This document shows positions 1 to 64,000 of a DNA stretch of 64,000 bases, in pieces (position 1 is the stretch's first letter; each line of letters starts with the position of its first letter). Made by a program: the position numbers and the translations under genes. The stretch is from a virus. Location of the stretch: positions 1-64,000 of IMG/VR virus record IMGVR_UViG_3300021403_000007. The stretch is one strand, 5' to 3'. Below the pieces are notes generated by a model that saw nothing but the letters and a program-made list of their open reading frames with translations, had not been told where the DNA came from and did no database searches.

Positions 1-2801
1 TAAATGATCCGGTTGATCTTAATGTTTCACTTGATGGTGTTTTACAAGAGCCTGGTGTCGCTTACATCCTTAGTACTGATGGCACTCAAATTATTTTTAG
101 TGAGCCACCTATTGCTGATGCTGTTTGCTTTATTGTTTATTTCTCAAAGAGTGCTATTGGCTTTCTAAGTAGTGTTGAACACGACTTGACAATGACTGGT
201 GATGGTACTGCTGCGAATCCTTTGAGTGCGGTACTTGCTTCAGAGGCAACGGGGCTTCCCGGCATTGTCTATGTGCCAGTGAACGGCTTTGCTGGCACAC
301 CTAACGCGATCAACTTGGCTCCTGATGGCGGAATCAGTGTTGAAGTCGATTCGGGTAGTGGGCTTGTGGTTTCACCGGGAGCGCCGAACCCGCTTACTGG
401 TAGAGCAACGGGTAGTGTGATCTCTGTTAATCTTGACAGTGGCAGCGCACATGATTTTACTGGTGCAGGGGAATTAACGCTGGTTGTTGCCACTCAAGCG
501 CAAGTTGACGCTGGCACGGACAACGCTAATCCGGTCACGTCGTTGACTTTGGCTCAATCAACTTCACTCGATACTCGCTATGTCAATTTGACAGGCGATA
601 CGATGACCGGTCCACTCAACATTCCTGTTCAGCCAGCCGCTCCTAACGAAGCCACCAACAAACAATACGTTGATGAGGCGATTGCTGCCAGTGCGCTTTA
701 TCAAGGGGTGTGGCATGTAGCAGCAAACCAACCTGATCTTACTCCTGGAGTTATGAACCCACTTAACGGTTGGTCGTGGATCGCACAGACGATTGACCCA
801 AATATTCCAGAAACAGCGCCGGGTGGCTTGCCCGGCATTATTGGTTTGTTGATTGATAGCGGCGACCGTATTTTGTGGGATGCTGGAAACGGAATATATG
901 ATCTGGTTAAAGGTTCGTCACTTAGCATTCGAGAGGCGCGGGCAACTTTTGTTGAAGTTGCTGGTGACTCGATGAGTGGTGATTTAAGATTTACTGGTAA
1001 TGCACAAATTTTGTTTCCTGACAGTTCTGGGGTGCAACGTTCGTCGCTCGGGCCGCTTACTTTACAAACAGGTAATGGCGGTGAACAGCCACAAATTTGT
1101 AATGTTTTTGGATTGAACGGTCGTGATATCATTGACACGGTTAATGGTGACGCACGTTATGTAAACATGACCGGTGATACCATGACAGGGTATCTCACCC
1201 TAAATGCTGATCCAATTAATGCTATGCACGCAGCGACTAGAGATTATGTTGATAATCATCTTATTACTCTTGAAGCTTTGAAGGTGGATCGTGCTGGCGA
1301 CACCATGACTGGGCCGCTTTCTCTGCCGCCTGGTATGCCTACGACTGCTTTACAAGCTGCTCATAAAGTTTATGTTGATCAATCAATTACGACCAATGCT
1401 TTATGGAAAGGTGTTTACCTTCCTTCTGTAAATTTTCCTGATCTTAATCCTGCGAGTATGAACCCGCAAGATGGTTGGACATGGTTTATTCAAACTCAAA
1501 ACCCAGATGTGCCAGAAATTATTCCGCCTAATGTTCCTGGTCTCTCGGGGATGTCAGTTGACTCCGGTTGGATTGTGTGGTGGAATGCGGGTGCTAGTCA
1601 ATATAATTTGACTAGAGGACCGGGTTTATCTTATACGACAGCGCAAGCTGACTTCGTTAATAAGACTGGCGATACAATGGTTGGGGATTTAAATTTTTCG
1701 GCTCTTGTGGGGCTTAATTTAGCTGGTGCAAAAATTGTCTCTAGTGGTCCTCAACTCTATATTCAAAGACCACCGGGAGATAGTCAACCACAGATTTTGA
1801 ACAATGCTGGTAATCAGGCGAGTGATATTATCGATGCTAGCGGTGGCGTGATGAATGGGGCATTGCGCTGGCCATCGAGTTTGTCTAATGCGCCCCCGAA
1901 CACTACTGGTACGAGCACTGGTGAGAGACTTCGATTGTGGGATCAAGCTAATGCATCGGGGTTCGGAATAGGTATTGAAGGCGGCAATATGTGGTTCAAC
2001 ACCCAAGTCGCTGGTAATGGTTATAAATTTTATAATGGAGCAAACTTACAGTACACGCTTGGCTCTACTTTTACCTTTCCAGGTGGCCAATTCAACGGTG
2101 ATGTGAATGTGAATGGCAATCTTAATGTAATAGGCGCAAAATTGATAAATACTGGCGTCTTAGTTGCAAGTACGACACAAAATACACGAGGGGTAGAGCT
2201 TCAAGCAACCATTAACAGTGCTGGGGTCAATAGTCCTTGGCTTAGGGGGGTAGACAGCACTGTTAACGAAATGGGTCGGATGTGGTGGGATGGCCCTGGA
2301 TGGAATGGCCGCTGGGAAGCCAGACTCCATTGGGGTATGAATATGGGCGGTTATGGCTGGTCTGAAAATGGACGATTTGAAACTTATGCATCTGGTGGTC
2401 AGCTTTATATCACTAATAGTATTTCTTGTCAATCGCTGACCCAGCGCAGTTCGCGTATGATTAAACATGATATTCGTGCAGTACAGCACGACGAAGTTAA
2501 TGCAGCATGGGATGCAATTAAGCCAAAACGCTTTAGACTTAATAACCCGCCACCGCCTGTAGATGACCAAGGTGTACTTTTACGTAACCCAACACCGTAT
2601 CCTGCACCGCGATTGCGTTGGGGGTTTGTCGCTGAAGAAATTGCGGAGCAGGCAGTGCTTGAAGACTTGGTAACGTATGCTGCGCCAGGTACACCTGATG
2701 CGGGAGTTGAGGGTTATGATCTTGCTCAATTGCTGGCGCTGACCATTGCTAAGGTAAAGTCACTGGAAATTGAGCTTGCTACTCTCAAGAGTAAACAATG
2801 A
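1..2801 (+). CDS. Tail fibre with S74 chaperone, C-terminal part
   Basis: This is the C-terminal part of a long tail fibre; it is already open at base 1, so the start lies outside this end. The same gene begins at 62659 and runs off the other end. Joined across the overlap it would encode about 1273 residues. Visible modules are repeated units of the form DTMTGPL-x(10)-A-x(3)-K-x-YVD, a repeat typical of phage fibre shafts. The last 120 residues look like a Peptidase_S74 intramolecular chaperone: a serine before RMIKHDI (the expected self-cleavage site), then WGFVAEEI and a heptad-like C-terminal helix. S74 domains trimerise and then cleave themselves from fibres. The stop overlaps the next ATG by four bases. 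Receptor binding is inferred from the family. Confidence 0.85.
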
Positions 2802-3241
2802 CACAAGCTTTTGACGTAGCAGTTCACGTTCCCACCGCTGTTCCGGTGGTAGGGGATATTATTGAAGTTGTGCAACCTGTCCCGTACAGAACAAACTGGG
2901 TTACGCCCCCACCTGGGCTTCAGGGACCAATTGGACCTATTGGCCCACAGGGTATACCGGGACCATTAGGGCCAGTAGGACCAGAAGGCCCCCAGGGTTT
3001 ACAAGGGTTTCCTGGGCCACAAGGTCCACAAGGTAATGCAGGGTTTATGGGGCCAATGGGACCACCAGGAGGACTTGGGGAGGCTCCCATCAATGGTCAA
3101 GTATATGGTCGTCAGGATGGATTATGGGTAGTTGTAACTGCTGGTCCTGGTGGCGGTATTCCTGATGCACCGATTAATGGAACCTCGTATGTACGACTTA
3201 ACGCAACATGGTCAAACGTAATCGACGCTGGAGCTTTTTAA
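2798..3241 (+). CDS. Short collagen-like virion protein
   Basis: A 147-residue protein in three parts. Residues 1-35 resemble the N-terminus of the fibre starting at 62659 (AFD...VP...TNW). Residues about 38-90 are Gly-X-Y collagen-like triplets rich in GPQ and GPI. The C-terminus carries two copies of a short module with the pattern DAP-x-NG-x-x-Y-x-R-x-x-x-x-W found in several neighbouring virion proteins. It overlaps the upstream fibre stop by four bases, and its ribosome site lies in a TTACTC/GAGTAA palindrome. Collagen-like segments usually form trimeric rods in phage fibres. It is probably an accessory fibre or spacer; a specific function cannot be read. Confidence 0.75.
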
Positions 3242-3259
3242 CTCTTGGAGTAAGTATTC

Positions 3260-4192
3260 ATGCCTAATATTATACGCATACTCCGCTCCGCTGTCGCTGG
3301 CAATCGTCCTGCCGTATCGGCTGGCGAACCGTATATTAATTTTGCTGATATGCAGTTTGGGGTACACAATGTTGCACCGGTTGATTTGCTCGCCGTTCGG
3401 TTTTGGGTTAGTACTGCGACTTACGCGATCAACGATGTGGTACTTAGTGCGGGCGCTCTTTATGTCGCTATTGCGACGAATACCAATTCTCCACCTCCCA
3501 GTGTTAACTGGACACCGGTCGTTGGAGCGGCAACTGGTGTTGACAGTTTTAATGGTCGCACTGGTGCTGTTGTTCTTACGCTTGGTGACGTAACAACTGC
3601 CTTCCCTGCCGGTGTTACTCCACCGTTGATGAACAGTGCGGCAGCGGTGGGTATTGCGAATGCATGGGCACGCGAGGATCATGTTCATCCGAGTGATACG
3701 TCGCGACTAGCGTTAACTGGTGGCACGATGACAGGGCCGCTGGTTACAGCAGTGCCACCGACAGCGCTTGACGCTGTAAATAAAGCCTATGTTGACACAG
3801 CAGTTGGCAATCTTCAGTTATTCTTGGGGACATGGCAAGTTGCAACAGATACACCTTCTATTATGGGTGGTGGCGCAAATTCTGGTGATTATTATATCGC
3901 TGTTACTGCTAACCCAACTGTTCCCGAAAACGCACCCGCTGGTATTCCTGGCATTGGCGGCACCTCAGTAGGTAATGGTGACTTAGTAATATGGAATGGT
4001 ACAATATGGCAACAAGTAATTGGTTCTGGTCTTGTTAAAGCAGAAGCTGATCAGTTGTATGTTTCGTTAACTGGTAGCACTATGACTGGGCCGCTAACTC
4101 TGAACGCAACTCCTACAGCACTGAGTAACAATCTTGTGGCTGCAACTACAGCTTACGTTGATAATGCGATCATCGACGCTGGAGCTTATTAA
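3260..4192 (+). CDS. Modular tail fibre protein
   Basis: A 310-residue protein. Residues 1-80 (MPNIIRILRSA...ADMQFGV...) form an N-terminal module also found at the starts of the genes at 4193 and 8043, so it is probably the virion-anchoring domain. The middle contains a segment with AREDHVHPSDTSR, common in phage fibres. Two TMTGPL...YVD shaft repeats follow, at about residues 155-180 and 270-300. The start is preceded by the palindrome at 3239-3253, whose GGAG lies ten bases upstream of ATG. The C-terminus IIDAGAY echoes the IDAGAF end of the preceding gene. Receptor target unknown. Confidence 0.75.
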   Translation: MPNIIRILRSAVAGNRPAVSAGEPYINFADMQFGVHNVAPVDLLAVRFWVSTATYAINDVVLSAGALYVAIATNTNSPPPSVNWTPVVGAATGVDSFNGRTGAVVLTLGDVTTAFPAGVTPPLMNSAAAVGIANAWAREDHVHPSDTSRLALTGGTMTGPLVTAVPPTALDAVNKAYVDTAVGNLQLFLGTWQVATDTPSIMGGGANSGDYYIAVTANPTVPENAPAGIPGIGGTSVGNGDLVIWNGTIWQQVIGSGLVKAEADQLYVSLTGSTMTGPLTLNATPTALSNNLVAATTAYVDNAIIDAGAY

Positions 4193-5392
4193 GTGGTCAA
4201 TATTATACGAAATCTTCATAGTGCATCACCGGGTGTTCGCCCTGTTGGTAAATCATTGGGTGAGATTTACACGAACCTAGCTGACATGCAGTTAGGTGTT
4301 GTTAACAACACAAACACTGCTATTGATTTGATTGCAGTAAGATTTTTTAGTACATTGGCAAGTTATTTCACTGGGGATTGTGTTCTTTACAATGGGAAAA
4401 TTTATATCGCCAATGGTAATTTTGGACCGGGACCATTTAACTTACTTGACTGGAACGTTGTCACAATCGCAACGGACCTCAACCTTTATATGCCTCTTAC
4501 GGGGGGCACGTTCACCGGCGTTGTTATATTTCCTGCTAACAACAGTGTGGTGATTAACGGAGCAGCGGCAACCCAGCGAGCGCTTCTAGCTCAGACTGCT
4601 GGCGTTAACCGCTGGCAATTACAGTTTGCTGACTTCACCGCTGAAACCGGTGCTAACTCTGGGAGTAATTTTGTCCTTACGCCTTGCAACGATGCAGGCA
4701 ACCTTCTCCCTGCCGCTCTTAGAATTAATCGTGCTACTGGGGTTACTGACTTCGCAGTCACTCCCACTGTTGCAGGTGTGCCTATTGGTGGGGGTGGTGG
4801 TGCAACTGTTAGTGATACGGCTCCTACTAATCCATCAGAAGGAGATTTATGGTGGGATAGTGTTGGCGCACAAATGTATGTTTGGTACGTAGACCCCACT
4901 ACTTCTCAGTGGGTGCCAGTAATTAGTAGCACTGGACCTCCAGGACCAGTTGGGCCAGCAGGGCCAATAGGGCCACAAGGGCCAGTAGGTCCACAAGGAC
5001 CGTCAGGGACGCCCGGTGTTGGCACATATCTTCAAACCCAGCCTGCGACCACCGCGGGAATCAACCTTGTTTCAGGCTCCCTTGTGGACATCTTGTCGCT
5101 CAATTTGGGAACCGGCGTTTGGTTTGTCACTGCACAAATGCCGATCTATGGCACGACCACTAGCTCAGCCACTTTCCGGCTTTGGGACCACGGTGCAAAC
5201 ACCATCGGTGCGGGGATTACTTTTATCACCGCCGCTGCTGCTCGCAACTATGTAACGGTTTGCGGATTCGCCGTTAATCTGCCGACCGTCTGGATCGGGG
5301 TGCAGGCGAATAACGCGAACATGTCCATAAACCCCGGCGTATCGAATTTTGGCACAATCGATGTGCAGATGACCGCTTTTAGGATCGCATGA
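4193..5392 (+). CDS. Modular tail fibre with collagen-like segment
   Basis: A 399-residue protein that starts at GTG directly after the preceding stop. It has the shared N-terminal anchor module (residues 1-85), then a domain with the pattern DTAP[12 protein letters not shown]...YVWYVD...W (about residues 203-240). That pattern recurs twice in the gene at 61435. A short Gly-X-Y collagen-like stretch (about 247-275) and a C-terminal beta-rich domain of about 120 residues follow. The order anchor, shaft, collagen linker, head suggests a trimeric fibre whose last domain contacts the host. The stop overlaps the next ATG (ATGA). Confidence 0.75.
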
Positions 5393-6471
5393 TAGACTTT
5401 CCCGCCAATCCAACTATAGGCCAGCAGTTTACTGCTGTTGGAATTACTTGGACCTGGGATGGGGTTAAATGGACATTTGGTACTAGCGGTAGTGGTGATA
5501 AAATCGATATTGCGTTGTTCGGTGATGGCTCGGACAATGCAGCGACGATCTCCATTCCGACCACGTTGACCCGTGACATGTACTATTCCAACCTCACGAT
5601 CAGCCCTGGGGGTGCGCTGGTTTGTAACGGTTGGCGCGTTTTCGTTTCTGGTATTCTCGATATTTCGGCGGCTGGGGCGGGCGCAATTACCGCTTGCACT
5701 GTTCCCGCTGTGTCCAGTACGAGCGGCGTCAACAATTCAATGGGTGGCTGGGGCGCTGCCAGTGGCTTGTCCGGCTCTGGGAGTGTGTTGGGCTCCTCGC
5801 CGACCGTTCCGACAACTGTCGCGATTGTCGGCGGCGCAGGCGCGGCGGGTGGGGCGGGCGGTTCTAGTGCTGGCGTTCTTGGCGGTGGCAATGCCGGAGC
5901 GGTAGCGGCAAGTGGTTATACTATTGCTCGTCAGCGTGTTCTGACAACTTCGCTTGGCGGGTATCCCGGTAAAACCTATGCTGGTGGTGTTCCTGGCTCT
6001 GGAGGTGGTGGAGGCACCGGCTCTGGTGCGGGGACTGGGTGGGCAGGTGGTGGTGGTGCTGGCTGGCTTGCTCTATTCGCACGCACCATTAACCGTGGTG
6101 CTTCGACAGCGGTGGGCGCGATCAACGCGGCGGGCGGCAACGGTGGCAACGGGGTTGCTGGTACGACTGCGCCGTCTGGTGGCGGTGGCGGCGGCGGTGG
6201 CGGTGGCGGTGGCTGGGCCAACATTGTTTTTCGTTTTCTGACCGGGGCGGTGGCAACCAACGCGATCAATGCCTCGGGCGGCAATGGTGGCAATGGCGGT
6301 CCAGGCGCGGGCGTCGGCGGTGCAGGCGCTGGCGGTGGTGGTGGCTGGGCTGGCTATGTGACGCTCTACAACGTTGCCACTGATACGGTGACGAACTTTG
6401 GAGGGACGGGGCCGGGACTGATTAGCGGTGCAACCGGTGGACCGGGTGGTGCTGCGTTGGTGACATTATGA
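5389..6471 (+). CDS. Glycine-rich adhesin-like fibre tip
   Basis: A 360-residue protein. The first 30 residues (DFPANPTIGQQF...WTWDGVKW) are a small module shared with the gene at 9834. The rest is a beta-rich domain followed from about residue 145 by long runs of glycine broken by short hydrophobic segments, such as GGNGGNGGPG and a run of twelve glycines near residues 265-276. Polyglycine loops of this type are the receptor-binding part of T-even gp38 adhesins, so a host-recognition tip is a reasonable analogy, not a demonstrated homology. It overlaps both neighbours by four bases, which fits translational coupling. Confidence 0.65.
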   Translation: MIDFPANPTIGQQFTAVGITWTWDGVKWTFGTSGSGDKIDIALFGDGSDNAATISIPTTLTRDMYYSNLTISPGGALVCNGWRVFVSGILDISAAGAGAITACTVPAVSSTSGVNNSMGGWGAASGLSGSGSVLGSSPTVPTTVAIVGGAGAAGGAGGSSAGVLGGGNAGAVAASGYTIARQRVLTTSLGGYPGKTYAGGVPGSGGGGGTGSGAGTGWAGGGGAGWLALFARTINRGASTAVGAINAAGGNGGNGVAGTTAPSGGGGGGGGGGGGWANIVFRFLTGAVATNAINASGGNGGNGGPGAGVGGAGAGGGGGWAGYVTLYNVATDTVTNFGGTGPGLISGATGGPGGAALVTL

Positions 6472-7724
6472 TCACGATCACTGATATTCACGGTCGAGAT
6501 ATTGATATCGATATCAATGTTAACGGCGATGATATTTATACTCTTGCGGGTATTGTTTTGGTCGTTCCAACTGGAACGCCACAAGATGTTGCAGTGAACA
6601 CGATTGAGGCAATGGCTCCGTGGGATTATGTAGCACCATTACCGCCAACGACATCGGTTCCTGTTGGTGCCGGTAATCTGAATTACATTATCAACGGTGA
6701 TATGTCAATTGATCAGCGTTTTAATGGCGGTCCTAACACAATTGCCAATCCGCCTACGGGCGCATATTATTATACTTTAGACAGGTGGTCGTATTCCGCT
6801 GCCCCAGGCAGTACTCTGTCTCAAACAATGAGTCGCTATTTAACGAGTACTTTTTTAACGCCGCCACCCCCAGGATTCCCTTATTGTTTGCGCTATCTAC
6901 GCAATGCCAATTATTCTCCGCCTGGTAATCATGCCGTTTATCTCAGTCAAGGAATTGAGGGTGATTTAATTTCTGATCTTCTCTGGGGTACGTCAGATGC
7001 GAAACCTGTAACATTGTCCTTCTGGGTTTACTGTAGTGTTGCCGGCCTTCATGGCGGATCTATTAAGAATCCTAATACTGTTGGTGGACGTGGATATCCT
7101 TTCAGTTACACGGTTCCAGTTGCTAATCAATGGTCGTTTCAAATTATTCAAATTCCAGGCGATGCTACCGTTGGTGCGTGGCCAATTGGTAATGGATTAA
7201 GTATACAGCTTAACTTTGCTCTCAGTGTTGGTGGCGTTTATGCTGCTACTCCTGGTGTATGGGGACCAGGAGCAAATATTTTTGGTTCAGTTGGACAAGT
7301 TGGTTTAAACGGTATCAATAATACTTTTGCGATTACAGGAGTAAAATTAGAGGTTGGCAATGTTGCAACGCCATTCCAGTCAGAAACGCCAGCAAAAAAA
7401 CTGGCAGATTGCCAACGGTATTTTCAGATTATTGGTGCGCCAGGGACACCAAACCGTGGTTCACTTGGCGCTTCAAGCTATTCAAATTCGACTACTTTTG
7501 TTAATTACGCTGGAGTGTCATACCGTACTTTGATGCGGGCGCTTCCCACGGTGACGCTATCAAATCTGACTCAGCAGCAAGTGACTAGTATGCAAATAGG
7601 CACTATTGGTAATACAGCATGCGTGGCTCAATGGCTAAATAGTCTTACTACATCAGGGGGTCAGCTTTTCTACACGTTAAACCTTGATGCAGAACTCCTC
7701 GGACCTAGTGCTGGTTTCCCATAA
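6468..7724 (+). CDS. Tail spike/fibre with carbohydrate-binding-like C-terminal domain
   Basis: A 418-residue protein. From residue 70 on it shows a phage receptor-binding pattern also present in the C-terminal half of the gene at 8043. Its landmarks are Y-x-x-NGDM-x-x-DQR near the start, KP-x-TLSFW, an R-x-YPF-x-YT strand, PGD, and GVKLE-x-GN-x-ATPF near the end, followed by about 100 variable residues. This fold resembles jelly-roll carbohydrate-binding modules at phage fibre ends; the comparison is by pattern only. It overlaps the upstream gene by four bases. Confidence 0.65.
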   Translation: MITITDIHGRDIDIDINVNGDDIYTLAGIVLVVPTGTPQDVAVNTIEAMAPWDYVAPLPPTTSVPVGAGNLNYIINGDMSIDQRFNGGPNTIANPPTGAYYYTLDRWSYSAAPGSTLSQTMSRYLTSTFLTPPPPGFPYCLRYLRNANYSPPGNHAVYLSQGIEGDLISDLLWGTSDAKPVTLSFWVYCSVAGLHGGSIKNPNTVGGRGYPFSYTVPVANQWSFQIIQIPGDATVGAWPIGNGLSIQLNFALSVGGVYAATPGVWGPGANIFGSVGQVGLNGINNTFAITGVKLEVGNVATPFQSETPAKKLADCQRYFQIIGAPGTPNRGSLGASSYSNSTTFVNYAGVSYRTLMRALPTVTLSNLTQQQVTSMQIGTIGNTACVAQWLNSLTTSGGQLFYTLNLDAELLGPSAGFP

Positions 7725-7725
7725 C

Positions 7726-8040
7726 ATGACTTACACACTCACCAACGACCCAGGAATTATAGTTCGCGATGAAGATGGCGCGTTTATTCCTATGGACCCA
7801 TCGAACGTAGACTATCAGGTTTATCTGGCGTGGGTTGAAGAAGGGAACGAACCGAACCCAGCACCTGGCATACCAACGCCACCAATAGAAGATGTCACAC
7901 CCACCATAGAAGAGCTTGCTGAAGCCACCGCTGATCAGGAACAACGCATCCAAGTGCTTGAAAACCAAATGGCAACGTTTCAAGCCGAGTTGAAACAAAT
8001 ATCGGAACGACTTACTCCGAGAGTTAAAGGGGCTAAATAG
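7726..8040 (+). CDS. Small fibre-associated protein with C-terminal coiled coil
   Basis: A 104-residue protein starting MTYTLTNDPG, one base after the preceding stop. A longer reading from 7684 would overlap the upstream gene and seems less likely. The middle has VDYQVYLAWVEEGNEPNPAP, a phrase typical of small phage proteins next to fibre genes. The last 45 residues are strongly helical with heptads. A palindrome copy lies in the last codons. It may be a fibre chaperone or a fibre tail peptide; the function is not known. Confidence 0.6.
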   Translation: MTYTLTNDPGIIVRDEDGAFIPMDPSNVDYQVYLAWVEEGNEPNPAPGIPTPPIEDVTPTIEELAEATADQEQRIQVLENQMATFQAELKQISERLTPRVKGAK

Positions 8041-8042
8041 CC

Positions 8043-9818
8043 ATGACATCAAGAGTTCAAACCCTTCGTTCTGCCGTACCGCTGGTGCGACCTACGGGGC
8101 GTCAACCGGGAGAGTTATACGTTAATTACCCTGATAACCAATTGGGTGTTATTAACGTTTCTGCTGCTCCAATTGATTTGATTGCAATAAGATTTTTTAG
8201 TCCTTTAACAAGTTACAATATTGGTGATTTCGTTGTTTATAGTGGAGATATATGGCACGCTCTTGCACCTTCTCCACCTGGCCCCTTTATTACTGCAAAT
8301 TGGGCAACGGTAACTGGTACTGGTGGTACAGGCGGTGGTGGAGGTGTAGGTATACCTGATGCTCCGTTTGATGGTCGATTGTATGGTCGGCAAAGTGGAG
8401 TATGGTTGGCTGTTCCAACTGATTATTTACTCTTGAGCGGCGGGACTTTATCAGGGCCGTTGGTACTCGCCGCTGATCCGACTCTTCCTCTTGGTGCTGT
8501 TACCAAACAATATGTAGACGCTAATTCTAGCACCGGTGGCCCTTTTCTTCCGTTAGCTGGTGGTACTTTAACAGGGCCACTTGCTCTTAATGCTGACCCA
8601 ACAACCAATCTTCAAGCTGCTACAAAACAATATGTAGATGCACATTCTGGCACAGGTGGAGGTGCTGGTTATCTTCCGTTAACCGGTGGCACTCTAACAG
8701 GACCGCTCACCCTTGCCGCTGATCCAACTGTTCCTCTTGGCACTGCTACAAAAGAATATGTTGATAATAGTATTACGGCAGCAATTGCTGGTATTAGTGG
8801 CGGGGTTGCGTCTAATACTAATTATGTTGTTAACGGGGATATGATACTAGATCAACGTAATAATCCTGCATCGATTACAGTTACTGGTGGATTATATTAT
8901 CCGGCTGATTTTTGGACCTCAGCCAATCTTCAATTGAGAGCAGGGACTTTACAACGAGTTACTATTACTTTGCCTACTGATCCTTTTTTTGTTGCTAGTA
9001 ACTTGTCTAATTATCTTATGTTTACGCCGACTCAACTTACATCAATACTCAGTTCTGATTATACTTATTTCCAAGTAGCACTTCCTCTTAACAGTATGGC
9101 CGCAGCTTTGGCTGGCACGCCAAATGCAAAACCGTTAACATTGTCATTTTGGGTTAGATGTGCTACTTTAACTGGGACATTTAGTGGGTCATTAGTTTTC
9201 ATTGGTGCCGGGGCACGGTCATATCCGTTCACTTATACTATTCCAACAGCTAACTTATGGACAAAGATTACAATCCCAATACCAGGCGATACGAATTCTC
9301 AAGTGTGGTCTCTTAATCATATGTCTGTTTATTTTGATATGGGTTGTGGGTCGTTGTTTCGTACGACTGCTAATGCTTGGGTTAATGGTGAATTTTTCGG
9401 TGTTACTGGATCAGCGACCCCTTGTACAACTCCTAGTAGAAGTTTTTCTGTTGGTGGGGTTAAACTAGAAATTGGTAATGTTGCAACACCTTTTATTCCT
9501 TCGAACCCTAGTGCGGTATTGGCGGCTGCACAAAAATACTATCAGAGTTATAGTAACTTGTCAGTTAGTGGTGCTGTTATGGGTATTGGTTCGAGTGGTT
9601 ATGTTATGAATAATTCATTTACATTTCCAGAAATGGCAGGCGTTCCAACAATTACTGTGTCACAGGGTAGTATTGCCAATACGAACGCAGGGATAGCATC
9701 AATAGTGTCGGGTTCAATTACACCCAATTCGTTTCAAGCACAGGCTTCTACCAATGTCGCTACGCCACCTGGAACGTGTGTTAGTAATTTTAATGCTGTT
9801 CTGTCGGTGTTAACTTAA
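8043..9818 (+). CDS. Modular tail fibre, anchor + three shaft repeats + binding domain
   Basis: A 591-residue fibre that combines modules of its neighbours. Residues 1-90 are the anchor module seen at 3260 and 4193. Residues 100-125 hold the DAP-x-DG...YGR...W module. Residues 130-245 are three successive GGTL-x-GPL...YVD repeats. From about residue 258 comes the NGDM...GVKLE-x-GN-x-ATPF domain shared with the gene at 6468. Such mosaic structure fits recombination between fibre genes within the phage. A new tail-end domain of about 100 residues probably sets specificity. Confidence 0.75.
   Translation: MTSRVQTLRSAVPLVRPTGRQPGELYVNYPDNQLGVINVSAAPIDLIAIRFFSPLTSYNIGDFVVYSGDIWHALAPSPPGPFITANWATVTGTGGTGGGGGVGIPDAPFDGRLYGRQSGVWLAVPTDYLLLSGGTLSGPLVLAADPTLPLGAVTKQYVDANSSTGGPFLPLAGGTLTGPLALNADPTTNLQAATKQYVDAHSGTGGGAGYLPLTGGTLTGPLTLAADPTVPLGTATKEYVDNSITAAIAGISGGVASNTNYVVNGDMILDQRNNPASITVTGGLYYPADFWTSANLQLRAGTLQRVTITLPTDPFFVASNLSNYLMFTPTQLTSILSSDYTYFQVALPLNSMAAALAGTPNAKPLTLSFWVRCATLTGTFSGSLVFIGAGARSYPFTYTIPTANLWTKITIPIPGDTNSQVWSLNHMSVYFDMGCGSLFRTTANAWVNGEFFGVTGSATPCTTPSRSFSVGGVKLEIGNVATPFIPSNPSAVLAAAQKYYQSYSNLSVSGAVMGIGSSGYVMNNSFTFPEMAGVPTITVSQGSIANTNAGIASIVSGSITPNSFQAQASTNVATPPGTCVSNFNAVLSVLT
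8429..8770 (+). repeat. Three tandem fibre-shaft repeats
   Basis: Three imperfect direct repeats of about 120 bases encode GGTL-x-GPL-x-L-x-ADPT...K-x-YVD, each followed by a short glycine/serine linker in the first two. They lie inside the fibre gene at 8043. The unit matches the DTMTG shaft repeats elsewhere in the window. Copy number could change by slippage or homologous recombination. Confidence 0.75.
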
Positions 9819-9833
9819 CTCTGGGAGTAAACA

Positions 9834-11033
9834 ATGCTTGACTTCCCTGCTAGTCCGACAGTTGGGCAACAGTTCACTGCCGGAGGTGTAACGTGGACTT
9901 GGGACGGAGCTAAATGGACAGGCAGTGGTGGGGGTGGTACAGGGGGTGGTGGTATCCCCGATGCTCCTTCCAACGGTCAACTCTATGGTCGCATGAATGC
10001 AACATGGTCAGTTGTCCCGACTTCAAGTGGTGGCTTACCTGATGCACCGTTAGACGGTCAGACATATGGTCGTAATAATGCGGCATGGGTGGTTGTTCCT
10101 ACCACTGGTAGCGGCGGAACAACGATCCCAAATCCGTTACAGGTTAATGGGGCTGGGGCATCTGGTTATACAGGCACCCATGTTGCTTCTGCTGCTGATT
10201 TGTTTCTTAATAAGACTGCTTCAGGTAATCAATCGACTGTTAGTGGTACAACAAATGGTTCACTTCGCTGGCAACTTGTTTTGGGTAATGAGAGCCCAGA
10301 AGGTTCTGGTGACAGTGGTTCGGGTTTCGATCTTGTTTCATTTACTAACAGTGGCGCTCAAAAGGGAATACCGTTACAAGTTGATCGTGCGACTAATGCA
10401 ACTGTAATTAATGGTATTGGAGCTACAACTCCTATTGGGGGGTTTTCGGCAACAGGTGCAAACCTTATTATTAATAAACCGGGATCGGGCCATTTAGGAC
10501 AACTTAATTATATGAACAATGGTTCGTTCAGATGGCAGATTGGTAGTAATGCCACCGCTGAAAGTGGTAGTAATAACGGATCGGGATTTTTTATACAACG
10601 GTTTAGCGATAGTGGTTCAGCACTCGGTTTGCCTTTACAGATTGACCGGCCTACTGGCACATGCACGTTTGCTGTTGCCATTGTTAACGGTGCTTCGGAT
10701 GCCAGACTAAAAGAAAACGTTAAACCCTTAGAAGGTTCACTTGACAAGGTTTTGGCACTTCAAGGTGTATCGTTTAACCTTATAGCGACACCTGATAAGC
10801 CAGAGATCGGACTAATCGCTCAGGACGTTCAACCAATCGTGCCTGAAATTATTCAGGCATACGACGCAACTGGGCCGGATCACCATCAATCTGAGTCAAT
10901 GCTGGCACTGGATTACCCCAAGCTAACTGCGCTTCTGATTGAGGCAGTGAAAACCCTAACCGCTAGAGTAGCAACACTTGAAACTGCCCTAGGAAGTGGC
11001 ACATTTACGTTTACTCCGGGAGTACGACAATGA
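9834..11033 (+). CDS. Tail fibre with S74 intramolecular chaperone
   Basis: A 399-residue protein. The N-terminal 30 residues match the small module at the start of the gene at 5389. Two DAP...YGR...W modules follow (residues 40-85), then a beta-rich body with two similar repeats (LFLNK-x-ASGNQ... and LIINKPGSGH..., each followed by RWQ). The last 115 residues form a Peptidase_S74 domain: SDARLKENVKPL with the expected catalytic serine, then IGLIAQDVQPIVPE and LDYPKLTALLIEAVKTL. It is expected to trimerise and self-cleave. The start is set by a GGGAG ribosome site inside the palindrome at 9816-9830. Confidence 0.82.
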   Translation: MLDFPASPTVGQQFTAGGVTWTWDGAKWTGSGGGGTGGGGIPDAPSNGQLYGRMNATWSVVPTSSGGLPDAPLDGQTYGRNNAAWVVVPTTGSGGTTIPNPLQVNGAGASGYTGTHVASAADLFLNKTASGNQSTVSGTTNGSLRWQLVLGNESPEGSGDSGSGFDLVSFTNSGAQKGIPLQVDRATNATVINGIGATTPIGGFSATGANLIINKPGSGHLGQLNYMNNGSFRWQIGSNATAESGSNNGSGFFIQRFSDSGSALGLPLQIDRPTGTCTFAVAIVNGASDARLKENVKPLEGSLDKVLALQGVSFNLIATPDKPEIGLIAQDVQPIVPEIIQAYDATGPDHHQSESMLALDYPKLTALLIEAVKTLTARVATLETALGSGTFTFTPGVRQ

Positions 11034-11323
11034 GCAACGGTAAACATAACCCTCTGCTTGACCCTAAAACTGGGCATACGGTTTATGCCCCTGAAGGGCT
11101 ACCGCAACAAGACGTGCTTGGGGTTGCACCACAACCTCATATGGCTGAACCCGCAAAGCCAGATCACATGATGACAGACATTACTCATGATGAAATGGCA
11201 GCGGGGAAGCGAGCATCAGATTATTATTCGCAAAGACGTCAAGCTGAACTCGACTATGGGAGTAACTTCGCACTACGACGTATCGAACGTATCAAAGAAC
11301 ATCATCTGACGCACAAGAAGTAA
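11030..11323 (+). CDS. Small hypothetical virion-region protein
   Basis: A 97-residue protein beginning at ATG 11030, overlapping the upstream stop by four bases. The ribosome site GGGAG comes from the palindrome at 11011-11025. The N-terminal half is proline-rich and probably flexible; the C-terminal half is charged and helical (about residues 55-97). No domain is recognised. Its position between fibres and the nozzle-like gene suggests a minor structural or assembly role. Confidence 0.6.
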   Translation: MSNGKHNPLLDPKTGHTVYAPEGLPQQDVLGVAPQPHMAEPAKPDHMMTDITHDEMAAGKRASDYYSQRRQAELDYGSNFALRRIERIKEHHLTHKK

Positions 11324-11324
11324 A

Positions 11325-13361
11325 ATGGCTGTACTTAATATTTCTGATTTTAGCGGCATGTTGCCGATTAAAGACCCCACACTCCTGCCGGATAATTACG
11401 CGCAAGAGTGCAGCAACACGTTTTTGTATCGTGGTGGCTTAAGGGGTTTTCGTATTTCTCAGCCAGTGTTTACATTGGTACGCCCTTCTACGAGTAAGCA
11501 AGTTTACCGTATACCGTTGAACGATAACATTGAAGACTGGACGAATTCAGTATGGTTAGAATTTCCTGATCCATTTATGAGTGTTCTTCGTAATCCAACG
11601 GTAGGGGACCAATATAATCGTTATTACTTTTTCCCTTCAGACAAGTTTGTGGCTGACGGTGGCCCATGGATGAATGTCCCGTTTTATGCGCCGTTGTCGA
11701 ACATTCAGGCTGGTGGACCTTTTTATGTTTTGGGTATCACGGCTCCTACTACGGCTCCATTGGTTCATGCTCCACTAACAAGCGGAAGTTTAGGCACCAG
11801 TGCTCCCTCTGCTGTCGGTGCTACAACTTTAAACTTTATAAATACGCCTGCTGTTTCTGTTGGAATGACTGTTGCTGATGTTACGGTTCCAGCGGCTTTA
11901 TTGTCTGGTACTGCGGTGATAGCCCCTGTTACAGCGACTGTAGTTACTATAAATAATCCTGTAGCTGCTCCTGGTGTTGGTACTGGAGATGCTATTACTT
12001 TTACTGATTTAGCAGAGGTTCGTTCATACGTTTACACATATGTTAGTGCATATGATGAAGAAGGCCCACCTTCACCGCCAACTTTGGGAACTGGTGGCAC
12101 CAGTGGTAATTGGAAAATTACAGTTTACTCCCCGAGTGCTAGTGATTTGTTAAATCGTAATTTAGCGTATATTAGAATATACCGTACTGTAACAGATGCT
12201 TCGGGTAATGCAACTTTTTATCAAGTTGTACAATTACCTATTAGCACAACGCCTGGTGCAGCGATTGTTTATGACGATCAAAATTCTCCTACTGTTATTA
12301 CCAATAACGTGATATTACCTTCTGTGTTATACACAGGCCCCCCTGCTGGGTTGCAGGGTGTTGTTATGATGGCTAACGGCATCATGGCAGGGTGGACCAA
12401 TGACCGAGAGATTTGGTTTAGTGGTGCTTTTATTCCTCATGCTTGGCCTGCAACCTATGCCCTTACTGTGGACTTTCCTACTGTTGGTCTTGCTGCTGTT
12501 GGTTCTTCGCTGAGTGTGATGACACAAGGTCAACCGTTTATTGCTACAGGAGTAACCCCTGATACCATGACTATTGGTAAGGTTACAGCCAATGAGCCGT
12601 GTATTTCACGCGGGTCAATATTCCCGGCAGGAGAGGGGGTGTATTACGCTTCGCCCTTTGGGTTGATACTGGTGAACACTTCAGGTACGATCAACACTAC
12701 TCAGATGTTTATGGAGCGGGAGTTCTGGAATAGTTTACAGCCCCAAACGTGGGCAGCGGGACGACTTGGGCTTTCTTACATAGCTGTGTTTACTGGGGTT
12801 ATGCCTGCCAATAACAACGGCCACAATGGGTGCGTGATCGACTTTCTAGAGAAAAACGTACCGATGAGTTTCCTTGAAAGCGCTGTGGCTCCTATTGATA
12901 ATTTATTCTGGGATCAACTATCAGGACAAATATTTATTATTACTCAGGGAGTAGTTCGATGGCTTAACCCGCCAAGCGGGGGAACATTACTCCCGTGGTA
13001 TTGGATCAGCAAGAATTATCGTTTGCCAAAGCCTGCACAGTTTAAAGCGTTCAAGGTTGATTTTTCGGTGCCTCCCGAGGTAACAATACCCCCTCCCACT
13101 GCCGCTTCTAGAAACAACAATCAAACTCAAGTGTTTAACCCAGCTACACAGTATTTGACTGTTACGATTTATCGTGGTCTGGATAGCCCGGTTGAAGACC
13201 CTACTGACGCTGTGGTTATTCGTGAGGTTGTAAAAAGTGGAGAAACTATATTAATACCGGGAGGTTTTAAGGATGACTTTTGGACTATTATGTTTGAAGG
13301 CCAAGTCAATGTAGACTTGTTTAAAATGGCAACTAGTGTAAAGGAGCTTTCTAAGTCATGA
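11325..13361 (+). CDS. Tail nozzle / stabilisation-like structural protein
   Basis: A 678-residue beta-rich protein. The N-terminus (DFSGMLPIKDPTLLPDNYAQ, then a C-x-NT...GGLRGFR segment) matches a pattern I associate with podovirus tail tube or nozzle proteins, where a short helix and a beta-propeller-like body form the tail end. A Fn3-like segment with YVSAYDEEGPPSPP sits near residues 235-255. It follows the fibres and precedes the internal proteins, the usual place for such a gene. The assignment rests on pattern and context; a general tail structural role is more certain than the exact name. Confidence 0.65.
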   Translation: MAVLNISDFSGMLPIKDPTLLPDNYAQECSNTFLYRGGLRGFRISQPVFTLVRPSTSKQVYRIPLNDNIEDWTNSVWLEFPDPFMSVLRNPTVGDQYNRYYFFPSDKFVADGGPWMNVPFYAPLSNIQAGGPFYVLGITAPTTAPLVHAPLTSGSLGTSAPSAVGATTLNFINTPAVSVGMTVADVTVPAALLSGTAVIAPVTATVVTINNPVAAPGVGTGDAITFTDLAEVRSYVYTYVSAYDEEGPPSPPTLGTGGTSGNWKITVYSPSASDLLNRNLAYIRIYRTVTDASGNATFYQVVQLPISTTPGAAIVYDDQNSPTVITNNVILPSVLYTGPPAGLQGVVMMANGIMAGWTNDREIWFSGAFIPHAWPATYALTVDFPTVGLAAVGSSLSVMTQGQPFIATGVTPDTMTIGKVTANEPCISRGSIFPAGEGVYYASPFGLILVNTSGTINTTQMFMEREFWNSLQPQTWAAGRLGLSYIAVFTGVMPANNNGHNGCVIDFLEKNVPMSFLESAVAPIDNLFWDQLSGQIFIITQGVVRWLNPPSGGTLLPWYWISKNYRLPKPAQFKAFKVDFSVPPEVTIPPPTAASRNNNQTQVFNPATQYLTVTIYRGLDSPVEDPTDAVVIREVVKSGETILIPGGFKDDFWTIMFEGQVNVDLFKMATSVKELSKS

Positions 13362-13735
13362 CGGGTTCTCCATATATTACAATTCCTGATCCGGGCGCGA
13401 CTCAAGCTTCAATGTCTGCGGCTGTGCAAGCGTTGAAACATGATGTTAATTTGTTGATTGTTAATTCTCAAACTGACGAACAAACCCTTAATCTTGTAGG
13501 GGCCAAAGTATTTGCGCTGCAACAAGCATCAGTAGCGTTTAAAGATGCACCTGCTGACGGTAATGCTTATGGGCGTAGAAACACGACATGGGTAAAAGTG
13601 TTATCACCGAATGATATTCAATTAACAATTGTTACTCCTGTTAATGCGACCAGTGATCATAATGCTTCTCTTCTCGGTGTCCCAGTAGGCGGCATATACC
13701 GTAATGGCTCACAACTGATGGTGAGGGTAGTTTGA
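13358..13735 (+). CDS. Small virion protein with YGR/W module
   Basis: A 125-residue protein starting inside the last codons of the upstream gene (ATGA overlap). The first half is helical. Residues 65-80 contain KDAPADGNAYGRRNTTW, the same module that occurs in the fibre genes at 2798, 8043 and 9834, so the protein is probably part of or attached to the tail. No enzymatic motif is seen. Confidence 0.6.
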   Translation: MTGSPYITIPDPGATQASMSAAVQALKHDVNLLIVNSQTDEQTLNLVGAKVFALQQASVAFKDAPADGNAYGRRNTTWVKVLSPNDIQLTIVTPVNATSDHNASLLGVPVGGIYRNGSQLMVRVV

Positions 13736-14244
13736 TCCGTTTCAATGATGCTCATGCCGTGCAACTTATCGCTAACGCGGCGAAAGTTCAATTTGTGCCT
13801 GGGCTGCATCATTGTATTGCCGAGTATGATCACAACGACATACTTCGCGGAGGTGTATTTTTTACTGATTATCTTGGAGGTAGTATTCAGGTGCATGTTG
13901 CTGGGTTTCGTCCAAACTGGGCTACCAAGGTGTTGTTATATTTAACGTTCCAGTTTCCCTTTAAAATTTGTAAGGTGAAAAAACTTATTGGGTTGGTGCC
14001 AGAAAGTAATGTTCAGGCACGTAATTTAAATTTACATTTAGGGTTTATTATTGAGTACTTAGTGGCAGACGTGTTCAATTGGACAGATGCCCCAAATGGT
14101 ATGTATGTTATGAGCATGTACGCACAAAATTGTCGCTGGTTGGACATGTCTGCTCCGAGAGTAATCGTAGCACCTCCTGCAAGAACCAATCAACTTGTTC
14201 TCCCTTTGGAAGCGATTGATCATACTCTAATGACGGTACAATAA
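13732..14244 (+). CDS. GNAT-type acetyltransferase-like protein
   Basis: A 170-residue protein that starts at TTG 13732 overlapping the upstream TGA. Its second half has a GNAT-like arrangement: a segment LIGLVPESNVQARNLNLHLGF (acetyl-CoA-binding helix followed by the 'LGF' strand) and a closing MYVMSMYAQNCRW. GNAT enzymes move an acetyl group from acetyl-CoA to an amine. Copies embedded in phage tail operons are known, but their substrates are mostly unclear. The motif is degenerate, so a non-catalytic role is possible. Confidence 0.6.
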   Translation: MIRFNDAHAVQLIANAAKVQFVPGLHHCIAEYDHNDILRGGVFFTDYLGGSIQVHVAGFRPNWATKVLLYLTFQFPFKICKVKKLIGLVPESNVQARNLNLHLGFIIEYLVADVFNWTDAPNGMYVMSMYAQNCRWLDMSAPRVIVAPPARTNQLVLPLEAIDHTLMTVQ

Positions 14245-14245
14245 C

Positions 14246-15544
14246 ATGGGCAATGCAAAAGGCGGACAAGCAAACTCTTCTGGTGTGTTCGCTGCCTTAG
14301 CGAGTGCCCAAGCTGCTGATCAGGCTTATGCTCTTGGTCAACAACAATTACAGTGGGCACAGACCCAATGGAACCAAGAACAGCCACAAGTACAACAGGT
14401 CATTTCAACCGACATCGCCGCCCAGCAACAACAGACAGCTTTTGCAACAGAGCAACAAAACCTATACGAGGGAACGTATCAACCCCTTGAACAACAATAT
14501 GCGCAACAAGCACAGGATTGGGCAACTCCTGCTCAACAGAACCTTAACGCTGCTGCGGCTGAAAGCAATATTGCTGAAGCGTCAGAAGCACAACGGAACT
14601 CTGCTACAGAGCAACTTGAAGGCTACGGGATTAATCCTGGGAGTACAAGATTTGCTGGGCTTGACATTGCATCGCGTACAACCCAAGCAGCGGCAGAGGC
14701 TGGGGCAGGTACAGCAGCTATTCAACAAACGAAACTACAAGGACTAGGACTGGAGGCGGGTGTTGTCAATACAGGCCGAGGTTTACCTAATACTGTTGCT
14801 GGTCTATCTAGTACTGGAGTAGGCGCGGGCTCCGCCGCTGCCGCTTCAGGGCAATCGAACATAGCAACTGGTTCCCAGGCAATGACTGGCTCAACAGCAT
14901 TTACCAATGCTGGTTCTAGCGCCATGAATACTTACGTGAATAGTGTGAACGGTTATAACCAATCACAATTGGGTTACGCCCAAGTTGGTGCTGCACAAAG
15001 CATGGGGTTCGGTGCTCTCGCTGGTGGTTTGATGGGTAACGCGATGAGCTACTTACAAGAGGGTGGCCCTGCAATACCGCCTAACCCCGGTACTAACCCA
15101 GGTAACGTAACTGCTACTCCGGGAGTAACCGCGCAATCACCCAGTGCGATACCACCTCAAGGTACACCAGGAGGGGCTATCCCCCATACAGCATCACCCT
15201 CTGGGGGCCAACAAACCGACGACGTTCCTGCTCGCTTGACCGTGGGTGAGTTTGTTATCCCCAAGGACGTGGTACAGTGGGAAGGTCAAAAGAAATATTA
15301 TATGGACATCGACAAAGCGCGTATGGCAAGACAACAAACAGAACAGCGCTCCGATGTCGGTGGTGAACACGGTTACGCGCCTCCTGCTCGACCGACGTTC
15401 GTGTCCCGTCCACAAGCCCACGTACAAAGCGGTGGGGTGATACCTCCTGCCAATGGTAATTACGATGGGGCTGGGCCAACCACTTATGGCGCACAAGGCG
15501 CTATCCCTTCTCAACGATATATCCAGACAAGAGCGGTGGGCTAA
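14246..15544 (+). CDS. Internal virion (ejection) protein candidate
   Basis: A 432-residue protein, glutamine- and alanine-rich and strongly helical over residues 15-150. A small-residue stretch with GALAGGLMGNAM (about residues 254-265) may be membrane-active. Residues 320-360 contain DDVPARLTVGEFVIPKDVVQ followed by GQKKYYMDIDKAR, a conserved phrase in podovirus internal proteins. It stands directly before the two giant proteins, the usual order of genes for proteins ejected with the DNA. The role is inferred from this phrase and location. Confidence 0.65.
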   Translation: MGNAKGGQANSSGVFAALASAQAADQAYALGQQQLQWAQTQWNQEQPQVQQVISTDIAAQQQQTAFATEQQNLYEGTYQPLEQQYAQQAQDWATPAQQNLNAAAAESNIAEASEAQRNSATEQLEGYGINPGSTRFAGLDIASRTTQAAAEAGAGTAAIQQTKLQGLGLEAGVVNTGRGLPNTVAGLSSTGVGAGSAAAASGQSNIATGSQAMTGSTAFTNAGSSAMNTYVNSVNGYNQSQLGYAQVGAAQSMGFGALAGGLMGNAMSYLQEGGPAIPPNPGTNPGNVTATPGVTAQSPSAIPPQGTPGGAIPHTASPSGGQQTDDVPARLTVGEFVIPKDVVQWEGQKKYYMDIDKARMARQQTEQRSDVGGEHGYAPPARPTFVSRPQAHVQSGGVIPPANGNYDGAGPTTYGAQGAIPSQRYIQTRAVG

Positions 15545-18500
15545 ATGGCTTACGCCGGTAGTTTTGCCAAGGGGTTTATTGACGCTTTTCTAGCGGCTCA
15601 AAACCAGGGTATGAGGCGTCGTCATTACCAAATGATGAACGACTACTACGCTTATAAAATGAAATTAGACGGATACGACGTTGCTTCGGGTAAATTTATT
15701 AACCCTGCTACTGGTAAGCCAGAGTATGACTCACAGGCACAATATTTTAAAGCAATGCAAAAAATGTTTCCCCAAAAAAGTATGTTTGGTGCGCCTGCTG
15801 GGGATGGGGGTGACACCCAACAAGAAGAACCCGGCAAAGGCGAAAAGGGAACTTACTCATTAGCACAGATGACCCAGATGGCTGAAAAGGCTGGGTTCCA
15901 AGGTGAGGACGCTGCACACATGGCAGCACTCGCCCAAGCTGAAAGTAATGGCAACCCAGGTGCTGTTGGTAGTGCTGGCGAGATTGGCTTAACCCAAATC
16001 AACCCCCATGCGTGGGGGGATGAAATGGCTAACTCGGCCAAAGACCCACAAGAAGCATTCAACGCAGCTTTTAAGGTTTACAAACAACAAGGTTGGGGTG
16101 CATGGTCAACTGATCCGTCGTCGCCTCATTTTACTCCCGGTAACAATGGGATGCGGTTTTTCGAAGCTGCTAAGAAAGCTCAGGCGGCAGCGACAGCTAT
16201 GGCTGCGCCCACTGACACATCTACGGCAAAAGCTCCTACCCCTAAGACTGCAAAGAAAGCACCACCTCCTGCTCCTACTCCTGTAGTAAAGAAACCACAG
16301 ATCGCTCCTGACGACCAAGCGGCAATCCCATCACCGACTCAACCCACCTCTGCCGCTCCTGAACCCGAAGACGTTGCTATGGGTCCACCTGACCCACAGT
16401 GGTCAACGTATAACGCCCCTGCGATTTTAAAACAGCCACCTCCTTCACCTCCGCCACAAGCACAACCCGCTCCTGCCGCTGTACCTTCACCGTCTGCGCC
16501 TCCACCCTCTGATGCTGGACCGGATACGTCTGCACCGCCTCCACCTGATAACAATACAATGATGTCCGCAAAGGGAGGGGCTATACCTTATAACTCTTAT
16601 AGGTTTACCAAGTACGATGATGGTGGATACGTTAGTTCGGATAGTACTCCGGTAGTAAGTTCGGATGCGAGTGTTCAGGGTGACACCCAACAAACTCAAC
16701 AGGGTGCTGCCCAGATGGGTGCTGCTGCGGGAGCAATGGGCTCGTCTGCCACGAAAGGATTTGAAGGCGCTCAAGATAGAAAATACGAGAATGCCCTACG
16801 TAAAAGTTTTACACCTAATACTTCAAGTACAAGGTCTGTTCCATCGTTGTGGAACCTTCCGCAAAACCTTAAGAATTCTCCGGCAGGGAAGTTTTTTCAA
16901 AACCCCGGTGCAGCAATGCAAGCAATACCGGGTACTATTGCACAAAACTTCCAAACGTCCCCTGTTGGACAAATGATGTCAGGCGCATCTGGCTATCAAC
17001 GTGGTGGGGCGGTTGCTACCAGAGTAACTAAGTTTGATGACGGTGGGGATGCTGGTGGGACTGGAGAGGGTGTAACAGGTTCTAGTACTACTGGGGGTAC
17101 TACTACAAACACGACTAATGTTGGTGGTGTTACCGCAGTAACTGGAGACACCACGACTGGGTTTAGCGCTGCTGATATGGGTCATACCAGTAATGCTGGG
17201 GGTAGTGCTGGTAGCGAAGGAGGTGGTTCAGGAACAAGTGGTACGAGTGCAGCGCCTGGACTCGCCGCAGCAGTCAACAGTATGGTCAATGCGATATTTG
17301 GAGGTCCAGCAAGCGCCCAAACTCTTAGCCCAAGTCAAAAAGCGTCGTTACAGTCTTCATTGGCTCAGTTAGCAGAAGCAAGGGGGACAAGTGTATCAGA
17401 GATGCTTGGGCCATCTGGTGGGAACACCGGTTTGAGCCCTTCAGCGTTAGCAGCTTTGAGGGGAGCAGTTAACCAAAACGCGATCAGCTTTGGGCCGCCG
17501 GGCGTTCCGAGTTTAGGCGTGCCAGAGGGTGTTGGTGGACAGGGTGCTGCGCCGGTTGGAGCAGTGACGACTTCAGCTTTAGGGCCTCCCGGTACTGGTT
17601 CTAGCCCTGGTTCACCCACTGGCCTGAGTCCATCCGTAGTTGCTGACATCAATGCTCAGATGCAAGCCTATGCACATCAAAAAGGATATCTATCGGGGAT
17701 GGGGACTCCGGGGTTTCCAAACCCACCTTCCGGTACTAATGCTTTAGGCTTCCCCGCTGCTAACCCTTCTATAGGTCCAGGGGGTGCGCCGCAAGGCACA
17801 GTGGCTCCTCCCGGTACTTTGGGACCAGCCCATAACTCGGGTGTAGCTGGTCCTGGTCCCAGTGCTCCCGGTGGTATAGCTGGTCCCAGTGCTCCCGGTG
17901 CCCCCGGTCTCGGTCCCGGTGGTGGAGGTGTAGCTGCTGGCCCGAGTGCCCCAAGTGGACCTAATGCGCCTTCACAGTATGCTAGTAGTATGATGGGGCA
18001 GGGTGTAGCACCTCCTGGCATGGCTAATCAGGGTTTTGGTGGTCAAGGGCTTGCTCAAGGTGCAGAGGCAGTCAGCCAAGCACCAGTTACAGGTGGCGCA
18101 TTCCACGGCGCTCCTGCGCCCAATGTCGGGCGTGTTGCCAAGGGTGGTCCTATACGTAAATACGCGGCAGGGGGAGCGGTCACGTTTTTCGCTGATGGTG
18201 GTCCCGCTGACCAGCAACCCGTTGTTCAGCCCGCCCCAATTGATTACTCTGGGAGTCAAGTTACCGCTGAACAGCTTTCAGGTGGCTCTACCGCTTCTGC
18301 CGCAGATGACACTGAAGATGCTCGCGACGATGCTGAAATGCAACGACTAGACATGGAGGGTCCGTCAGAAGACGGCTTGCCACTGGGTACACCTCAAATT
18401 TCTGACTCGTTTGGTAATCCCTCTCAAGGCGCATCAGATGGTGTTGTTGCTGGCGCACAGTCGCTTATCGCTGACAATAGCCTTGGACCGCAAAGTGCAA

Positions 18501-20191
18501 TACCTTCTCAAGGCGAGTCAGGACAAGGTACTTTCTATGATAAAAAGAACGATATGGACGGCGACCACAAAAACGCAGTTGATCAGGCAGTAGACCCAGA
18601 CGGTCAACTTAGTCCCAATATGAGACATTTAGCGTCGATAGAGAGTATCTACAAGTATGGTGTATTGACCGGTCATGAGAAAGATGGAGCCGCCGCTGCC
18701 GGTGCTTACTTAAAAAATCTTGTCACTGAAGGACAGGATTATGGCGACAAAGCACTAAACGCACTCAGAGACGGGAACCTCAACGATGCCGTTGGCAATC
18801 TTGTAGCGGGGTATCATCAGATACCTGATGGTATGCACATGAACGCTAAAGTCAACGATGACGGTACAGTTCATGTCCAGCAAGTTGATTTACATAACAA
18901 AGTTCAGTGGGAAGGTGATGTTGGTAAAGACGAACTAGCGAAAGCAGCGGGTCAGCTTAGAAATGGCCAAGCGTTTTGGAGTGTTGTTGGTCAGTCAATG
19001 GCGAAGTACGATCCTAAAGACGGTGCAAAAGTACCGCTTGATACTGCACAAAAAATATATGACAACGCTGATAAACAAATGCTTCAAATCGAGCGAGGTA
19101 TACAAGGGAGATACTTTCAGGGTAACAACCCAATTGTTAACGGTAGGGTCGCTTATGAACCACAGCCGCCAACACCAACAGGCAATGCACGGTTTGATGG
19201 TATGCAACGACAACAATATTTAAACCAACACCGTGAATGGCAGGGTTATGTAGAACAAAATGATAAAACAGCTAAGAACGATACTCTGGCTGCAAAGACT
19301 GATTACATAGCCACACATCGTGCATTACTTAGAACAGCATTAGGACAAAATAAAGAAGCAGTTGAGCAACAAAAACTCGTACAAAGCCAAGAGGCTGATA
19401 TCTCAAAGGGTATAACCGCAAAGAGTAAAGAACTCGCGAAAACCGCAGAGCTTCGACAGAAGGCAGATGAACTGGAAAACAAACCTCTTAACCTGAGTGA
19501 TACTTACAAAGAAGATGTAACTGGTAAGAAATCTATCGTTGAAACTGCAAACGATTATACTTATGGGAAACCTGGTGTTCCTGGTATAGGTGCGACACCG
19601 GGAGAGCCAGCCGTGCCTGCTATTGTGTCAAGTGATGCGGCAGAAGCGAAAAAGAACGGTAATATTTTCTTACCCAACAAATCTGACCAAGATATTATAC
19701 GTGACGTAATAGGCGACGGATACGCACACGCCAAGGGTAACTTGCCCATGGACGAGGTTGCTTCTGCGGTGAAAAACCTTTATCAAACACCGGACCCAAG
19801 TAAAGTTCATATTGACCCACTAGCGAAAGATGGTCGTCCTATGGTTGGCACTGGTACGCCAGCGTTCTATCAGATTACTACTCCTGGGAGTAGACCATTC
19901 AGGGTGTCATCTGACACGTTTAATGCCATGAAGCCTACACTGCAAAAAGTCTATAAGCAACGACAAGCTGACGCTGAAGCCAGTAAACCAGCACCAGAAG
20001 CCACCCCCGCTGCCGCTATACCATCTCCTGCCCAATCGGGTCCACCGAGAACCGGTGGCGCATTACCGCTACCTAGTTCAATGCAACCACCTGCTGCACC
20101 GCAACGTGGAACGCCAGCACAGCCTCCAGGTTGGTTAGACTGGATTGGTAAACATATGTTTACGGAAGATCAACCACCGGCTCCCCAATGA
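15545..20191 (+). CDS. Giant internal virion protein with lytic transglycosylase domain
   Basis: A 1548-residue protein. Residues about 108-205 form a lysozyme-like SLT domain: the catalytic Glu lies in LAQAESNGNP (about residue 133), followed by GEIGLTQINP and WGAW. It should cut peptidoglycan so that DNA can cross the cell wall. The rest is low-complexity proline/glycine/alanine-rich, with three copies of a KGG...GGxV...F-x-DGG motif near residues 340, 480 and 870, and a helical C-terminal third (about residues 1010-1330). This composition is typical of podovirus ejection proteins. It starts right after the upstream stop. Confidence 0.8.
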   Translation: MAYAGSFAKGFIDAFLAAQNQGMRRRHYQMMNDYYAYKMKLDGYDVASGKFINPATGKPEYDSQAQYFKAMQKMFPQKSMFGAPAGDGGDTQQEEPGKGEKGTYSLAQMTQMAEKAGFQGEDAAHMAALAQAESNGNPGAVGSAGEIGLTQINPHAWGDEMANSAKDPQEAFNAAFKVYKQQGWGAWSTDPSSPHFTPGNNGMRFFEAAKKAQAAATAMAAPTDTSTAKAPTPKTAKKAPPPAPTPVVKKPQIAPDDQAAIPSPTQPTSAAPEPEDVAMGPPDPQWSTYNAPAILKQPPPSPPPQAQPAPAAVPSPSAPPPSDAGPDTSAPPPPDNNTMMSAKGGAIPYNSYRFTKYDDGGYVSSDSTPVVSSDASVQGDTQQTQQGAAQMGAAAGAMGSSATKGFEGAQDRKYENALRKSFTPNTSSTRSVPSLWNLPQNLKNSPAGKFFQNPGAAMQAIPGTIAQNFQTSPVGQMMSGASGYQRGGAVATRVTKFDDGGDAGGTGEGVTGSSTTGGTTTNTTNVGGVTAVTGDTTTGFSAADMGHTSNAGGSAGSEGGGSGTSGTSAAPGLAAAVNSMVNAIFGGPASAQTLSPSQKASLQSSLAQLAEARGTSVSEMLGPSGGNTGLSPSALAALRGAVNQNAISFGPPGVPSLGVPEGVGGQGAAPVGAVTTSALGPPGTGSSPGSPTGLSPSVVADINAQMQAYAHQKGYLSGMGTPGFPNPPSGTNALGFPAANPSIGPGGAPQGTVAPPGTLGPAHNSGVAGPGPSAPGGIAGPSAPGAPGLGPGGGGVAAGPSAPSGPNAPSQYASSMMGQGVAPPGMANQGFGGQGLAQGAEAVSQAPVTGGAFHGAPAPNVGRVAKGGPIRKYAAGGAVTFFADGGPADQQPVVQPAPIDYSGSQVTAEQLSGGSTASAADDTEDARDDAEMQRLDMEGPSEDGLPLGTPQISDSFGNPSQGASDGVVAGAQSLIADNSLGPQSAIPSQGESGQGTFYDKKNDMDGDHKNAVDQAVDPDGQLSPNMRHLASIESIYKYGVLTGHEKDGAAAAGAYLKNLVTEGQDYGDKALNALRDGNLNDAVGNLVAGYHQIPDGMHMNAKVNDDGTVHVQQVDLHNKVQWEGDVGKDELAKAAGQLRNGQAFWSVVGQSMAKYDPKDGAKVPLDTAQKIYDNADKQMLQIERGIQGRYFQGNNPIVNGRVAYEPQPPTPTGNARFDGMQRQQYLNQHREWQGYVEQNDKTAKNDTLAAKTDYIATHRALLRTALGQNKEAVEQQKLVQSQEADISKGITAKSKELAKTAELRQKADELENKPLNLSDTYKEDVTGKKSIVETANDYTYGKPGVPGIGATPGEPAVPAIVSSDAAEAKKNGNIFLPNKSDQDIIRDVIGDGYAHAKGNLPMDEVASAVKNLYQTPDPSKVHIDPLAKDGRPMVGTGTPAFYQITTPGSRPFRVSSDTFNAMKPTLQKVYKQRQADAEASKPAPEATPAAAIPSPAQSGPPRTGGALPLPSSMQPPAAPQRGTPAQPPGWLDWIGKHMFTEDQPPAPQ

Positions 20192-20209
20192 TTATTCTCT
20201 TTATAACTT

Positions 20210-20224
20210 TTACTATAAGAGTAA
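20210..20224 (+). promoter_or_regulatory. Palindrome copy upstream of the largest gene
   Basis: TTACTA-TAA-GAGTAA lies five bases before the ATG at 20230, so its AAGAG/GAGTAA arm is also the ribosome site. The identical 15-mer recurs at 45190-45204 beside a promoter. Confidence 0.8.
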
Positions 20225-20229
20225 CATAG

Positions 20230-23200
20230 ATGCCATCGCTCAGTGATTATCTTGGCGATGATTATGCTCAACCGATTGGTGACACCCAACCACCGGAGCC
20301 TGTTGCACGCACACCGGAAGAACTCGCTGAAGTTCCCAGTCTTAGTGACCATGCTTCTTATCTCGCTAACGTATATCATAACTCGCTTGCAGGTTTACAT
20401 ACAGCATTAGGGTCAATAAGTGATGACCCAACTATAACCAAGCAACATGATCAACTCGCAGACCAAGAACGCTCTAAGGCGTCAGACGCTTTTGACGACA
20501 TGTCTCTCGCCGGTCGAGAAGCATCCCAAAGTTGGAATAAACACTGGATGCATGGAGCGCTGTTTGGGTTAGAGCAAATGCTACCTGGCACAGCGGCAGG
20601 AATAGCTGGTGGGCTTATAGCTGGTCCCGTTGGGGCGATGGCTGGGTTTGGGGGTATAAGCGCGTCAGACTTTGCGGGTTCAACATCGTCTGCTATTAAG
20701 CAGATGACACCGGAACAACTTGATAAACTTTCAAATTCAAAATACTCTACATTAACACAAAACGGTATGACGGACGAAGACGCCCGTAATCAAATCATTA
20801 ACGACTCTATTGGCCCCGGTATGCTCATAGCAGGTGCAGCGGGTGCAGCGACGGCAGAAGTGCCGGGGATGGGTGGCACCCTTGCAAAACGACTTGCGAT
20901 AGGCGCGGCAACGGGTGGTGCTGGTAGCGCGATAACCGATCTTGCTCTGGGAGTAACAACCGGACAAACCCCCTCTGCCGCAGATTTAGGTTCAAGCGCT
21001 TTATCAGGTGCAGTGCCAGGGATGGTGTTTGGGGCCATTGGTAAGCAACATGGACAGCGTGGACCTGATCGGGGCAAGCCTGTTGACAGTACAACTGGCA
21101 CCGGGATAGGGTCTGGTCGTATAGGTCGAGCACCTGATAAACAACTCAAAACACCGGGGAAAGGTGACGTTACTCCCGAGGGTAATACGTCAACCCCTCC
21201 TGCACCTGATATCCTAAATACTGAGCAAAGAGAAGCATTGGATGTTACTCTCGGGAGTAAACAAGAAACCAATAAAAAAGCGCCTGCTGCTCAATCTACA
21301 TCGCCAACGGGTAGTACAATACAACCGCCGGTTGCACAACCAACCCCCACCCCCTCAAAAATCGCCTCAGAGGCCCCTAGGACGGCCGATACAACCGGGC
21401 CGCTACCACCCTACCAGGAACCCCCAAAAGGGCCGCCTACGTCGCTCCCTGTTGATCCTGAGCGGCCTCCTTCTGTTCCACCCCCAACCCCCTTGACGGC
21501 GCAACCCGGTTCTGAGCCGACCCCTGCGCCCCCTGTTCGTACACCTTCTGTTCCTGTTTCACCCCAACCTACAGCGGCTATTCCTGAAAATCCGAAAACC
21601 CTTCAAATACAAGAGCAAGCGCTAGCCCAAGGAAAGAAGGAAGTTGTCTTTTATCCGCAGGGAGAGGGTTACTCTCAGAGTGGCACCAAAGCCCTTCGTG
21701 ACCAACCTAACGTTAGTGTGATCAAATGGCACAATAAAGACGTCGCTGTTTTTAGGACTGACGGTCCAAACAATCTTACATCCTCTTCCCTTCGTTCTGC
21801 CGTAAAAGAAGGTAAACTCAACGAGCTACTTGGTCTTGGCGACACGACACGCGAGGAAGCGAGCGCACGGGCTGCTACCGGTGAGACTCCTGCGGCAGTG
21901 GTCGAGCGCACTCCCGAGGGAACGGAGGCCCGTGCTGCTGCTGGGACTACGGAGACTGCGCCTGCTCAGACAGCAACGATGGAGGCAACGAAACTCGCTC
22001 CTGAAAATAAGATAAGTATCGAGCGACCGGTAGATGTTATCAAAGAAAGGCTTGCAGCGCGAGCGCCTAGAATTTTACAGGATATAAGCAAACCAAGAGA
22101 GCCTGCTGCACCTGTCTTTAAAGCAACTCAAGAAGAAGTTACTCCGGGAGTTAAGCATCGCACTATAGCTGAGAAAGCACAAATTGTAAGGAGCAATTTC
22201 ACTGCTAACAGAATAGTTTTATTAAATAAACCTATGCAACGTGAAGATTTATCAGATATTTACAAACGTGCCGGACGTATGGTTGAACAAGCTAAAGCGC
22301 GCGATATAACTATACCTAAAGAGTTAGGCACACACCACTCAGCCGGTATGGCGATTTTAAGTGAGGCACGAACACTTATTAGTAATAAAGAACCGTCACC
22401 AGATGCCTATGCGAGGTTCTTAGACCGTGAAGCACTCTTTCGTGCCGGGAAGAAAGATGAAGCACTTGGTATTCGTAAAGCTGAAGGAGCGGCAGAACTC
22501 GGCGGAACCGAGACACCTGATATCCCTGTAGAGACTACTCCTGAGAGTGAACTTATTGCGAAGCAAGAAAATGAACCACCTAAAAAATTCGAAGTCGTCA
22601 AGCTAAAACGCAGAACACCTGATAAGCTAAAAGCTCTACAAGAACAACTGGATGCACGCGCAGAAAAACCCTCTCCCACTGCCGCTATGCTTGAAGCAGG
22701 TAATTACGATAAAGGGCATATACGTCTTGAGGGAGAAAATGTAAGTATAGAGACTGGTAAGGGTGAAACGCGAGAACCCTACGACGTGAAAGTGAAAGCC
22801 CACTATGGGTACATTCGCGGCACGGTGGGGAAGGATGGCGACCACATTGATACGTATATTGGTCCCAAGGGTGAAACTGGTAAAATATTCGTGATGAACC
22901 AGCTTACTCCCGGAGTAGGTTCGTTTGACGAGCATAAAGTGTTTATGGGGTTCGATTCCAAGCGTGCAGCGTTAGACGCTTACGAGAAGTCATTTGACGA
23001 CAAGAGCGCGTGGAAGCGTGAAGGCGGAATAGTTGAGTTAAACAAAAACCAATTTAAAGACTGGCTTGACAACGGTGATCATTCACAGCCAATCAATGAA
23101 GGATTAGAGGGTGAACACCCCGGACAAAAATTTGAGACGATGGACCTTGCTGGTAAAGCACAAACTAGGGAGTATAACCACCGAAGTAATGTTAATGAGA

Positions 23201-26200
23201 TGTTAGGTATGTTAGACTTGGGCAGATGGTCCCCAAGTTTGCGTCCTCTTATACGCAACTTAGCTGATAAGTTTAAATCGCTTATTGGTGACATGCCTGT
23301 TTATTTATTGTCTAACGACGAGATGAAAAAACTAAACCCTGCAAGTGATCGCACTTTTGCTGGGGCTTACGTTACAACACACAATCATATTTATTTAAAC
23401 GATGATATTTTAAATGATCCTCGCTATAATGCGTCTCATACAATAATGCATGAAATACTTCATGCTGTTACTATTCATGCACTTAACAACGACAAAGGAC
23501 TAAGCGATCTAGCTTTGCGGTTGTACGCAGAAGTTAAAAACGAACTCGGTGACAGCATACCACAAGGTTTAGGTTATGGACTAACTAACTCTAAAGAGTT
23601 AATGACAGAGCTTTTAACTAATCCCAAATTACAAGATTGGTTAAAACATATACCTATATCACCTGAACTCGCTAAAGACCTGGGTATGCCACGATGGCGT
23701 AAGGCGACAATGTTCCAAGGGGCACTTGATTGGTTTAGAAAGTTACTAGGGTACGGTCCACGGGATTACTCTTATATCGAGGCTGCGTTGAGCATTGGCG
23801 AGAAAGCCATGTTCGCGAAAGACCCAACCAGTGAATACTCTTATAGGTTAAGGGCTTCTCAGGTATCTAATAACGAGCTAGGCGAAGGCCCGGTTCATGC
23901 AATGCTGTCTCCAGAGGCGGCAGGAGAAAAGTTCAAACAGGCTGGTAAGGATATACAAGAGGGTCTAAAGGGATTTGGTACTGGGCGTGAAGCTCCGGCT
24001 ATGCGAGCTACAAGAATTTATTTACAACAAAAACTCATGGCTCCTGATGAGTGGATGAGGCGCATCGAGAGCGCTTTCTCTCTGCCGGAAAATAATTCGT
24101 TCAGAAGATATATTAACTCTATGTCGTCCAAAGATGCTGAAGTCAAAAAAGAGCTTAAACTCTCAGATGGGGTTATGAAACATTACACCCAACTGAGTAA
24201 TGATGACCCAGAAGAATTTCAAAAACTAGAGGACGTACTATTAAGTTCTTCGCAACATGGCGTACATCCTGATGACCCATTAGGCGTGGGCCGTAATAAA
24301 CATATTAAAGTGAACAAAACAAACCCTGAAAACTCTAACCAAGAATACAAAGACGCCATACATAACCACGCTGACGATGCTCTTAAATACAGCGCGTTAA
24401 CTCCTGAGAGTAAAGAACTGTTTGGTGATGTCCGTGATGAAATGTCGCGTGAACACAAGGTAGCTCTTGACGAGGGACGCAAAGCTATAACAAACTCAAT
24501 AGAGAAAGAACTACGCACGGGTGACTACCAAGCAGACTACAAAACCGCGGTGCAGAAAGTTATTGACAAAGAAGAACTCGATCACGACGAACAAAAACTT
24601 GTAGAGGGAGACAAGAATGTTGCCCAAATTCGTAACTATGATCGAACCTCTAGACAGGCACTCAAAGGACCGTACTTCCCAACGCGGCAAGAGGGAACTC
24701 ACGTTGTTGAGGGTGAACACGACTATAAAATACCCGATGGAGCTAGTCGTGATCCCGATAATCCGAACAAAATAATCTTTAAAACTCGCAAAGAAGCATG
24801 GGACTTTACTCCCAAGACTAAAGATGGTGACGCGCTTGCTACTGATATGAGCAAGAAATATTACTGGCCCCAGCAAGACGGGTCCAAAAAATACACTTCG
24901 AGCGAAGACGTGCGGGCTACACCTGACTGGCGTGGCAAGACAACCCCGGAAGAAGAGTATCATGTTGACGTGAACAATAAACACTATGAGTTTGCTGACA
25001 GTGTACGCGAGGGCGAGAAATACCGTAAAGCCATGCAGGATGCTGGTGTCACAAATGTTTCTCAGGTTCTGCCGCGTAAAGAGAATGTCACGTACGGTCC
25101 TAACGCGCTGAATGTTAAATCGATGCTCGATCATGTCGATAAAATGGCGCAACTATCAGGAAGTGAAAAAGAAGCAAGCAAAGACGCAATCAGGTATGCA
25201 GCGATAGCAGGGCAACGTGGTAACTCTATTAATAAAAACTATCTTAGACGGTATGGTGCTCAGTCTAATCTTGATAGCGTGCGTACTCTTGATATGCGCC
25301 GCCGTGCTAATGCTAGCTTTGTGGCTATGGCTCGACATAGGCCAGACATTGATGAAGCTCTTGAACACATGCAGAAATTTGCTGACGATAATAAGCAACA
25401 CGACGATGCGGGAGAATTACAAGCAGGAGTGAATATTTTTAAAAACCGTGCAGACAATTATCAAAACGATACTATGAACAACATGAAGACTTCTAAGTTT
25501 TGGAATAGCGTATCTACGTTTGCTACTTTAAAATACTTGTTAAGCCCTGCGTTCTTGTTGCGCCACCAAATACATGTGCCTTTGTTCGTGCTTCCCAAGT
25601 TGGCTCAACATATTGGCTGGTGGCCAGCTTTGCGGCAGACGATGAGAATATATAAAGACATGGCAGGGGGATGGCCAGTTATTACTCGCGGAGTAAAGTC
25701 AGGTCTTAAGACTATTTGGGACTATGATAAAGATCCTACCGACTTTATTGACGCTCTTAAACAAGAACGTATGAAGCGTGGTGGGTCTGCTGAAGAAATG
25801 AAGATGATTGATCAATTGTCACAGTGGGATTTGTTACACCATACAGGCATTGACTTTGAGAACGCTTACAGGAGCCAAGGTGCCCTTGGTAAATTCCAAC
25901 GTGGCGCTCGTAACATGGCACAAGAGATCATTGGCAGCGCCGACGGTGTGTCAAGGTTTAACTCTAGTCTGATGTTCTATCGCGCCGCTCGCGATACACT
26001 TGGTATGGACCACGACAAAGCTACACAGTTTACGGCTGACCGTATCAGGGAAACCCAAGGGCAGTTCTCCAGCTTTAATCGTTTAGAGGTTATGCGTAAC
26101 CCCGCCGTTCGTGCCGCTATGCAATTTAAGAGTTTCCCGTTGTTGGTACTTAAAACTATCACCAAGGCAATGTATAACTCTTTAAGGTATGGTGCATCTG

Positions 26201-27033
26201 CTGAAGAACGCTGGCAAGGAGTTAAAACATTAGGTGGTATCACCGCTGCTTCTATGGCGATATCAGGGGTATCAGGTGCGATGCCAGAGCCTATAGAAGA
26301 CCTGATTGACGTAACAGGGTTACTTGGGCTCACCGACAACTGGCCTCAACTCGAAGACAAACTTCGTACCTCGGCGGCAGAGCAAATGTCGCCGGAGGGT
26401 GCTAACATTCTTATGAATGGTCTGGGTGGAGCTTTGGGGATTGATCTGCATCATGTGGGCGGTATTAGCGATATGACGGGGCTGCCTTATATACTCTCAA
26501 GTCGTAAACCTACAGACGACATGTATAAGTGGCTAGCAGGAGTGCCAGGAAGTATAATGGGGGACGGCTTCACGGGGATGGGTGATTTGCAGGGTGGCAA
26601 CATAGAGAACGCTTTACAAATTATGTTGCCCAAGCTAATCACCGATCCAATCAAAGCCTACCAAGAATATACTACGGGAGTAACTACTCAAGCGGGCAAA
26701 ACAATATCGGCTCCAGTGAGTGCCCCTGAAGCACTGTTACGCGCGCTTGGGTTCGTAACCACCACTGAGTCATCGGCGCGACAAGCACGCTATATCACTG
26801 GTGTTGAGCAGGGTGCGCGTCAGGACGCCTCTAAGCAAATCACCCAAATGTGGCAGAGTGGTGACAAGGTGGGTGCGATACAGGCGATGCGGGCATACAA
26901 CGCTCAACATCCTGATCAGCCTATCCGTCCACCCTCTACCAAGCCTGCACGTCCAACGGTGTTAGGGTATCCCGAGACCCCACGTAATCAAGCTGAACTC
27001 GAAGCGAGAGCAAGAGCCTATGGCCTCCAGTAA
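20230..27033 (+). CDS. Giant polyvalent-type internal virion protein
   Basis: A 2267-residue protein, the largest in the window. Residues about 110-280 hold glycine/alanine-rich hydrophobic stretches that may insert in membranes. Residues 330-460 are proline-rich linkers. Residues about 815-950 match the inorganic-pyrophosphatase-like domain of phage polyvalent proteins: KVKAHYGYIRGTVGKDGDHIDTY, then FDEHKVFMGFDS. Residues about 1060-1130 contain a zincin metallopeptidase signature, HEILHAV, with a downstream glutamate region (ELMTELLTN). The remaining 1000 residues are mostly charged helices, with another hydrophobic part near 2000-2040. Polyvalent proteins are injected with phage DNA and act on host defences or envelope; this role is inferred. 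Confidence 0.75.
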   Translation: MPSLSDYLGDDYAQPIGDTQPPEPVARTPEELAEVPSLSDHASYLANVYHNSLAGLHTALGSISDDPTITKQHDQLADQERSKASDAFDDMSLAGREASQSWNKHWMHGALFGLEQMLPGTAAGIAGGLIAGPVGAMAGFGGISASDFAGSTSSAIKQMTPEQLDKLSNSKYSTLTQNGMTDEDARNQIINDSIGPGMLIAGAAGAATAEVPGMGGTLAKRLAIGAATGGAGSAITDLALGVTTGQTPSAADLGSSALSGAVPGMVFGAIGKQHGQRGPDRGKPVDSTTGTGIGSGRIGRAPDKQLKTPGKGDVTPEGNTSTPPAPDILNTEQREALDVTLGSKQETNKKAPAAQSTSPTGSTIQPPVAQPTPTPSKIASEAPRTADTTGPLPPYQEPPKGPPTSLPVDPERPPSVPPPTPLTAQPGSEPTPAPPVRTPSVPVSPQPTAAIPENPKTLQIQEQALAQGKKEVVFYPQGEGYSQSGTKALRDQPNVSVIKWHNKDVAVFRTDGPNNLTSSSLRSAVKEGKLNELLGLGDTTREEASARAATGETPAAVVERTPEGTEARAAAGTTETAPAQTATMEATKLAPENKISIERPVDVIKERLAARAPRILQDISKPREPAAPVFKATQEEVTPGVKHRTIAEKAQIVRSNFTANRIVLLNKPMQREDLSDIYKRAGRMVEQAKARDITIPKELGTHHSAGMAILSEARTLISNKEPSPDAYARFLDREALFRAGKKDEALGIRKAEGAAELGGTETPDIPVETTPESELIAKQENEPPKKFEVVKLKRRTPDKLKALQEQLDARAEKPSPTAAMLEAGNYDKGHIRLEGENVSIETGKGETREPYDVKVKAHYGYIRGTVGKDGDHIDTYIGPKGETGKIFVMNQLTPGVGSFDEHKVFMGFDSKRAALDAYEKSFDDKSAWKREGGIVELNKNQFKDWLDNGDHSQPINEGLEGEHPGQKFETMDLAGKAQTREYNHRSNVNEMLGMLDLGRWSPSLRPLIRNLADKFKSLIGDMPVYLLSNDEMKKLNPASDRTFAGAYVTTHNHIYLNDDILNDPRYNASHTIMHEILHAVTIHALNNDKGLSDLALRLYAEVKNELGDSIPQGLGYGLTNSKELMTELLTNPKLQDWLKHIPISPELAKDLGMPRWRKATMFQGALDWFRKLLGYGPRDYSYIEAALSIGEKAMFAKDPTSEYSYRLRASQVSNNELGEGPVHAMLSPEAAGEKFKQAGKDIQEGLKGFGTGREAPAMRATRIYLQQKLMAPDEWMRRIESAFSLPENNSFRRYINSMSSKDAEVKKELKLSDGVMKHYTQLSNDDPEEFQKLEDVLLSSSQHGVHPDDPLGVGRNKHIKVNKTNPENSNQEYKDAIHNHADDALKYSALTPESKELFGDVRDEMSREHKVALDEGRKAITNSIEKELRTGDYQADYKTAVQKVIDKEELDHDEQKLVEGDKNVAQIRNYDRTSRQALKGPYFPTRQEGTHVVEGEHDYKIPDGASRDPDNPNKIIFKTRKEAWDFTPKTKDGDALATDMSKKYYWPQQDGSKKYTSSEDVRATPDWRGKTTPEEEYHVDVNNKHYEFADSVREGEKYRKAMQDAGVTNVSQVLPRKENVTYGPNALNVKSMLDHVDKMAQLSGSEKEASKDAIRYAAIAGQRGNSINKNYLRRYGAQSNLDSVRTLDMRRRANASFVAMARHRPDIDEALEHMQKFADDNKQHDDAGELQAGVNIFKNRADNYQNDTMNNMKTSKFWNSVSTFATLKYLLSPAFLLRHQIHVPLFVLPKLAQHIGWWPALRQTMRIYKDMAGGWPVITRGVKSGLKTIWDYDKDPTDFIDALKQERMKRGGSAEEMKMIDQLSQWDLLHHTGIDFENAYRSQGALGKFQRGARNMAQEIIGSADGVSRFNSSLMFYRAARDTLGMDHDKATQFTADRIRETQGQFSSFNRLEVMRNPAVRAAMQFKSFPLLVLKTITKAMYNSLRYGASAEERWQGVKTLGGITAASMAISGVSGAMPEPIEDLIDVTGLLGLTDNWPQLEDKLRTSAAEQMSPEGANILMNGLGGALGIDLHHVGGISDMTGLPYILSSRKPTDDMYKWLAGVPGSIMGDGFTGMGDLQGGNIENALQIMLPKLITDPIKAYQEYTTGVTTQAGKTISAPVSAPEALLRALGFVTTTESSARQARYITGVEQGARQDASKQITQMWQSGDKVGAIQAMRAYNAQHPDQPIRPPSTKPARPTVLGYPETPRNQAELEARARAYGLQ
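21245..21260. repeat. Perfect-arm palindrome copy, 4-base centre, inside a gene
   Basis: TTACTC-TCGG-GAGTAA lies within the giant internal protein gene. Both 6-base arms match the consensus exactly. Confidence 0.85.
25682..25696. repeat. Perfect-arm palindrome copy inside a gene
   Basis: TTACTC-GCG-GAGTAA lies within the giant internal protein gene, read as (I)TRGVK. Both arms are exact, far from any gene boundary. Confidence 0.85.
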
Positions 27034-27286
27034 AAATCCTCCTGAAAAGAGGGATTACAGACATGAGTATGACTCCTACCACGGTAAACCCGAGCAAATC
27101 AAAAAGCGTGCCCAACGCAACGCAGCCCACGCTGCCGTCGAAAAAGCTAGTGGAAAAAATATATCCAGCGACGTTGATCACGGCAGACCAATACGGAAGG
27201 GCGGTTCTAATAGCCCCGGAAATTTACAGGTCACGTCGGTAGCGAAAAATCGTAGCTGGCGTGCTGGCAAGAAAGGATATGACTGA
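27020..27286 (+). CDS. Small HNH-like nuclease/DNA-binding protein
   Basis: An 88-residue protein overlapping the end of the giant gene by 14 bases. The core reads KRAQRNAAHAAVEKASGK, then DVDHGRPIRKGGSNSPGN and SVAKNRSWRAG. The DxDH, a following GG-S-N and an N...W pattern resemble the compact HNH fold of phage endonucleases. It is smaller than stand-alone HNH enzymes (usually over 100 residues). Such short versions accompany internal protein genes in other phages, where the role is unknown. Confidence 0.6.
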   Translation: MASSKNPPEKRDYRHEYDSYHGKPEQIKKRAQRNAAHAAVEKASGKNISSDVDHGRPIRKGGSNSPGNLQVTSVAKNRSWRAGKKGYD

Positions 27287-27432
27287 TGCCTTCTAAGTTA
27301 GTACCCCAGAAGTTTAAAGCTGGCAAACTTCACTCTGGGAGTAAATCTGGGCCAGTGGTTAAAAACCCTAAACAAATGGTTGCGATCATGATGAGTGAAC
27401 GCAAAAAGGAACAACAGGGAAGGAAACCCTAA
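27286..27432 (+). CDS. Small basic protein, DUF6496-like
   Basis: A 48-residue protein beginning MPSKLVPQKFKAGKLHSGS and ending VKNPKQMVAIMMSERKK plus a short tail. Start and upstream stop overlap (TGATG). The F-x-x-G-x-LHSGS, V-x-NPKQ-x-x-AI-x-x-SE pattern is that of the small DUF6496 phage and bacterial proteins, whose function is unknown. A palindrome copy (27330-27344) lies in it. Confidence 0.7.
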   Translation: MPSKLVPQKFKAGKLHSGSKSGPVVKNPKQMVAIMMSERKKEQQGRKP

Positions 27433-27602
27433 TGCCTAAAGGAATGGTATTCTGGCTTGTCTATATCATCTGTCTTGTGCTTTGGCTCGTTGGAGCAGGA
27501 GGCTTGGCAGGTGCTTACGGCCACTACATCGGGGGTGGAGCGGTTGAGTTCATCCTGTTCTTTTTGTTAGGTTGGGGCATCTTCGGGTTCGCCATCACCT
27601 GA
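27432..27602 (+). CDS. Small two-helix membrane protein
   Basis: A 56-residue protein starting at the ATG that overlaps the upstream TAA. It has two hydrophobic segments, residues 5-27 and about 36-56, separated by a short polar turn. A size and topology like this fits a small class II holin or an antiholin, but it sits before the accessory cassette, not next to the lysozyme gene. The function is therefore open. Confidence 0.65.
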   Translation: MPKGMVFWLVYIICLVLWLVGAGGLAGAYGHYIGGGAVEFILFFLLGWGIFGFAIT

Positions 27603-27627
27603 CAGGGTATGTGACAGAATTATGACC

Positions 27628-27656
27628 TTGACAAGTGTTAAGAACTGTGCTAAGGT
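27628..27656 (+). promoter_or_regulatory. Sigma70-like promoter of the accessory cassette
   Basis: A perfect -35 TTGACA (27628-27633), a 17-base spacer and a -10 TAAGGT (27651-27656). It lacks the GTCAGGTTGTA box of the three main promoters, so the cassette downstream is probably expressed independently of them. Confidence 0.7.
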
Positions 27657-27664
27657 CTATCTAT

Positions 27665-27688
27665 TGCAAGGGAAATAGTTCTCTTGCA
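27665..27688 (+). promoter_or_regulatory. Leader hairpin before the Pro-rich gene
   Basis: A 10-base-pair inverted repeat, TGCAAGGGAA-ATAG-TTCTCTTGCA with one G-T pair, sits between the promoter and the AGGAGAG ribosome site. It would form a stable stem-loop at the 5' end of the transcript and may stabilise the mRNA or control initiation. Confidence 0.6.
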
Positions 27689-27705
27689 TGTCTAGGAGAG
27701 AAGCG

Positions 27706-28368
27706 ATGCCAATGGTAAGAGGCTTCCTGCGCATCATCAAGCGCAGAGACAGATGGGGTCGCCCAGTTGATCCAGATTACGGCATTGACGAGGGTGATTT
27801 GGAAGAAGGTGGTGGAGAAGACGGCGGCGAATATCCTGATCAGGGTCTTCCCGGTCGTCCTCCTGGTTTCTGGGGTGGTGAACGTCCTAGTTTCCCCGGT
27901 CGTCCCGGTCAAGGGTTGCCTCGGCCGCCTCGTCCAACTGATCCCGATTGGGGTCTTGAAGAAGGTGGTGGCATCTGGGGCGGTCCAGGTCGTCCCCCAC
28001 GTCCTCCGCATGTATGGCCGCGGCCTCCCGGTGGTGGGCTTCCGGTTGATCCAGGCTGGGGTATCGGTGGCAGGTGGCCGGAACGGCCCAGTCACGGTTT
28101 GCCAATTTTCCCGTCTATCCCCGGCAAGCCTGACAACTCTCTGCCTCCGGTCGAGGGTGAAGGTCCGCCTCCGACTGATCCGCCTCCGGGCACGATCTGG
28201 CCGCCGTTGCCTCCTGGTGTTCCAGGTGGTAAGGCAATTGCTCTTGTGGCGATTTCCGGCGTCGGTTATCGCTATGTCGTGATCACCATTCCGCCGCCGG
28301 GGCCTGGACAGGGCTTGCCCCCTTCGCGTCCCGGTGAACCGGAAGTCGATCCTACGCGTCGGCGTTAA
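27706..28368 (+). CDS. Pro/Gly-rich protein of accessory cassette
   Basis: A 220-residue protein starting MPMVRGFLRI after a strong AGGAGAG ribosome site. An upstream in-frame ATG at 27688 lies inside the leader hairpin and is less likely. The body repeats phrases such as GLPGRPPGFWGG, PTDPDWGLEEGG and PVDPGWGIGG, with many W and P residues. A hydrophobic strand-rich piece (IALVAISGVGYRYVVITIPPP) follows near the end. There is no signal peptide. Similar proline-rich proteins are known to me from phages of alphaproteobacteria, with no assigned function. Higher GC than its neighbours suggests acquisition. Confidence 0.6.
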   Translation: MPMVRGFLRIIKRRDRWGRPVDPDYGIDEGDLEEGGGEDGGEYPDQGLPGRPPGFWGGERPSFPGRPGQGLPRPPRPTDPDWGLEEGGGIWGGPGRPPRPPHVWPRPPGGGLPVDPGWGIGGRWPERPSHGLPIFPSIPGKPDNSLPPVEGEGPPPTDPPPGTIWPPLPPGVPGGKAIALVAISGVGYRYVVITIPPPGPGQGLPPSRPGEPEVDPTRRR

Positions 28369-28369
28369 G

Positions 28370-28384
28370 TTACTCTCAGAGTAA
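28370..28384. repeat. Perfect-arm palindrome copy between genes
   Basis: TTACTC-TCA-GAGTAA begins two bases after the stop of the Pro-rich gene and just before a G6/C6 hairpin. It separates the two accessory genes. Confidence 0.85.
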
Positions 28385-28388
28385 AGGG

Positions 28389-28407
28389 CGGGGGGATCGT
28401 CCCCCCG
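28389..28407 (+). terminator. GC hairpin after Pro-rich gene
   Basis: CG6-ATCGT-C6G forms a very stable stem, followed by TTCATCTC and not a clean T-run. It is probably a terminator or an attenuating hairpin between the two accessory genes. Confidence 0.55.
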
Positions 28408-28433
28408 TTCATCTCAAAAATGGAGCTAGTCAC

Positions 28434-29165
28434 ATGAAGAGATTTCTATTGGGTGCAGTTGCCCTTGCAAGTATGGTCACACCCGCCCTTGCTACACTAC
28501 AGCTTTCAATCACTGACGGAACATCAACCTTCTCCTGCCGCGATGGTCAGCTTGGTTGCGATCTCAGCGGTGGAGCAAATAACCTACTGGTGGTTGACAC
28601 CACACTCGATGGGTTCTTTGTGCAGGTCACATTGGCCCAATCGACGTTTGGCACCCACAACGTTCTGCAATTGTCTTCTGCTAATATCGAGAATAACGGC
28701 AGTGCGACGGGGACAATTAGCTTTGTCGCCAGTGACACTAACTTTCATGCCCCTGTTAACACCATCGAGGAAAGCGGATCACTAACGTTTAACAACAGTG
28801 TCGGTTCAGGCCCGTCAAGTGTTAGCTTTTTTGCTGACCATGCGAACGGGCAGGGTGCAAACCCGCTGAACACACCGGGGTCATTGCTCGACACATTCAG
28901 CGATACACCGGTAACTAACCCCGACTCATTCTCTGGCACTCACCTGTCGTCGTTTGTTTCTGGTTCGCCGTTCAGCATGACAGAAAGTGCTTCACTCAAC
29001 CTGATCGCTGGTGGGAGTGTTACTGGTTTCGACCAGTCAATGACGGCTTCGGTTGTACCCGAGACGTCTACGTGGGTGATGATGTTACTGGGCTTTGTCG
29101 GCTTAGGGTTTGCAGGAATGCGGAGAACCCCCGTTCGCTTCCTCGACCGCACCCAACTAGGCTGA
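28434..29165 (+). CDS. PEP-CTERM-type secreted surface protein
   Basis: A 243-residue protein. Residues 1-20 are a Sec signal peptide (MKRFLLGAVALASMVTPALA). The body is rich in S, T, N and G and looks beta-rich, with a disulfide-sized C-x-x-x-x-x-x-C near residue 35. The C-terminus reads VVPETSTWVMMLLGFVGLGF then AGMRR: a short PExxxW motif, a hydrophobic helix and a terminal arginine cluster. This is the arrangement of PEP-CTERM signals (alphaproteobacterial PEPxxWA type) handled by exosortase. Residues after MRR extend the tail by about ten. The phage has no exosortase, so it would depend on that of the host. This is best viewed as a 'moron' that changes the surface of the infected or lysogenised cell. 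Confidence 0.82.
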   Translation: MKRFLLGAVALASMVTPALATLQLSITDGTSTFSCRDGQLGCDLSGGANNLLVVDTTLDGFFVQVTLAQSTFGTHNVLQLSSANIENNGSATGTISFVASDTNFHAPVNTIEESGSLTFNNSVGSGPSSVSFFADHANGQGANPLNTPGSLLDTFSDTPVTNPDSFSGTHLSSFVSGSPFSMTESASLNLIAGGSVTGFDQSMTASVVPETSTWVMMLLGFVGLGFAGMRRTPVRFLDRTQLG

Positions 29166-29174
29166 CAACAGTGG

Positions 29175-29217
29175 CGGGGAGCCTTTTGGCCGCAACCTTT
29201 GGCTCCCCGTTACTTTT
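29175..29217 (+). terminator. Intrinsic terminator after the PEP-CTERM gene
   Basis: A nine-base-pair stem CGGGGAGCC/GGCTCCCCG with a 17-base loop is followed by TTACTTTT. It is a convincing rho-independent terminator that closes the accessory cassette before the lysis genes. Confidence 0.8.
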
Positions 29218-29421
29218 ATGAATGAGCATCAAAAAGCAGCACTGGTCTTACAGTTAAGTTTACTCTTAGAGTATAATGAAATAGACGCGTATTTATCGAC
29301 ACTTAAACGCATTGCAGAAATACAAGCATTCAGTGCTACTCGCGGAGTAATGAATTGGGATGACGCTATACGGTGGACAACGGTTGTAGAAGCCATAGGT
29401 AAAATAGAAAGGGAGATAGAA
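29218..29421 (+). other. In-frame extension upstream of the endolysin
   Basis: Sixty-eight open codons from ATG 29218 run in frame into the endolysin. They encode a helical, charged segment with two palindrome copies (29260 and 29336). No ribosome site precedes ATG 29218. It could be an N-terminal domain made from a weak start, a decayed gene fused to the enzyme, or untranslated leader. Confidence 0.4.
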
Positions 29422-29961
29422 ATGACAGTCCACACACCCGAGGAATGGCGAGCTATACTTGGTAAGATCGCACCCCATGGTAAGCCATGGATATTAGACG
29501 GTTTTGCCGATGCCTTGCCTGGTATTTGTGAGAAGTTCGATATCACTACCAAAAATCGCCAGTCACATTTTATTGCTCAATGCGCTCATGAGTGCGACCA
29601 CTTCAAGACGACTCAAGAGTATGCGAGCGGGCAAGCCTACGAAGGACGCAAAGACCTTGGTAACACACATAGTGGAGACGGTAAGCGTTATAAGGGGCGC
29701 GGGCTTATCCAGCTTACAGGTCGGTTTAACTACGACGCGGCAGGGAAAGCTTTGGGACGAGACTTCATCAACGACCCAGAATTGGTGGAACGATTCCCCG
29801 CCGCTGCCGACGTATCAGCGTGGTACTGGGACACGCATAAACTTAATCGCCATGCCGACAATGACGATGTTCGTGCCGTCACGAAAGCAATCAACGGTGG
29901 TTACAATGGCCTTGACAGCCGCATGGCCTACCTTGCAACGGCGAAAAGTGTAATTGCATAA
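29422..29961 (+). CDS. GH19-type endolysin
   Basis: A 179-residue enzyme from the ATG at 29422, preceded by GGGAG. The reading frame stays open back to ATG 29218 (247 residues), but that start has no ribosome site and lies at the end of a terminator. The core matches glycoside hydrolase 19 (chitinase class I fold) phage lysozymes: HFIAQCAHECDHF with the catalytic Glu, then YKGRGLIQLTGRFNY and a late KAINGG. It should cut the glycan strands of peptidoglycan at the end of infection. The next gene, a holin candidate, overlaps its stop. Confidence 0.85.
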   Translation: MTVHTPEEWRAILGKIAPHGKPWILDGFADALPGICEKFDITTKNRQSHFIAQCAHECDHFKTTQEYASGQAYEGRKDLGNTHSGDGKRYKGRGLIQLTGRFNYDAAGKALGRDFINDPELVERFPAAADVSAWYWDTHKLNRHADNDDVRAVTKAINGGYNGLDSRMAYLATAKSVIA

Positions 29962-30263
29962 TGGACCTCACTAACGTACCTAGACCCCCTATCCCGAAAA
30001 TAATGGACTACCCTGGCGCAGTTACGGTGGGGTTTGTTGTTATATTTGCTACTATAATGTTATTTGTTACCAATCGTTTCGACAGCACAGGTGGCACCTT
30101 AACGATATCGTTGATTGTGGTGCTAGCGTTTGTTGCTGTTGTAGCGTTCTCTTTGATATTCGCCATCCCGGCAGACGACGAGGTTACTCCCGGAGTAGTA
30201 GGTGGCCTCGTCGCCGCTTTCGGTGCAGTGGTTGCTTATTGGTTAGGCAAGGCCAAAGGCTGA
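29961..30263 (+). CDS. Holin candidate
   Basis: A 100-residue membrane protein whose ATG overlaps the endolysin stop (TAATG). Hydrophobic segments lie at about residues 19-37, 46-68 and 78-95, giving three transmembrane helices, and the C-terminus is short and basic (GKAKG). Topology, size and coupling to the endolysin fit a class I holin, which opens the inner membrane so that the lysozyme can reach the wall. Confidence 0.7.
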   Translation: MDLTNVPRPPIPKIMDYPGAVTVGFVVIFATIMLFVTNRFDSTGGTLTISLIVVLAFVAVVAFSLIFAIPADDEVTPGVVGGLVAAFGAVVAYWLGKAKG

Positions 30264-30568
30264 TCGCTTAGTTGTAATTCGCTAGGTGTATTAGTTTCGT
30301 AATATTGCCTTAACAACCCAATACCTTTTAAGTGGTCTAATTGATCCTGTGTAATCTGCGGGGCATTATTCTCCCATATTCCACTCAAATCCGGCAGTGG
30401 GATTTCCCGAGCGGGAAGGGGTGCAACCTCAATAGGGTATAGTTTTGACTTGGTGGCACGATTGTACACCCCTCCACAATGTTGTGGTGTTGGGTAGTTC
30501 CACACTCTAAAGCAGTGAGCCTGTACGGGTGTTACTCCTATAGTAAGGACAACGATTGCTCTCCACAT
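30236..30568 (-). CDS. Small secreted protein, HC...W-YP-PQHC type
   Basis: A 110-residue protein with a signal peptide (MWRAIVVLTIGVTPVQA) and then HCFRVWNYPTPQHCGG, a pattern I associate with small exported proteins of alphaproteobacterial phages. A proline-rich middle and a polar helical tail follow. It starts after TAGGAGAGCAAA and overlaps the 3' end of the holin candidate on the other strand by 28 bases. A spanin-like lysis role is possible from the position but not shown; there is no lipobox. Confidence 0.6.
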   Translation of the reverse strand: MWRAIVVLTIGVTPVQAHCFRVWNYPTPQHCGGVYNRATKSKLYPIEVAPLPAREIPLPDLSGIWENNAPQITQDQLDHLKGIGLLRQYYETNTPSELQLSDQPLALPNQ

Positions 30569-30577
30569 TTTGCTCTC

Positions 30578-30943
30578 CTAGTGACTACAATCAGGACATA
30601 TGTCCCAATTCTTAAACCCATGTGGGCATAAGTTACCAGTATTTAGTGGCTCTTTACCAATTTCTACTCGTTGCGCGTCACGTTGCTTAGGTGTCATTGG
30701 TGGCGCACCCATCATGGTTGTTTCGTAACCTCGCGCTAGTAACCAGTTCATACTCTCAATGATCATTTCGTCAGTGGCACCCAACCATTGCAGACGCGCT
30801 TTATGCACTGTTGCTAACGGCACTGTGGGATCTACGGGTGGTGGATTACCCGATTTTTCCCACCATAGGCGAGCCTCCCTAGCCCGTGGGTTGCGGAACA
30901 GTGCATCGCGCTCGGCAAACAACGTTTCAAGTTCTTTGTCCAT
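30578..30943 (-). CDS. Small protein with C-terminal CPxG/CPDC zinc knuckle
   Basis: A 121-residue protein from the ATG at 30943, just downstream of the primase-helicase stop. The N-terminal two-thirds are helical. The last 17 residues read CPHGFKNWDICPDCSH, with cysteines and histidines spaced as in a small zinc-binding knuckle. It probably belongs to the replication operon as an accessory DNA- or protein-binding factor. No closer assignment. Confidence 0.6.
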   Translation of the reverse strand: MDKELETLFAERDALFRNPRAREARLWWEKSGNPPPVDPTVPLATVHKARLQWLGATDEMIIESMNWLLARGYETTMMGAPPMTPKQRDAQRVEIGKEPLNTGNLCPHGFKNWDICPDCSH

Positions 30944-30945
30944 GC

Positions 30946-33825
30946 TCAAAACTCTATCTCCTGCCCTAGAGCTGTTTTACTTAGATCGATCTCCCAACAG
31001 TGGATGGGTGGACTCGCATAATCCGTCCCACTGCCGATACGACTACGGGTTAGTTTAGCTTTTAAAAGTTTCTTTAGAGCGTTAGTAAATGCGCTTCGGG
31101 TAATGTTTTGTTCTTTACACCATTTTCCTAGTGCTGGATGGCTTATTTTACAGATGCGTTCTTTCTCGCTAAGTTGCACATACACTGTTTGTCGGGTAAA
31201 AATAATGTTGTCGTTGAGCACTCTAATTGAGCCTTTGTTAGGACGTCCAGCCCCGCTTGCTATGGTATTTGTTTTAATGGTATTCATTGCCATTGCGTGC
31301 AAAAACTCACCTAATTGAAGCTCAACATTACCTTTAGAAGTAAAATCTTCTGCATCAGTCATTAAATGTACTCGATTTTCTTTAATTTTTTCTCTTATGA
31401 AGTTCTCAAGACCCGGTAAATCAAATTGGGTAAACTTCAATGCGTTTGCTAGTCTTGCGCCTACAATTAGACAGGCGGCAATGGCGGACCAAAAACGTTC
31501 AGATTGATTTGTTTGAAGATCATCATCGATTTTGTCACGCATAGTTGTTACCCACTCTAATACACGTTTATGATTTGCTCCTAACCATGCTGCATATTTT
31601 TGTCCGATATGACCATAATTCCTTCGTAAAGCACCGGTTAAAATGGTCATGTGTCCAACGTTTAAATTGGATACGAATGACTCATCAACGTTAAACTCAA
31701 GTAATCGGTAATGTCCTGCACCCGATCCCTTTGCAGCCTTAGCAATTTCATCTGAGAGTGGGTTATTAGCGCACCACACTAATAAACTTTCAAATTCTAA
31801 TTGCCGTGTAGGTTGTACAGTTTGGGTTAATCTCCCCTTTTCTCGTCCTCTCGTAATAAGATCAATTATTCTAACCATTTTTTCTGCTTGTTGTTGCCCT
31901 CTAATTTCGTCCCAACACAAAGGTAAATTTTTGAGAGATGCCATTGTATGCATGATATGATTTGCTGTATCATCAAGACCTTGCATCTTGCCAGTGCTGC
32001 CCCAAATCGCTTGACACAAACTCAACGCTGAGGACTTACCAAGTCCACTCTTAGAACTCCATGCTCCAACACATACACCAAATAACCCTGTTAACGTGAT
32101 CAATGGAGCCGCGAACCCACAAGCAATGATAATGTTAATATCGTGGCGGTTTTGGGCAATAGTTAATTCACTCAGTTCACGCCAATATTTTTCTTCACCA
32201 GTAATACTATACCCTCGGGACATTTCTAAATCTAATAATTGTGCCTGAACAGTTTTACCCGGAGAGTAACATTTGCCATCATAAGAGAACCCCATCTTAC
32301 CATCAGGCATTTTCTGCCATCCAATTGGCTTAACAGTCACAAGAGTGTCATCCTTGTTACGGAGTTTGGTTTGGAGGGCCACGAAGAACTTCCTTGTCAG
32401 TTCGTTTGGCATCGTCGGTAAACCGTTCTTTGCCAACGCAGTTACCAATCCCTCTTTATTAGACGCTACCGACATAGGTAGTCTAACTGTTTTTCGATGA
32501 CCATTACCCTGGAGAGTAACAAACGTGAAACTGTATTCCTCGTCATGTCCCTCTGCATATGCGGTGTTATAAATAAGCGCATACGTGAATACTTGAACCG
32601 GATGATTTTCGCCAGATTTATCAACCATCTCAGTCCATATTGTATTATCTTTGCTGTCTCGATAATACCCAGAAGGTAAATCAGAGTTTGGGTCCATTGA
32701 GGGAGCGTGTGGAATTTTAGCTTGATACAGAGGAACGTTAATTGGGGTTATGTTCCAATCAAAATAAATACATGTCTCACACTCTTTAACGCCCAATTGC
32801 TTTAAAGTGGCACACTTAGACGGTCCCAATTTTGGGTTGTTCGCTCGGTCCACTTCTACTTGGTCGTATTTAAGGTCTACCTCTTCAACGGTGTACGCTT
32901 GATGGTCCTTAGATAATTTATGCGCCCACTCTCGACCATCTTTGCAATAACTTGCAAGGCTAACAGTTTGTTTCCAAATCGCTTCCCCATGTTCTCTGCC
33001 GCCACTCATTGCAGTATTATGTAAGAACGCACAAAAAACCCCAACCTCCTTCATGTCTGCTAATTCGTATTGTTTCTTGGGTCGCATCAAGTCGTCATTA
33101 TCATCGGCAGCGAGAGGGACGACAGACGGTCGGATGGGGACAATGTTATTGACTTTGAGCCTACTACGAAGTTCAGCGATTGGGATATAACTCCCGTAGT
33201 AAAGTAGGTTGACTGGCTGTGCTGGTTCGTGTTTAAAATTCCATGTCCCAGGTATTCTGAGTAGACGGCATAAATCTTTAGTACACTCTTGGTCAAAGAG
33301 TAATCCAAATTCTTGGGCCATGTTTATAATACTGGTCGAGAAAACTTCATGTTCAGTAGGACTAAACAACTCGTCTGCCGTCCAGTAAACATGTAAACCG
33401 CCGGTTCCGCTTTCAACTATCATGCTTGGTTTGATCAGGTTATATTTTTTACAGAAGTCCCTTAATGCAACAAGGGCTTCCTTCTGGGTATCGTACGCCC
33501 CAGGCTTAACGTCGATATCCAAGTAAACCGAACTGCACGAACCTATATTATAACGCTTGCGAAGGGCAGGAGGGTGCTTGCGCGGCTTATCACTCTTGCC
33601 AACTTCCTTCTGACCACCCATTGCCAAATAAATATCATGCCCTTGACCGCCCCACCATGTAGCAACCCTAGCGGCAAGATGAACGTTCTTGAACGCACTA
33701 CCGGGAATAGTTATTGTGTCACCAAATTGCATCTTACGATGAACACTAAAAAATAATCCTTGTGCGGCGTACTTCCCTGCGAGCATATTAATATATGCTT
33801 CTGCATTCATTGCGGCTGTTGTCAT
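30946..33825 (-). CDS. Primase-helicase (AEP-like primase + DUF927-type ATPase)
   Basis: A 959-residue protein from the ATG at 33825 (GGGGA upstream); a start at 33840 is also open. The N-terminal 230 residues look like an archaeo-eukaryotic-type primase: SVYLDIDVKPG with the metal-binding acidic pair, and ESGTGGLHVYW. The C-terminal half has a DUF927-like ATPase: Walker A SSKSGLGKSS (about residue 595), LPLCWDEIRG and LLVWCANNPLS (sensor). A final winged-helix-like part lies near residues 880-950. Together these would make primers and unwind DNA at the phage fork. It is the largest gene of the leftward block. Confidence 0.75.
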   Translation of the reverse strand: MTTAAMNAEAYINMLAGKYAAQGLFFSVHRKMQFGDTITIPGSAFKNVHLAARVATWWGGQGHDIYLAMGGQKEVGKSDKPRKHPPALRKRYNIGSCSSVYLDIDVKPGAYDTQKEALVALRDFCKKYNLIKPSMIVESGTGGLHVYWTADELFSPTEHEVFSTSIINMAQEFGLLFDQECTKDLCRLLRIPGTWNFKHEPAQPVNLLYYGSYIPIAELRSRLKVNNIVPIRPSVVPLAADDNDDLMRPKKQYELADMKEVGVFCAFLHNTAMSGGREHGEAIWKQTVSLASYCKDGREWAHKLSKDHQAYTVEEVDLKYDQVEVDRANNPKLGPSKCATLKQLGVKECETCIYFDWNITPINVPLYQAKIPHAPSMDPNSDLPSGYYRDSKDNTIWTEMVDKSGENHPVQVFTYALIYNTAYAEGHDEEYSFTFVTLQGNGHRKTVRLPMSVASNKEGLVTALAKNGLPTMPNELTRKFFVALQTKLRNKDDTLVTVKPIGWQKMPDGKMGFSYDGKCYSPGKTVQAQLLDLEMSRGYSITGEEKYWRELSELTIAQNRHDINIIIACGFAAPLITLTGLFGVCVGAWSSKSGLGKSSALSLCQAIWGSTGKMQGLDDTANHIMHTMASLKNLPLCWDEIRGQQQAEKMVRIIDLITRGREKGRLTQTVQPTRQLEFESLLVWCANNPLSDEIAKAAKGSGAGHYRLLEFNVDESFVSNLNVGHMTILTGALRRNYGHIGQKYAAWLGANHKRVLEWVTTMRDKIDDDLQTNQSERFWSAIAACLIVGARLANALKFTQFDLPGLENFIREKIKENRVHLMTDAEDFTSKGNVELQLGEFLHAMAMNTIKTNTIASGAGRPNKGSIRVLNDNIIFTRQTVYVQLSEKERICKISHPALGKWCKEQNITRSAFTNALKKLLKAKLTRSRIGSGTDYASPPIHCWEIDLSKTALGQEIEF

Positions 33826-33848
33826 TGACGTTCCCCACAAGAAAGAGG

Positions 33849-33870
33849 CTCCGGGGTTTTACCCCCGGAG
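33849..33870 (-). terminator. Intrinsic terminator between SSB-like gene and primase-helicase
   Basis: Read on the minus strand, CTCCGGGG-GTAAAA-CCCCGGAG is followed by CCTCTTTCTT. The palindrome copy at 33859-33873 overlaps one arm of the stem. It may reduce read-through into the primase-helicase. Confidence 0.7.
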
Positions 33871-33878
33871 TAACTTTT

Positions 33879-34976
33879 TCAACGCTTGATTAGATCACCA
33901 AACATGGTGTCCATCTCGTCGGGGACGTTGCTCATTTCGGTTACTTCGTCAGTTTCTTCTTCGACTGGTGGCTCAGTAACAACTTGACGCTGTGTTACCG
34001 GTGCAGTCGCTGGCTTTGATACCGCACCTGTAATTGTGTTCGCCGCTTGCACTGGCTTCGCTGCCGGAGCAGTTGGTCTTAAAGGTTGTGCTTGTCTTGG
34101 TTCAGCCCGTGTTGCGATTTGTTCAGCGGCCGAACGGTTATGTTGTTGTGGCGCTACAGGCTTAGGACCGACTGGCTTAGGCGCTGTCGCTGCTGCCTTG
34201 GGCGGTTGTGCTTGTGCAGCGTTCTGTTCAGGGGTTGCTTCCTCTTCTTCGTATTCAGCCGTCACTTCGTTGACGATACGCCCTGACTTCTCGTCTTCAC
34301 GTAGCTCCTTGATGACCAATGCTTCATCATCAGTAAGTGGGCGTCCTGGCTCGAACACCAGCTTTGTAACTTTGCGCTGGGGTTCAATCGTGATTGTAAT
34401 AGTCGTGGTGTACGCGTAGTAGTTGATACCGAATTTTTTAAGTTCGTTAGCATACTTATCAAGCGCACCCAGACTTCCGGCAGGGACACGAAAGATCATT
34501 GCGCCGCCGTATGCTTCATTCCAAAGATCACTCACAGGAGTAACCGCCAGTCGCTTGTTATCACCACACGGTTTACTCTTGAGCCCATTCTGGCTTGTAA
34601 CGAACACGTTGTTAGGACAAGTCGCACAAGTGTTGTTTTGCACTTGGTCTTCTGGCACGCTTACATCAGGAGTAATTGAGTTTGAACTCCAGCAAGTCGG
34701 CGGTCTGCTGTCACCTCCATAACCACCCGGCCAATACGCTTTGCTCTGTGTCTTGGCAGACTTGATAATTACCACTTCGATCTGCCGCTGTTGCTCTGGG
34801 GGTAAACTTTCGTAACTGCCCCGGTAGTTAATACCAAACACGTTTTGCAGGATACTCAATTGACCCAACGCACTACGAATGCCTTCTCCCAAGTCTTCAA
34901 GCGGTTCGTTAGCGAACACGTTAGACACAGGCATTAATCCGCGCTGCGGCTGTTGATTGATTAAGTTGGTAGCCAT
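33879..34976 (-). CDS. Probable ssDNA-binding replication protein
   Basis: A 365-residue protein. Residues 75-160 contain a cysteine cluster, TPPTCW-like then C-x-x-C-x-x-N and KSKPCGDNKRLAV, seen in podovirus replication proteins that I associate with single-strand DNA binding. The middle is beta-rich (NYYAYTTTITITIEPQRKV). Residues 240-340 are a disordered P/A/Q linker, and the C-terminus is acidic (EEETDEVTEM...DEMDTMFGDL), like the partner-binding tails of SSB proteins. It is surrounded by replication genes. The exact family is not certain. Confidence 0.6.
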   Translation of the reverse strand: MATNLINQQPQRGLMPVSNVFANEPLEDLGEGIRSALGQLSILQNVFGINYRGSYESLPPEQQRQIEVVIIKSAKTQSKAYWPGGYGGDSRPPTCWSSNSITPDVSVPEDQVQNNTCATCPNNVFVTSQNGLKSKPCGDNKRLAVTPVSDLWNEAYGGAMIFRVPAGSLGALDKYANELKKFGINYYAYTTTITITIEPQRKVTKLVFEPGRPLTDDEALVIKELREDEKSGRIVNEVTAEYEEEEATPEQNAAQAQPPKAAATAPKPVGPKPVAPQQHNRSAAEQIATRAEPRQAQPLRPTAPAAKPVQAANTITGAVSKPATAPVTQRQVVTEPPVEEETDEVTEMSNVPDEMDTMFGDLIKR

Positions 34977-35015
34977 GTTACTTTCTTTCCTCTCATAGTG
35001 GCGTTTAGTAAACGC

Positions 35016-35510
35016 TTAAAGCGTTTCTACGTCGTTGTCTTCTGCTGCTTCAGTGGGGGCCGCATCTCCCTTGGCAACAGTTGTTTTCGGCTTCGTGGGT
35101 GGTTTTACTCCGATATCTTGCAGCTCATTCTTGCCGACACCAGGAGGCAAGTCACCACCTATTAACATGCCTCTGTCCATGGTTCCCCCATGCGATAGAC
35201 GAAACGCATCCATCGCAGTTTTGTTAGCACGCCAGTCAACTAAGTCCCAAGCTTCCACGCCAATAATATGGCTACGAAACTGAGCCGGGTCTTCCAACGG
35301 ATACGTAATCTTTTGGATTAGATAGGGCGTACCGTTAATGGTACGCGCATTCAATTGATTAGTTTGCAGGAGGAAAGTAAACAACTCCCCCTTCAATCGT
35401 TTCTCAAAGTCTTCAAAGTCTTTCAGTTCTGCTTTGTGACGATCCTTTATCTCTTTCATCTTGGCGCGGATCATACGGAGTTTATAAACTCTATCAGCAA
35501 CGTCGATCAT
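35016..35510 (-). CDS. Conserved phage protein of the replication block
   Basis: A 164-residue protein from ATG 35510 after TGGAGAGCAAA. The N-terminal 45 residues are a charged helix. The following part, with TYPLEDPAQFRSHI...WDLVDWRANKTAMDAF and later GGDLPPGV, is a recurring phage pattern near SSB and recombination genes. The C-terminus is a K/T/A/E-rich tail ending in acidic residues. Function unknown; a protein working on DNA with the neighbours is likely. Confidence 0.6.
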   Translation of the reverse strand: MIDVADRVYKLRMIRAKMKEIKDRHKAELKDFEDFEKRLKGELFTFLLQTNQLNARTINGTPYLIQKITYPLEDPAQFRSHIIGVEAWDLVDWRANKTAMDAFRLSHGGTMDRGMLIGGDLPPGVGKNELQDIGVKPPTKPKTTVAKGDAAPTEAAEDNDVETL

Positions 35511-35542
35511 TTTGCTCTCCACTTGTTACTCTTGGGGTAAAC

Positions 35543-35698
35543 TCAGAGTGATCCCTGAGCCTTGTTTAGTTTCGCGATGGCTTGTTCTATTAGTTCTTCT
35601 GTCTCCTTTTTTGGTTCATACTCGTTTACAAGTTCTTGAAGCCCATCAACCATTTCATCGAGCTTCGCAAGGAACTCGGTTTCTTGGTCTTTAGTCAT
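35543..35698 (-). CDS. Short acidic helical protein
   Basis: A 51-residue protein, MTKDQETEFLAKLDEM..., ending KLNKAQGSL. Its ATG lies inside the last codons of the helicase gene in another frame (eight-base overlap) after CGGAG, which indicates translational coupling. It is almost wholly helical and acidic. No known domain. It fills the gap between the helicase and the gene ending at 35016. Confidence 0.6.
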   Translation of the reverse strand: MTKDQETEFLAKLDEMVDGLQELVNEYEPKKETEELIEQAIAKLNKAQGSL

Positions 35699-37124
35699 TC
35701 TCATACTCCGTTTCGATTAACTCTAGGAACCTATTCTGTATCCGTTCGTTGTTGCCTAACAGTTGGTACAGTCGCTTCTCCCGCGTGCTGCCGCCCACCA
35801 TGGCAACCAAGGTTTTAAATTTCTGTCCGAGTCTTTTGATCCTCCCGTTCGCTTGGTAGAAGATATCTAGCGACGTTATAGGTCCAGCCCAAATGTTCAT
35901 CGTCGCTCTTGTAAGTGTTAACCCATGGGCTAGACAAGCCGGATGGCAAAGTAAAACTTTGTAAAGACCTTTGCGTTGGAAGTCATCGAATATTTTCACA
36001 CGCTGATTTGCTAACGTGTCACCTGACACTATACAGTGAGTGATTTTGTTTTTGGTTAACGTCTTGTGTAACCCATTGATCACACTCTTAAAAGGTGCAA
36101 ACAATATTACACTTTCGTTACAACTGTCTATCAAGTCTATTATCAATTGTAATCTAGGTGTATTGTCTAGCTCTATTACATCACCGTCACGATGGTACAC
36201 ATACCCCAGTGCTATCTGCAAGAGTTTACTCATTACAGCGCCAGCATTCAATGCGTCTACTTTTTTGTTCTTGATCAAAGCAACAGCTTTCTGACTCATT
36301 TCTTTATAGATTTGCTCTTGCTTAAGTGTCATTGGAGCGTAGTAATATTGGTAGACTTGTTCAGGAAGCTCAGTTACATCTGACATCTTAAAACGAACCG
36401 ATGGCTGCAAGCACTTGATCGCCATCTCTTCTGCACCCAGTCGTGGCTCCCAATAGAACTGGGTTTTTTTGATCATCAGTTGAGCACGGAACCAACTAAA
36501 AAACTGTGGAACTGTTCTGGGAGTAATACATGAAGCTGGCCCCCATACATCAGTCACGGCGCGGGGGATGGGTGATCCTGTCATACCCCATACATAACCG
36601 TGACCTATAACCAGTTCTTTGAACGGCAGGGTGAGGGTTTTTGATTTGCCATTACGGTAAATGGCTACCTCGTCGGCACATATTATACTAAACCCTTTCG
36701 CCCGTAACTCTGGGAGTAACATATTCACCCCATGATGATTGATAATATACACGTCCACGTCACGTCGCAATTGACGCAGACGTTCCTCTTTCGTGCCGTG
36801 AAGAATAGCGAACTTAAGCCACCATAATTCTTGTCGTATCTCGTTTGCCCACACAGTTATCAACGTAGACAGTGGCGCTATGACGAGTAATTTTTGTGCT
36901 AGCCCCATTATCCGCATGAAGTCAAACGACCATAATATACATCGGGTCTTACCTGTGCCAATATCATTAAGCACGTACGCACGACGTCTTGTAGTTAACA
37001 AAGCACAGGTTAGTTTCTGTACCCTGAACGCTGGCTTGCTAGGATCGCTTACGGGGAAGTGGTAGTCACTGAGTATGTCGTGGCTTGGAGTAAGGATGAC
37101 TGGTTGCGCATTGCTATAAGCCAC
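35691..37124 (-). CDS. SNF2-type DNA helicase
   Basis: A 477-residue superfamily 2 ATPase. Walker A is NDIGTGKTRC (residues 53-62). Motif Ia is LLVIAPLSTLITVW. Motif II reads IICADEVA, in place of the usual DEAH. Motif III is WGMTGSP. The second RecA domain has ESVILFAPFKSVI, an arginine-containing motif VI region (YQANGRIKRLGQ) and ATMNIWAGPI. SNF2 proteins translocate on double-stranded DNA; in phages they accompany replication and recombination nucleases. The gene overlaps the VRR-NUC gene by 76 bases. Confidence 0.85.
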   Translation of the reverse strand: MAYSNAQPVILTPSHDILSDYHFPVSDPSKPAFRVQKLTCALLTTRRRAYVLNDIGTGKTRCILWSFDFMRIMGLAQKLLVIAPLSTLITVWANEIRQELWWLKFAILHGTKEERLRQLRRDVDVYIINHHGVNMLLPELRAKGFSIICADEVAIYRNGKSKTLTLPFKELVIGHGYVWGMTGSPIPRAVTDVWGPASCITPRTVPQFFSWFRAQLMIKKTQFYWEPRLGAEEMAIKCLQPSVRFKMSDVTELPEQVYQYYYAPMTLKQEQIYKEMSQKAVALIKNKKVDALNAGAVMSKLLQIALGYVYHRDGDVIELDNTPRLQLIIDLIDSCNESVILFAPFKSVINGLHKTLTKNKITHCIVSGDTLANQRVKIFDDFQRKGLYKVLLCHPACLAHGLTLTRATMNIWAGPITSLDIFYQANGRIKRLGQKFKTLVAMVGGSTREKRLYQLLGNNERIQNRFLELIETEYEND

Positions 37125-37408
37125 TGTCGTAGTCTCCTTAGTTCCGTTTCATTACGTACACGAAATACGTTTGCTTTGTGTTTGGTTGAAAGAGTATTGG
37201 CTAGAAGTTTCTGGCGCTCGGTTAGGTCTTTGTCCCAGTCCTTCGTCTCTATGAAGAACGCTATCGCGCAATCGTTCCACGCAACCACGCAATGAAAGTC
37301 TAACCCAGCACGCCCATACCCCATCTGCACTGGTTGGAAGTAATAGCAATCAAACTCCCGGAGTAACTCCCGAACTTTGATTTTTACCTTGCCTTCAGGG
37401 GTTGTCAT
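37049..37408 (-). CDS. VRR-NUC domain nuclease
   Basis: A 119-residue protein matching the small stand-alone VRR-NUC nucleases: a YYFQPVQMGYGRAGLDFHCVV segment with the catalytic Asp, then FFIETKDW with the E-x-K pair and LTERQKLLANTL. These enzymes cut branched DNA such as Holliday junctions. It is placed next to an SNF2 helicase, a pairing common in phages. The ribosome site is GGAAGTAAAAC. Confidence 0.82.
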   Translation of the reverse strand: MTTPEGKVKIKVRELLREFDCYYFQPVQMGYGRAGLDFHCVVAWNDCAIAFFIETKDWDKDLTERQKLLANTLSTKHKANVFRVRNETELRRLRQWLIAMRNQSSLLQATTYSVTTTSP

Positions 37409-37829
37409 GTTTTACTTCCTTTTTTATACACCACAAGCCATTACCTGCTGGCTCTACTATACCTTTTTCTCGTAATTTGTCCAATCGTGAACCAAGTGAA
37501 CTTTCAGAGAAACCACCTTGTACAATTAGTCGTCTTAACTCTACTAGACGATGTGATCTTTCTTTAAGCGCTTCAACAATAATACGGTTCATCCCAAGGT
37601 CCAATCGCATCGGCCTAGTTGGGGGGCGTCTTGCATATCTCTTGTGTGGTCTATCGATCTTTGGCTTGGGTAAGTCAAATCGTTTGTCAAAACGGATTGC
37701 TGGATCATGACGAGGCGTAGGCGTTTCCTCAATCTCTCCTGCCGAAATAATTTCGAACGGAAGATAACGCATGGTCATCTTCATGAATTCTTCCGGCGTT
37801 ATTCTGATTTTTATCTCGTACTTAACCAT
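37395..37829 (-). CDS. Winged-helix DNA-binding protein candidate
   Basis: A 144-residue protein starting after GGAGAGCAAACC. The first 30 residues are beta-like, the middle is basic and proline-rich (RPHKRYARRPPTRPMR), and the last 65 residues look like a winged helix (RIIVEALKERSHRLVELRRLI, then LGSRLDKLREKGIVEPAGNGLW). It could be a regulator of the phage, and is one candidate binder of the dispersed palindrome. Confidence 0.6.
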   Translation of the reverse strand: MVKYEIKIRITPEEFMKMTMRYLPFEIISAGEIEETPTPRHDPAIRFDKRFDLPKPKIDRPHKRYARRPPTRPMRLDLGMNRIIVEALKERSHRLVELRRLIVQGGFSESSLGSRLDKLREKGIVEPAGNGLWCIKKEVKHDNP

Positions 37830-37856
37830 GGGTTTGCTCTCCTGTTACTCTCAGAA

Positions 37857-38186
37857 TTACTTGCGCTTTTGATACCTCTTCATTTGTATTACGTGGCGCG
37901 CCGATGGCTGTTTGAGCGGCAGGGGCATGGGTGGTATAAACTTAACTGCTACACCATTGGGCACAAACCCTAGTTTGTAACCTAGCGCTCTCGCTACCGC
38001 GTTAAGCGTGGCCGCTTGTGGCTTTCTCGTCTCGCCGTCAAACCATTTGCGTAACGTTACGGCAGTGACACCGCTTTCGTTTTCAATCCACTTGTATGAA
38101 GCACCGCTATCCCCGACCATGGTTCGCACTTCATCGATGATCGGGTCTTTGTCAACAAAGTTGTAACTTTTGTATGTGAACCCCAT
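37857..38186 (-). CDS. HTH (XRE/Cro-like) regulator
   Basis: A 109-residue protein after AGGAGAGCAAA. Residues 25-75 fit a Cro/CI-type helix-turn-helix: SGASYKWIENESGVTAVTLR then KWFDGETRKPQAATLNAVARALGY. The C-terminal 30 residues are proline-rich and basic. It is a DNA-binding regulator by family, and the best candidate in the window for a protein that reads the TTACTC/GAGTAA sites or the promoter boxes. It lacks the cleavable domain of lambda-type repressors. Confidence 0.75.
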   Translation of the reverse strand: MGFTYKSYNFVDKDPIIDEVRTMVGDSGASYKWIENESGVTAVTLRKWFDGETRKPQAATLNAVARALGYKLGFVPNGVAVKFIPPMPLPLKQPSARHVIQMKRYQKRK

Positions 38187-38208
38187 TTTGCTCTCCTGTT
38201 AAGGGGGT

Positions 38209-38913
38209 TTAAGTTCTTCCGTTGTGCTCGCACTCTAGCACGGGACAATGGGCTTTACATAGCCCGTTCTTCTTGGCGGGGAAGTTTACCTGTGCTGTAG
38301 CTTCCTCCATCCTTGTTAACTCTGGGAGTAACTCAGCCCAAAGTTCTGCCATATCACTACGACTAAACAACTCATGGGACTTGTCTTTAATTATTGTCCA
38401 CCAGTATTCAGCCCGCACCCCTATAACTTGTGGGAACATACTAAATATTGCTTGCGCATATAACGCTAACTGAATGATCTCGTCTTTGGGTTTACCGGTT
38501 TTATAGTCCACGATCTGTGCGGCGGCAGTGGAGGGAGTGAGAGGGTATAACTTAATAAGATCTACCTTCACCCGCACCCATACTTTTGGGTTAAAGTAAT
38601 CAACTGGTCTTAGTTCACGGCTGAGAGCGATTTCTTTTTCACAGATGTTTGTTTGCCCCGGCACCTTCATACTTGCCGCTTCATCACCCCAGTCGTTGAA
38701 ATTTACGTAGGCTGTGGGCATAGGTAAGCCCTGCTCTACCCTTCGCTTGAACGCCTCATGCAAGGCGTTACCATCGCTTAACTCGATTGACTGTGGTTGT
38801 TCAAACTTTTTAAGTATGGTTGTTTGGTAGTATTTCTTTGGACATATACGCCAATCACGCAGCTTGGTGTAGCTCCATGAAAACCCTTTTTGTTGTGGGC
38901 TGAACCTATTCAT
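38209..38913 (-). CDS. PD-(D/E)XK nuclease (Cas4/RecB-like)
   Basis: A 234-residue protein. It starts with FSWSYTKLRDWRICPKKYY, the typical N-terminus of RecB/Cas4-type nucleases with the first cysteine. A VDLIKLY...AAQIVDYKTGKP core (catalytic Asp, then D-x-K) follows, with a helix LALYAQAIF. The C-terminal CKAHCPVLEC provides three more cysteines, which together could hold an iron-sulfur cluster. It is expected to act as a 5'-3' or structure-specific exonuclease in recombination. Confidence 0.8.
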   Translation of the reverse strand: MNRFSPQQKGFSWSYTKLRDWRICPKKYYQTTILKKFEQPQSIELSDGNALHEAFKRRVEQGLPMPTAYVNFNDWGDEAASMKVPGQTNICEKEIALSRELRPVDYFNPKVWVRVKVDLIKLYPLTPSTAAAQIVDYKTGKPKDEIIQLALYAQAIFSMFPQVIGVRAEYWWTIIKDKSHELFSRSDMAELWAELLPELTRMEEATAQVNFPAKKNGLCKAHCPVLECEHNGRT

Positions 38914-39218
38914 TGTACTACCTCGTCTCTTATGATCTCTTTGATGTAGTCAGGGATAGAGTAAACGCCCCTGCCTTGAGAGATGATACACTTGTCGCCA
39001 AATATCTTTATAAGTTGACGACGCAACACAAAGAGATGCTGACGATAGGCTGACGTGTGAAACTCCAACCAGTTTGCATTGTACTCCCGGAGTAAGACAC
39101 TCAAGATGAACGCGCTACGCGGTGGGATTTTCAGCTTCAACGCTAGGACTGTTTGGTCTATATCTACAGACACAAACTTGAAAGAACTAAACGTGTGCGC
39201 TCTTTCGGTGAGGTTCAT
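38910..39218 (-). CDS. Small protein downstream of early promoter, possible regulator
   Basis: A 102-residue protein from ATG 39218 after AGGAGTAAAAG. A longer reading to 39272 would pass through the promoter and is rejected. The second half (AFILSVLLREYNANWLEF, then RQHLFVLRRQLIKIF and GRGVYSIPDY) could form a winged-helix, as in response-regulator DNA-binding domains. It is the first gene transcribed from the promoter at 39240-39268, a common position for an autoregulator. Confidence 0.55.
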   Translation of the reverse strand: MNLTERAHTFSSFKFVSVDIDQTVLALKLKIPPRSAFILSVLLREYNANWLEFHTSAYRQHLFVLRRQLIKIFGDKCIISQGRGVYSIPDYIKEIIRDEVVQ

Positions 39219-39239
39219 GACTTTTACTCCTGAGTATAC

Positions 39240-39268
39240 AGTATATACTACAACCTGACTCGTGTCAA
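39240..39268 (-). promoter_or_regulatory. Main promoter 1 (leftward, recombination/replication block)
   Basis: On the minus strand there is TTGACA (39263-39268), a 17-base spacer containing GTCAGGTTGTA, and TATACT (39240-39245). Upstream lies AAATACAAC-N5-GTTGC, an inverted repeat touching the -35. A palindrome variant with a two-base centre (39224-39237) covers the expected start of transcription. The same arrangement recurs at 45204 and 49302. Confidence 0.88.
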
Positions 39269-39273
39269 GCAAC

Positions 39274-41175
39274 TCAGAGTTGTATTTCCTTCACATTACC
39301 ATAGTTTTGTCCGACCTTCACTTCAGCGTCAAGTGGCAAACCACGTCCCCACCAAGCCGGTGTACGCATTTCTTGGTGAGCGATTTCTGCTACCGTAGTA
39401 ACTAGACCATCTGGCACAACGTATATTAGCTCGTCGTGGACTTGGTGCGCAAGTCGTATGTCGTTGATCATTATCGCTTTTAATCTGTCGTCGATCCGCT
39501 TGGCTGCGTCCATCACATGACAACGATCTAACGCCTGTACGTGGTTCTCAAGAAACTTCCCACCGTATATCTCACGTATCTCCCGAGCATATGTGAACAC
39601 CTTCCTGCCGCCAAAGTCACGAATGTTATCGTAGTAAAGTCTTAGCCCATTCGGCAACACCACGTCTGTGCCTTCAATGCGTGACGGTCCTAAGCGGCAG
39701 ACGAAGGGCCCGCCAACACCACCATGGGTTATGGGCATCATCTCTGTCAGTACTCGCTCTAACACGTACCAGTATTTAACGATACTGCGGAACTTATTAC
39801 GATAGAACTGCACCCACAATTGACAGTCAGCAAATGAAACGTCTATCGGTATACCGTTATCTGCTGCTTGGTTCACCAATTGTGTGAGAAACTTGTTCGG
39901 TCCCATCTGGAAGCCTAGACCCAATACAGTGTTCTTGGCAATAAACCGTTCAAGCTTGTCCGCTTTCGTGATGGTACGCCTGAACATGTCACTGCCAAAC
40001 CAACAATAAACATCGCTACCTTTGGCAAACTCTGAGAGTAATTGTCTTTCGTCAGCTAACCATGCAACTAATCTAGCTTCTATTTGGGACGCATCTACAG
40101 CTACAATCTTATACCCTGGTGGGGCTATCAAGCTCTCACGAAGTTTCTTTGACTTGCGAGAAGGTAGATTTTGCTGGTTGATCTTCCACTCACCGCTGAA
40201 CCTGTGCGTATGTGCCCCACCATACCTGAGAGCAATGGGCATCCATGGTTCGTCAAACCCATTCACTGCCGCTTCGGCCATGCCAATAAACCGTTGAGTA
40301 CGTCGTTCTTCCAACGTAGACCGTATCCCTATACGCGCTTCTGCGAGTGCTTGCACATCTGGGTTCTCATGCTCCTGTAACGCACGAAACCCTTCATCAG
40401 TCTTAGCAAATGCGAAGATGCGTTTAGATGGATCGGTTAGAGAGTTCTTCATGGGCGGGTCTACGCCTAGCCCCCATAGGGCTACCGCAAACATCTTGCT
40501 TGAAAGTAAATCAGCACGGGTCAAACCAACTCTTTCGAGTAAACTGTTTTTCTCTTGCAAGATAATGTTCAAGTGTTCATGCAAATGTGTTAAGTCTGCC
40601 TGAAAGTTTGGGGCAGTACACATTCTAAGTATCGCGTCCATCACCCATAGCTCACCCTTGGGGAACTTTTTGCCGAGACGCCTAATAATACTTCGACAAT
40701 TCTCTGTATCGGTAATACAGTATTGTTTGAATTCTTCCCAGAGTTCTGGTTGTGCTTCTAGGTCTTTACGTCGCATCCCAATAACTTTATGAACAGTCGC
40801 GCCTTTTGGCGGCAGACCAAGGACTTGCGATACGTTTTCAAGGTTTACACGACCGTTTTTGATTTTGTGTAACAAAACTGCTCGGGCTATACCCATTGCG
40901 TCTATTAGCATGTCAGGGTGTATGCCATACCTAAACGCCAATATACTTGCATCAAACAAAGCGTTATACGAAACAAACGCCCATGGTCGTGGATACTCTC
41001 GGAGTAAGTCTGCCACTTCGTCACCCGGCAGGAATGTGGCCGGTCCTTCGTTTGTGGCAATACCACAGCCAATTGTCTCCCAACGCGGGTCGAGAATATA
41101 CTCATATGGCGTCATGAGTTTAAGCGTATAGTATTTGTCATAATACGACTCAAAGTCGCCATAGATCATTTTCAT
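39274..41175 (-). CDS. Family A DNA polymerase
   Basis: A 633-residue replicative polymerase. The N-terminal 180 residues have a 3'-5' exonuclease (YGDFESY, SYNALFDASIL, CITDTENC). There is no 5' nuclease. Polymerase motif A is DASQIEAR (361-368). Motif B contains R410, K414 and then LGLGFQMG, so the residue equivalent to E. coli Pol I Phe762 is Leu418 and that of Tyr766 is Phe422. Motif C is HDEL (580-583). It copies phage DNA. Leucine at the 762 position has been linked to slower, more accurate synthesis and to temperate life cycles in viral surveys. It starts after AAGAGTAACACA. Confidence 0.92.
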   Translation of the reverse strand: MKMIYGDFESYYDKYYTLKLMTPYEYILDPRWETIGCGIATNEGPATFLPGDEVADLLREYPRPWAFVSYNALFDASILAFRYGIHPDMLIDAMGIARAVLLHKIKNGRVNLENVSQVLGLPPKGATVHKVIGMRRKDLEAQPELWEEFKQYCITDTENCRSIIRRLGKKFPKGELWVMDAILRMCTAPNFQADLTHLHEHLNIILQEKNSLLERVGLTRADLLSSKMFAVALWGLGVDPPMKNSLTDPSKRIFAFAKTDEGFRALQEHENPDVQALAEARIGIRSTLEERRTQRFIGMAEAAVNGFDEPWMPIALRYGGAHTHRFSGEWKINQQNLPSRKSKKLRESLIAPPGYKIVAVDASQIEARLVAWLADERQLLSEFAKGSDVYCWFGSDMFRRTITKADKLERFIAKNTVLGLGFQMGPNKFLTQLVNQAADNGIPIDVSFADCQLWVQFYRNKFRSIVKYWYVLERVLTEMMPITHGGVGGPFVCRLGPSRIEGTDVVLPNGLRLYYDNIRDFGGRKVFTYAREIREIYGGKFLENHVQALDRCHVMDAAKRIDDRLKAIMINDIRLAHQVHDELIYVVPDGLVTTVAEIAHQEMRTPAWWGRGLPLDAEVKVGQNYGNVKEIQL

Positions 41176-41185
41176 TGTGTTACTC

Positions 41186-42148
41186 TTATTGTGTTATTGG
41201 CGTTATTATATCTTGCCATATGTCGTCCCATGGGTTGTTAGTTTGGTGCCATTGCGCGTGCAAAGTTTGGCCCGTGATAGTTGCCTTCAACCTACGTTGG
41301 GCTTTCTCTCTTTGATATGCGTGATAGAACTCGTTGAAGTGATCTGTTAATCCATCTTCAAGTAATTCGTTGGTTAGTACAGGGACGATTGTAACACTGT
41401 CATCAGGTACAGGTGGTTTAGGTTTGTCTTTTATTATACGATAGAAAGCAATTAGTTCTGTGCCATACCCACAGATACCTTTGAACCATTTTGATACACC
41501 TGGAACATAGCGTGGGGGTTTTGCTTCAACGTATTCTTTTAACGCCCTGAATACTAATGGATCATTTGAGTCGCTATAAAGTGATGGCACGATGGCGCGT
41601 AACCATGAGAGCATGTGAACAGTCAATGGAACTGGAATACCATTCCTAAGAAACATACTAAACAATTCAAGAGTTGTTGACCACTGTATAGCAATGTCAA
41701 CTAGTGGGACTAACTTCTTCCCAAGTTTACTCTCGATAGTAATATTGTTTATGTACCTTGGCCACAACCAATAAGTATGAGTTTGGTCAACAGTAGATTT
41801 ATAGTTTAAGGAATACTCAACTCGCTGATTAAGAAACCCAGTAAATATATGAAGATTATCAGTTGACCAATTAGAAACTCTCGGCATCAACAATGATGCA
41901 TCAGTCATTGTCTGGTAGTCACCTGGGGGTATCAAGTCGTAATACAACTCCTGTTGGGCCATTGGCGTTGATAACGTGTACAACGTATCAATCGCTATTT
42001 CGCGGAGCTTATTTTTAATAAGATCGTGCGCTTTCACTTGCGCGACCGTTGGAATTTTAGTTCTTCTATGTGGTAATTCTTCCATCTTGCTCTCCAATGG
42101 TGGGGCGTCTGGGTCATCCCAGTTACACCCCGGCGGATCATAACCCAT
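41186..42148 (-). CDS. Hypothetical protein of the MoxR/VWA operon
   Basis: A 320-residue protein of unknown function. Two starts are plausible: ATG 42148 after AGGAGTAATA, and the in-frame ATG 42085 after TGGAGAGCAAG, the more typical ribosome site of this block, giving 299 residues. It is a mixed, tryptophan- and tyrosine-rich soluble protein without membrane segments. Eleven bases separate it from the VWA-metallopeptidase gene, and ten from the polymerase, so it is part of that operon. Confidence 0.55.
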   Translation of the reverse strand: MGYDPPGCNWDDPDAPPLESKMEELPHRRTKIPTVAQVKAHDLIKNKLREIAIDTLYTLSTPMAQQELYYDLIPPGDYQTMTDASLLMPRVSNWSTDNLHIFTGFLNQRVEYSLNYKSTVDQTHTYWLWPRYINNITIESKLGKKLVPLVDIAIQWSTTLELFSMFLRNGIPVPLTVHMLSWLRAIVPSLYSDSNDPLVFRALKEYVEAKPPRYVPGVSKWFKGICGYGTELIAFYRIIKDKPKPPVPDDSVTIVPVLTNELLEDGLTDHFNEFYHAYQREKAQRRLKATITGQTLHAQWHQTNNPWDDIWQDIITPITQ

Positions 42149-42159
42149 TATTACTCCTA

Positions 42160-43470
42160 TTATGTTTGGTCGAGTTGTTTCGGGAGTAACACCTTGTCAC
42201 CGAACGGGATGTCATGGTTCTTAATCGTACACCAGATGACTGGGTAGGGTGGCGGCAGGAGGGGAAATGCACCCTCTAAGTCTGTGAGGTATACCAAGAC
42301 CTCTGGCTCAAGTCCCTCTTGCGCTACCCGCTCAAACACCGGACAGAAGTCAGTCCCACCTCCACCTTTGATTTTACGCATCATGTCATCGGGTGTATCA
42401 AGCTCAACATACTCATTCACTGCCGCATCACATTGCATGAACACCAATGTACGTGGACGCGCTTGCTCCATGAGTCCTACACCCTCAGTGCAGAACATGT
42501 CCATAGTTTTCTGGTTGATACTCCCAGAGTTATCCACCACGAACACGATTGTCTCGCAGCCATACTTTACTTTCGATGGTGAGCCTATGCCTCTAAGCAT
42601 CAACTCATTGTCGAGTGTAGACCATGTACTAAAGTCAGCGCCCATCCGTCGTGACATGGTGACTGTCAAGTGTTCACGCCAGTCAACTTGTGGCTCCAAT
42701 AACTTAGAGAGCCCACGCTCTAGCGCCGCTGGCAATCGGCCTTGCGCCTTCGCACTGGCAAGAGCGGCAGTGAGGGCGTTGTCCCAGGCTTGCGGGTTAC
42801 GTGCCTCTCGCGCTTGTGCTGGCGTCTTACCCGTGCCCTTACCAGGTGTTAAGTGCTCGTCGAAGCTCTTATCACCACCACCGTTGCCAGATGGCTTGGG
42901 CTGACCCTTACTCCCAGAGTTAGGTTTATTTTGTTTGTATAGTTTCCTGTACGCGGTGGTCAAATCATCTTGGTAGGTTATTAGTTGGGGCTCATGCCAA
43001 CAGTCCTTTGGCGCTTCCCCCACCTTGCCGCGCTTCAACATGTCATTGATAAGACAGTCAGCGGCGACTTGCATGACTTCGCTAACATAAGGGAGTTTCA
43101 TGCCATCAGGGTACAGGATGTATCCGAGTTGTGCGAACCGATACATCATGCCACAATGATTGAATATACCATGACAGATTTCATGGCAAGCAATAAACAC
43201 CCGCTGTTGTAACGTATGCTTGAAATATTCTGTTGGATTAATAAACATGAACTGATCATTAGTGGCGGCAATAGGAATTTCGTCTGTGAACCATGCCAAC
43301 TCACGATCTTTATCCTGCATCATGCGGAACCATACATCGGCAAAGGCGGGCTGGTTCACCAATAGCGCTGTACGCGTCTCCATCCATAGTTTTGCCTGTT
43401 GTGGCGTTATGGGTAACTTGGGCCACTTCTCACAGCTAGTCTCGACCTTGAACGCGCCAATCTCGCCCAT
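42160..43470 (-). CDS. VWA-domain protein with HExxH metallopeptidase-like region (DUF2201-like)
   Basis: A 436-residue protein. Residues 88-105 include ACHEICHGIFNHC, a zinc-binding HExxH helix with a third histidine. Residues 175-225 are a disordered Gly/Lys/Pro linker. Residues 305-420 are a von Willebrand A domain with the MIDAS motif DNSGS (313-317), GGGGTDFCPVF and VYLTDLEG. This pairing of a peptidase-like region with VWA occurs in DUF2201-family proteins that work with MoxR AAA+ ATPases, and such an ATPase lies two genes upstream. It is probably an adaptor of a chaperone-like machine; the target is unknown. Confidence 0.8.
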   Translation of the reverse strand: MGEIGAFKVETSCEKWPKLPITPQQAKLWMETRTALLVNQPAFADVWFRMMQDKDRELAWFTDEIPIAATNDQFMFINPTEYFKHTLQQRVFIACHEICHGIFNHCGMMYRFAQLGYILYPDGMKLPYVSEVMQVAADCLINDMLKRGKVGEAPKDCWHEPQLITYQDDLTTAYRKLYKQNKPNSGSKGQPKPSGNGGGDKSFDEHLTPGKGTGKTPAQAREARNPQAWDNALTAALASAKAQGRLPAALERGLSKLLEPQVDWREHLTVTMSRRMGADFSTWSTLDNELMLRGIGSPSKVKYGCETIVFVVDNSGSINQKTMDMFCTEGVGLMEQARPRTLVFMQCDAAVNEYVELDTPDDMMRKIKGGGGTDFCPVFERVAQEGLEPEVLVYLTDLEGAFPLLPPPYPVIWCTIKNHDIPFGDKVLLPKQLDQT

Positions 43471-43471
43471 G

Positions 43472-43672
43472 TTACTCTCCCCGTTCTAAGCGGACCAATT
43501 TTAGTGCTTTTGGTTGGGTTTCGACAATGCCGGATAATACGTGTTTCCATAATCCGGCGCGACGATAGGGTTTCCAATGAGCTTGCCAGAGATAACCTCT
43601 CTCTTTTTCGCGTTTAGCTAGAACCAGGTCGTCAATTTCGCGAGCCCGAATAATTTTTGGTGTCTTTGCCAT
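43472..43672 (-). CDS. Small basic protein between MoxR and VWA genes
   Basis: A 66-residue basic protein (many K and R) beginning MAKTPKIIRAREIDDL. Its ATG overlaps the stop of the preceding gene, and two bases separate its stop from the next gene. It contains aromatic residues near the middle (YLWQAHWKPYRRAGLW). No known family; operon position suggests a part of the MoxR-VWA system. Confidence 0.55.
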   Translation of the reverse strand: MAKTPKIIRAREIDDLVLAKREKERGYLWQAHWKPYRRAGLWKHVLSGIVETQPKALKLVRLERGE

Positions 43673-43920
43673 TAGCCCTCACTCCCATCACTCTCAGAGT
43701 AATACGTGTCAACGCGTTGGTCGAACAAAGTTAAATTCGTAGTACCAACATTGTCATCGACAATTGACGCCGTGATAGTTGGTGATCGCTCCGCTAGCAT
43801 AGCGAGTTGTGCGTATAAGTCTGTCGCACTGCTGCGTAGCACCTCTGTGTATACCCCGCGCATAGCAGGGTCATGTGTAGGTATGTCGGCTCTGACATGG
43901 ATGGTAAAGTGTACACGCAT
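43672..43920 (-). CDS. Small hypothetical protein of the MoxR/VWA operon
   Basis: An 82-residue protein starting MRVHFTIHVRADIPTH after GAAGGAGAGCAACC, the strongest ribosome site here. The frame is open further up to ATG 44034, just after the MoxR stop, so a 120-residue form with a helical N-terminus is possible. It is alpha/beta in appearance, with a beta strand pair at the start. Function unknown. It carries a palindrome copy near its 3' end (43688-43702). Confidence 0.55.
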   Translation of the reverse strand: MRVHFTIHVRADIPTHDPAMRGVYTEVLRSSATDLYAQLAMLAERSPTITASIVDDNVGTTNLTLFDQRVDTYYSESDGSEG

Positions 43921-44035
43921 GGTTGCTCTCCTTCCTTCTTCCTTGGCTCGGTCTTGCTCCAGCCTCCGCCACACTTCTTTGGCTATGTGCTTGAGTAAAG
44001 CCTCTAGCTCTGGACCATTCCCTTGCATATACATT

Positions 44036-45166
44036 CTATGCAGCTTCTCTCTTGTGGTCTCGATCATATCCTTCCACAATTGCGATGAGATTGGCATTCG
44101 CTTTTGTCCATGCTTTGAACTCGGGCATAACCAACACGCCCACGTTACGGTCCCGTATCATCTTCACCATCATGAACTGGAACTCGTTCGGCAGACGGGA
44201 CATGAGTGTCGCCAGCGCTGCCGCATCATGGGGCTTGGCCCAGTCAGCCAGCTTGTATCCCAGCAAGCGCAAACGATCTGGCTCCAATGGGATGGACACT
44301 GTTCCGGGATTGGCGATACATTCTTCGTAGGATGGAAGCTCTTGCGCCATGCGGAAGTGCATGAACAGTTGCTCGGCGTTCTCCTTGCCAATCCCACCAG
44401 CAATGAGTGATTGTGTTCCCACGTCGAGTGGTATCTTACTCAGAGAGTAAAGAAACATTCTGGCTTTCAAGTAGGTGTTCGCTTGTGCCAGTGACCTAGG
44501 AGTGCAGTATGGTCCTTGGATTGCTGGTGCCTCCTGAAACAATATATGCGGGAACGTTTCGCCAAACGCAATAATCTCTGGCAATACTTTGTGTGTACGT
44601 GCCCAGTCAACCCACGCTTCACTGCTGTCTCTGACTGTGACCAATATCTGCGAGTTGATAATAAAGTCAAACGTTTTCGTGCCACCATTGCGTGAACCCA
44701 AAGGATTGCCAGCACTCCACACGACCCAGCCGGGCGGCAACCAATGCGTGCCAACTCGCTTGAGTAGCTTCATATCGCGTGTGAGCTTGCGCTCCTCGGG
44801 GTTCATCTTATCTTCTTCGTCGATAAAGATAATACCCCCAGAGTAAGAGTCAATCGGTCGGCCTTCACGCGTGATCCACCAATACGGCAGAGAGAAGTGA
44901 CTGACTTTCTTTTGGAGAGTGCCGTCAACATTCATCTCCATAAACCCACATAGCCACGGCAGAGTGACGGTTAGTCCGTTGATATACACGAACCCATAGT
45001 CACCATCGGGATCAATCGTCTTAAGGATTGCAGGCGACTGGTTCATTATAGTCGTCTTGCCGCGACCGGCAGGAGACTCAAGGTGAATTGAGGGGCCATC
45101 GGGCTGGCTGGAAGCCAAGTACCATTCAGGGATGCGCTCGGCGATTTCGTTCAGTGTCAGTGCCAT
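44036..45166 (-). CDS. MoxR-type AAA+ ATPase
   Basis: A 376-residue AAA+ protein after AAAGGAGAGCAAACC. Walker A is ESPAGRGKTT (30-39), Walker B GGIIFIDEEDK (110-120) and sensor 1 WVVWSAGNP. The helical lid lies in the C-terminal third (around residues 235-340). MoxR ATPases remodel or activate partner complexes together with VWA proteins, and the VWA protein lies downstream in the same operon. It is the first gene after the promoter at 45204. A perfect palindrome copy lies inside (44436-44450). Confidence 0.85.
   Translation of the reverse strand: MALTLNEIAERIPEWYLASSQPDGPSIHLESPAGRGKTTIMNQSPAILKTIDPDGDYGFVYINGLTVTLPWLCGFMEMNVDGTLQKKVSHFSLPYWWITREGRPIDSYSGGIIFIDEEDKMNPEERKLTRDMKLLKRVGTHWLPPGWVVWSAGNPLGSRNGGTKTFDFIINSQILVTVRDSSEAWVDWARTHKVLPEIIAFGETFPHILFQEAPAIQGPYCTPRSLAQANTYLKARMFLYSLSKIPLDVGTQSLIAGGIGKENAEQLFMHFRMAQELPSYEECIANPGTVSIPLEPDRLRLLGYKLADWAKPHDAAALATLMSRLPNEFQFMMVKMIRDRNVGVLVMPEFKAWTKANANLIAIVEGYDRDHKREAA
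44436..44450. repeat. Perfect-arm palindrome copy inside the MoxR gene
   Basis: TTACTC-AGA-GAGTAA with both arms exact, in the middle of the coding region. Confidence 0.85.
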
Positions 45167-45189
45167 TGGTTTGCTCTCCTTTTGGTTTC

Positions 45190-45204
45190 TTACTATAAGA
45201 GTAA
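45190..45204. promoter_or_regulatory. Palindrome copy at the start of transcription of promoter 2
   Basis: TTACTA-TAA-GAGTAA shares its last base with the -10 box at 45204-45209, so it covers the expected transcription start. A bound protein here would block initiation. Confidence 0.8.
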
Positions 45205-45232
45205 GTATACACTACAACCTGACTGCTGTCAA
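45204..45232 (-). promoter_or_regulatory. Main promoter 2 (leftward, MoxR/VWA block)
   Basis: On the minus strand there is TTGACA (45227-45232), a 17-base spacer with GTCAGGTTGTA, and TATACT (45204-45209). An upstream CAACC-N4-GGTTG inverted repeat touches the -35. It is nearly identical to the promoters at 39240 and 49302 and drives the MoxR gene 38 bases downstream. Confidence 0.9.
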
Positions 45233-45249
45233 GCAACCTATGGTTGTAT

Positions 45250-45519
45250 TTACTGGCGGCAGGACGTAGGAAATTGGATGCAGTTCATCTGCTGTTCGAG
45301 ATAACGCCGATCAGCATCTAGCTGTCGCTGGAAATAAAGACGGTCAGCGTCATCACGTTCTTCCCGTCGCTGTCGTGCTTGCTCACTATTACGAAGCATT
45401 TGTTCAGTCTGCATTTCCTGAAATGTTTCGTTGAGCCTGTCAATGCTATCGGATAAGTCGCCAGCATGTACAGGTGTGAAGGTGAACACGATAGCGGCAG
45501 TGAGAAGAATGCGTCGCAT
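45250..45519 (-). CDS. Small exported coiled-coil protein
   Basis: An 89-residue protein with a signal peptide (MRRILLTAAIVFTFTPVHAG) and a long charged helix full of R, E, Q and D (about residues 22-75). It ends in NCIQFPTSCRQ with two cysteines. The ribosome site GGGAGTAAAAC comes from the palindrome at 45523. It could be a periplasmic factor, perhaps spanin-like or affecting the envelope; no family is recognised. Confidence 0.6.
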   Translation of the reverse strand: MRRILLTAAIVFTFTPVHAGDLSDSIDRLNETFQEMQTEQMLRNSEQARQRREERDDADRLYFQRQLDADRRYLEQQMNCIQFPTSCRQ

Positions 45520-45545
45520 GTTTTACTCCCATAGTAAAAGAGAAT

Positions 45546-45578
45546 GGGGGAGAGATCGCACGCGCTTCACCCTCCCCC
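45546..45578 (-). terminator. Terminator-like hairpin
   Basis: On the minus strand GGGGGAG pairs with CTCCCCC across a 19-base loop and is followed by ATTCTCTTTTAC. It could end transcription of the genes at 45659-46176 before the exported coiled-coil gene. Confidence 0.55.
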
Positions 45579-45594
45579 ACCATTGCTTGACTTT

Positions 45595-45624
45595 CGTATG
45601 CTCCTTACGGGGAGACTGCATACG
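45595..45624 (-). other. Imperfect long hairpin
   Basis: CGTATG-CTCC...GGAG-ACT-GCATACG forms a two-part stem in the gap between the genes ending at 45659 and starting at 45519. It may be an mRNA-stabilising or processing hairpin. Confidence 0.45.
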
Positions 45625-45658
45625 CCAGGACGTGACGCTGGAACGTCAAGCAAACCGT

Positions 45659-45874
45659 TTATTTTACTCCCGTAGTAAGTGTGCAAGTTATCGTTGTACC
45701 ATTGTTGGTCGGTGTACACGTCTGACCACTTACGGGGTGAGATACAAGCCCATCCCACATGTTAGCGCACGTTGTGGGCGGCAGGGAGAGTTTGCATACA
45801 CGTATGTACGCGTCATGGTGATACACTGTACACGCGCAAAAAGCGAGCGCAAAAAAATGATAGTTGCGTGTCAT
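45659..45874 (-). CDS. Small cysteine-containing, probably exported protein
   Basis: A 71-residue protein starting MTRNYHFFALAFCACTVY at an ATG that overlaps the upstream stop, with GGAG nine bases before. The hydrophobic N-terminus may be a signal peptide, with cysteines at 13 and 15 that do not form a clear lipobox. The rest has four more cysteines and a threonine-rich end. No family is known to me. Confidence 0.5.
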   Translation of the reverse strand: MTRNYHFFALAFCACTVYHHDAYIRVCKLSLPPTTCANMWDGLVSHPVSGQTCTPTNNGTTITCTLTTGVK

Positions 45875-46176
45875 AAGTCTTTCACTCCTTGCACTGTCGT
45901 CCAGTATTTCTTTATGTTCGCCAGCAAGTCACGCTTGTATGACCTGATATGTTCTGTGCTGATAACTCTATGGCTTTCAGTTATCAGGTCGTAGCGATAG
46001 ACTGGCAGACCCTTACCCCAAAATTGTTTGTATCTGCGCTTGTAAGCGTCTGTCAGTGTAACGCAATAGTTCTTGTCAAGATTAATTTTTTTAATTCGAG
46101 CAACAAACAAAGGTAAATCAATTGGTTGTTTGGTCATACGTTGATTGCGATAGGCGCGAGTGCTATATGTTTTCAT
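45871..46176 (-). CDS. Small basic hypothetical protein
   Basis: A 101-residue protein from ATG 46176, MKTYSTRAYRNQRMTKQP..., after GGGGGTCGCT. A longer frame to 46203 would start inside a terminator. The protein is basic (many K, R and Y) with alpha/beta character. Its stop overlaps the next ATG. A small nucleic-acid-binding protein is possible; unrecognised. Confidence 0.55.
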   Translation of the reverse strand: MKTYSTRAYRNQRMTKQPIDLPLFVARIKKINLDKNYCVTLTDAYKRRYKQFWGKGLPVYRYDLITESHRVISTEHIRSYKRDLLANIKKYWTTVQGVKDL

Positions 46177-46188
46177 AGCGACCCCCAT

Positions 46189-46223
46189 AAAAAAACCCCC
46201 CACTACCTTGCGGCAGTGAGGGG
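46189..46223 (-). terminator. Strong intrinsic terminator
   Basis: On the minus strand, CCCCTCACT...AGTGGGGGG pairs over eight bases with one bulge and is followed by TTTTTTT. It ends the transcript of the 343-residue protein gene. Its loop contains the recurrent CACTGCCGC word. Confidence 0.85.
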
Positions 46224-46228
46224 ATTGT

Positions 46229-46243
46229 TTACTCTAAGAGTAA
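46229..46243. repeat. Perfect, fully symmetrical palindrome copy
   Basis: TTACTC-TAA-GAGTAA is symmetrical to its centre base. It lies between the stop at 46251 and the terminator. The same 15-mer recurs at 48298-48312. Confidence 0.88.
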
Positions 46244-46250
46244 GAGAAGG

Positions 46251-47282
46251 TTATTCAGTCTCGCCTTCCTCTTCAATCACCTCTTCGTCTTCGAAGGCTT
46301 CAGCGTCGTCACCTTCAACTTGTTCGCCGTTCTCGGCGTCTTGGATTGCCTTCTCACGATCCTTCGCCGCCTTGTCGGCAGCAGCTTGCGCCTTCTTTGC
46401 CGCTGCATCGAGTTTCTTCTGGCGAATTGCTTCGATGTCGGCATCGCGTTGGTTGAGCGCTTCGAGATCGTTCTCCGCGATCACTGTGCGCAACGCATCC
46501 ACAATGTTCGGCAACGCATCGTGCGTGATTGGATCGCGCGCCATATGTGTAGACGTCTCCGCCTTGCCGCGCATAGCACTCTCAACCAAGTTGAGCGCTT
46601 GAATAAGAACTGTTGCTCCCGTAGTAACCTTTTCCAACTTGTAGTCGAGCATTAGTTCTTTCATTTGATCGGCAGTGAGAGCAACGCCCTGCTGTTCAGG
46701 CTTGCACTGTGCGACCGCGATAGCGTACAGCGAAGTATACGTAGACCGATACTTCACATGCGGGCCGTACTCCTCGGACTTAACCAACTCCGCATGAAGA
46801 TCTTTGGCGTCATCAAAAACCTTCAATGCCTCGTCTTCATACTTCGTACCAAGGCGAATGAACGCACGCACCTTGCTTAGTTGGGCAGAAGTGGAGTTCT
46901 TTTCGGCGCCCGTGACGCCAGTTGACGCTTTCTGGCTGGACTCCATGAAGGCTGTATAGAAGTCTGAAGCGTCCTGAGACTTGCCGGTCGCGGTGATTGT
47001 GCCATCAGCACCACCCCGAACAAGCACGCGTGCAAACGAAACGTGCGATCGCTTGCCCGCTCCGTCCTGTTCACCGAACTTTCGCGCCTCGGCAAGCAAC
47101 GCTTTCTTGTCTTGTGAGCGGTTTGGGGGCACCTGATTTTGCGTTGGCTTGACCGGTGCTTGTGCGGCAGGGGTGGGAGTGACTGGAATGCCGCCAGCGT
47201 TTACTGGAACTGTCGGTGCGGACGCAATATCGTCGAGCGCTTGTGCGTCGGCATCCTTAAGTTTTAGGGGTCGAATTGCCAT
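46251..47282 (-). CDS. Hypothetical 343-residue protein with acidic tail
   Basis: A soluble protein starting after CGGAGAGTAAACCAA. Residues 1-60 are proline/alanine-rich and disordered. Residues 75-250 form a mixed, mostly helical domain (VSFARVLVRGGADG..., YTAFMESSQKAS, YRSTYTSLYAIAVAQ). Residues 275-320 are a K/A/E-rich coiled coil, and the last 25 residues are strongly acidic. It is the single gene between its own promoter (47335) and terminator (46189), so it is probably made in quantity. The function is not recognised; a DNA-mimic or nucleoid-type role is one guess for the acidic tail. Confidence 0.6.
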   Translation of the reverse strand: MAIRPLKLKDADAQALDDIASAPTVPVNAGGIPVTPTPAAQAPVKPTQNQVPPNRSQDKKALLAEARKFGEQDGAGKRSHVSFARVLVRGGADGTITATGKSQDASDFYTAFMESSQKASTGVTGAEKNSTSAQLSKVRAFIRLGTKYEDEALKVFDDAKDLHAELVKSEEYGPHVKYRSTYTSLYAIAVAQCKPEQQGVALTADQMKELMLDYKLEKVTTGATVLIQALNLVESAMRGKAETSTHMARDPITHDALPNIVDALRTVIAENDLEALNQRDADIEAIRQKKLDAAAKKAQAAADKAAKDREKAIQDAENGEQVEGDDAEAFEDEEVIEEEGETE

Positions 47283-47334
47283 TTGGTTTACTCTCCGTGT
47301 TGGGTTTGGCGTGATTGCCTGATACCCGTTGCCT

Positions 47335-47362
47335 ATTTTACTCCTGTAGTAAGATTTGTCAA
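47335..47362 (-). promoter_or_regulatory. Promoter with palindrome in its spacer
   Basis: On the minus strand there is TTGACA (47357-47362), a 16-base spacer and TAAAAT (47335-47340). The palindrome TTACTA-CAG-GAGTAA (47338-47352) fills most of the spacer and touches the -10. It would drive the 343-residue protein gene. The position is that of a classical operator. Confidence 0.72.
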
Positions 47363-47857
47363 TAGGCTAATAGCGGCAGAGTGAGGGTTGCCGCAAATAA
47401 ATTTGTCTACAGTGTTAACATGTAACATTTTCGGAAAATCAGTAAATGATGTCGCCTTAATCGCCATACAACCTGAGTTTTGATTATTTCGGTTGTACAC
47501 TTTTAACGATTATGAAACATGTTGTGTTCATTTATGTATTTGTTTTTATTATGTTTTTTGGCAAAAAAAAATAAACATGTTGTGCCCAAAACAGGGTAGG
47601 GGTCGGATGCGCTCACGCGTAGCGTATGCGCGTAAGAGCAAGGAAAAATTTTACTATAGGGTATATATATATATAAAATCATATTTAATAAGTATTATTA
47701 GAATAAACTTTCTTTTCACTGCCGTTACTTAGGCGCAACTTTAAAAGTAATACTTTATGTAGATTTATCAATGATATCAATGGGTTACGGGGAGGAACTA
47801 GTTTGTATGATTGTGTTCATTTTGCTAACCAGAAGAGTATAGCACGATTTCTGTAAA
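47363..47857. other. Non-coding AT-rich control region, candidate origin
   Basis: About 500 bases without a credible gene. It contains the unpaired promoter-box copy at 47467-47498, a run of eight A, a GC-rich patch with a GCGCTCACGC/GCGTATGCGC imperfect inverted repeat (about 47608-47632), an alternating TA tract (about 47661-47674), and a CACTGCCG word. AT-rich tracts next to inverted repeats at a transcription divide are typical of phage replication origins. This is inference only. Confidence 0.5.
47467..47498. promoter_or_regulatory. Orphan copy of the promoter box pair
   Basis: TACAACCTGA and GGTTGTAC face each other across 14 bases. The first is the reverse complement of the TCAGGTTGTA box found inside the three main promoters, and the second completes an inverted repeat. 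No -35 or -10 of quality accompanies it, so it may be a free operator. Confidence 0.55.
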
Positions 47858-48040
47858 TCAGAAATGTTTACGAAAACGATTGCGCTGTTCCTGCCTTGCG
47901 GCAGAAAGCATTGGCCGGTCGAGTTGAACTTGTTTTTTGAACGCGATTTGGTTAGCACGCAGGTAGGGTTTTTGTGTTATACATTGGGATTTGAGTTTTT
48001 CGTGTTTTGGCGCAAGTGCGCGATTGGCGCTGGATGACAT
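47858..48040 (-). CDS. Small basic protein, second gene of a mini-operon
   Basis: A 60-residue basic protein, MSSSANRALAPKHEKLKSQC..., ending RNRFRKHF. Its ATG follows the stop of the 31-codon reading frame by one base (TAATATG). AAAGG lies upstream. A longer frame back to 48118 overlaps that peptide and has only a TTG start. Sequence gives no family. The hairpin ATTTCTG/CAGAAAT (47847-47865) at its end may protect or end the transcript. Confidence 0.4.
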   Translation of the reverse strand: MSSSANRALAPKHEKLKSQCITQKPYLRANQIAFKKQVQLDRPMLSAARQEQRNRFRKHF

Positions 48041-48041
48041 A

Positions 48042-48137
48042 TTAGTGAACCTTTCGTTTGCGTGAGATAAAGAACGAAAAGCCAAATCGCCCGATACGGA
48101 CGAAATGTAACCCGCCAATTTTTTTGTATTGGAACAT
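48042..48137 (-). CDS. 31-residue basic peptide
   Basis: MFQYKKIGGLHFVRIGRF... ends FISRKRKVH. The ribosome site AGGAG sits seven bases before ATG and belongs to the palindrome copy at 48141-48155. A 24-base perfect palindrome lies just upstream. The peptide is cationic and aromatic. It may be a leader peptide or a small host-acting peptide; coding potential is supported by the ribosome site and coupling only. Confidence 0.4.
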   Translation of the reverse strand: MFQYKKIGGLHFVRIGRFGFSFFISRKRKVH

Positions 48138-48155
48138 TTTTTACTCCTGTAGTAA

Positions 48156-48179
48156 ACAAGTCCAATATATTGGACTTGT
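48156..48179. promoter_or_regulatory. Perfect 24-base palindrome
   Basis: ACAAGTCCAATA is followed directly by its exact reverse complement TATTGGACTTGT, without a central gap. It abuts the palindrome copy at 48141-48155 in front of the mini-operon. A gapless, AT-centred palindrome is a likely dimeric protein-binding site (operator), less likely an RNA hairpin. Confidence 0.75.
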
Positions 48180-48207
48180 CATTGGGGTAATAACGTAAAA
48201 CAAGCTT

Positions 48208-48228
48208 GCGGGGATTGCTAGTCCCCGC
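48208..48228 (-). terminator. Hairpin with short T-run (minus strand)
   Basis: A seven-base-pair GC stem with a seven-base loop; on the minus strand it is followed by AAGCTTGTTTT. It could be the 3' end of a leftward RNA covering 48230-48680. Confidence 0.5.
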
Positions 48229-48297
48229 CAACTCCACAATAGGAAGTTATTAGCTTGTCACGGTTTAGGCATTGAACCGTGAACCGTCTCTTAGAAC

Positions 48298-48312
48298 TTA
48301 CTCTAAGAGTAA
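48298..48312. repeat. Perfect, fully symmetrical palindrome copy
   Basis: TTACTC-TAA-GAGTAA, the same 15-mer as at 46229, lies inside the candidate structured RNA region. Confidence 0.85.
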
Positions 48313-48684
48313 CCCTCTTGAATAGCAGGGAGGGCCGCGTACACGCGGGTATCACCTGTGAGGGTATCAGGCACGGACGCAACTGTGCGCCAAGTAGGCC
48401 GTAACGCGCGGGCTTCGCCATATCGCCCTTGAACGCGGGTCCGCTGGATTAACGACGGGACACGTCAGACCATGATATCCCACCGACGGGAAAGGCAACT
48501 CCCGCAACATTCGACTGCCCGATTACCTCCTTTCATCTTCCTAGCCTATCCACGGGGAATACTTTTGGGAGTAAGGCTCAGAGCTTTGGACATCCGGCGC
48601 CCCATGATGGACAAGGCCAGGGGTAAGCCTGGCCGCGTTTAGGTACTTTGAAAATACCTAAGACCCAAAAATCAACCCAGCCAT

Positions 48685-48783
48685 TCACCATCGTACCCTT
48701 TTAGCAAAACTAATATAAAGTGCCACGAAAATCAAGAAAACAATAAAACCACCAAGCGCTATCCATCCCAAGATTACCCACAT
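48685..48783 (-). CDS. 32-residue single-pass membrane peptide
   Basis: MWVILGWIALGGFIVFLIFV... ends SFAKRVRW: one transmembrane helix (residues 2-25) and a basic C-terminus. An ideal AGGAGGTTTGAT ribosome site precedes the ATG, which lies one base after the stop of the upstream coiled-coil gene. It could affect the membrane, for example as an antiholin, exclusion peptide or toxin; unproven. Confidence 0.7.
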   Translation of the reverse strand: MWVILGWIALGGFIVFLIFVALYISFAKRVRW

Positions 48784-48784
48784 A

Positions 48785-49141
48785 TCAAACCTCCTTACCT
48801 TCCAACACCCCCACTCTTTCCTCCAACCGTCTAAGCACATTCACCAGCGCCTGCACCCTCTCACTCACCCCACTCATCTCTGCCGTCATTTTAACGTGAA
48901 AACCCCTAAGCTCTAATCCAATCTCCTTTAATTCCTTCGCCCCCTCCGCTGCCTCCCCAATCTTCTCCCTTAACTCCTTCAAAAGCTCCACTGCCGCCTT
49001 CTCCCGCTTTTCAAGTTCTTCCAAACGCTGGTCAACGGTCGCGTTCCACACTTCATATTGGAAAGCGATATCACTTAGCTCCTTATAATACTTTTTAGCG
49101 TCTTCTGCTCTCTTAGCCCTCACTGCCGCATTATCAACCAT
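48785..49141 (-). CDS. Coiled-coil hypothetical protein
   Basis: A 118-residue protein starting after AGGAGTAGGAAAG. It is almost wholly helical and charged, with heptads from residues 15 to 118 (DQRLEELEKREKAAVELL..., NVLRRLEERVGVLEG). A partner in an operon with the membrane peptide, it may act at the membrane with it. No family is assigned. Confidence 0.65.
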   Translation of the reverse strand: MVDNAAVRAKRAEDAKKYYKELSDIAFQYEVWNATVDQRLEELEKREKAAVELLKELREKIGEAAEGAKELKEIGLELRGFHVKMTAEMSGVSERVQALVNVLRRLEERVGVLEGKEV

Positions 49142-49171
49142 CTTTCCTACTCCTGTATTAAGCCTTTAGTG

Positions 49172-49188
49172 CCCGGACTTGATCCGGG
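49172..49188. repeat. CCCGGA-cttga-TCCGGG palindrome
   Basis: Six-base arms around five bases. Palindromes of this wording are frequent in intergenic DNA of alphaproteobacteria, so it may be a trace of host DNA or a stabilising hairpin upstream of the leftward mini-operon. Confidence 0.5.
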
Positions 49189-49196
49189 TATCAGAC

Positions 49197-49221
49197 ACAT
49201 TTCCTGATAATCAGGAAATGT
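49197..49221. promoter_or_regulatory. Perfect 25-base inverted repeat
   Basis: ACATTTCCTGAT and ATCAGGAAATGT flank one central A. It lies between the leftward coiled-coil operon and the rightward promoter at 49302, a divergent control position. Probably an operator or a binding site for an initiator. Confidence 0.72.
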
Positions 49222-49301
49222 ACTACATGTTAAACACGTTTAATGTTTTTCAGAAAACCTCACTAAAAACGTGATCATTATTAAATACAACCTGTGGTTG
49301 C

Positions 49302-49330
49302 TTGACAGGGGTCAGGTTGTATGCTATACT
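49302..49330 (+). promoter_or_regulatory. Main promoter 3 (rightward, packaging/structural block)
   Basis: TTGACA (49302-49307), a 17-base spacer containing GTCAGGTTGTA, and TATACT (49325-49330). ATACAACC-TGT-GGTTG forms an inverted repeat just before the -35. It drives the terminase gene at 49411; the palindrome copy at 49387-49401 lies downstream at the ribosome site. Near-identical to promoters 1 and 2. Confidence 0.9.
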
Positions 49331-49386
49331 AATAATCGGGTTATACTGACACGCTGTAAAGATTTGTCAAGGATTTATTTTCACCC

Positions 49387-49401
49387 TTACTACAGGAGTA
49401 A
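49387..49401. promoter_or_regulatory. Palindrome copy at the terminase ribosome site
   Basis: TTACTA-CAG-GAGTAA; the AGGAG inside is the Shine-Dalgarno sequence of the terminase gene. It lies about 50-65 bases after the expected transcript start. Confidence 0.8.
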
Positions 49402-49410
49402 CAATCAACC

Positions 49411-50925
49411 ATGCGCCCCCACCAATATATGGGAGTCACCAGGAGTTTTAATTATAAAGCTCCACCCACAATAACACGGTTCATGCAATCAAATTGTTTT
49501 GGGCGTCTTCTTTGTGGCCCCGTTGGGTCCGGTAAAACTACGGGTGCATTGGTAGACTTAACCCGAAGAATGAAAGAACAGATGGCAGCGTTTGAAGACC
49601 CGATACGTCCCAATAACCCAAGAAGGTTTACCCGTTATGCGATTATACGACAGACACTAAAACAATTAAAAGACACAGTACTTAAGGACGCTCTATCGCG
49701 TTACGCCCTTATCGCTGATTGGCGGGTGTCTGAAAGTACTTTATACTTTAGGGAGGGCGATGTACATAGTGAGTGGTTATTTGTCCCCCTTGACGAACCT
49801 GAAGATAAAAAACGACTTCTCTCAACCAATCTCACTGCCGCTTATGTAAACGAGTGTATTGAAATCGACCTTGATCTCCTTAGTGACATTGCAGGACGTT
49901 GTGGACGATACCCTAATGAAGAACTTGGTGTGCCAACGTGGAAGGGGATCATCTGTGACACGAACATGCCAGTCGAGCAGTCGCCCTGGGCAAGGTTCAT
50001 CAAAAAGGGGCTCATAGGCGAAATCCCTGAATGGGAGATATTTCGGCAACCAGGAGGGCGACATGCTGATGCAGAAAACTTAGAGCATCTCGAACAGACA
50101 CCTGATACGGTGTTACTCCCAGAGTCAGACCCACGGCGTAGAGAGCAAGGAAGGAAATATTATGAACGACTCGTTGCAACAGGAACCACTGATTACGTAC
50201 GTCGATACGTTGATGCAGAGTTTGGACGCGATCCGGGTGGTTCAGCAGTGTTTGGAGAAAGCTTCAAATATGAGTTCCACGTTAGAGCAAGTCTTGTTCC
50301 TGTTGATGACCGAATGCTTATTATCGGGCAAGACTTTGGACGAAATCCTGGGGCAGTCATTACACAGCTTTCTAATCGAGGCCAATTACTCGTACTCAAG
50401 GAAGTCCCGTCTACCTCCATTGGACTTAACCAACACATTGAGGAAAGACTTAAGCCCGTTTTGGCAACGCCGCGCTTCGCAGGAAGACGATTCGTCGTCG
50501 TAGGCGACCCAGCGGGGATTGCGCGTAGTAGTTTGTTTGAGTTGAATGAGTTCAACCTTTTACACTCAAAAGGTCTACCCGCAGTCCCTGCACCCTCCAA
50601 TGACATTTATCGCCGTCTTGCCGCCGTAGAGAATTTCTTTTTGGGGAACGTGCGGGGTGAAGGGAAAATACTCATTGACGAGGGTGAGTGCCCTGTACTT
50701 GTAGAAGGACTACATGGGGCCTACCGGTTCCCCCGTAATAAGAATGACGTGGACCGTCCCCTGCCGGAAAAAGATACGCCTTGGTCGCACGTTCAGGACG
50801 CGCTGCAATATGCGTGCATGACGGCAGGGAGCACTGAGGCGTATTCGCAAGCTTACTCCCAGACCAAGCGGGCGCGTGACATCAAACCCCGTCGTGCAGC
50901 TTTTGACTCTAGAGCGTGGACTTAA
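49411..50925 (+). CDS. terL: Terminase large subunit
   Basis: A 504-residue packaging motor. Walker A is GPVGSGKTTG (residues 36-45). Walker B is in AAYVNECIEID (about residues 149-159). The nuclease domain starts with LIIGQDFGRNPGA, containing the first catalytic Asp, and RRFVVVGDPAGIAR has the second. A final DALQYA helix is also typical. It cuts concatemers and pumps DNA into the procapsid through the portal. It is the first gene after promoter 3. Unlike most phages, the probable small subunit is two genes downstream on the other strand. Confidence 0.92.
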   Translation: MRPHQYMGVTRSFNYKAPPTITRFMQSNCFGRLLCGPVGSGKTTGALVDLTRRMKEQMAAFEDPIRPNNPRRFTRYAIIRQTLKQLKDTVLKDALSRYALIADWRVSESTLYFREGDVHSEWLFVPLDEPEDKKRLLSTNLTAAYVNECIEIDLDLLSDIAGRCGRYPNEELGVPTWKGIICDTNMPVEQSPWARFIKKGLIGEIPEWEIFRQPGGRHADAENLEHLEQTPDTVLLPESDPRRREQGRKYYERLVATGTTDYVRRYVDAEFGRDPGGSAVFGESFKYEFHVRASLVPVDDRMLIIGQDFGRNPGAVITQLSNRGQLLVLKEVPSTSIGLNQHIEERLKPVLATPRFAGRRFVVVGDPAGIARSSLFELNEFNLLHSKGLPAVPAPSNDIYRRLAAVENFFLGNVRGEGKILIDEGECPVLVEGLHGAYRFPRNKNDVDRPLPEKDTPWSHVQDALQYACMTAGSTEAYSQAYSQTKRARDIKPRRAAFDSRAWT

Positions 50926-50989
50926 CACGTTAACCCCTTCGGGGCCAATGGCGCGCGCAAAGCGCTGCACCCACTAAGAAAGAAAGATC

Positions 50990-51631
50990 ATGAAAGTAAC
51001 AATTGAAGAAACACCAAAGAGCGCACAGGAGCTACAATGGGTGCGTAGGAGCAAACATAATCTTTTCGCACGAAGTGTTGATGGTGTACGCAAGTATCAT
51101 ATTATTGGTGAAGAGGATAGACATGGGATAATAGGTTGGCGGCTAGCTTGGCGTGAAAAACAAGGCGAACCAACTAAAGATAGTGCTGGTACGTTTATGA
51201 ACCAATGGGAGGTACAAGAAATTGCACAACTCATTGAGAATGAACACGAAATAAACGAGGAAGAACTTGTTCAAATAGCGGCAGGGAATGCGGTTACTAT
51301 TGGGGGTAACACTTGGAGATACTACGGGGTCCATGATAACAAGCGACTATGGATCGCCGTGGCACCTGATGAGCAAAGCGCCTACGTGGCCACATGTGAC
51401 TATGATGATCCAAAGAGGCGATGGGTTGTAACAAAGCGTACTTGGACAACATCTCTTAAAGAAGATGGTATGCAGACCCTTGTAATAAATCGTGTTGGCA
51501 CCTACAAAGACTTACAAACAGCCAAGCGTTCAGCGGGTGCTCTAACTCCCCCTTCTAATACTCAAAGTTCCTCAAACTCGTCATTAACGAAGACCGAAGA
51601 CACTTCACCAAAAATATTACCCTCAGAGTAA
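50990..51631 (+). CDS. Hypothetical protein after the large terminase
   Basis: A 213-residue soluble protein starting after AAGAAAGAAAG. Residues 1-75 and 100-165 are each beta/alpha, tryptophan-rich and look like two related small folds (ARSVDGVRKYHII...GWRLAWRE and GNTWRYYGVHDNKRLWIAV). The C-terminal 40 residues are S/T/P-rich and disordered. Its 3' end overlaps the opposite-strand terS candidate by 70 bases. Not recognised. Confidence 0.55.
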   Translation: MKVTIEETPKSAQELQWVRRSKHNLFARSVDGVRKYHIIGEEDRHGIIGWRLAWREKQGEPTKDSAGTFMNQWEVQEIAQLIENEHEINEEELVQIAAGNAVTIGGNTWRYYGVHDNKRLWIAVAPDEQSAYVATCDYDDPKRRWVVTKRTWTTSLKEDGMQTLVINRVGTYKDLQTAKRSAGALTPPSNTQSSSNSSLTKTEDTSPKILPSE

Positions 51632-52089
51632 AGTTCACCTTCGATCATGGGAGCGCCAATAGAAATATTATCTTGAGCGCCATCAGAGTATGTAATGTTC
51701 AAATTAAAAACATTACCCATTGACCCGCCACCTAGTGATCCCGCTGCTGGTTCCAGTGCGCCTAGCCCGGCTATTCTGGCTAACTCAGCTAAGGCTCTAA
51801 CTTTCGCGCTAAGAGGCGCGTCGCTACTGTCTCTTGCCGCTCTAAAAATATGTATCATTAATTCTTCAACTATTGCTGCTGCATTTGCTTTAACGCGTTT
51901 GGGGGTGTTATCTGCCCCCCTCCACTCAACTTTGCGCGCCGTCAGTGCCGCGTTAAAGCTAGGTATTGTTTTAAGGTAATCATATTCTTCTTGAGTTACT
52001 CCCGTGAGTTTTAATATTTCATCCTCTTCAAGGATATCTTTCGCCAATTCGTTGATCAGATTACGTATTTTTATTTCACTGAGGGTCAT
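51562..52089 (-). CDS. Probable terminase small subunit (opposite strand)
   Basis: A 175-residue protein. Residues 1-130 resemble podovirus small terminases: IRNLINELAKDILEEDEILK, then LTGVTQEEYDYLKTIPSFNA and a conserved W..ADNTPKRVKANAAAIVEEL, followed by PLSAKVRALAELARIAGL. These bind the packaging start and hand DNA to the large subunit. It is unusual that the gene runs against its neighbours, converging with the gene at 50990 and diverging from the portal. The ribosome site is weak (AAGG). Confidence 0.72.
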   Translation of the reverse strand: MTLSEIKIRNLINELAKDILEEDEILKLTGVTQEEYDYLKTIPSFNAALTARKVEWRGADNTPKRVKANAAAIVEELMIHIFRAARDSSDAPLSAKVRALAELARIAGLGALEPAAGSLGGGSMGNVFNLNITYSDGAQDNISIGAPMIEGELYSEGNIFGEVSSVFVNDEFEEL

Positions 52090-52193
52090 AAAAATACCTT
52101 ATTTCTGCCACATTTCTGCCTTATTTTCGCCACAATTATCCCGCACAATTGTGTCGATTTTAAGGCGGATTTGCTCTCCACCCTAAAATAAAT

Positions 52194-52231
52194 GGGGACC
52201 ACCCATGTAGTTACTCCCATGAGTGGTCCCC
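52194..52231. promoter_or_regulatory. Nine-base-pair hairpin around a palindrome copy
   Basis: GGGGACCAC and GTGGTCCCC pair across 20 bases that include TTACTC-CCAT-GAGTGG (52211-52226). It lies between the divergent terS candidate and portal genes and overlaps the first possible portal start. Probably a control structure at mRNA or DNA level. Confidence 0.6.
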
Positions 52232-54640
52232 GCTTCTTTACTCGATAAATATCGAGCGCTATCTCAAAACGCCCAATTAGTGAGTGAGCGCGACTGTAGG
52301 AAGCGCGAACCACTAAAAGATACTCCAAGAGTAAAGAATGATCTGGTGCCAACTGGGGTCTTAAGGGTCGTCGGCGGGGCCGATACAACCCAGCAAGTAC
52401 AGCGAGAGAACGCTGTCCGGGCTCAGAGCCAACTTCCCCCTGCTTCAGAGCTTACTGGGTTAGCCGGTTTTATCACTGACCAGTTTATCTTGATGCGTCG
52501 GCACAGGGACAACACCTCTGCCGGTTGGTCGCACAGATTGTTGATGGCGCTTCGCGCCTTTAATGGTGTGTACGAGAACGACGTAATAGAACAAATCAAA
52601 AAGTTTGGTGGGAGCCAAGTTTATGCTCGCATAATCGCAATGAAAGCGCGAGGGACAACTTCGTTATTAAGGGATGTTTATTTGGGGGCTGAACGTCCCT
52701 GGGGGTTAGAGCCTTCGCCTGATCCCCAGGTTCCACCCGAGATAATGAGCGCGATCCAGCAACTTGTTAAAAGCGAAATACAAGGCGCGGTAAAAGCCCA
52801 TCAAGATGCGACGCAGTTACAAGCCGCTCACTTGAGCGGCCTTAGTGCAATGCATGAGCAGAATGCAAACCAACCAGCAGTAGCCCATGCGCAAGCGCCC
52901 CAAGCTCCACCGCCTCCCCAACCCTTACCTGATGCAAACGCGATACGCGATAGATTCACCGAACTTGAGACTGCTGCGCGAGATGCAGCAAAGCGTAACG
53001 CTGCTAAGAAAGCAAAAATTGCAGAAGATAAAATACAGGAGATACTTGCTCAAGGTGGCTTCTATACTGCTTTTGCTGAATTCCTCGTTGATTTACCTAT
53101 ATTTCCTTATGCGGTAATTAAAGGTCCGGTAGTAAGAATTAAGACCAGTGTTGACTGGCAGCGCGACCCAGTTACTCTTAAGAGTACTGCACAAACTACA
53201 CAAAAACCTATTTTATGTTGGGAGCGTGTCAGCCCCTTTGATATCTACTGGACACCTGGGGTTGCGGATATTGGCGACGCCAATATCATTGAGCGCTCTA
53301 GGTTAACCCGGAAAGAACTCAATGACCTCCTCGACCTGCCGGGTTATGATCAAGCAGCAGTACGGGCTGTCTTGGACGACTATGGACGTGGTGGACTGGT
53401 TGACAACTGGGATCAAACCGATGCCGAGCGGGCCATTTTGGAGTCGCGAGAAAATCCCAGGTTTAATCAGAGTGGACTTATTGCATGTCTCCAATTTAGT
53501 GGTTGGGCACAAGGTAAAAGTTTGCTTGACGCAGGTTTGCCTCCAGCGATGATTAGCGATGCGACGCGTGATTATTTCATTGAAGCTTGGCTGATAGGGC
53601 GCTATGTTATCAAAGTTCAACTTTCCCCGTCGCCGAGGAAACGTCATCAATATTACGTTACCTCTTTTGAAAAAGTTCCGGGCACTGTCGTTGGGAACGG
53701 ACTCCCAGACTTACTCGCTGATATTAGTACCGTGGCGAATGCCACTTTACGAGCACTTGTTAATAATCTTAGTATTGCAAGCGGACCTCAAGTTGTCGTC
53801 AGTGACGACCGACTCGCAGACGGGGAGGATGGTGAAGACTTATATCCATGGAAACGTTGGCATGTCAAGTCTGATCCATTTGGTAATAACACTCAGGCGG
53901 CGATCACGTTCTGGCAACCCCAGGCTAACTCTCAAGAGTTAATGTCGGTTTACACAGCTTTTAGTACATTGGCCGACGAGATGTCCGCTATACCAAAGTT
54001 TGTGCAAGGTATGCCAGGGGCAGGGCCGACCGGTCGCACAGCTTCTGGGTTGGCGATGTTGATGCAGAACGCTGCAAAGATTCTTCAAACGGTAGCGTCG
54101 AATATTGATCGGGATGTGGTTGAGGGCTTACTAACAAACCTTTTAGATATGATTATGCTCACTGATACTTCGGGGTTACTTGATGGGCAAGAGGAAGTTA
54201 GAATATTGGGTGTCAACGTTGCGATGGCGAAAGAGGCCCAAATTCAGCGCGAGCTTGAGTTTCTGCAAATCACCGCCAACCCGATTGATATGCAAATCAT
54301 CGGACCCAAAGGTCGTGCCATTGTTCTTAAACAGGTCGCCGATCATCTCAACATTCCCGGTGCTGATATTGTTCCGTCCGAAGAAGAGCTTGACGATCAG
54401 CAAAAGATGCAACAAGCGGCAGCGGCGGGTGCAGCACAGGGGCAACAGGCTTCTGGAAACACCCAACTTGCTGGACAACACGCCCAAAACGCTAGACAGG
54501 CTCAGGGGCAACAAGCACCTCGACCCGCTCAAGGCGGTCCACAGCTAAACACACAACACCCAGCAGCGGCAGGGCCGCCAGCGGGTACAGGTCCAAACGT
54601 TCAAGGCATGACTACGCCTCAAGCTAGTCCAGGAGAGTAG
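52223..54640 (+). CDS. Portal protein
   Basis: An 805-residue protein of the podovirus portal type. Hallmarks are LLRDVYLGAERPWGLEPSPD (about residues 150-170), SPFDIYWTPGVADIGDANII (about 340) and the C-terminal PGAGPTGRTASGLAMLMQNAA (about 590-615). The last 90 residues are Gln/Ala/Gly-rich and disordered. Twelve copies form the DNA entry channel and connector. The first start, GTG 52223, lies in a hairpin; later GTG codons (for example near 52278 or 52341) may be the real start, so the N-terminus is uncertain by up to 40 residues. Confidence 0.85.
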   Translation: MVPASLLDKYRALSQNAQLVSERDCRKREPLKDTPRVKNDLVPTGVLRVVGGADTTQQVQRENAVRAQSQLPPASELTGLAGFITDQFILMRRHRDNTSAGWSHRLLMALRAFNGVYENDVIEQIKKFGGSQVYARIIAMKARGTTSLLRDVYLGAERPWGLEPSPDPQVPPEIMSAIQQLVKSEIQGAVKAHQDATQLQAAHLSGLSAMHEQNANQPAVAHAQAPQAPPPPQPLPDANAIRDRFTELETAARDAAKRNAAKKAKIAEDKIQEILAQGGFYTAFAEFLVDLPIFPYAVIKGPVVRIKTSVDWQRDPVTLKSTAQTTQKPILCWERVSPFDIYWTPGVADIGDANIIERSRLTRKELNDLLDLPGYDQAAVRAVLDDYGRGGLVDNWDQTDAERAILESRENPRFNQSGLIACLQFSGWAQGKSLLDAGLPPAMISDATRDYFIEAWLIGRYVIKVQLSPSPRKRHQYYVTSFEKVPGTVVGNGLPDLLADISTVANATLRALVNNLSIASGPQVVVSDDRLADGEDGEDLYPWKRWHVKSDPFGNNTQAAITFWQPQANSQELMSVYTAFSTLADEMSAIPKFVQGMPGAGPTGRTASGLAMLMQNAAKILQTVASNIDRDVVEGLLTNLLDMIMLTDTSGLLDGQEEVRILGVNVAMAKEAQIQRELEFLQITANPIDMQIIGPKGRAIVLKQVADHLNIPGADIVPSEEELDDQQKMQQAAAAGAAQGQQASGNTQLAGQHAQNARQAQGQQAPRPAQGGPQLNTQHPAAAGPPAGTGPNVQGMTTPQASPGE

Positions 54641-54651
54641 GAGCGACTACA

Positions 54652-54870
54652 ATGGCTACTAGTGAAGAACTTCGTATGGAGAGTGAACGGGTTGAAGCAC
54701 AAGCGCGACAAACGCTGACTGACATGAAAGCAAGACTGGAATCGCTTGCTACAGAAGTGGAAACACTTTTGCAGGCGTTTACGGCTTGGGAAGAAAACTA
54801 TACTAGAGATCAGGAGAGACGAGCCCAAGAAAGACATCCCCAACACCCCGATACAAAACCCAGAAGGTAG
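54652..54870 (+). CDS. Small coiled-coil protein after the portal
   Basis: A 72-residue charged protein, MATSEELRMESERVEAQ..., nearly all helix to residue 60, with a basic/polar end. The ribosome site is TAGGAG. It may be a portal or scaffold accessory factor. Not recognised. Confidence 0.6.
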   Translation: MATSEELRMESERVEAQARQTLTDMKARLESLATEVETLLQAFTAWEENYTRDQERRAQERHPQHPDTKPRR

Positions 54871-54945
54871 GGTTTTTACTTTTTAGTGGTTCGTCCTAGC
54901 GCAAGCGCAGACGAACGTTACTACTGGAGTAACAGGAGAGCGATA

Positions 54946-55233
54946 ATGCCAAAGCGAACTGGGATGTTAGGGGCAGGATCAAGGGCGATGGGGGGTGGGG
55001 GTAAGAAGCCCAACATCCCCAGGACCACGATGATGGGCACGCCTCCTGCCCCTGGTAGTCCTGGTGGTATGCCAACTGGTCCAGGTGCAATGGGTAGGAG
55101 GGCTGCACCCGGTGCTGGCATGGCTCCTGGCGGTGCCAGTGGGATTGGGGGGTTTAAAAAGGGCGGCCATGTAGGGAAAGAGAAAAAAGAAGAAATGCGG
55201 GAGAAAAAAGACCGCCGCCACGAAAAGAAATAG
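54946..55233 (+). CDS. Small Gly/Pro/Lys-rich protein
   Basis: A 95-residue protein from ATG 54946 after CAGGAGAGCGATA. A longer frame from 54886 begins before the palindrome at 54918 and is less likely. It is rich in G, P and M, with FKKGGHVGKEKKEEMREKK at the end. The FKKGGHV phrase echoes the KGG motifs of the internal virion proteins, so it may be packaged in the particle. Confidence 0.6.
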   Translation: MPKRTGMLGAGSRAMGGGGKKPNIPRTTMMGTPPAPGSPGGMPTGPGAMGRRAAPGAGMAPGGASGIGGFKKGGHVGKEKKEEMREKKDRRHEKK

Positions 55234-55242
55234 GAGAGCTAA

Positions 55243-55425
55243 ATGGCAAAGGTTGCTGGCCGCACGACACACGGCATGAAAGGGAAAGAGTGGCCCGCTG
55301 AGAAGGGCATGACTGTCCATGCCAGCGGACACCGTGGCAAGGTGAAGGGTGGCGGCCTTGACCCTATTTCGTCCAAGACTTCCAACGCAAAGGGTCGAGT
55401 CCCAATGCACAAGAAGGCGACTTAA
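55243..55425 (+). CDS. Small basic protein
   Basis: A 60-residue lysine/glycine-rich protein (MAKVAGRTTHGMKGKEWPAE...) after AGGAGAGCTAA. It lacks hydrophobic segments and looks disordered and nucleic-acid-friendly. Part of a cluster of four small basic genes between portal and scaffold. Confidence 0.6.
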   Translation: MAKVAGRTTHGMKGKEWPAEKGMTVHASGHRGKVKGGGLDPISSKTSNAKGRVPMHKKAT

Positions 55426-55560
55426 GTGGCAAAAGCGGTGCCTGGGGTTACAACGCAAAACCTTAAAACCAAAGCACCGCACAAGCACGACCCGCTTCCG
55501 ACAGTTCCAAAGAAAGTTCCCAAACTGAGCAAGGTGAAAACGAAATGGCCAAAGTCATAA
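55426..55560 (+). CDS. 44-residue basic peptide
   Basis: A GTG start directly follows the upstream TAA, with AAGG before it. The product is lysine/proline-rich (VPKKVPKLSKVKTKWPKS at its end). It overlaps the next gene by 16 bases in another frame. Support comes from coupling and composition only. Confidence 0.45.
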   Translation: MAKAVPGVTTQNLKTKAPHKHDPLPTVPKKVPKLSKVKTKWPKS

Positions 55561-55778
55561 AGAAGTCTGAAGACCCTGGGTTTTTTGCCCATGGGGGTAA
55601 GACGAAAATGTTTGGCAAGGGCTCTGCTGGTCCGGCCAAAGCAGCGATCTCTGGTAAGGAGAGTAATGACCTTGGCGGCGGTGAATGGGCCAAGGGTGGT
55701 TCCCAACATATGTTTGGGAAGGGCTCGGCTGGCCAGAAAACTCCCGGAGTAAGCGGGAAGGAATCGCAAGTCGGGTGA
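55545..55778 (+). CDS. Small Gly/Lys-rich protein with internal repeat
   Basis: A 77-residue protein (MAKVIKKSEDPGFFAHGGKT...). The phrase MFGKGSAG occurs twice, about 37 residues apart, each followed by a GKES segment, so it arose by internal duplication. The FAHGGKTKMF phrase again resembles the KGG/DGG motifs of the internal virion proteins. The ribosome site is AAGGTGAAAACGAA. Probably a minor particle component. Confidence 0.6.
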   Translation: MAKVIKKSEDPGFFAHGGKTKMFGKGSAGPAKAAISGKESNDLGGGEWAKGGSQHMFGKGSAGQKTPGVSGKESQVG

Positions 55779-55819
55779 GCGTTTACGCGAACACGCGAAA
55801 CGCATAAAGGATAACGCTC

Positions 55820-56338
55820 ATGTCCATAACCTACGTCGATATCGACTATAGTGGACGGGTTGCTGCAATCATCGCCGTAGGTACGGCGTTGGGGGCTCCT
55901 GCTAACCTTATGCCTGCTCCGTGGGCGTCACCGGGAGAGTTTTTGTGCCTCCAATACATAAATAACCTTCGGGTGTTTATGGGAGAAGCCCCGCTCACCA
56001 ATCTCGACTATACCGGGTTTCAGGCTGCGCTGAATGCGCTTTCAGCTATGGCACCTGCACCACCTGCTACGCCAGTAGTGACACCTGGACAAACTTTCAA
56101 CATCACTCTGCCGGTAGCAACGAACCAGATTATTGGTTCGGTAGCCGCTAGTAACAGTCCAACAGCTTTTGCCATCAATCCCCCTAATACTTTTTTCGCC
56201 ATTAGCAATGCTGGACAGCTTACGGTGACGGCGTTGGGTGCGGCAGGGATTGCGGCGGGAATGACGAACATAATGGTCGAAGCTACCAATGCAGGTGGCA
56301 CCAGTCCAGCGGTGAATGTAGGTATATCTGCTGCTTGA
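55820..56338 (+). CDS. Protein with Ig/cadherin-like domain
   Basis: A 172-residue protein. The first 80 residues are helical. Residues about 85-172 form a beta-sandwich-like domain: PVVTPGQTFNITLPVATNQII, ...FAINPPNTFFAISNAGQLTV and a strand-rich end. This resembles the cadherin-like repeats found in surface-exposed phage decoration proteins. A head decoration or attachment role is inferred from position before the scaffold and coat genes. Confidence 0.6.
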   Translation: MSITYVDIDYSGRVAAIIAVGTALGAPANLMPAPWASPGEFLCLQYINNLRVFMGEAPLTNLDYTGFQAALNALSAMAPAPPATPVVTPGQTFNITLPVATNQIIGSVAASNSPTAFAINPPNTFFAISNAGQLTVTALGAAGIAAGMTNIMVEATNAGGTSPAVNVGISAA

Positions 56339-56359
56339 ACATAATACTATGAGAGTAAA

Positions 56360-56740
56360 GTGGTGGTTGCGCATACAAATATACCCTACCAGTTCGATGT
56401 CACGAACACGACCAACGTCGTGAATATACTTGTGGAAAAGATCATCGAATTGGCTACGGACAACGGCCTCATCCTGCCGGATGAAGTACGGCCTTTTACG
56501 CGTGTTGACTTGGCTGAAGTCGCCGATGCCATGCGGAAAGTTGCCGACTGGCAAACACTTGTTGTGAACAGGTTAGGGTTGTCACCTCGATTAATTCCAA
56601 GAGTTTACGAACAATGCGATTATGGTTCGATTATTTCATATGCAGGGTACTATGGTGATAAAATGAACGCGATTATTGATGAACTCCAAACACAGGACTC
56701 GTCAATAGCTTATGACGTACCAAAAGAGAAGGTTTACTAA
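56360..56740 (+). CDS. Hypothetical protein
   Basis: A 126-residue protein starting at GTG 56360, right after a palindrome copy (56344-56358) whose GAGAG acts as ribosome site. Mostly helical and acidic with LVEKIIELATDNGLILPDEV and LAEVADAMRKVADWQ. No family. Confidence 0.55.
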   Translation: MVVAHTNIPYQFDVTNTTNVVNILVEKIIELATDNGLILPDEVRPFTRVDLAEVADAMRKVADWQTLVVNRLGLSPRLIPRVYEQCDYGSIISYAGYYGDKMNAIIDELQTQDSSIAYDVPKEKVY

Positions 56741-56741
56741 A

Positions 56742-57026
56742 ATGGATCGAATTAAAAAGGGTGATTCGAAGCCACGATGGTACGACAAACCGGAAGATGA
56801 TTTCGATAAACATGAATGCCCGGACAGCGGTGGATGTTACCAAGAGCTTTCTACATTGGGGGCATTCGCTGAATGTGTTGATGGATCGCGTGACAAGCGT
56901 CTCCATGAACGCGACTACTGCAAGGAGTCACTCAAGAACAATCGAGAGGATGAAGGTTTGGTAATTAAACCCGACACCAGTGGACCGCCGTTCACGAATG
57001 TCTCTCGTCCCCATCGGGTAATGTAA
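56742..57026 (+). CDS. Small Cys-containing hypothetical protein
   Basis: A 94-residue protein from ATG 56742 after GAGAAGGTTTACTAAA; a start at 56712 would overlap the previous gene more. Four cysteines (HECPDSGGC..., AECVDG, DYCKE) could bind zinc. Charged, no hydrophobic core. Unrecognised. Confidence 0.5.
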   Translation: MDRIKKGDSKPRWYDKPEDDFDKHECPDSGGCYQELSTLGAFAECVDGSRDKRLHERDYCKESLKNNREDEGLVIKPDTSGPPFTNVSRPHRVM

Positions 57027-57027
57027 C

Positions 57028-57273
57028 TTGCACGCGACAGAAGGTTTTTTAATTAAAGAAGCGTACACTCTATCAAAGTTGAACGTGGAACAATGGCAAA
57101 AGTTTTTAACCGCATTAGACCTTTATACTCGACACCGGATAGAGCGTGGGGTCAGTGCTCCAACTTCGGAGTTGCATGTTACAGTCGGTATGGCTAGACA
57201 AGCATTAGAGTTTATTTCGCTGATGCGTGGGTTAGATGAGGCGTACGAGAAAATAAGAAAGCAAAATGGCTGA
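57028..57273 (+). CDS. Small helical hypothetical protein
   Basis: An 81-residue protein beginning at TTG 57028 just after the upstream TAA; it overlaps the scaffold ATG by eight bases. Helical, with LNVEQWQKFLTALDLYTRHR. The start codon is unusual and has no clear ribosome site, so it may depend on coupling. Confidence 0.5.
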   Translation: MHATEGFLIKEAYTLSKLNVEQWQKFLTALDLYTRHRIERGVSAPTSELHVTVGMARQALEFISLMRGLDEAYEKIRKQNG

Positions 57274-58447
57274 CAACGTTCAAACAAAACCGACAAAAAC
57301 TCCTGACCCTGGCGTTAGGCTGCCAGAAGCCGTTATGCGGGCAGCGGCACGGGCGAACGAATTAGCTGAACAGCAACGTGTTAACACACAAAGTCAGCCT
57401 CAATCTAATGTTCAAATGTCATTCGCTGACGTGAACTCTCCTACACCCCCTGTCGCTGAACGCCCACAGACCAACCCTTTACTAGCGACAAGACAACCGG
57501 CTCCTGCTCCTACTCCCCAACCTACCCCTCAACCTACTCCCCAGAGTAACGGGCAAGCCAAACAATATTCTGAAGATGAATTCCGAGCAATGGTCGGGCG
57601 TTACGAGAAATCACAGAAAGAAAACCAAAACCTTGTTAGTCGCGTCAATGAAATGCAGCGACTACTTGCAACTGTTCAATCGCCTCCCAACAATCAAGTT
57701 GGTCGAGGCGACGTAACATTTAATACACCCATTGCACCACGAAAGTATATCACTCCCCAAGACGAGAAAGAATGGAGTGTTGAGTTAATCGATATGGCTC
57801 GCCGTGCCGCTAAAGAAGTGGCAGAACAAGAATTGGCACCTGTGCGCAACGAGATTGGCGCGGTTCGTCAATCATTGGGTAATGTTCAGAGTCATGTTGC
57901 GTTGGATGCACGCGGACAAGTCTATCAGCGGCTTGAGAGTGAATTTGGTGCTGATTGGGATGCTACGATAAATCGTGATCCTGAGTTTTTAAATTGGTTG
58001 GGTCAGATTGACCCTATGACTGGGCTTCAGCGAAAGAATATCTTGCAACATGCTTTCGAACAAGGAGAAGCGTCTCGCGTAGTAGCAACGTTTAAGAGGT
58101 ATCAGGCGGAACAGTTGGCGGCTTCGAGTCCCGTACAGACTGGAAGATCATCGCCGGGCAACGGGGCAGAAAGCCCTGAGAGTGGTACACAATTCGCGAA
58201 TGTGGCCCACTCTCGGAGTAATCCTGCAACCACCCCGGCGGTCGATCTTGCAAGTCTTGCGGCACCAGGCCGAGCGCGTCCGGGGCAGACACAAGCTCCC
58301 CCCGATAAGCCTATAATAACGGGTGCGGAGATTGCGCAATTCTACTCGGACGTCACTAAGGGTAAATACAAGGGCCATGAAGAACTTCAAGCCCAAGTAG
58401 AAGCCCAAATCAGTGAAGCATCGAGAGAAGGACGCATTCGCCGCTAA
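57266..58447 (+). CDS. Capsid scaffolding protein
   Basis: A 393-residue protein with the layout of podovirus scaffolds: a disordered N-terminal half with PTPQPTPQPTPQ repeats, a helical middle (residues 100-235), and a conserved part EFGADWDATINRDPEFLNWLG...DPMTGLQRKNILQHAF. The end is helical and charged, with the likely coat-binding helix ELQAQVEAQISEASREGRI. It guides coat assembly and leaves the shell before or during packaging. It precedes the coat gene by 62 bases. Confidence 0.8.
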   Translation: MADNVQTKPTKTPDPGVRLPEAVMRAAARANELAEQQRVNTQSQPQSNVQMSFADVNSPTPPVAERPQTNPLLATRQPAPAPTPQPTPQPTPQSNGQAKQYSEDEFRAMVGRYEKSQKENQNLVSRVNEMQRLLATVQSPPNNQVGRGDVTFNTPIAPRKYITPQDEKEWSVELIDMARRAAKEVAEQELAPVRNEIGAVRQSLGNVQSHVALDARGQVYQRLESEFGADWDATINRDPEFLNWLGQIDPMTGLQRKNILQHAFEQGEASRVVATFKRYQAEQLAASSPVQTGRSSPGNGAESPESGTQFANVAHSRSNPATTPAVDLASLAAPGRARPGQTQAPPDKPIITGAEIAQFYSDVTKGKYKGHEELQAQVEAQISEASREGRIRR

Positions 58448-58509
58448 GTTTAATCGTGGTTCACACTTCCTAAAGTTGTGTGAATTACTTGGCTTAACGG
58501 AGAAGAACT

Positions 58510-59544
58510 ATGGCTCTCGGTCTTGCTAGTGGCGCAACACAACCGCCACTTTATCCTGCTGGTTCGATTAATCCCGACTATGTAGCTGCTGGTTTTGTTC
58601 CTGAAATTTGGTCCGGCAAGCTCATTGAAAAGTTCTACGCCGCCACGGTTTTAGCGGCGATCACAAATACCGACTACGAAGGCGAGATCAAATCTTACGG
58701 CGACCGTGTTCGTATTCGTACCAAACCAACTATCACCATCAATGATTACCTGATTGGCGGTGATTTGACGCTTCAGCGTCCTGTTGGTGGTCAGACGGAA
58801 CTCACCATCGATCAAGGCAAGTATTTCGCGACCATCCTTGACGATGTGATCGAGAAACAATCCGACATCAACAATCTCTCGTTGTGGGCGGACGACGCGT
58901 CTGAACAAATGAAAATCGCGGTCGATACTGACGTGCTTAACTGGATGCACTCGGGTAACGCCGGTGGCACTCCATGGGCAGATTCGAACAATCGTGGTAT
59001 CGCTGCTGGTATTATTTCCGGCAACATTAATCTGGGAGTAACCGGCACGCCTGTTGGCACCGTCGGTCGCAACCCGGCAGTTGGTCAAGTCGAGATGATC
59101 GACTTGTTGTTGAGGCTGGGGCAAGCACTTGACGAGCAAAATATCCCTGAAACTGGGCGCTGGGTTGTTATGCCCACCTGGGCTGCGTTCCAGATCAAAC
59201 GTTCAGAATTGCGTGAAGTGTTCTTGTCAGGTGATCAGATCAGTATTCTTCGCAATGGCCGGTTTGGTCAGGTGGATCGTTTTACGATCTATTCGTCTAA
59301 CCTTCTTCCTAGCGGCCCTGCTGGTTCTGCTGGACTGGCTCCTACAGAGTGGGTGATCTACGCCGGTCATGCCCACGGCTTAACGTTTGCATCACAACTC
59401 ACAAACGTGGAGACACTTCGTTCTGAACGTACGTTCGGTCAAATCTTGCGTGGACTGCAAGTTTACGGCAGAATGGGCCTTCCTGCCCCTCCCCTGGGGG
59501 TTGTTGCGCTTGCCGAAGCAATCGTGGTTCAAGCAGGTCCGTAA
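58510..59544 (+). CDS. Major capsid protein
   Basis: A 344-residue protein of HK97-fold type found in podoviruses. Hallmarks: FVPEIWSGKLIEKFYAATVL, then YEGEIKSYGDRVRIRT, DYLIGGDLTLQRPVGG, TELTIDQGKYFATILDDVIEKQSD and late NGRFGQVDRFTIYSSN with ERTFGQILRGLQVYGRMG. It builds the icosahedral shell. Codon use is smoother and GC higher than in nearby genes, as expected for the most expressed phage gene. Confidence 0.9.
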   Translation: MALGLASGATQPPLYPAGSINPDYVAAGFVPEIWSGKLIEKFYAATVLAAITNTDYEGEIKSYGDRVRIRTKPTITINDYLIGGDLTLQRPVGGQTELTIDQGKYFATILDDVIEKQSDINNLSLWADDASEQMKIAVDTDVLNWMHSGNAGGTPWADSNNRGIAAGIISGNINLGVTGTPVGTVGRNPAVGQVEMIDLLLRLGQALDEQNIPETGRWVVMPTWAAFQIKRSELREVFLSGDQISILRNGRFGQVDRFTIYSSNLLPSGPAGSAGLAPTEWVIYAGHAHGLTFASQLTNVETLRSERTFGQILRGLQVYGRMGLPAPPLGVVALAEAIVVQAGP

Positions 59545-59566
59545 GCCTCCCCATACGGATACCTTG

Positions 59567-59586
59567 GGTGGGGGCAGTCCCCCACC
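59567..59586 (+). terminator. Hairpin after the capsid gene
   Basis: GGTGGGGG-CAGT-CCCCCACC, an eight-base-pair stem, is followed immediately by the palindrome CTACTC-TTA-GAGTAG (59586-59600) and no T-run. It may stabilise or attenuate the abundant capsid mRNA rather than end it. Confidence 0.55.
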
Positions 59587-59621
59587 TACTCTTAGAGTAG
59601 TATAAAACAAGTAAGGTAAAC

Positions 59622-60017
59622 ATGACGCAGTACTTTCAAGTCAGTGATTACCTAGCAAATACTAGGTCATTTTTGCAGGACTTGATTGGGCCTCCCTATC
59701 GGTATGCAGACGCTGACATCGTGTTTGCACTGAATACTGCGGTCGCTGAAATCTCACGTTTACGCCCGGATTTGTTCTTAGAGTATAAATATCAACACCC
59801 GCTTCCCCGAAAATCATATCCTGACGACTTAGTGCCAGGGTTGTTTACAAGTACGAGAACTACAGATGTGGTGCCGATCCCTCGTACTTATTATCAACCT
59901 ACGATTTGGTATATGGCTGGCTTATTGCAGGCTTGGGACGTAGACGACACGCAAGACGTGAGGGCGCAAATGTTCTCGCAGAAGTTCGTTGGGGCTTTAA
60001 CGAGTTTGGTGGCGTAA
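59622..60017 (+). CDS. Head-tail connector-type protein
   Basis: A 131-residue protein. It lies right after the coat gene, the usual place for adaptor proteins. It is helical with DYLANTRSFLQDLIGPPYRY and ADIVFALNTAVAEISRLRPDLF, and ends VRAQMFSQKFVGAL. The pattern of short helices resembles gp6/gp4-type adaptors that sit under the portal. The assignment is by context plus pattern. Confidence 0.6.
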   Translation: MTQYFQVSDYLANTRSFLQDLIGPPYRYADADIVFALNTAVAEISRLRPDLFLEYKYQHPLPRKSYPDDLVPGLFTSTRTTDVVPIPRTYYQPTIWYMAGLLQAWDVDDTQDVRAQMFSQKFVGALTSLVA

Positions 60018-60740
60018 TTGGCAACTGCGACACAAATTCGTATCATTGACGCAACCAGGATAACGTGTCCTGGTGCGCTCGATGGTATGATTAACATGTG
60101 TCTGTTTGACGCCATCAAAGAGTTCTTCGCTAGAAGTAACTCATGGCTGTTTGAAACAGTCGTGGGGATTGTTCCCGAGAGTAACGATTACATGCTTGAT
60201 ACGTGTCAAAATGTGGTCGTCAACCGATTGATGAATGTAGCGCAGCCACGAACAGCCCCCCCTCTGCCGCCACGTTACTTGCCAATGGACCCCCCACAGT
60301 TTTTAGCGATATGGACTGAGGGTGAAGGGAAAGACGAAACAATTAATCCGTTGTTTAGTGTACCGCGAGACGCAGTGTTGTTAAACGCTGGCACCAAATG
60401 CCCCATAATGAGAATACGTTGGAATCCCCAAGCACCAATGTTTTGGGTGGTAACACTCGCGTTGAATGTAGCTGACCCAGTAGATAAAGAGGGTTTACCC
60501 ATAGTTCCTGATTGGATACTTGACAAGTATTATGATTACATAAAATCTGGTGTTATTTCCCGGTTACAACAGCAACCCGGTAAAGCATATTCTTCACAAC
60601 AGGGTGCATCATTTCATGGGCGCAAATTTAACGAGGGAATAGGACTTGCTCGTACTGAGGTACGGGCAATGTTTACGTATGGTGGGCAACGATGGGCCTT
60701 CCCACAGGGTTGGAACTATAGGAGGCCGTACGTTCCATGA
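60018..60740 (+). CDS. Tail adaptor / tubular A-like protein
   Basis: A 240-residue protein starting at TTG 60018 just after the upstream stop. It opens with a helical adaptor segment (CLFDAIKEFFARSNSWLFET), then a beta-rich middle and a C-terminal helix pair (DWILDKYYDYIKSGVISRLQ, ...GRKFNEGIGLARTEVRAM). This architecture is that of podovirus tail adaptor proteins. It joins portal-adaptor and nozzle. Confidence 0.65.
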   Translation: MATATQIRIIDATRITCPGALDGMINMCLFDAIKEFFARSNSWLFETVVGIVPESNDYMLDTCQNVVVNRLMNVAQPRTAPPLPPRYLPMDPPQFLAIWTEGEGKDETINPLFSVPRDAVLLNAGTKCPIMRIRWNPQAPMFWVVTLALNVADPVDKEGLPIVPDWILDKYYDYIKSGVISRLQQQPGKAYSSQQGASFHGRKFNEGIGLARTEVRAMFTYGGQRWAFPQGWNYRRPYVP

Positions 60741-61438
60741 ACTTCCCTTTTAACTTTAGAAATCAAGCATATTTTTATGCACAGGGGTCCGGTGGACCTC
60801 TTGGTTCGTTTAGTAAATCTATGGCAGCAAAATCTACTATCGCGATTGATTATACGAGTATCTCTGGTTTTACAATGACGAACCAATCGTTTTTATTGGA
60901 TATGCAAACGCAGCCACCGTTGATTATAAGTCAACCTGTTTTGGCTGGTCAAAGTAACATACTTAGTTTTGTATTAAGTGGTGGGTTTGGTGGGGTTGAA
61001 TATGGTTTATCAATTCACGCTCTTTCGAGTGTAGGGGGAACACTCCGTTCTGATACTTTAAAAGTGTGTATTGAAGCTCCTTATGATCAACACTGTGGTT
61101 GCTCTAGTTGCGGGCATGACCCTTGTGATTGCTGTGATACCATATTAGACCTTAAAGCACAAGTTGCTGTTTTACGACCTAATATGAATACTTTTGGGAG
61201 TAACTTTGTACAGTTTTACGTGGCTCCGATAGCACCACAGAACCCTAATTTACTTGATATGTGGTATAACACAACGAATGGGCTTTTTTATGATTACGTA
61301 TCTAATGGTGTAACGAACTCATGGCAACTTCAGGGTGGTGCTAGTAGTGGTATATTTAATGTACCCGTGACAATTAATAACTCTTTAACGGTGACTGGTC
61401 CGGTTAATTTAAACTTGGATTGTGGGGTATATCCATGA
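60737..61438 (+). CDS. Virion protein with Cys-rich knot
   Basis: A 233-residue protein, paralogous to the next gene over about 115 N-terminal residues (YPF/FNF...GS...SMAAKSTIAIDYT..., LDMQTQPPLIIS, LSFVLSGGFGG). The centre has HCGCSSCGHDPCDCC, seven cysteines in about 16 residues. The C-terminal part has P-x-NPNLLDMWYNTTNGLFYDY, the same display module used in other fibres. The cysteine knot is unusual for a phage tail protein and may bind metal or disulfide-lock. Confidence 0.65.
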   Translation: MNFPFNFRNQAYFYAQGSGGPLGSFSKSMAAKSTIAIDYTSISGFTMTNQSFLLDMQTQPPLIISQPVLAGQSNILSFVLSGGFGGVEYGLSIHALSSVGGTLRSDTLKVCIEAPYDQHCGCSSCGHDPCDCCDTILDLKAQVAVLRPNMNTFGSNFVQFYVAPIAPQNPNLLDMWYNTTNGLFYDYVSNGVTNSWQLQGGASSGIFNVPVTINNSLTVTGPVNLNLDCGVYP

Positions 61439-62643
61439 AGTCGTTCAGCGCACCAGTTAATTTCAGCAACGCGGCTCAGTTTTATCCTGACAGCACAGGG
61501 AAAATTGGTACGTTCTTGAAATCACCGGCAGCACAAACGTTGATCACATTAGATTATTCTCATAATCTTGCTACCGGAGTAACAGTTACTAAAGTTGCTT
61601 ACGTTCTCGATGTTCAATCGACCCCCTTGTTGATTATAAGCAATTCCGTTACCACGGCTCAAATGTTAACATTTATTTTGAGTGGTGGGTGGGCAGGACT
61701 TACTTATGATCTAACAATACAAGCAACTTTGTCTACTGGGGCGGTTCGTACCGATGTTCTCACAATTGAGATAGTGGGAGATGATTGCATGAAATATGAT
61801 CCCTGCTGTCTTCCAATGGGGAAGCCCTTGGGTGCGCCTTCGCGTATTCCCAAGACGTTTCAACAGGCTGCTATGTCTAGTGATTGCAGCGTGTATAAAT
61901 CGTCTTGTATTAGTTATTACATTTGCGCTAGTGCGCCGGTTAACCCTAACGTAATGGACCAGTGGTATAACACAATCAATCACGGTATTTACGAATATTT
62001 AACTGATGGTGTTAATTTCTGGTGGCAACCGTTCTTCGTGAACGTGAAATATGCAGTTGCATCGTTGTACTATCAAGCAAGGGCTGGTCAAACAGTGTTT
62101 AGTACTTTGGCACCAGACATGCTTGGTAATTCTGGGGTAATCAACCCGACAGATTTTGTACAAGCATATGTGAATGGTGTGCGATTGGTCCCAACAACTG
62201 ATTTCACGTTTGCTGGGCCTTCAACTGTGACATTGTTGCGACCTATACCGGCCACTGATATTGTGATGATTGATATTCTTGCTCCAACTGTAATCACGCC
62301 TCCAATACCTCCAAGTGGCGGTGGTGGTGGCAATACTCAAATAGTTATTAGCGATACTGCGCCTGCAAATCCAACCACCGGTATGTTGTGGTTTGATAGT
62401 GTGGGTGGTAATCTTTACATTTGGTATACTGACCCTAACGGATCGCAATGGGTGGTTGTAGTTAACGCTGGTGGCGGTGGTGGTAGCGGTGGTGGTAGTA
62501 CGCCTGCTGGTATAGTAATTGGTGACACTGCTCCAACAAGTCCAACAGTCGGTATGTTGTGGTTTGACAGTGTTGGTTGCCAACTTTATACCTGGTATTT
62601 TGATGGTAACACGTCGCAATGGGTAGTGGTGGTTAACGAATAA
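61435..62643 (+). CDS. Modular virion protein with W-D-S display repeats
   Basis: A 402-residue protein from ATG 61435 (ATGA overlap); a start at 61420 is unneeded. The N-terminus is paralogous to the previous gene. A short Cys cluster (DDCMKYDPCC) follows. The middle has LYYQARAGQTVFSTLAPDM and a YVNGVRLVPTTDF domain also present in the next gene. The end has two tandem copies of DTAP-x-x-PT-x-GMLWFDS...YTWYFD...W, parted by glycine linkers. Confidence 0.7.
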   Translation: MKSFSAPVNFSNAAQFYPDSTGKIGTFLKSPAAQTLITLDYSHNLATGVTVTKVAYVLDVQSTPLLIISNSVTTAQMLTFILSGGWAGLTYDLTIQATLSTGAVRTDVLTIEIVGDDCMKYDPCCLPMGKPLGAPSRIPKTFQQAAMSSDCSVYKSSCISYYICASAPVNPNVMDQWYNTINHGIYEYLTDGVNFWWQPFFVNVKYAVASLYYQARAGQTVFSTLAPDMLGNSGVINPTDFVQAYVNGVRLVPTTDFTFAGPSTVTLLRPIPATDIVMIDILAPTVITPPIPPSGGGGGNTQIVISDTAPANPTTGMLWFDSVGGNLYIWYTDPNGSQWVVVVNAGGGGGSGGGSTPAGIVIGDTAPTSPTVGMLWFDSVGCQLYTWYFDGNTSQWVVVVNE

Positions 62644-62658
62644 CTCTGAGAGTAAAAA

Positions 62659-64000
62659 ATGTCGAAGGCTTTTGACACCGCCCTATTCGTCCCCGAGCCC
62701 GAGCCCGATGTTGGGCAGTCGGCAGGTGTGCAGGTTGTTGGACCGCCATTCGATACCAATTGGTATTACTACGCGATAGCATCTGGCCCAGGCATTATGA
62801 TCAATGCTGACGTGCCTGCTGCTACGGCTCCTGAACAAACAATAGTGTCCGGTCCTGCACCGGAATTTGCTTGGGCGTCGAAAGCGCCTTATTACCTCGG
62901 TGGTCTACCTGCACAGCCAATTTATAACCCAGCAGCGCCTTCTCCCGCCGGAACGATGTATTTTAATACTTCAGATCACACACCTTACGTCTTATCGTAT
63001 CAACCACTTACCAATGTGCCAATCTGGACCCCTCTGCCGGTAGCAACCCGCAACATGCTGACTATTGCAGCGAGTTTGCCTGCTGCTACACAGCAGGGGC
63101 AGATGCTGGTTGCTGGTGGTATACCCAATGGTGGGGTGTATCCGTGGACAGCATCAATTGGTATGTTTTTGGGGGCGCACCCTATACCGCCGACCCAAGT
63201 TCCGGGGTCTGGGTCAATACCTGTTGGTTCGTTGTATTATAACACTTCAAATAATACTTTGTATGTATGGAATGGGTCAAGCTGGCAAACAATCACGACG
63301 CCAACAAAGGCGGCAACAGCTAGTTTATATTATCAGGGCGCGTTAAACCAAATGGTTTATCCGTTGACAACACCGGATTTATTTGGTAATTCGCATACTC
63401 TTGATCCAGTTGAGGCTGTTGAAGTCTATTTGAACGGTGTACGATTAACACCGGAAGGTGGATCTATACCGGGAGATTATTTGGTTACTGTTGCTACGTC
63501 ATTGATTACTCTGGCAACAATTCCGCCAACTGGATCGATTGTTACGATTGATATTTTACAAGATCCGTTAACGCTTGGGCCGACGTTAGTATTGCGTGAA
63601 ATGCTTATGCCAATTACAACGTTTGATGGTGTACAGACAACGTTTGATTTGATTGCTACAAGTGGTACTGGGATTGTTGTAAATGATCCGGTTGATCTTA
63701 ATGTTTCACTTGATGGTGTTTTACAAGAGCCTGGTGTCGCTTACATCCTTAGTACTGATGGCACTCAAATTATTTTTAGTGAGCCACCTATTGCTGATGC
63801 TGTTTGTTTTATTGTTTATTTCTCAAAAAGTGCTATTGGCTTTCTAAGTAGTGTTGAACATGATTTAACAATGACTGGTGATGGCACTGCTGCGAATCCG
63901 TTGAGTGCGGTACTTGCTTCAGAGGCAACGGGGCTTCCCGGTATTGTCTATGTACCAGTAAACGGTTTTGCTGGCACACCTAACGCGATCAACTTGGCTC
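62659..64000 (+). CDS. Tail fibre, N-terminal part (runs off the end)
   Basis: An open frame of 447 codons from ATG 62659, with the ribosome site in the palindrome at 62641-62655, and without a stop before the window ends. It continues in frame into the gene at 1-2801, with which it shares bases 63680-64000. Residues 1-40 match the start of the gene at 2798. Two YNTS/FNTS...YVW display modules lie at residues about 110 and 195. Two YLNGVRLTPEGG / [13 protein letters not shown] beta domains follow. It is the head-proximal end of the main fibre. Confidence 0.85.
   Translation, partial: MSKAFDTALFVPEPEPDVGQSAGVQVVGPPFDTNWYYYAIASGPGIMINADVPAATAPEQTIVSGPAPEFAWASKAPYYLGGLPAQPIYNPAAPSPAGTMYFNTSDHTPYVLSYQPLTNVPIWTPLPVATRNMLTIAASLPAATQQGQMLVAGGIPNGGVYPWTASIGMFLGAHPIPPTQVPGSGSIPVGSLYYNTSNNTLYVWNGSSWQTITTPTKAATASLYYQGALNQMVYPLTTPDLFGNSHTLDPVEAVEVYLNGVRLTPEGGSIPGDYLVTVATSLITLATIPPTGSIVTIDILQDPLTLGPTLVLREMLMPITTFDGVQTTFDLIATSGTGIVVNDPVDLNVSLDGVLQEPGVAYILSTDGTQIIFSEPPIADAVCFIVYFSKSAIGFLSSVEHDLTMTGDGTAANPLSAVLASEATGLPGIVYVPVNGFAGTPNAINLA
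63680..64000 (+). repeat. Terminal overlap with bases 1-321
   Basis: These 321 bases match bases 1-321 with 11 differences, all at codon positions that leave the protein unchanged. It marks a circular or permuted molecule of about 63,679 bases whose two ends come from slightly different variants, or a very recent duplicate. Confidence 0.85.

What the first reader, a model, noticed from the sequence alone, without database searches (positions are those of the whole stretch)
27628..29217. Accessory cassette with a phage-encoded PEP-CTERM surface protein
The gene at 28434 has a signal peptide and a C-terminal PETSTW motif, hydrophobic helix and arginine cluster, as in PEP-CTERM/exosortase substrates of alphaproteobacteria. 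It lies in a unit with its own promoter, leader hairpin, a Pro/Gly-rich gene and terminators on both sides. No exosortase is in the window, so the phage would use the host sorting system. A phage placing a sorted protein on the host surface could exclude other phages or alter biofilm. I know of no well-described case.
Basis: partly seen in the sequence, partly recalled or inferred. Interest (0 to 1): 0.85.

Follow-up and report, generated by a model that had tools for sequence, protein, structure and literature searches.

The report
Phage genes borrowing host surface-sorting system
Many soil phages carry a small add-on gene for a secreted protein with the address label (PEP-CTERM) that bacteria use to place their own proteins on the cell surface, and the middle of that protein has been swapped while the label was kept, so these phages probably use the host's sorting machinery to change the surface of the infected cell.

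Summary
ORF 28434-29165 (243 aa) has a signal peptide, an all-beta body and a C-terminal PETSTW/helix/arginine tail. Alone it scores below the curated PEP-CTERM cut-offs, but it belongs to a family on 47 IMG/VR contigs. All 44 full-length members keep the tripartite tail, 37 of 40 match PEPxxWA-CTERM, and several pass the cut-offs. No relative was found in two prefiltered scans of 84,980 prokaryote genomes or in isolate phages or plasmids. A second body family (B) lies on about 66 further contigs, and 48 of its 49 distinct members carry the tail. None of 34 phage records encodes an exosortase, so the host's would have to be used. The gene is accessory: it occupies several unrelated genome positions and lies beside the integrase in three temperate phages. 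Bodies were replaced with breakpoints close to the signal-peptide/body and body/tail borders while both ends and the flanks stayed; elsewhere the body moved alone between unrelated phages. Bodies are under purifying selection (dN/dS 0.08-0.29); tails and signal peptides diverge but keep their features. Best reading: a phage-borne, swappable surface-display cassette that uses host exosortase, perhaps for superinfection exclusion. Host, sorting and function are untested. The promoter and leader hairpin are not above chance.

The parts
28434..29165 (+). phage PEP-CTERM protein gene (243 aa): signal peptide + all-beta body + sorting tail
28434..28493 (+). signal peptide, aa 1-20 (MKRFLLGAVALASMVTPALA), type I AxA site, no lipobox Cys
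   Evidence: alignment A2: Ala18 and Ala20 invariant in 40 sequences
28494..29054 (+). mature body, predicted beta-sandwich (CBM/adhesin-like arrangement), aa 21-207; unit that is swapped or moved between phages
   Evidence: AF2 pLDDT 84; folds; body-only transfer and replacement in relatives
29055..29162 (+). PEP-CTERM sorting tail: VPETSTW, helix 211-230, MRR..R
   Evidence: NF035944 at 29055-29126, E 1.5e-6 in the genome search
27706..28368 (+). Pro/Gly-rich protein gene (220 aa, DQGLP-type repeats), frequent upstream neighbour of phage PEP-CTERM genes, but also found without them
28386..28410 (+). 11-bp G+C-rich hairpin between the two genes, no T run
   Evidence: fold z -4.0
29170..29214 (+). 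14-bp hairpin followed by TTTT, terminator-like, just before the endolysin gene
   Evidence: fold z -4.0
27628..27656 (+). possible promoter (TTGACA - 17 nt - TAAGGT); not above chance
   Evidence: sequence; scan

Best explanation
The gene is a phage-carried accessory gene (moron) for an exported protein that is a substrate of the host's exosortase. Sec exports the protein, signal peptidase removes the N-terminal peptide, the C-terminal helix holds it in the inner membrane, and the host exosortase recognises the PE(P)..W motif and releases it to the cell surface or exopolysaccharide layer. The phage supplies only cargo; the sorting enzyme is the host's. Evolution treats the two ends as a fixed delivery frame and the body as exchangeable cargo, as expected of a protein whose job is to place different extracellular domains on the infected or lysogenic cell. 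The most likely job is to change adsorption at the surface: to block superinfecting phages, or to stop progeny from sticking to infected cells and debris (my estimate 35-40% for this step). SHOWN by sequence: signal peptide, tail, conservation, accessory status, domain swaps, no phage exosortase. INFERRED: processing by host exosortase and surface location. SPECULATIVE: exclusion.
For: Tail: kept in all 44 full-length homologues from 47 IMG/VR contigs; 37/40 match NF035944 (best 1.5e-10) and relatives exceed curated cut-offs. Three members (L038, L039, L041) carry the other PEP-CTERM subtype (TIGR02595, 26.1 bits for L038) on the same body: a change of label, not loss. Second body family B: 48 of 49 distinct members carry PE..W-type tails; mean pairwise identity body 88%, tail 47%, signal peptide 50%, yet PE, Trp, helix and positive end persist in 39/40; family A 66/44/41%. 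Swaps: L007 (A) and L130 (B) share 82-89% DNA in the TerL side, tail and portal side but have unrelated bodies; L093 or L079 against L080: homology runs through codon ~25, stops, and resumes at or within a residue of the PEP motif. L005 and L009, unrelated outside the gene, share only the body (94.6% aa) with different tails (38.9%). Bodies under purifying selection, dN/dS 0.08-0.29. Accessory: 8/8 phages with TerL >=74% identical have a PEP-CTERM gene between TerL and portal, 0/26 with TerL 49-60% do, and at least five of those contigs carry a family-B gene elsewhere; other positions are tail-lysis, ejection protein-endolysin, helicase/structural switch and scaffold-capsid; beside integrase in L017, L020, L029. 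Syntenic Rhizobium phage RHph_TM27A lacks it. Tandem second PEP-CTERM genes in at least 8 phages. No exosortase in 34 records.
Against: The host is unknown; the nearest isolates infect Rhizobium or Ochrobactrum, and a related Rhizobiaceae genus (Shinella) lacks PEP-CTERM proteins (PMC9012009). The window protein alone is below every curated PEP-CTERM cut-off. Nothing shows processing, surface location or exclusion. Most of these phages have no detectable integrase (8 of 34 have one), and exclusion is most easily pictured for lysogens. The absence from bacterial genomes rests on a pattern-prefiltered scan.
Confidence: 0.72

Rival explanations
1. Same delivery, different purpose: the sorted beta-sandwich binds host exopolysaccharide and changes aggregation or biofilm (keeps or breaks flocs) rather than excluding phages.
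For: PEP-CTERM proteins such as PepA hold exopolysaccharide in flocs (PMC9012009, PMC9850573 title). Nine of 40 members give a sub-cut-off match to floc_PepA (best 2.3e-12, 47.3 bits, cut-off 80, L038, spanning aa 8-237). Fold matches include carbohydrate-binding modules and SGBP-B.
Against: floc_PepA cut-off not reached; structural Z of 9 or less is within the range of chance beta-sandwich matches; body swapping into unrelated families fits exclusion or receptor change at least as well.
Confidence: 0.3
2. An envelope protein of the lysis programme: the C-terminal helix is a plain anchor and the body acts in the periplasm (spanin-like or outer-membrane disruption), with the PEP resemblance incidental.
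For: In the window and in L002, L014 and L006 the gene lies beside endolysin/holin genes.
Against: Elsewhere it lies between TerL and portal, scaffold and capsid, or beside integrase. No lipobox as in unimolecular spanins. A plain anchor would not keep PE and W while the rest of the tail diverges to 44-47% identity.
Confidence: 0.1
3. A host-derived passenger gene picked up by phages without benefit.
For: Signal peptide and tail types look like ordinary alphaproteobacterial PEPxxWA-CTERM proteins; family B bodies weakly resemble the FxDxF PEP-CTERM family.
Against: Purifying selection on bodies, more than 100 contigs, tandem copies, and no relative found in 84,980 genomes.
Confidence: 0.04
4. 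A virion component displayed on the particle.
For: In some phages it is embedded in head or tail genes (L003, L039).
Against: Signal peptide and membrane-sorting tail would send it out of the cytoplasm where heads and tails assemble; its position is not tied to any structural gene.
Confidence: 0.03

Closest known systems
PEP-CTERM / exosortase (EpsH/Xrt) substrates of Gram-negative bacteria (Haft et al. 2006, PMC1569441)
   Same: Signal peptide, near-invariant PE(P) motif, helix, basic C-terminus; PEPxxWA and classic PEP-CTERM subtypes; several per genome
   Different: Encoded by phages that carry no exosortase; body families with no bacterial relative found; ends and bodies recombine between phages
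Flocculation protein PepA (NF033554) of Zoogloea
   Same: Secreted PEP-CTERM protein; weak full-length profile similarity in some members (47 bits, cut-off 80)
   Different: Below cut-off; chromosomal in Zoogloea and tied to an exopolysaccharide locus
SasX, cell wall-anchored surface protein encoded by a phi-SPbeta-like prophage of Staphylococcus aureus (PMC10232760)
   Same: Phage-borne gene for a surface protein anchored by the host's own sortase; promotes aggregation
   Different: Gram-positive sortase and LPXTG signal, one prophage type; here a Gram-negative exosortase signal across many phages with swappable bodies
Phage superinfection-exclusion lipoproteins (for example T5 Llp; from memory)
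   Same: Small exported phage proteins placed in the host envelope
   Different: Lipoprotein route; here no lipobox and a C-terminal sorting tail instead
TIGR03118 proteins reported among gene transfers in hot-spring viruses (PMC11003980)
   Same: Viral genes whose family has a putative exosortase-interaction C-terminus
   Different: Mentioned only as counts; different family and no analysis of sorting

Membership tests
PEP-CTERM exosortase substrates | C-terminal tripartite signal: PE(P) motif, hydrophobic helix, basic cluster | tested here: met
   Sequence and family alignment; 44/44 full-length homologues
PEP-CTERM exosortase substrates | N-terminal Sec signal peptide | tested here: met
   Charged start, hydrophobic core, AxA invariant in A2; no dedicated signal-peptide predictor was available
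PEP-CTERM exosortase substrates | Curated profile cut-off (NF035944 35, TIGR02595 16, PF07589 20.7), window protein itself | tested here: not met
   22.0, 12.6 and 17.6 bits
PEP-CTERM exosortase substrates | Curated profile cut-off, relatives of the same family | tested here: met
   L032 NF035944 40.8; L038 TIGR02595 26.1; 10 of 33 records over the NF035944 cut-off
PEP-CTERM exosortase substrates | Cognate exosortase in the same cell | not testable with these tools
   None in phages; host unidentified and no bacterial genome could be reached as a centre
PEP-CTERM exosortase substrates | Cleavage/processing by exosortase | not testable with these tools
   Needs experiment
floc_PepA (NF033554) | Equivalog cut-off of 80 bits | tested here: not met
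   Best relative 47.3 bits; window protein not matched
Unimolecular spanin / lipoprotein exclusion factor | Lipobox Cys at the signal-peptide cleavage site | tested here: not met
   No Cys near the cleavage site in 40 family A sequences
SasX-like LPXTG surface proteins | LPXTG sorting motif | tested here: not met
   C-terminus carries PETSTW instead
Carbohydrate-binding beta-sandwich domains | Close structural match | tested here: inconclusive
   Best Z 9.1 (8okh), SGBP-B 8.6, CBM61 7.9: within the range of common arrangements
Phage moron / accessory gene | Presence/absence among relatives and several insertion positions | tested here: met
   8/8 against 0/26 in the TerL-portal slot; five or more other positions

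The most novel reading that the evidence does not exclude
Gram-negative phages possess a dedicated, recombining system of surface-display cassettes: conserved signal-peptide and exosortase-tail ends between which unrelated extracellular domains are exchanged, using the host exosortase to re-coat infected or lysogenic cells, with the tail subtype adjusted to the host's exosortase.
Probability: 0.5. Interest if true: 0.85.

Novelty: new variant of a known kind. Interest (0 to 1): 0.72.

Why it matters
It would be the first described case that I could find of phages using the exosortase/PEP-CTERM pathway, a protein-sorting route that is widespread in environmental Gram-negative bacteria and still poorly understood. 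More than 100 phage contigs carry such genes, so surface change by phages through this route may be common in soil. The natural body swaps give ready-made constructs for testing what the tail specifies, and link exosortase biology to phage exclusion or biofilm change.

Tried and rejected
Promoter and leader hairpin: not above shuffles. Phage-encoded exosortase: none in 34 records, while the control search rings in genomes that have it. The first own-genome search with TIGR02595 rang nowhere, controls included, and was discarded as uninformative. Bacterial homologues: none in two pattern-prefiltered scans of 84,980 genomes or in plasmids; distant ones may be missed. Isolate phages: no homologue of family A, of B or of one tandem paralogue; a 24-kb stretch of the window has no near relative there. 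Obligate two-gene unit: rejected, since the Pro/Gly-rich gene occurs within 1 kb of 11/46 A and 22/64 B loci, but also in 10/45 loci of portal relatives that showed no PEP-CTERM gene in the DNA held. Host taxonomy: relatives cannot be drawn for a virus record. Structure of family B: all-beta with a C-terminal helix but pLDDT 67.5, so not searched. L124 first seemed to lack the tail; reading its frame showed VIPEPSTWCMM..WRR, a gap in my first pattern. L047/L048 are two pieces of one interrupted copy. One family B member (L224) has a different C-terminus, VPGPVVGAGLPG-helix-RRK, that no NCBIfam model matches.

Full report
WHAT IS THERE. The window is nearly all of a 64,494-bp virus record: a tailed phage with TerL, head-tail adaptor/portal, capsid, ejection and replication genes. 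Its closest isolates are Rhizobium phages RHph_TM27A and relatives (portal 50%, TerL 43% identity). PEP-CTERM models align at aa 208-231, each below its curated cut-off.

THE FAMILY. One profile-like scan of IMG/VR gave 48 loci on 47 contigs. Reading the frames gave 44 full-length members (window included), three cut by contig ends, and one interrupted copy (L047/L048). Every full-length member ends in PE, a helix and R/K. In the alignment of 40 the AxA cleavage site, two body cysteines and PE are invariant; Trp is present in 37. NF035944 (PEPxxWA-CTERM) matches 37 of 40, best 1.5e-10; L032 scores 40.8 against the cut-off of 35. L038, L039 and L041 instead carry the classic PEP-CTERM type (L038: TIGR02595 26.1 bits, cut-off 16). 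No relative was found among isolate phages, plasmids or, by two prefiltered scans, 84,980 prokaryote genomes. At least eight of these phages carry a second, different PEP-CTERM gene beside the first.

NO PHAGE EXOSORTASE. PF09721 finds nothing in 34 phage records, while the control search rings in genomes that have it. Sorting, if it happens, must be by the host enzyme.

AN ACCESSORY GENE. The neighbourhoods fall into at least five kinds: TerL-portal, scaffold-capsid, tail collar-lysis, ejection protein-endolysin, and helicase/structural strand switch. I fetched portal relatives of one carrier and asked what lies between TerL and portal: all 8 contigs with TerL at least 74% identical have a PEP-CTERM gene there (L124 by hand), and none of the 26 with TerL at 49-60% has. 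At least five of those 26 contigs carry a family-B gene elsewhere (compare contig names). Eight of 34 records have a tyrosine integrase; in L017, L020 and L029 it lies next to the PEP gene and converges on it. RHph_TM27A, syntenic with the window across this region, has no such gene.

SWAPPED BODIES, KEPT ENDS. A second body family (B) replaces family A at the same slot. It has 49 distinct full-length members on about 66 contigs; 47 match the tail pattern, L172 has PEL, and L224 has a different tripartite tail. In B the mean pairwise identity is 88% in the body but 47% in the tail and 50% in the signal peptide; in A it is 66, 44 and 41%. In three pairs that hold different bodies at the same locus the flanks and ends are homologous at 80-90% DNA identity and the body is not. 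In L093/L080 homology runs through codon 25, stops, and resumes at the PEP motif; L079/L080 behaves alike; in L007/L130 upstream homology ends just before the gene and resumes at the PEP motif (with bodies compared). The reverse also occurs: L005 and L009 share nothing but the body (94.6% aa) and have different signal peptides and tails. dN/dS of bodies is 0.08-0.29. These patterns are what selection would produce if the ends are a delivery frame and the body the cargo.

FOLD. AlphaFold2 gives a beta-sandwich (pLDDT 84) and a C-terminal helix 211-230. The best structural matches (Bdellovibrio Bd1399, SGBP-B, CBM61, adhesin and tailspike domains; Z 9.1 to 7) are carbohydrate-binding or adhesive beta-sandwiches, but such Z values are common. 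I take the fold as extracellular-type, not as proof of sugar binding.

THE PRO/GLY-RICH GENE. It belongs to a common phage family (62 loci). A PEP-CTERM gene lies in about 18 of these loci, often 20-200 bp downstream, but many copies have none. It is a preferred neighbour, not a fixed partner. The hairpins around the PEP gene are strong; the proposed promoter and leader hairpin are not above chance.

MECHANISM. Sec export, anchoring by the tail helix, recognition by host exosortase and release to the surface follow from established knowledge of PEP-CTERM proteins (PMC1569441; PMC11980579) and are inferred here. Function is open. I favour interference with adsorption (exclusion of other phages, or keeping progeny off infected cells), because the cargo is exchangeable, the gene is accessory and mobile, and it occurs in temperate and apparently non-temperate phages. 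Change of aggregation is the main rival. Lysis, virion and passenger readings fit less well.

NOVELTY. The papers held contain no account of phage-encoded PEP-CTERM proteins; one lists 13 TIGR03118 genes among viral gene transfers (PMC11003980). The nearest known kind is the prophage-encoded, sortase-anchored SasX of Staphylococcus (PMC10232760). I therefore call this a new variant of a known kind.

Noticed in passing
window 30236-30568 (-): Small secreted Cys-containing protein (AHCFRVWNYPTPQHC) of unknown function, conserved near the lysis or PEP genes in several otherwise different phages (cluster c4, six loci).
   Followed up: no
window 3260-9818 (+): Several tail-fibre genes at 3260, 4193 and 8043 share a similar N-terminus (..RxLxSAxPxxRP..GExYxNxxDxQxGV), suggesting multiple receptor-binding proteins.
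   Followed up: no
L224 1339-1998: A family B protein whose PEP-CTERM tail is replaced by VPGPVVGAGLPG-helix-TRRKAR, possibly another, uncatalogued C-terminal sorting signal; no NCBIfam match.
   Followed up: partly
window 27706-28368 and 62 IMG/VR loci: Widespread phage Pro/Gly-rich protein family with DQGLP repeats and, in several members, a short C-terminal ISGVGYRYVVI-type beta segment; no Pfam, NCBIfam or PHROG match.
   Followed up: partly
L006 5757-6632, L014 5736-6533, L016 5773-6546, L021 5134-5820, L022, L025, L044: Further PEP-CTERM body families in tandem with family A; at least six body clusters seen.
   Followed up: partly
L235 (Rhizobium phage RHph_TM27A) 30249-33332: The gene deposited as 'putative integrase' is the homologue of the window's 964-aa primase/helicase-like protein (28% identity); probably misannotated.
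   Followed up: no

What the first reader, a model, noticed from the sequence alone, without database searches (positions are those of the whole stretch)
42160..45166. Phage operon with MoxR AAA+ ATPase and HExxH-VWA protein
The genes at 44036 (MoxR) and 42160 (HExxH plus VWA MIDAS) are separated by two small genes of unknown function and followed by a third hypothetical gene (41186), all behind a main promoter. MoxR-VWA pairs are chaperone-like modules in bacteria, and such modules also occur in conflict systems. In a phage this set may remodel a host complex, mature the particle, or counter a defence. The two or three small partner genes appear new.
Basis: partly seen in the sequence, partly recalled or inferred. 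Interest (0 to 1): 0.72.

Follow-up and report, generated by a model that had tools for sequence, protein, structure and literature searches.

The report
Phage midasin-like ATPase–metalloprotease replication cassette
A soil phage carries, at the head of its DNA-replication operon, an ATP-driven ring protein and a partner that is probably a metal-dependent protease; the pair is already known from other phages, but here it comes with a small third protein that related phages either share or swap for a different one.

Summary
A minus-strand operon behind a strong sigma-70-like promoter encodes an AAA+ ATPase (44036-45166), a small protein, a variable small gene, a zincin+VWA protein (42160-43470) and an unknown protein (41186-42148), followed by DNA polymerase A. 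The ATPase/metallopeptidase-VWA pair is not new: it is N4 gp24/gp25 and the pair reported in group 2.2 jumbo phages. Catalytic and MIDAS residues are almost invariant in 94 relatives, and the ATPase lies upstream in 58 of 58 testable phage loci. What appears new: (1) the small gene 43672 belongs to a widespread family found only between ATPase and VWA in 32 phage loci; 39 other loci carry a DUF3150-like protein instead, and none carries both; cellular versions are mostly two abutting genes. (2) The cassette heads a conserved replication operon, which argues against a virion-assembly or accessory counter-defence role. (3) PHROG/RefSeq label the metallopeptidase-VWA protein 'HNH endonuclease', apparently wrongly. 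Of the other 'new partner genes', 43472 is a variable slot and 41186 is lineage-specific. Best mechanism, inferred: a midasin-like ring driving a MIDAS-docked metalloprotease on a replication-stage target, with the third protein as adaptor.

The parts
45204..45232 (-). promoter TTGACAGCAGTCAGGTTGTAGTGTATACT, about 38 nt before the ATPase start
   Evidence: 11 of 12 consensus; 3 copies with shared spacer in the window against 0.03 expected
44036..45166 (-). AAA+ ATPase of the midasin/MoxR-like clade, N4 gp24-like (376 aa)
   Evidence: phrog_1297 1.9e-44; midasin best solved relative 6e-32; Walker A/B, sensor 1 and PR motif conserved
43672..44034 (-). small third component 'sm' (core 82 aa from 43920; possible 38-aa N-terminal extension from 44034)
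   Evidence: family found only between ATPase and VWA in 32 phage loci; homologous to EVB41_054 of Rhizobium phage RHph_TM3_14A (E 2.8e-5; hhalign 6.7e-5)
43472..43672 (-). variable small gene (66 aa), not part of the conserved cassette
   Evidence: absent in L005 and replaced by unrelated ORFs in L006, L007 and L008
42160..43470 (-). metallopeptidase (HExxHxxxxH) + VWA/MIDAS protein, N4 gp25-like (436 aa)
   Evidence: Pfam DUF2201_N and DUF2201; residues conserved in 94 relatives; model pLDDT 88.9 with a VWA fold, Z up to 12.4
41186..42148 (-). lineage-specific protein of unknown function (320 aa)
   Evidence: found only in the window's sub-lineage and L030; no hit in the phage records; no relation to EVB41_056
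39274..41175 (-). DNA polymerase A, next replication gene downstream (context)
   Evidence: Pfam DNA_pol_A 6.5e-25; PolA lies downstream of the VWA gene in 53 of 64 testable loci

Best explanation
The cassette encodes an ATP-driven, midasin-like protein-remodelling protease used at the middle/replication stage of infection. The ATPase forms a ring (inferred from the AAA+ family). The 42160 protein docks on the ring through its VWA domain and uses the MIDAS metal site to hold an acidic residue of a target (inferred from NorQ/NorD and midasin). ATP-driven motion pulls the target so that the attached HExxH zincin domain can cut or release it (inferred from retained catalytic residues). The small 'sm' protein made between the two is a third subunit or adaptor that gives target choice; a DUF3150-like protein fills the same place in related phages (shown: position and mutual exclusivity; inferred: function). 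The target is most likely a host or phage protein on replicating DNA, because the cassette heads the PolA/nuclease/helicase operon (location shown, target inferred).
For: Active-site residues: HExxH in 91 of 93 and MIDAS D-S-S-T-D in 94 of 94 relatives down to about 22% identity, N4 and Bacillus phage G included. ATPase upstream on the same strand in 58 of 58 testable loci. sm in 32 loci, always between ATPase and VWA, and in no other ORF among 17,428 in the searched loci; DUF3150-like in 39 loci; both in none. Cellular homologues: ATPase upstream in 74 of 80, mostly abutting, never sm. Operon order ATPase-[sm or DUF3150-like]-VWA-PolA-exonuclease-VRR-SNF2. ATPase best matches midasin; the VWA model matches MDN1/Rea1-MIDAS among its top folds. 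In NorQ/NorD the MIDAS is thought to bind the target and is needed for activity (PMC9976466). N4 gp24/gp25 are middle genes (PMC4193335).
Against: No experiment bears on proteolysis, ring formation, interaction or target. sm could be a substrate or regulator rather than an adaptor, or just a linked gene. The sm/DUF3150 exclusivity is partly phylogenetic: the parsimony count is only two switches, and the second rests on branches with support 86-88 and a long branch. Outside this phage group the pair is not always beside replication genes (Cyanophage S-TIM66 has it near structural genes and Hsp20), and two divergent relatives (L104, L107) have no HExxH.
Confidence: 0.45

Rival explanations
1. 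Virion assembly chaperone-protease: the pair helps fold and cut structural proteins, as proposed for group 2.2 jumbo phages and as reported (without the peptidase) for the tail of the archaeal virus ATV.
For: Published proposal for the same domain combination (PMC7824862); in Cyanophage S-TIM66 the pair lies near structural genes and Hsp20.
Against: In the window and in most relatives the cassette heads the replication operon, in the window on the strand opposite to the structural genes; N4 gp24/gp25 are middle genes.
Confidence: 0.22
2. Host takeover or counter-defence: the machine remodels or destroys a host complex or defence protein, with sm/DUF3150 as the variable specificity part.
For: Exchangeable third component and variable neighbouring slot 43472; related AAA+/VWA modules occur in conflict systems (PMC7159879).
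Against: No match to any PADLOC defence model; the pair is a core, syntenic feature of the replication operon rather than a patchy accessory; active sites are under strong constraint.
Confidence: 0.2
3. Pure chaperone or cofactor-insertion pair (RavA/ViaA- or NorQ/NorD-like) in which the zincin domain is structural and does not cut.
For: Known MoxR-VWA pairs act without proteolysis (PMC9976466); two relatives lack HExxH.
Against: HExxH in 91 of 93, with H105 and D138 also conserved across very distant phages, suggests a working metal site.
Confidence: 0.13

Closest known systems
N4-like (Schitoviridae) gp24 AAA+ ATPase / gp25 pair
   Same: Same two families, same order, middle genes, listed in the panproteome of N4-like viruses (PMC7650795, PMC4193335); gp25 matches DUF2201_N at 3e-87 and DUF2201 at 1.4e-46
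   Different: No third gene between them in N4; about 22% identity for the VWA protein and 16% for the ATPase
MoxR AAA+ / metallopeptidase-vWA pair of group 2.2 jumbo phages (PMC7824862)
   Same: Same domain combination and gene pairing
   Different: Proposed there for virion assembly; here it heads the replication operon with sm or a DUF3150-like third gene
Midasin (Rea1/MDN1)
   Same: AAA+ domain is the best solved sequence relative (6e-32); MIDAS domain among the top fold matches of the VWA model
   Different: Midasin is one giant chain with six AAA domains and no metallopeptidase (general knowledge); here the parts are separate genes
NorQ/NorD, RavA/ViaA, CbbQ/CbbO pairs
   Same: AAA+ ATPase with a VWA partner bearing MIDAS
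   Different: Partners lack the N-terminal zincin; RavA is a weak sequence relative (E 5e-9) and ViaA barely scores (E 0.0019)
Cellular DUF2201 operons (Chromatiales, Thiobacillus and others)
   Same: ATPase upstream of the zincin-VWA protein in 74 of 80 loci
   Different: Mostly two abutting genes; sm never found, DUF3150-like in only 7 loci, possibly phage contigs

Membership tests
Phage AAA+/metallopeptidase-VWA pair (N4 gp24/gp25 type; phrog_1297 + phrog_1314) | ATPase of phrog_1297 | tested here: met
   1.9e-44
Phage AAA+/metallopeptidase-VWA pair (N4 gp24/gp25 type; phrog_1297 + phrog_1314) | DUF2201_N zincin with HExxH | tested here: met
   Pfam 2.6e-14; HExxH in 91 of 93 relatives
Phage AAA+/metallopeptidase-VWA pair (N4 gp24/gp25 type; phrog_1297 + phrog_1314) | VWA with full MIDAS DxSxS-T-D | tested here: met
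   94 of 94 relatives; Pfam DUF2201 1e-22
Phage AAA+/metallopeptidase-VWA pair (N4 gp24/gp25 type; phrog_1297 + phrog_1314) | ATPase gene upstream of VWA gene | tested here: met
   58 of 58 phage loci with enough upstream sequence
MoxR family (strict) | closer to MoxR/RavA than to other AAA+ clades | tested here: inconclusive
   RavA 5.1e-9 and McrB 7e-9 tie; midasin best in PDB; no Pfam hit for the window ATPase itself
MoxR family (strict) | hexameric ring with helix-2 insert | not testable with these tools
   No complex modelling or oligomer assay available
HNH endonuclease (PHROG/RefSeq label) | HNH nuclease domain | tested here: not met
   Pfam scans of the window protein and N4 gp25 list no HNH family; the strong matches are DUF2201_N and DUF2201
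Anti-phage defence system components | match to a PADLOC model | tested here: not met
   0 hits for all five proteins at E 0.01
Schitoviridae (N4-like phage) | giant virion RNA polymerase and N4-type virion genes | tested here: inconclusive
   PHROG scans of the main window genes gave T7-type internal virion, portal-like and capsid families and no RNA polymerase hit; not every ORF was scanned

The most novel reading that the evidence does not exclude
A three-component, midasin-like AAA+/MIDAS metalloprotease dedicated to phage DNA replication, whose target choice is set by an exchangeable third subunit (sm or DUF3150-like), for example to strip or cut host proteins or crosslinked proteins from replicating DNA.
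Probability: 0.25. Interest if true: 0.75.

Novelty: new variant of a known kind. Interest (0 to 1): 0.45.

Why it matters
The pair occurs in hundreds of phage records (320-342 by sequence alone), is listed in the N4-like panproteome, and has no experimentally shown function in the papers I could search. The conserved third component, its exchange for a DUF3150-like protein and the fixed place at the head of the replication operon give a concrete, testable hypothesis. Correcting the 'HNH endonuclease' label would stop a wrong function from spreading through automatic annotation. Cultured Rhizobium phages (RHph_TM3_14A, TM27A, TM27B, TM29) carry the whole cassette.

Tried and rejected
Fusion of sm to the VWA protein in Rhizobium phage RHph_I1_6 (tblastn E 0.6): the match falls inside the VWA domain and the sm profile scores below zero there; rejected. 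Homology of 41186 to EVB41_056 at the same place: hhalign probability 0.1; rejected. Fold of sm: pLDDT 82, one confident viral match (73 aa, same length as the Rhizobium homologue, identity not checked); PDB matches only Z 4.0 or less, so no fold assigned. Solved relatives of sm: none. Literature on DUF3150: no paper in the held library. RNA elements and tRNAs: none. Genome draw by taxonomy is not available for a virus record.

Full report
CHECK. They lie on the minus strand behind TTGACA-17-TATACT at 45204-45232. Two further copies of this promoter with a shared spacer lie at 39240 and 49302, against 0.03 expected in the window. The ATPase matches phrog_1297. The 42160 protein is DUF2201_N (putative metallopeptidase) plus DUF2201 (VWA). 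The window is part of a 64,494-base virus record. Main virion genes are T7-like by PHROG; no RNA polymerase was found among the ORFs scanned. The small gene 43672 is listed too long: its homologues begin near 43920, and 44034 is an alternative start right after the ATPase stop.

THE PAIR IS KNOWN. tblastn finds the VWA protein in 342 and the ATPase in 320 phage records. N4 gp24/gp25 are the same pair and are listed in the N4-like panproteome (PMC7650795). They are middle genes in N4 (PMC4193335). Jumbo-phage authors described a MoxR plus metallopeptidase-vWA pair and suggested virion assembly (PMC7824862). PHROG 1314 and several RefSeq records call the VWA protein 'HNH endonuclease'. Neither the window protein nor N4 gp25 gave any HNH match in Pfam, and N4 gp25 matches DUF2201_N at 3e-87, so this label looks wrong.

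CONSERVATION. I fetched 80 phage loci with a VWA profile, analysed them together with earlier ones, and built HMMs for each component over 17,428 ORFs. HExxH is kept in 91 of 93 aligned sequences and the MIDAS residues in 94 of 94. The histidine H105 and D138 are also nearly invariant. Two divergent relatives, L104 and L107, have no HExxH; a third sequence without it, L009, is a fragment. In all 58 loci with at least 3.5 kb upstream the ATPase is upstream on the same strand. Loci were chosen by their VWA gene, so this does not measure ATPases that lack a VWA partner.

A THIRD COMPONENT. A family of about 75 residues ('sm', to which 43672 belongs) occurs in 32 loci, always between ATPase and VWA, and nowhere else among the ORFs searched. 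L007 and L054 carry two copies. Rhizobium phage RHph_TM3_14A has it as EVB41_054. Clustering of the ORFs in the gap gave a second large family, DUF3150-like, about 290 aa, in 39 loci, mostly between the two genes and sometimes beside them. The DUF3150 link rests on the GenBank name in MinM2 and a sub-threshold Pfam match (E 0.054). No locus has both families. On a VWA tree the sm loci form one large group with DUF3150-like loci around it and two (L052, L066) placed inside it; parsimony gives two switches, the second weakly supported. Cellular homologues usually have the ATPase directly abutting the VWA gene (74 of 80 with the ATPase upstream) and never sm.

PLACE IN THE GENOME. Downstream of the VWA gene PolA is found in 53 of 64 loci with at least 5 kb of sequence, usually followed by a RecB-like nuclease, VRR-NUC and SNF2 helicase. 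In the window these lie on the strand opposite to the virion genes. That argues for middle/replication timing rather than late virion assembly, and for a core rather than an accessory counter-defence role; PADLOC gave no match.

HOW IT MOST LIKELY WORKS. The ATPase's best solved relative is midasin (6e-32). RavA and McrB tie in a direct control, so strict MoxR membership is inconclusive. The VWA model (pLDDT 88.9) has a clear VWA fold (Z up to 12.4) with MDN1/Rea1 MIDAS domains among the Foldseek matches. In NorQ/NorD the MIDAS is proposed to grip the target and is required for activity (PMC9976466). By analogy, the ring drives a MIDAS-held target against the zincin domain, with sm or the DUF3150-like protein as adaptor. 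Shown: gene presence, order, motif conservation, third-component exclusivity. Inferred: ring, docking, proteolysis, adaptor role, replication target. sm itself models as a long helix followed by a hairpin (pLDDT 82) without a convincing PDB match.

VERDICT. Observation confirmed; interpretation partly supported. A known pair in a new variant, with a newly recognised conserved third component and a replication-operon context.

Noticed in passing
window, 38 sites, e.g. 45521-45535, 45662-45676, 9818-9832: Dispersed semi-palindromic motif ACTCYGGGAGTAA on both strands, inside and between genes: 29 exact GGGAGTAA against 1.7 expected, 38 near matches of the longer form against 1 expected; also frequent in L004, L007, L009 and L055 but absent in L031, L032 and L040.
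   Followed up: partly
39240-39268 (-), 45204-45232 (-), 49302-49330 (+): Three promoters with identical hexamers and a conserved spacer (GTCAGGTTGTA), upstream of 38910, the ATPase and terL.
   Followed up: partly
phrog_1314 / RefSeq records such as NC_008720 gp25, NC_023719 gp576: Zincin-VWA proteins labelled 'HNH endonuclease' although Pfam shows DUF2201_N and DUF2201 and no HNH match in N4 gp25.
   Followed up: yes
L104:5465-6910, L107:7341-8636: Relatives of the VWA protein without HExxH but with an intact MIDAS.
   Followed up: no
20230-27033 (+): A 2267-aa protein with partial matches to DarB-like antirestriction, endolysin and minor head PHROG families, following a 1548-aa protein with a transglycosylase match.
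   Followed up: no
L007:3765-3992 and 3997-4434; L054:4520-4828 and 4884-5144: Two adjacent sm-family genes in the same gap, suggesting duplication of the third component.
   Followed up: no
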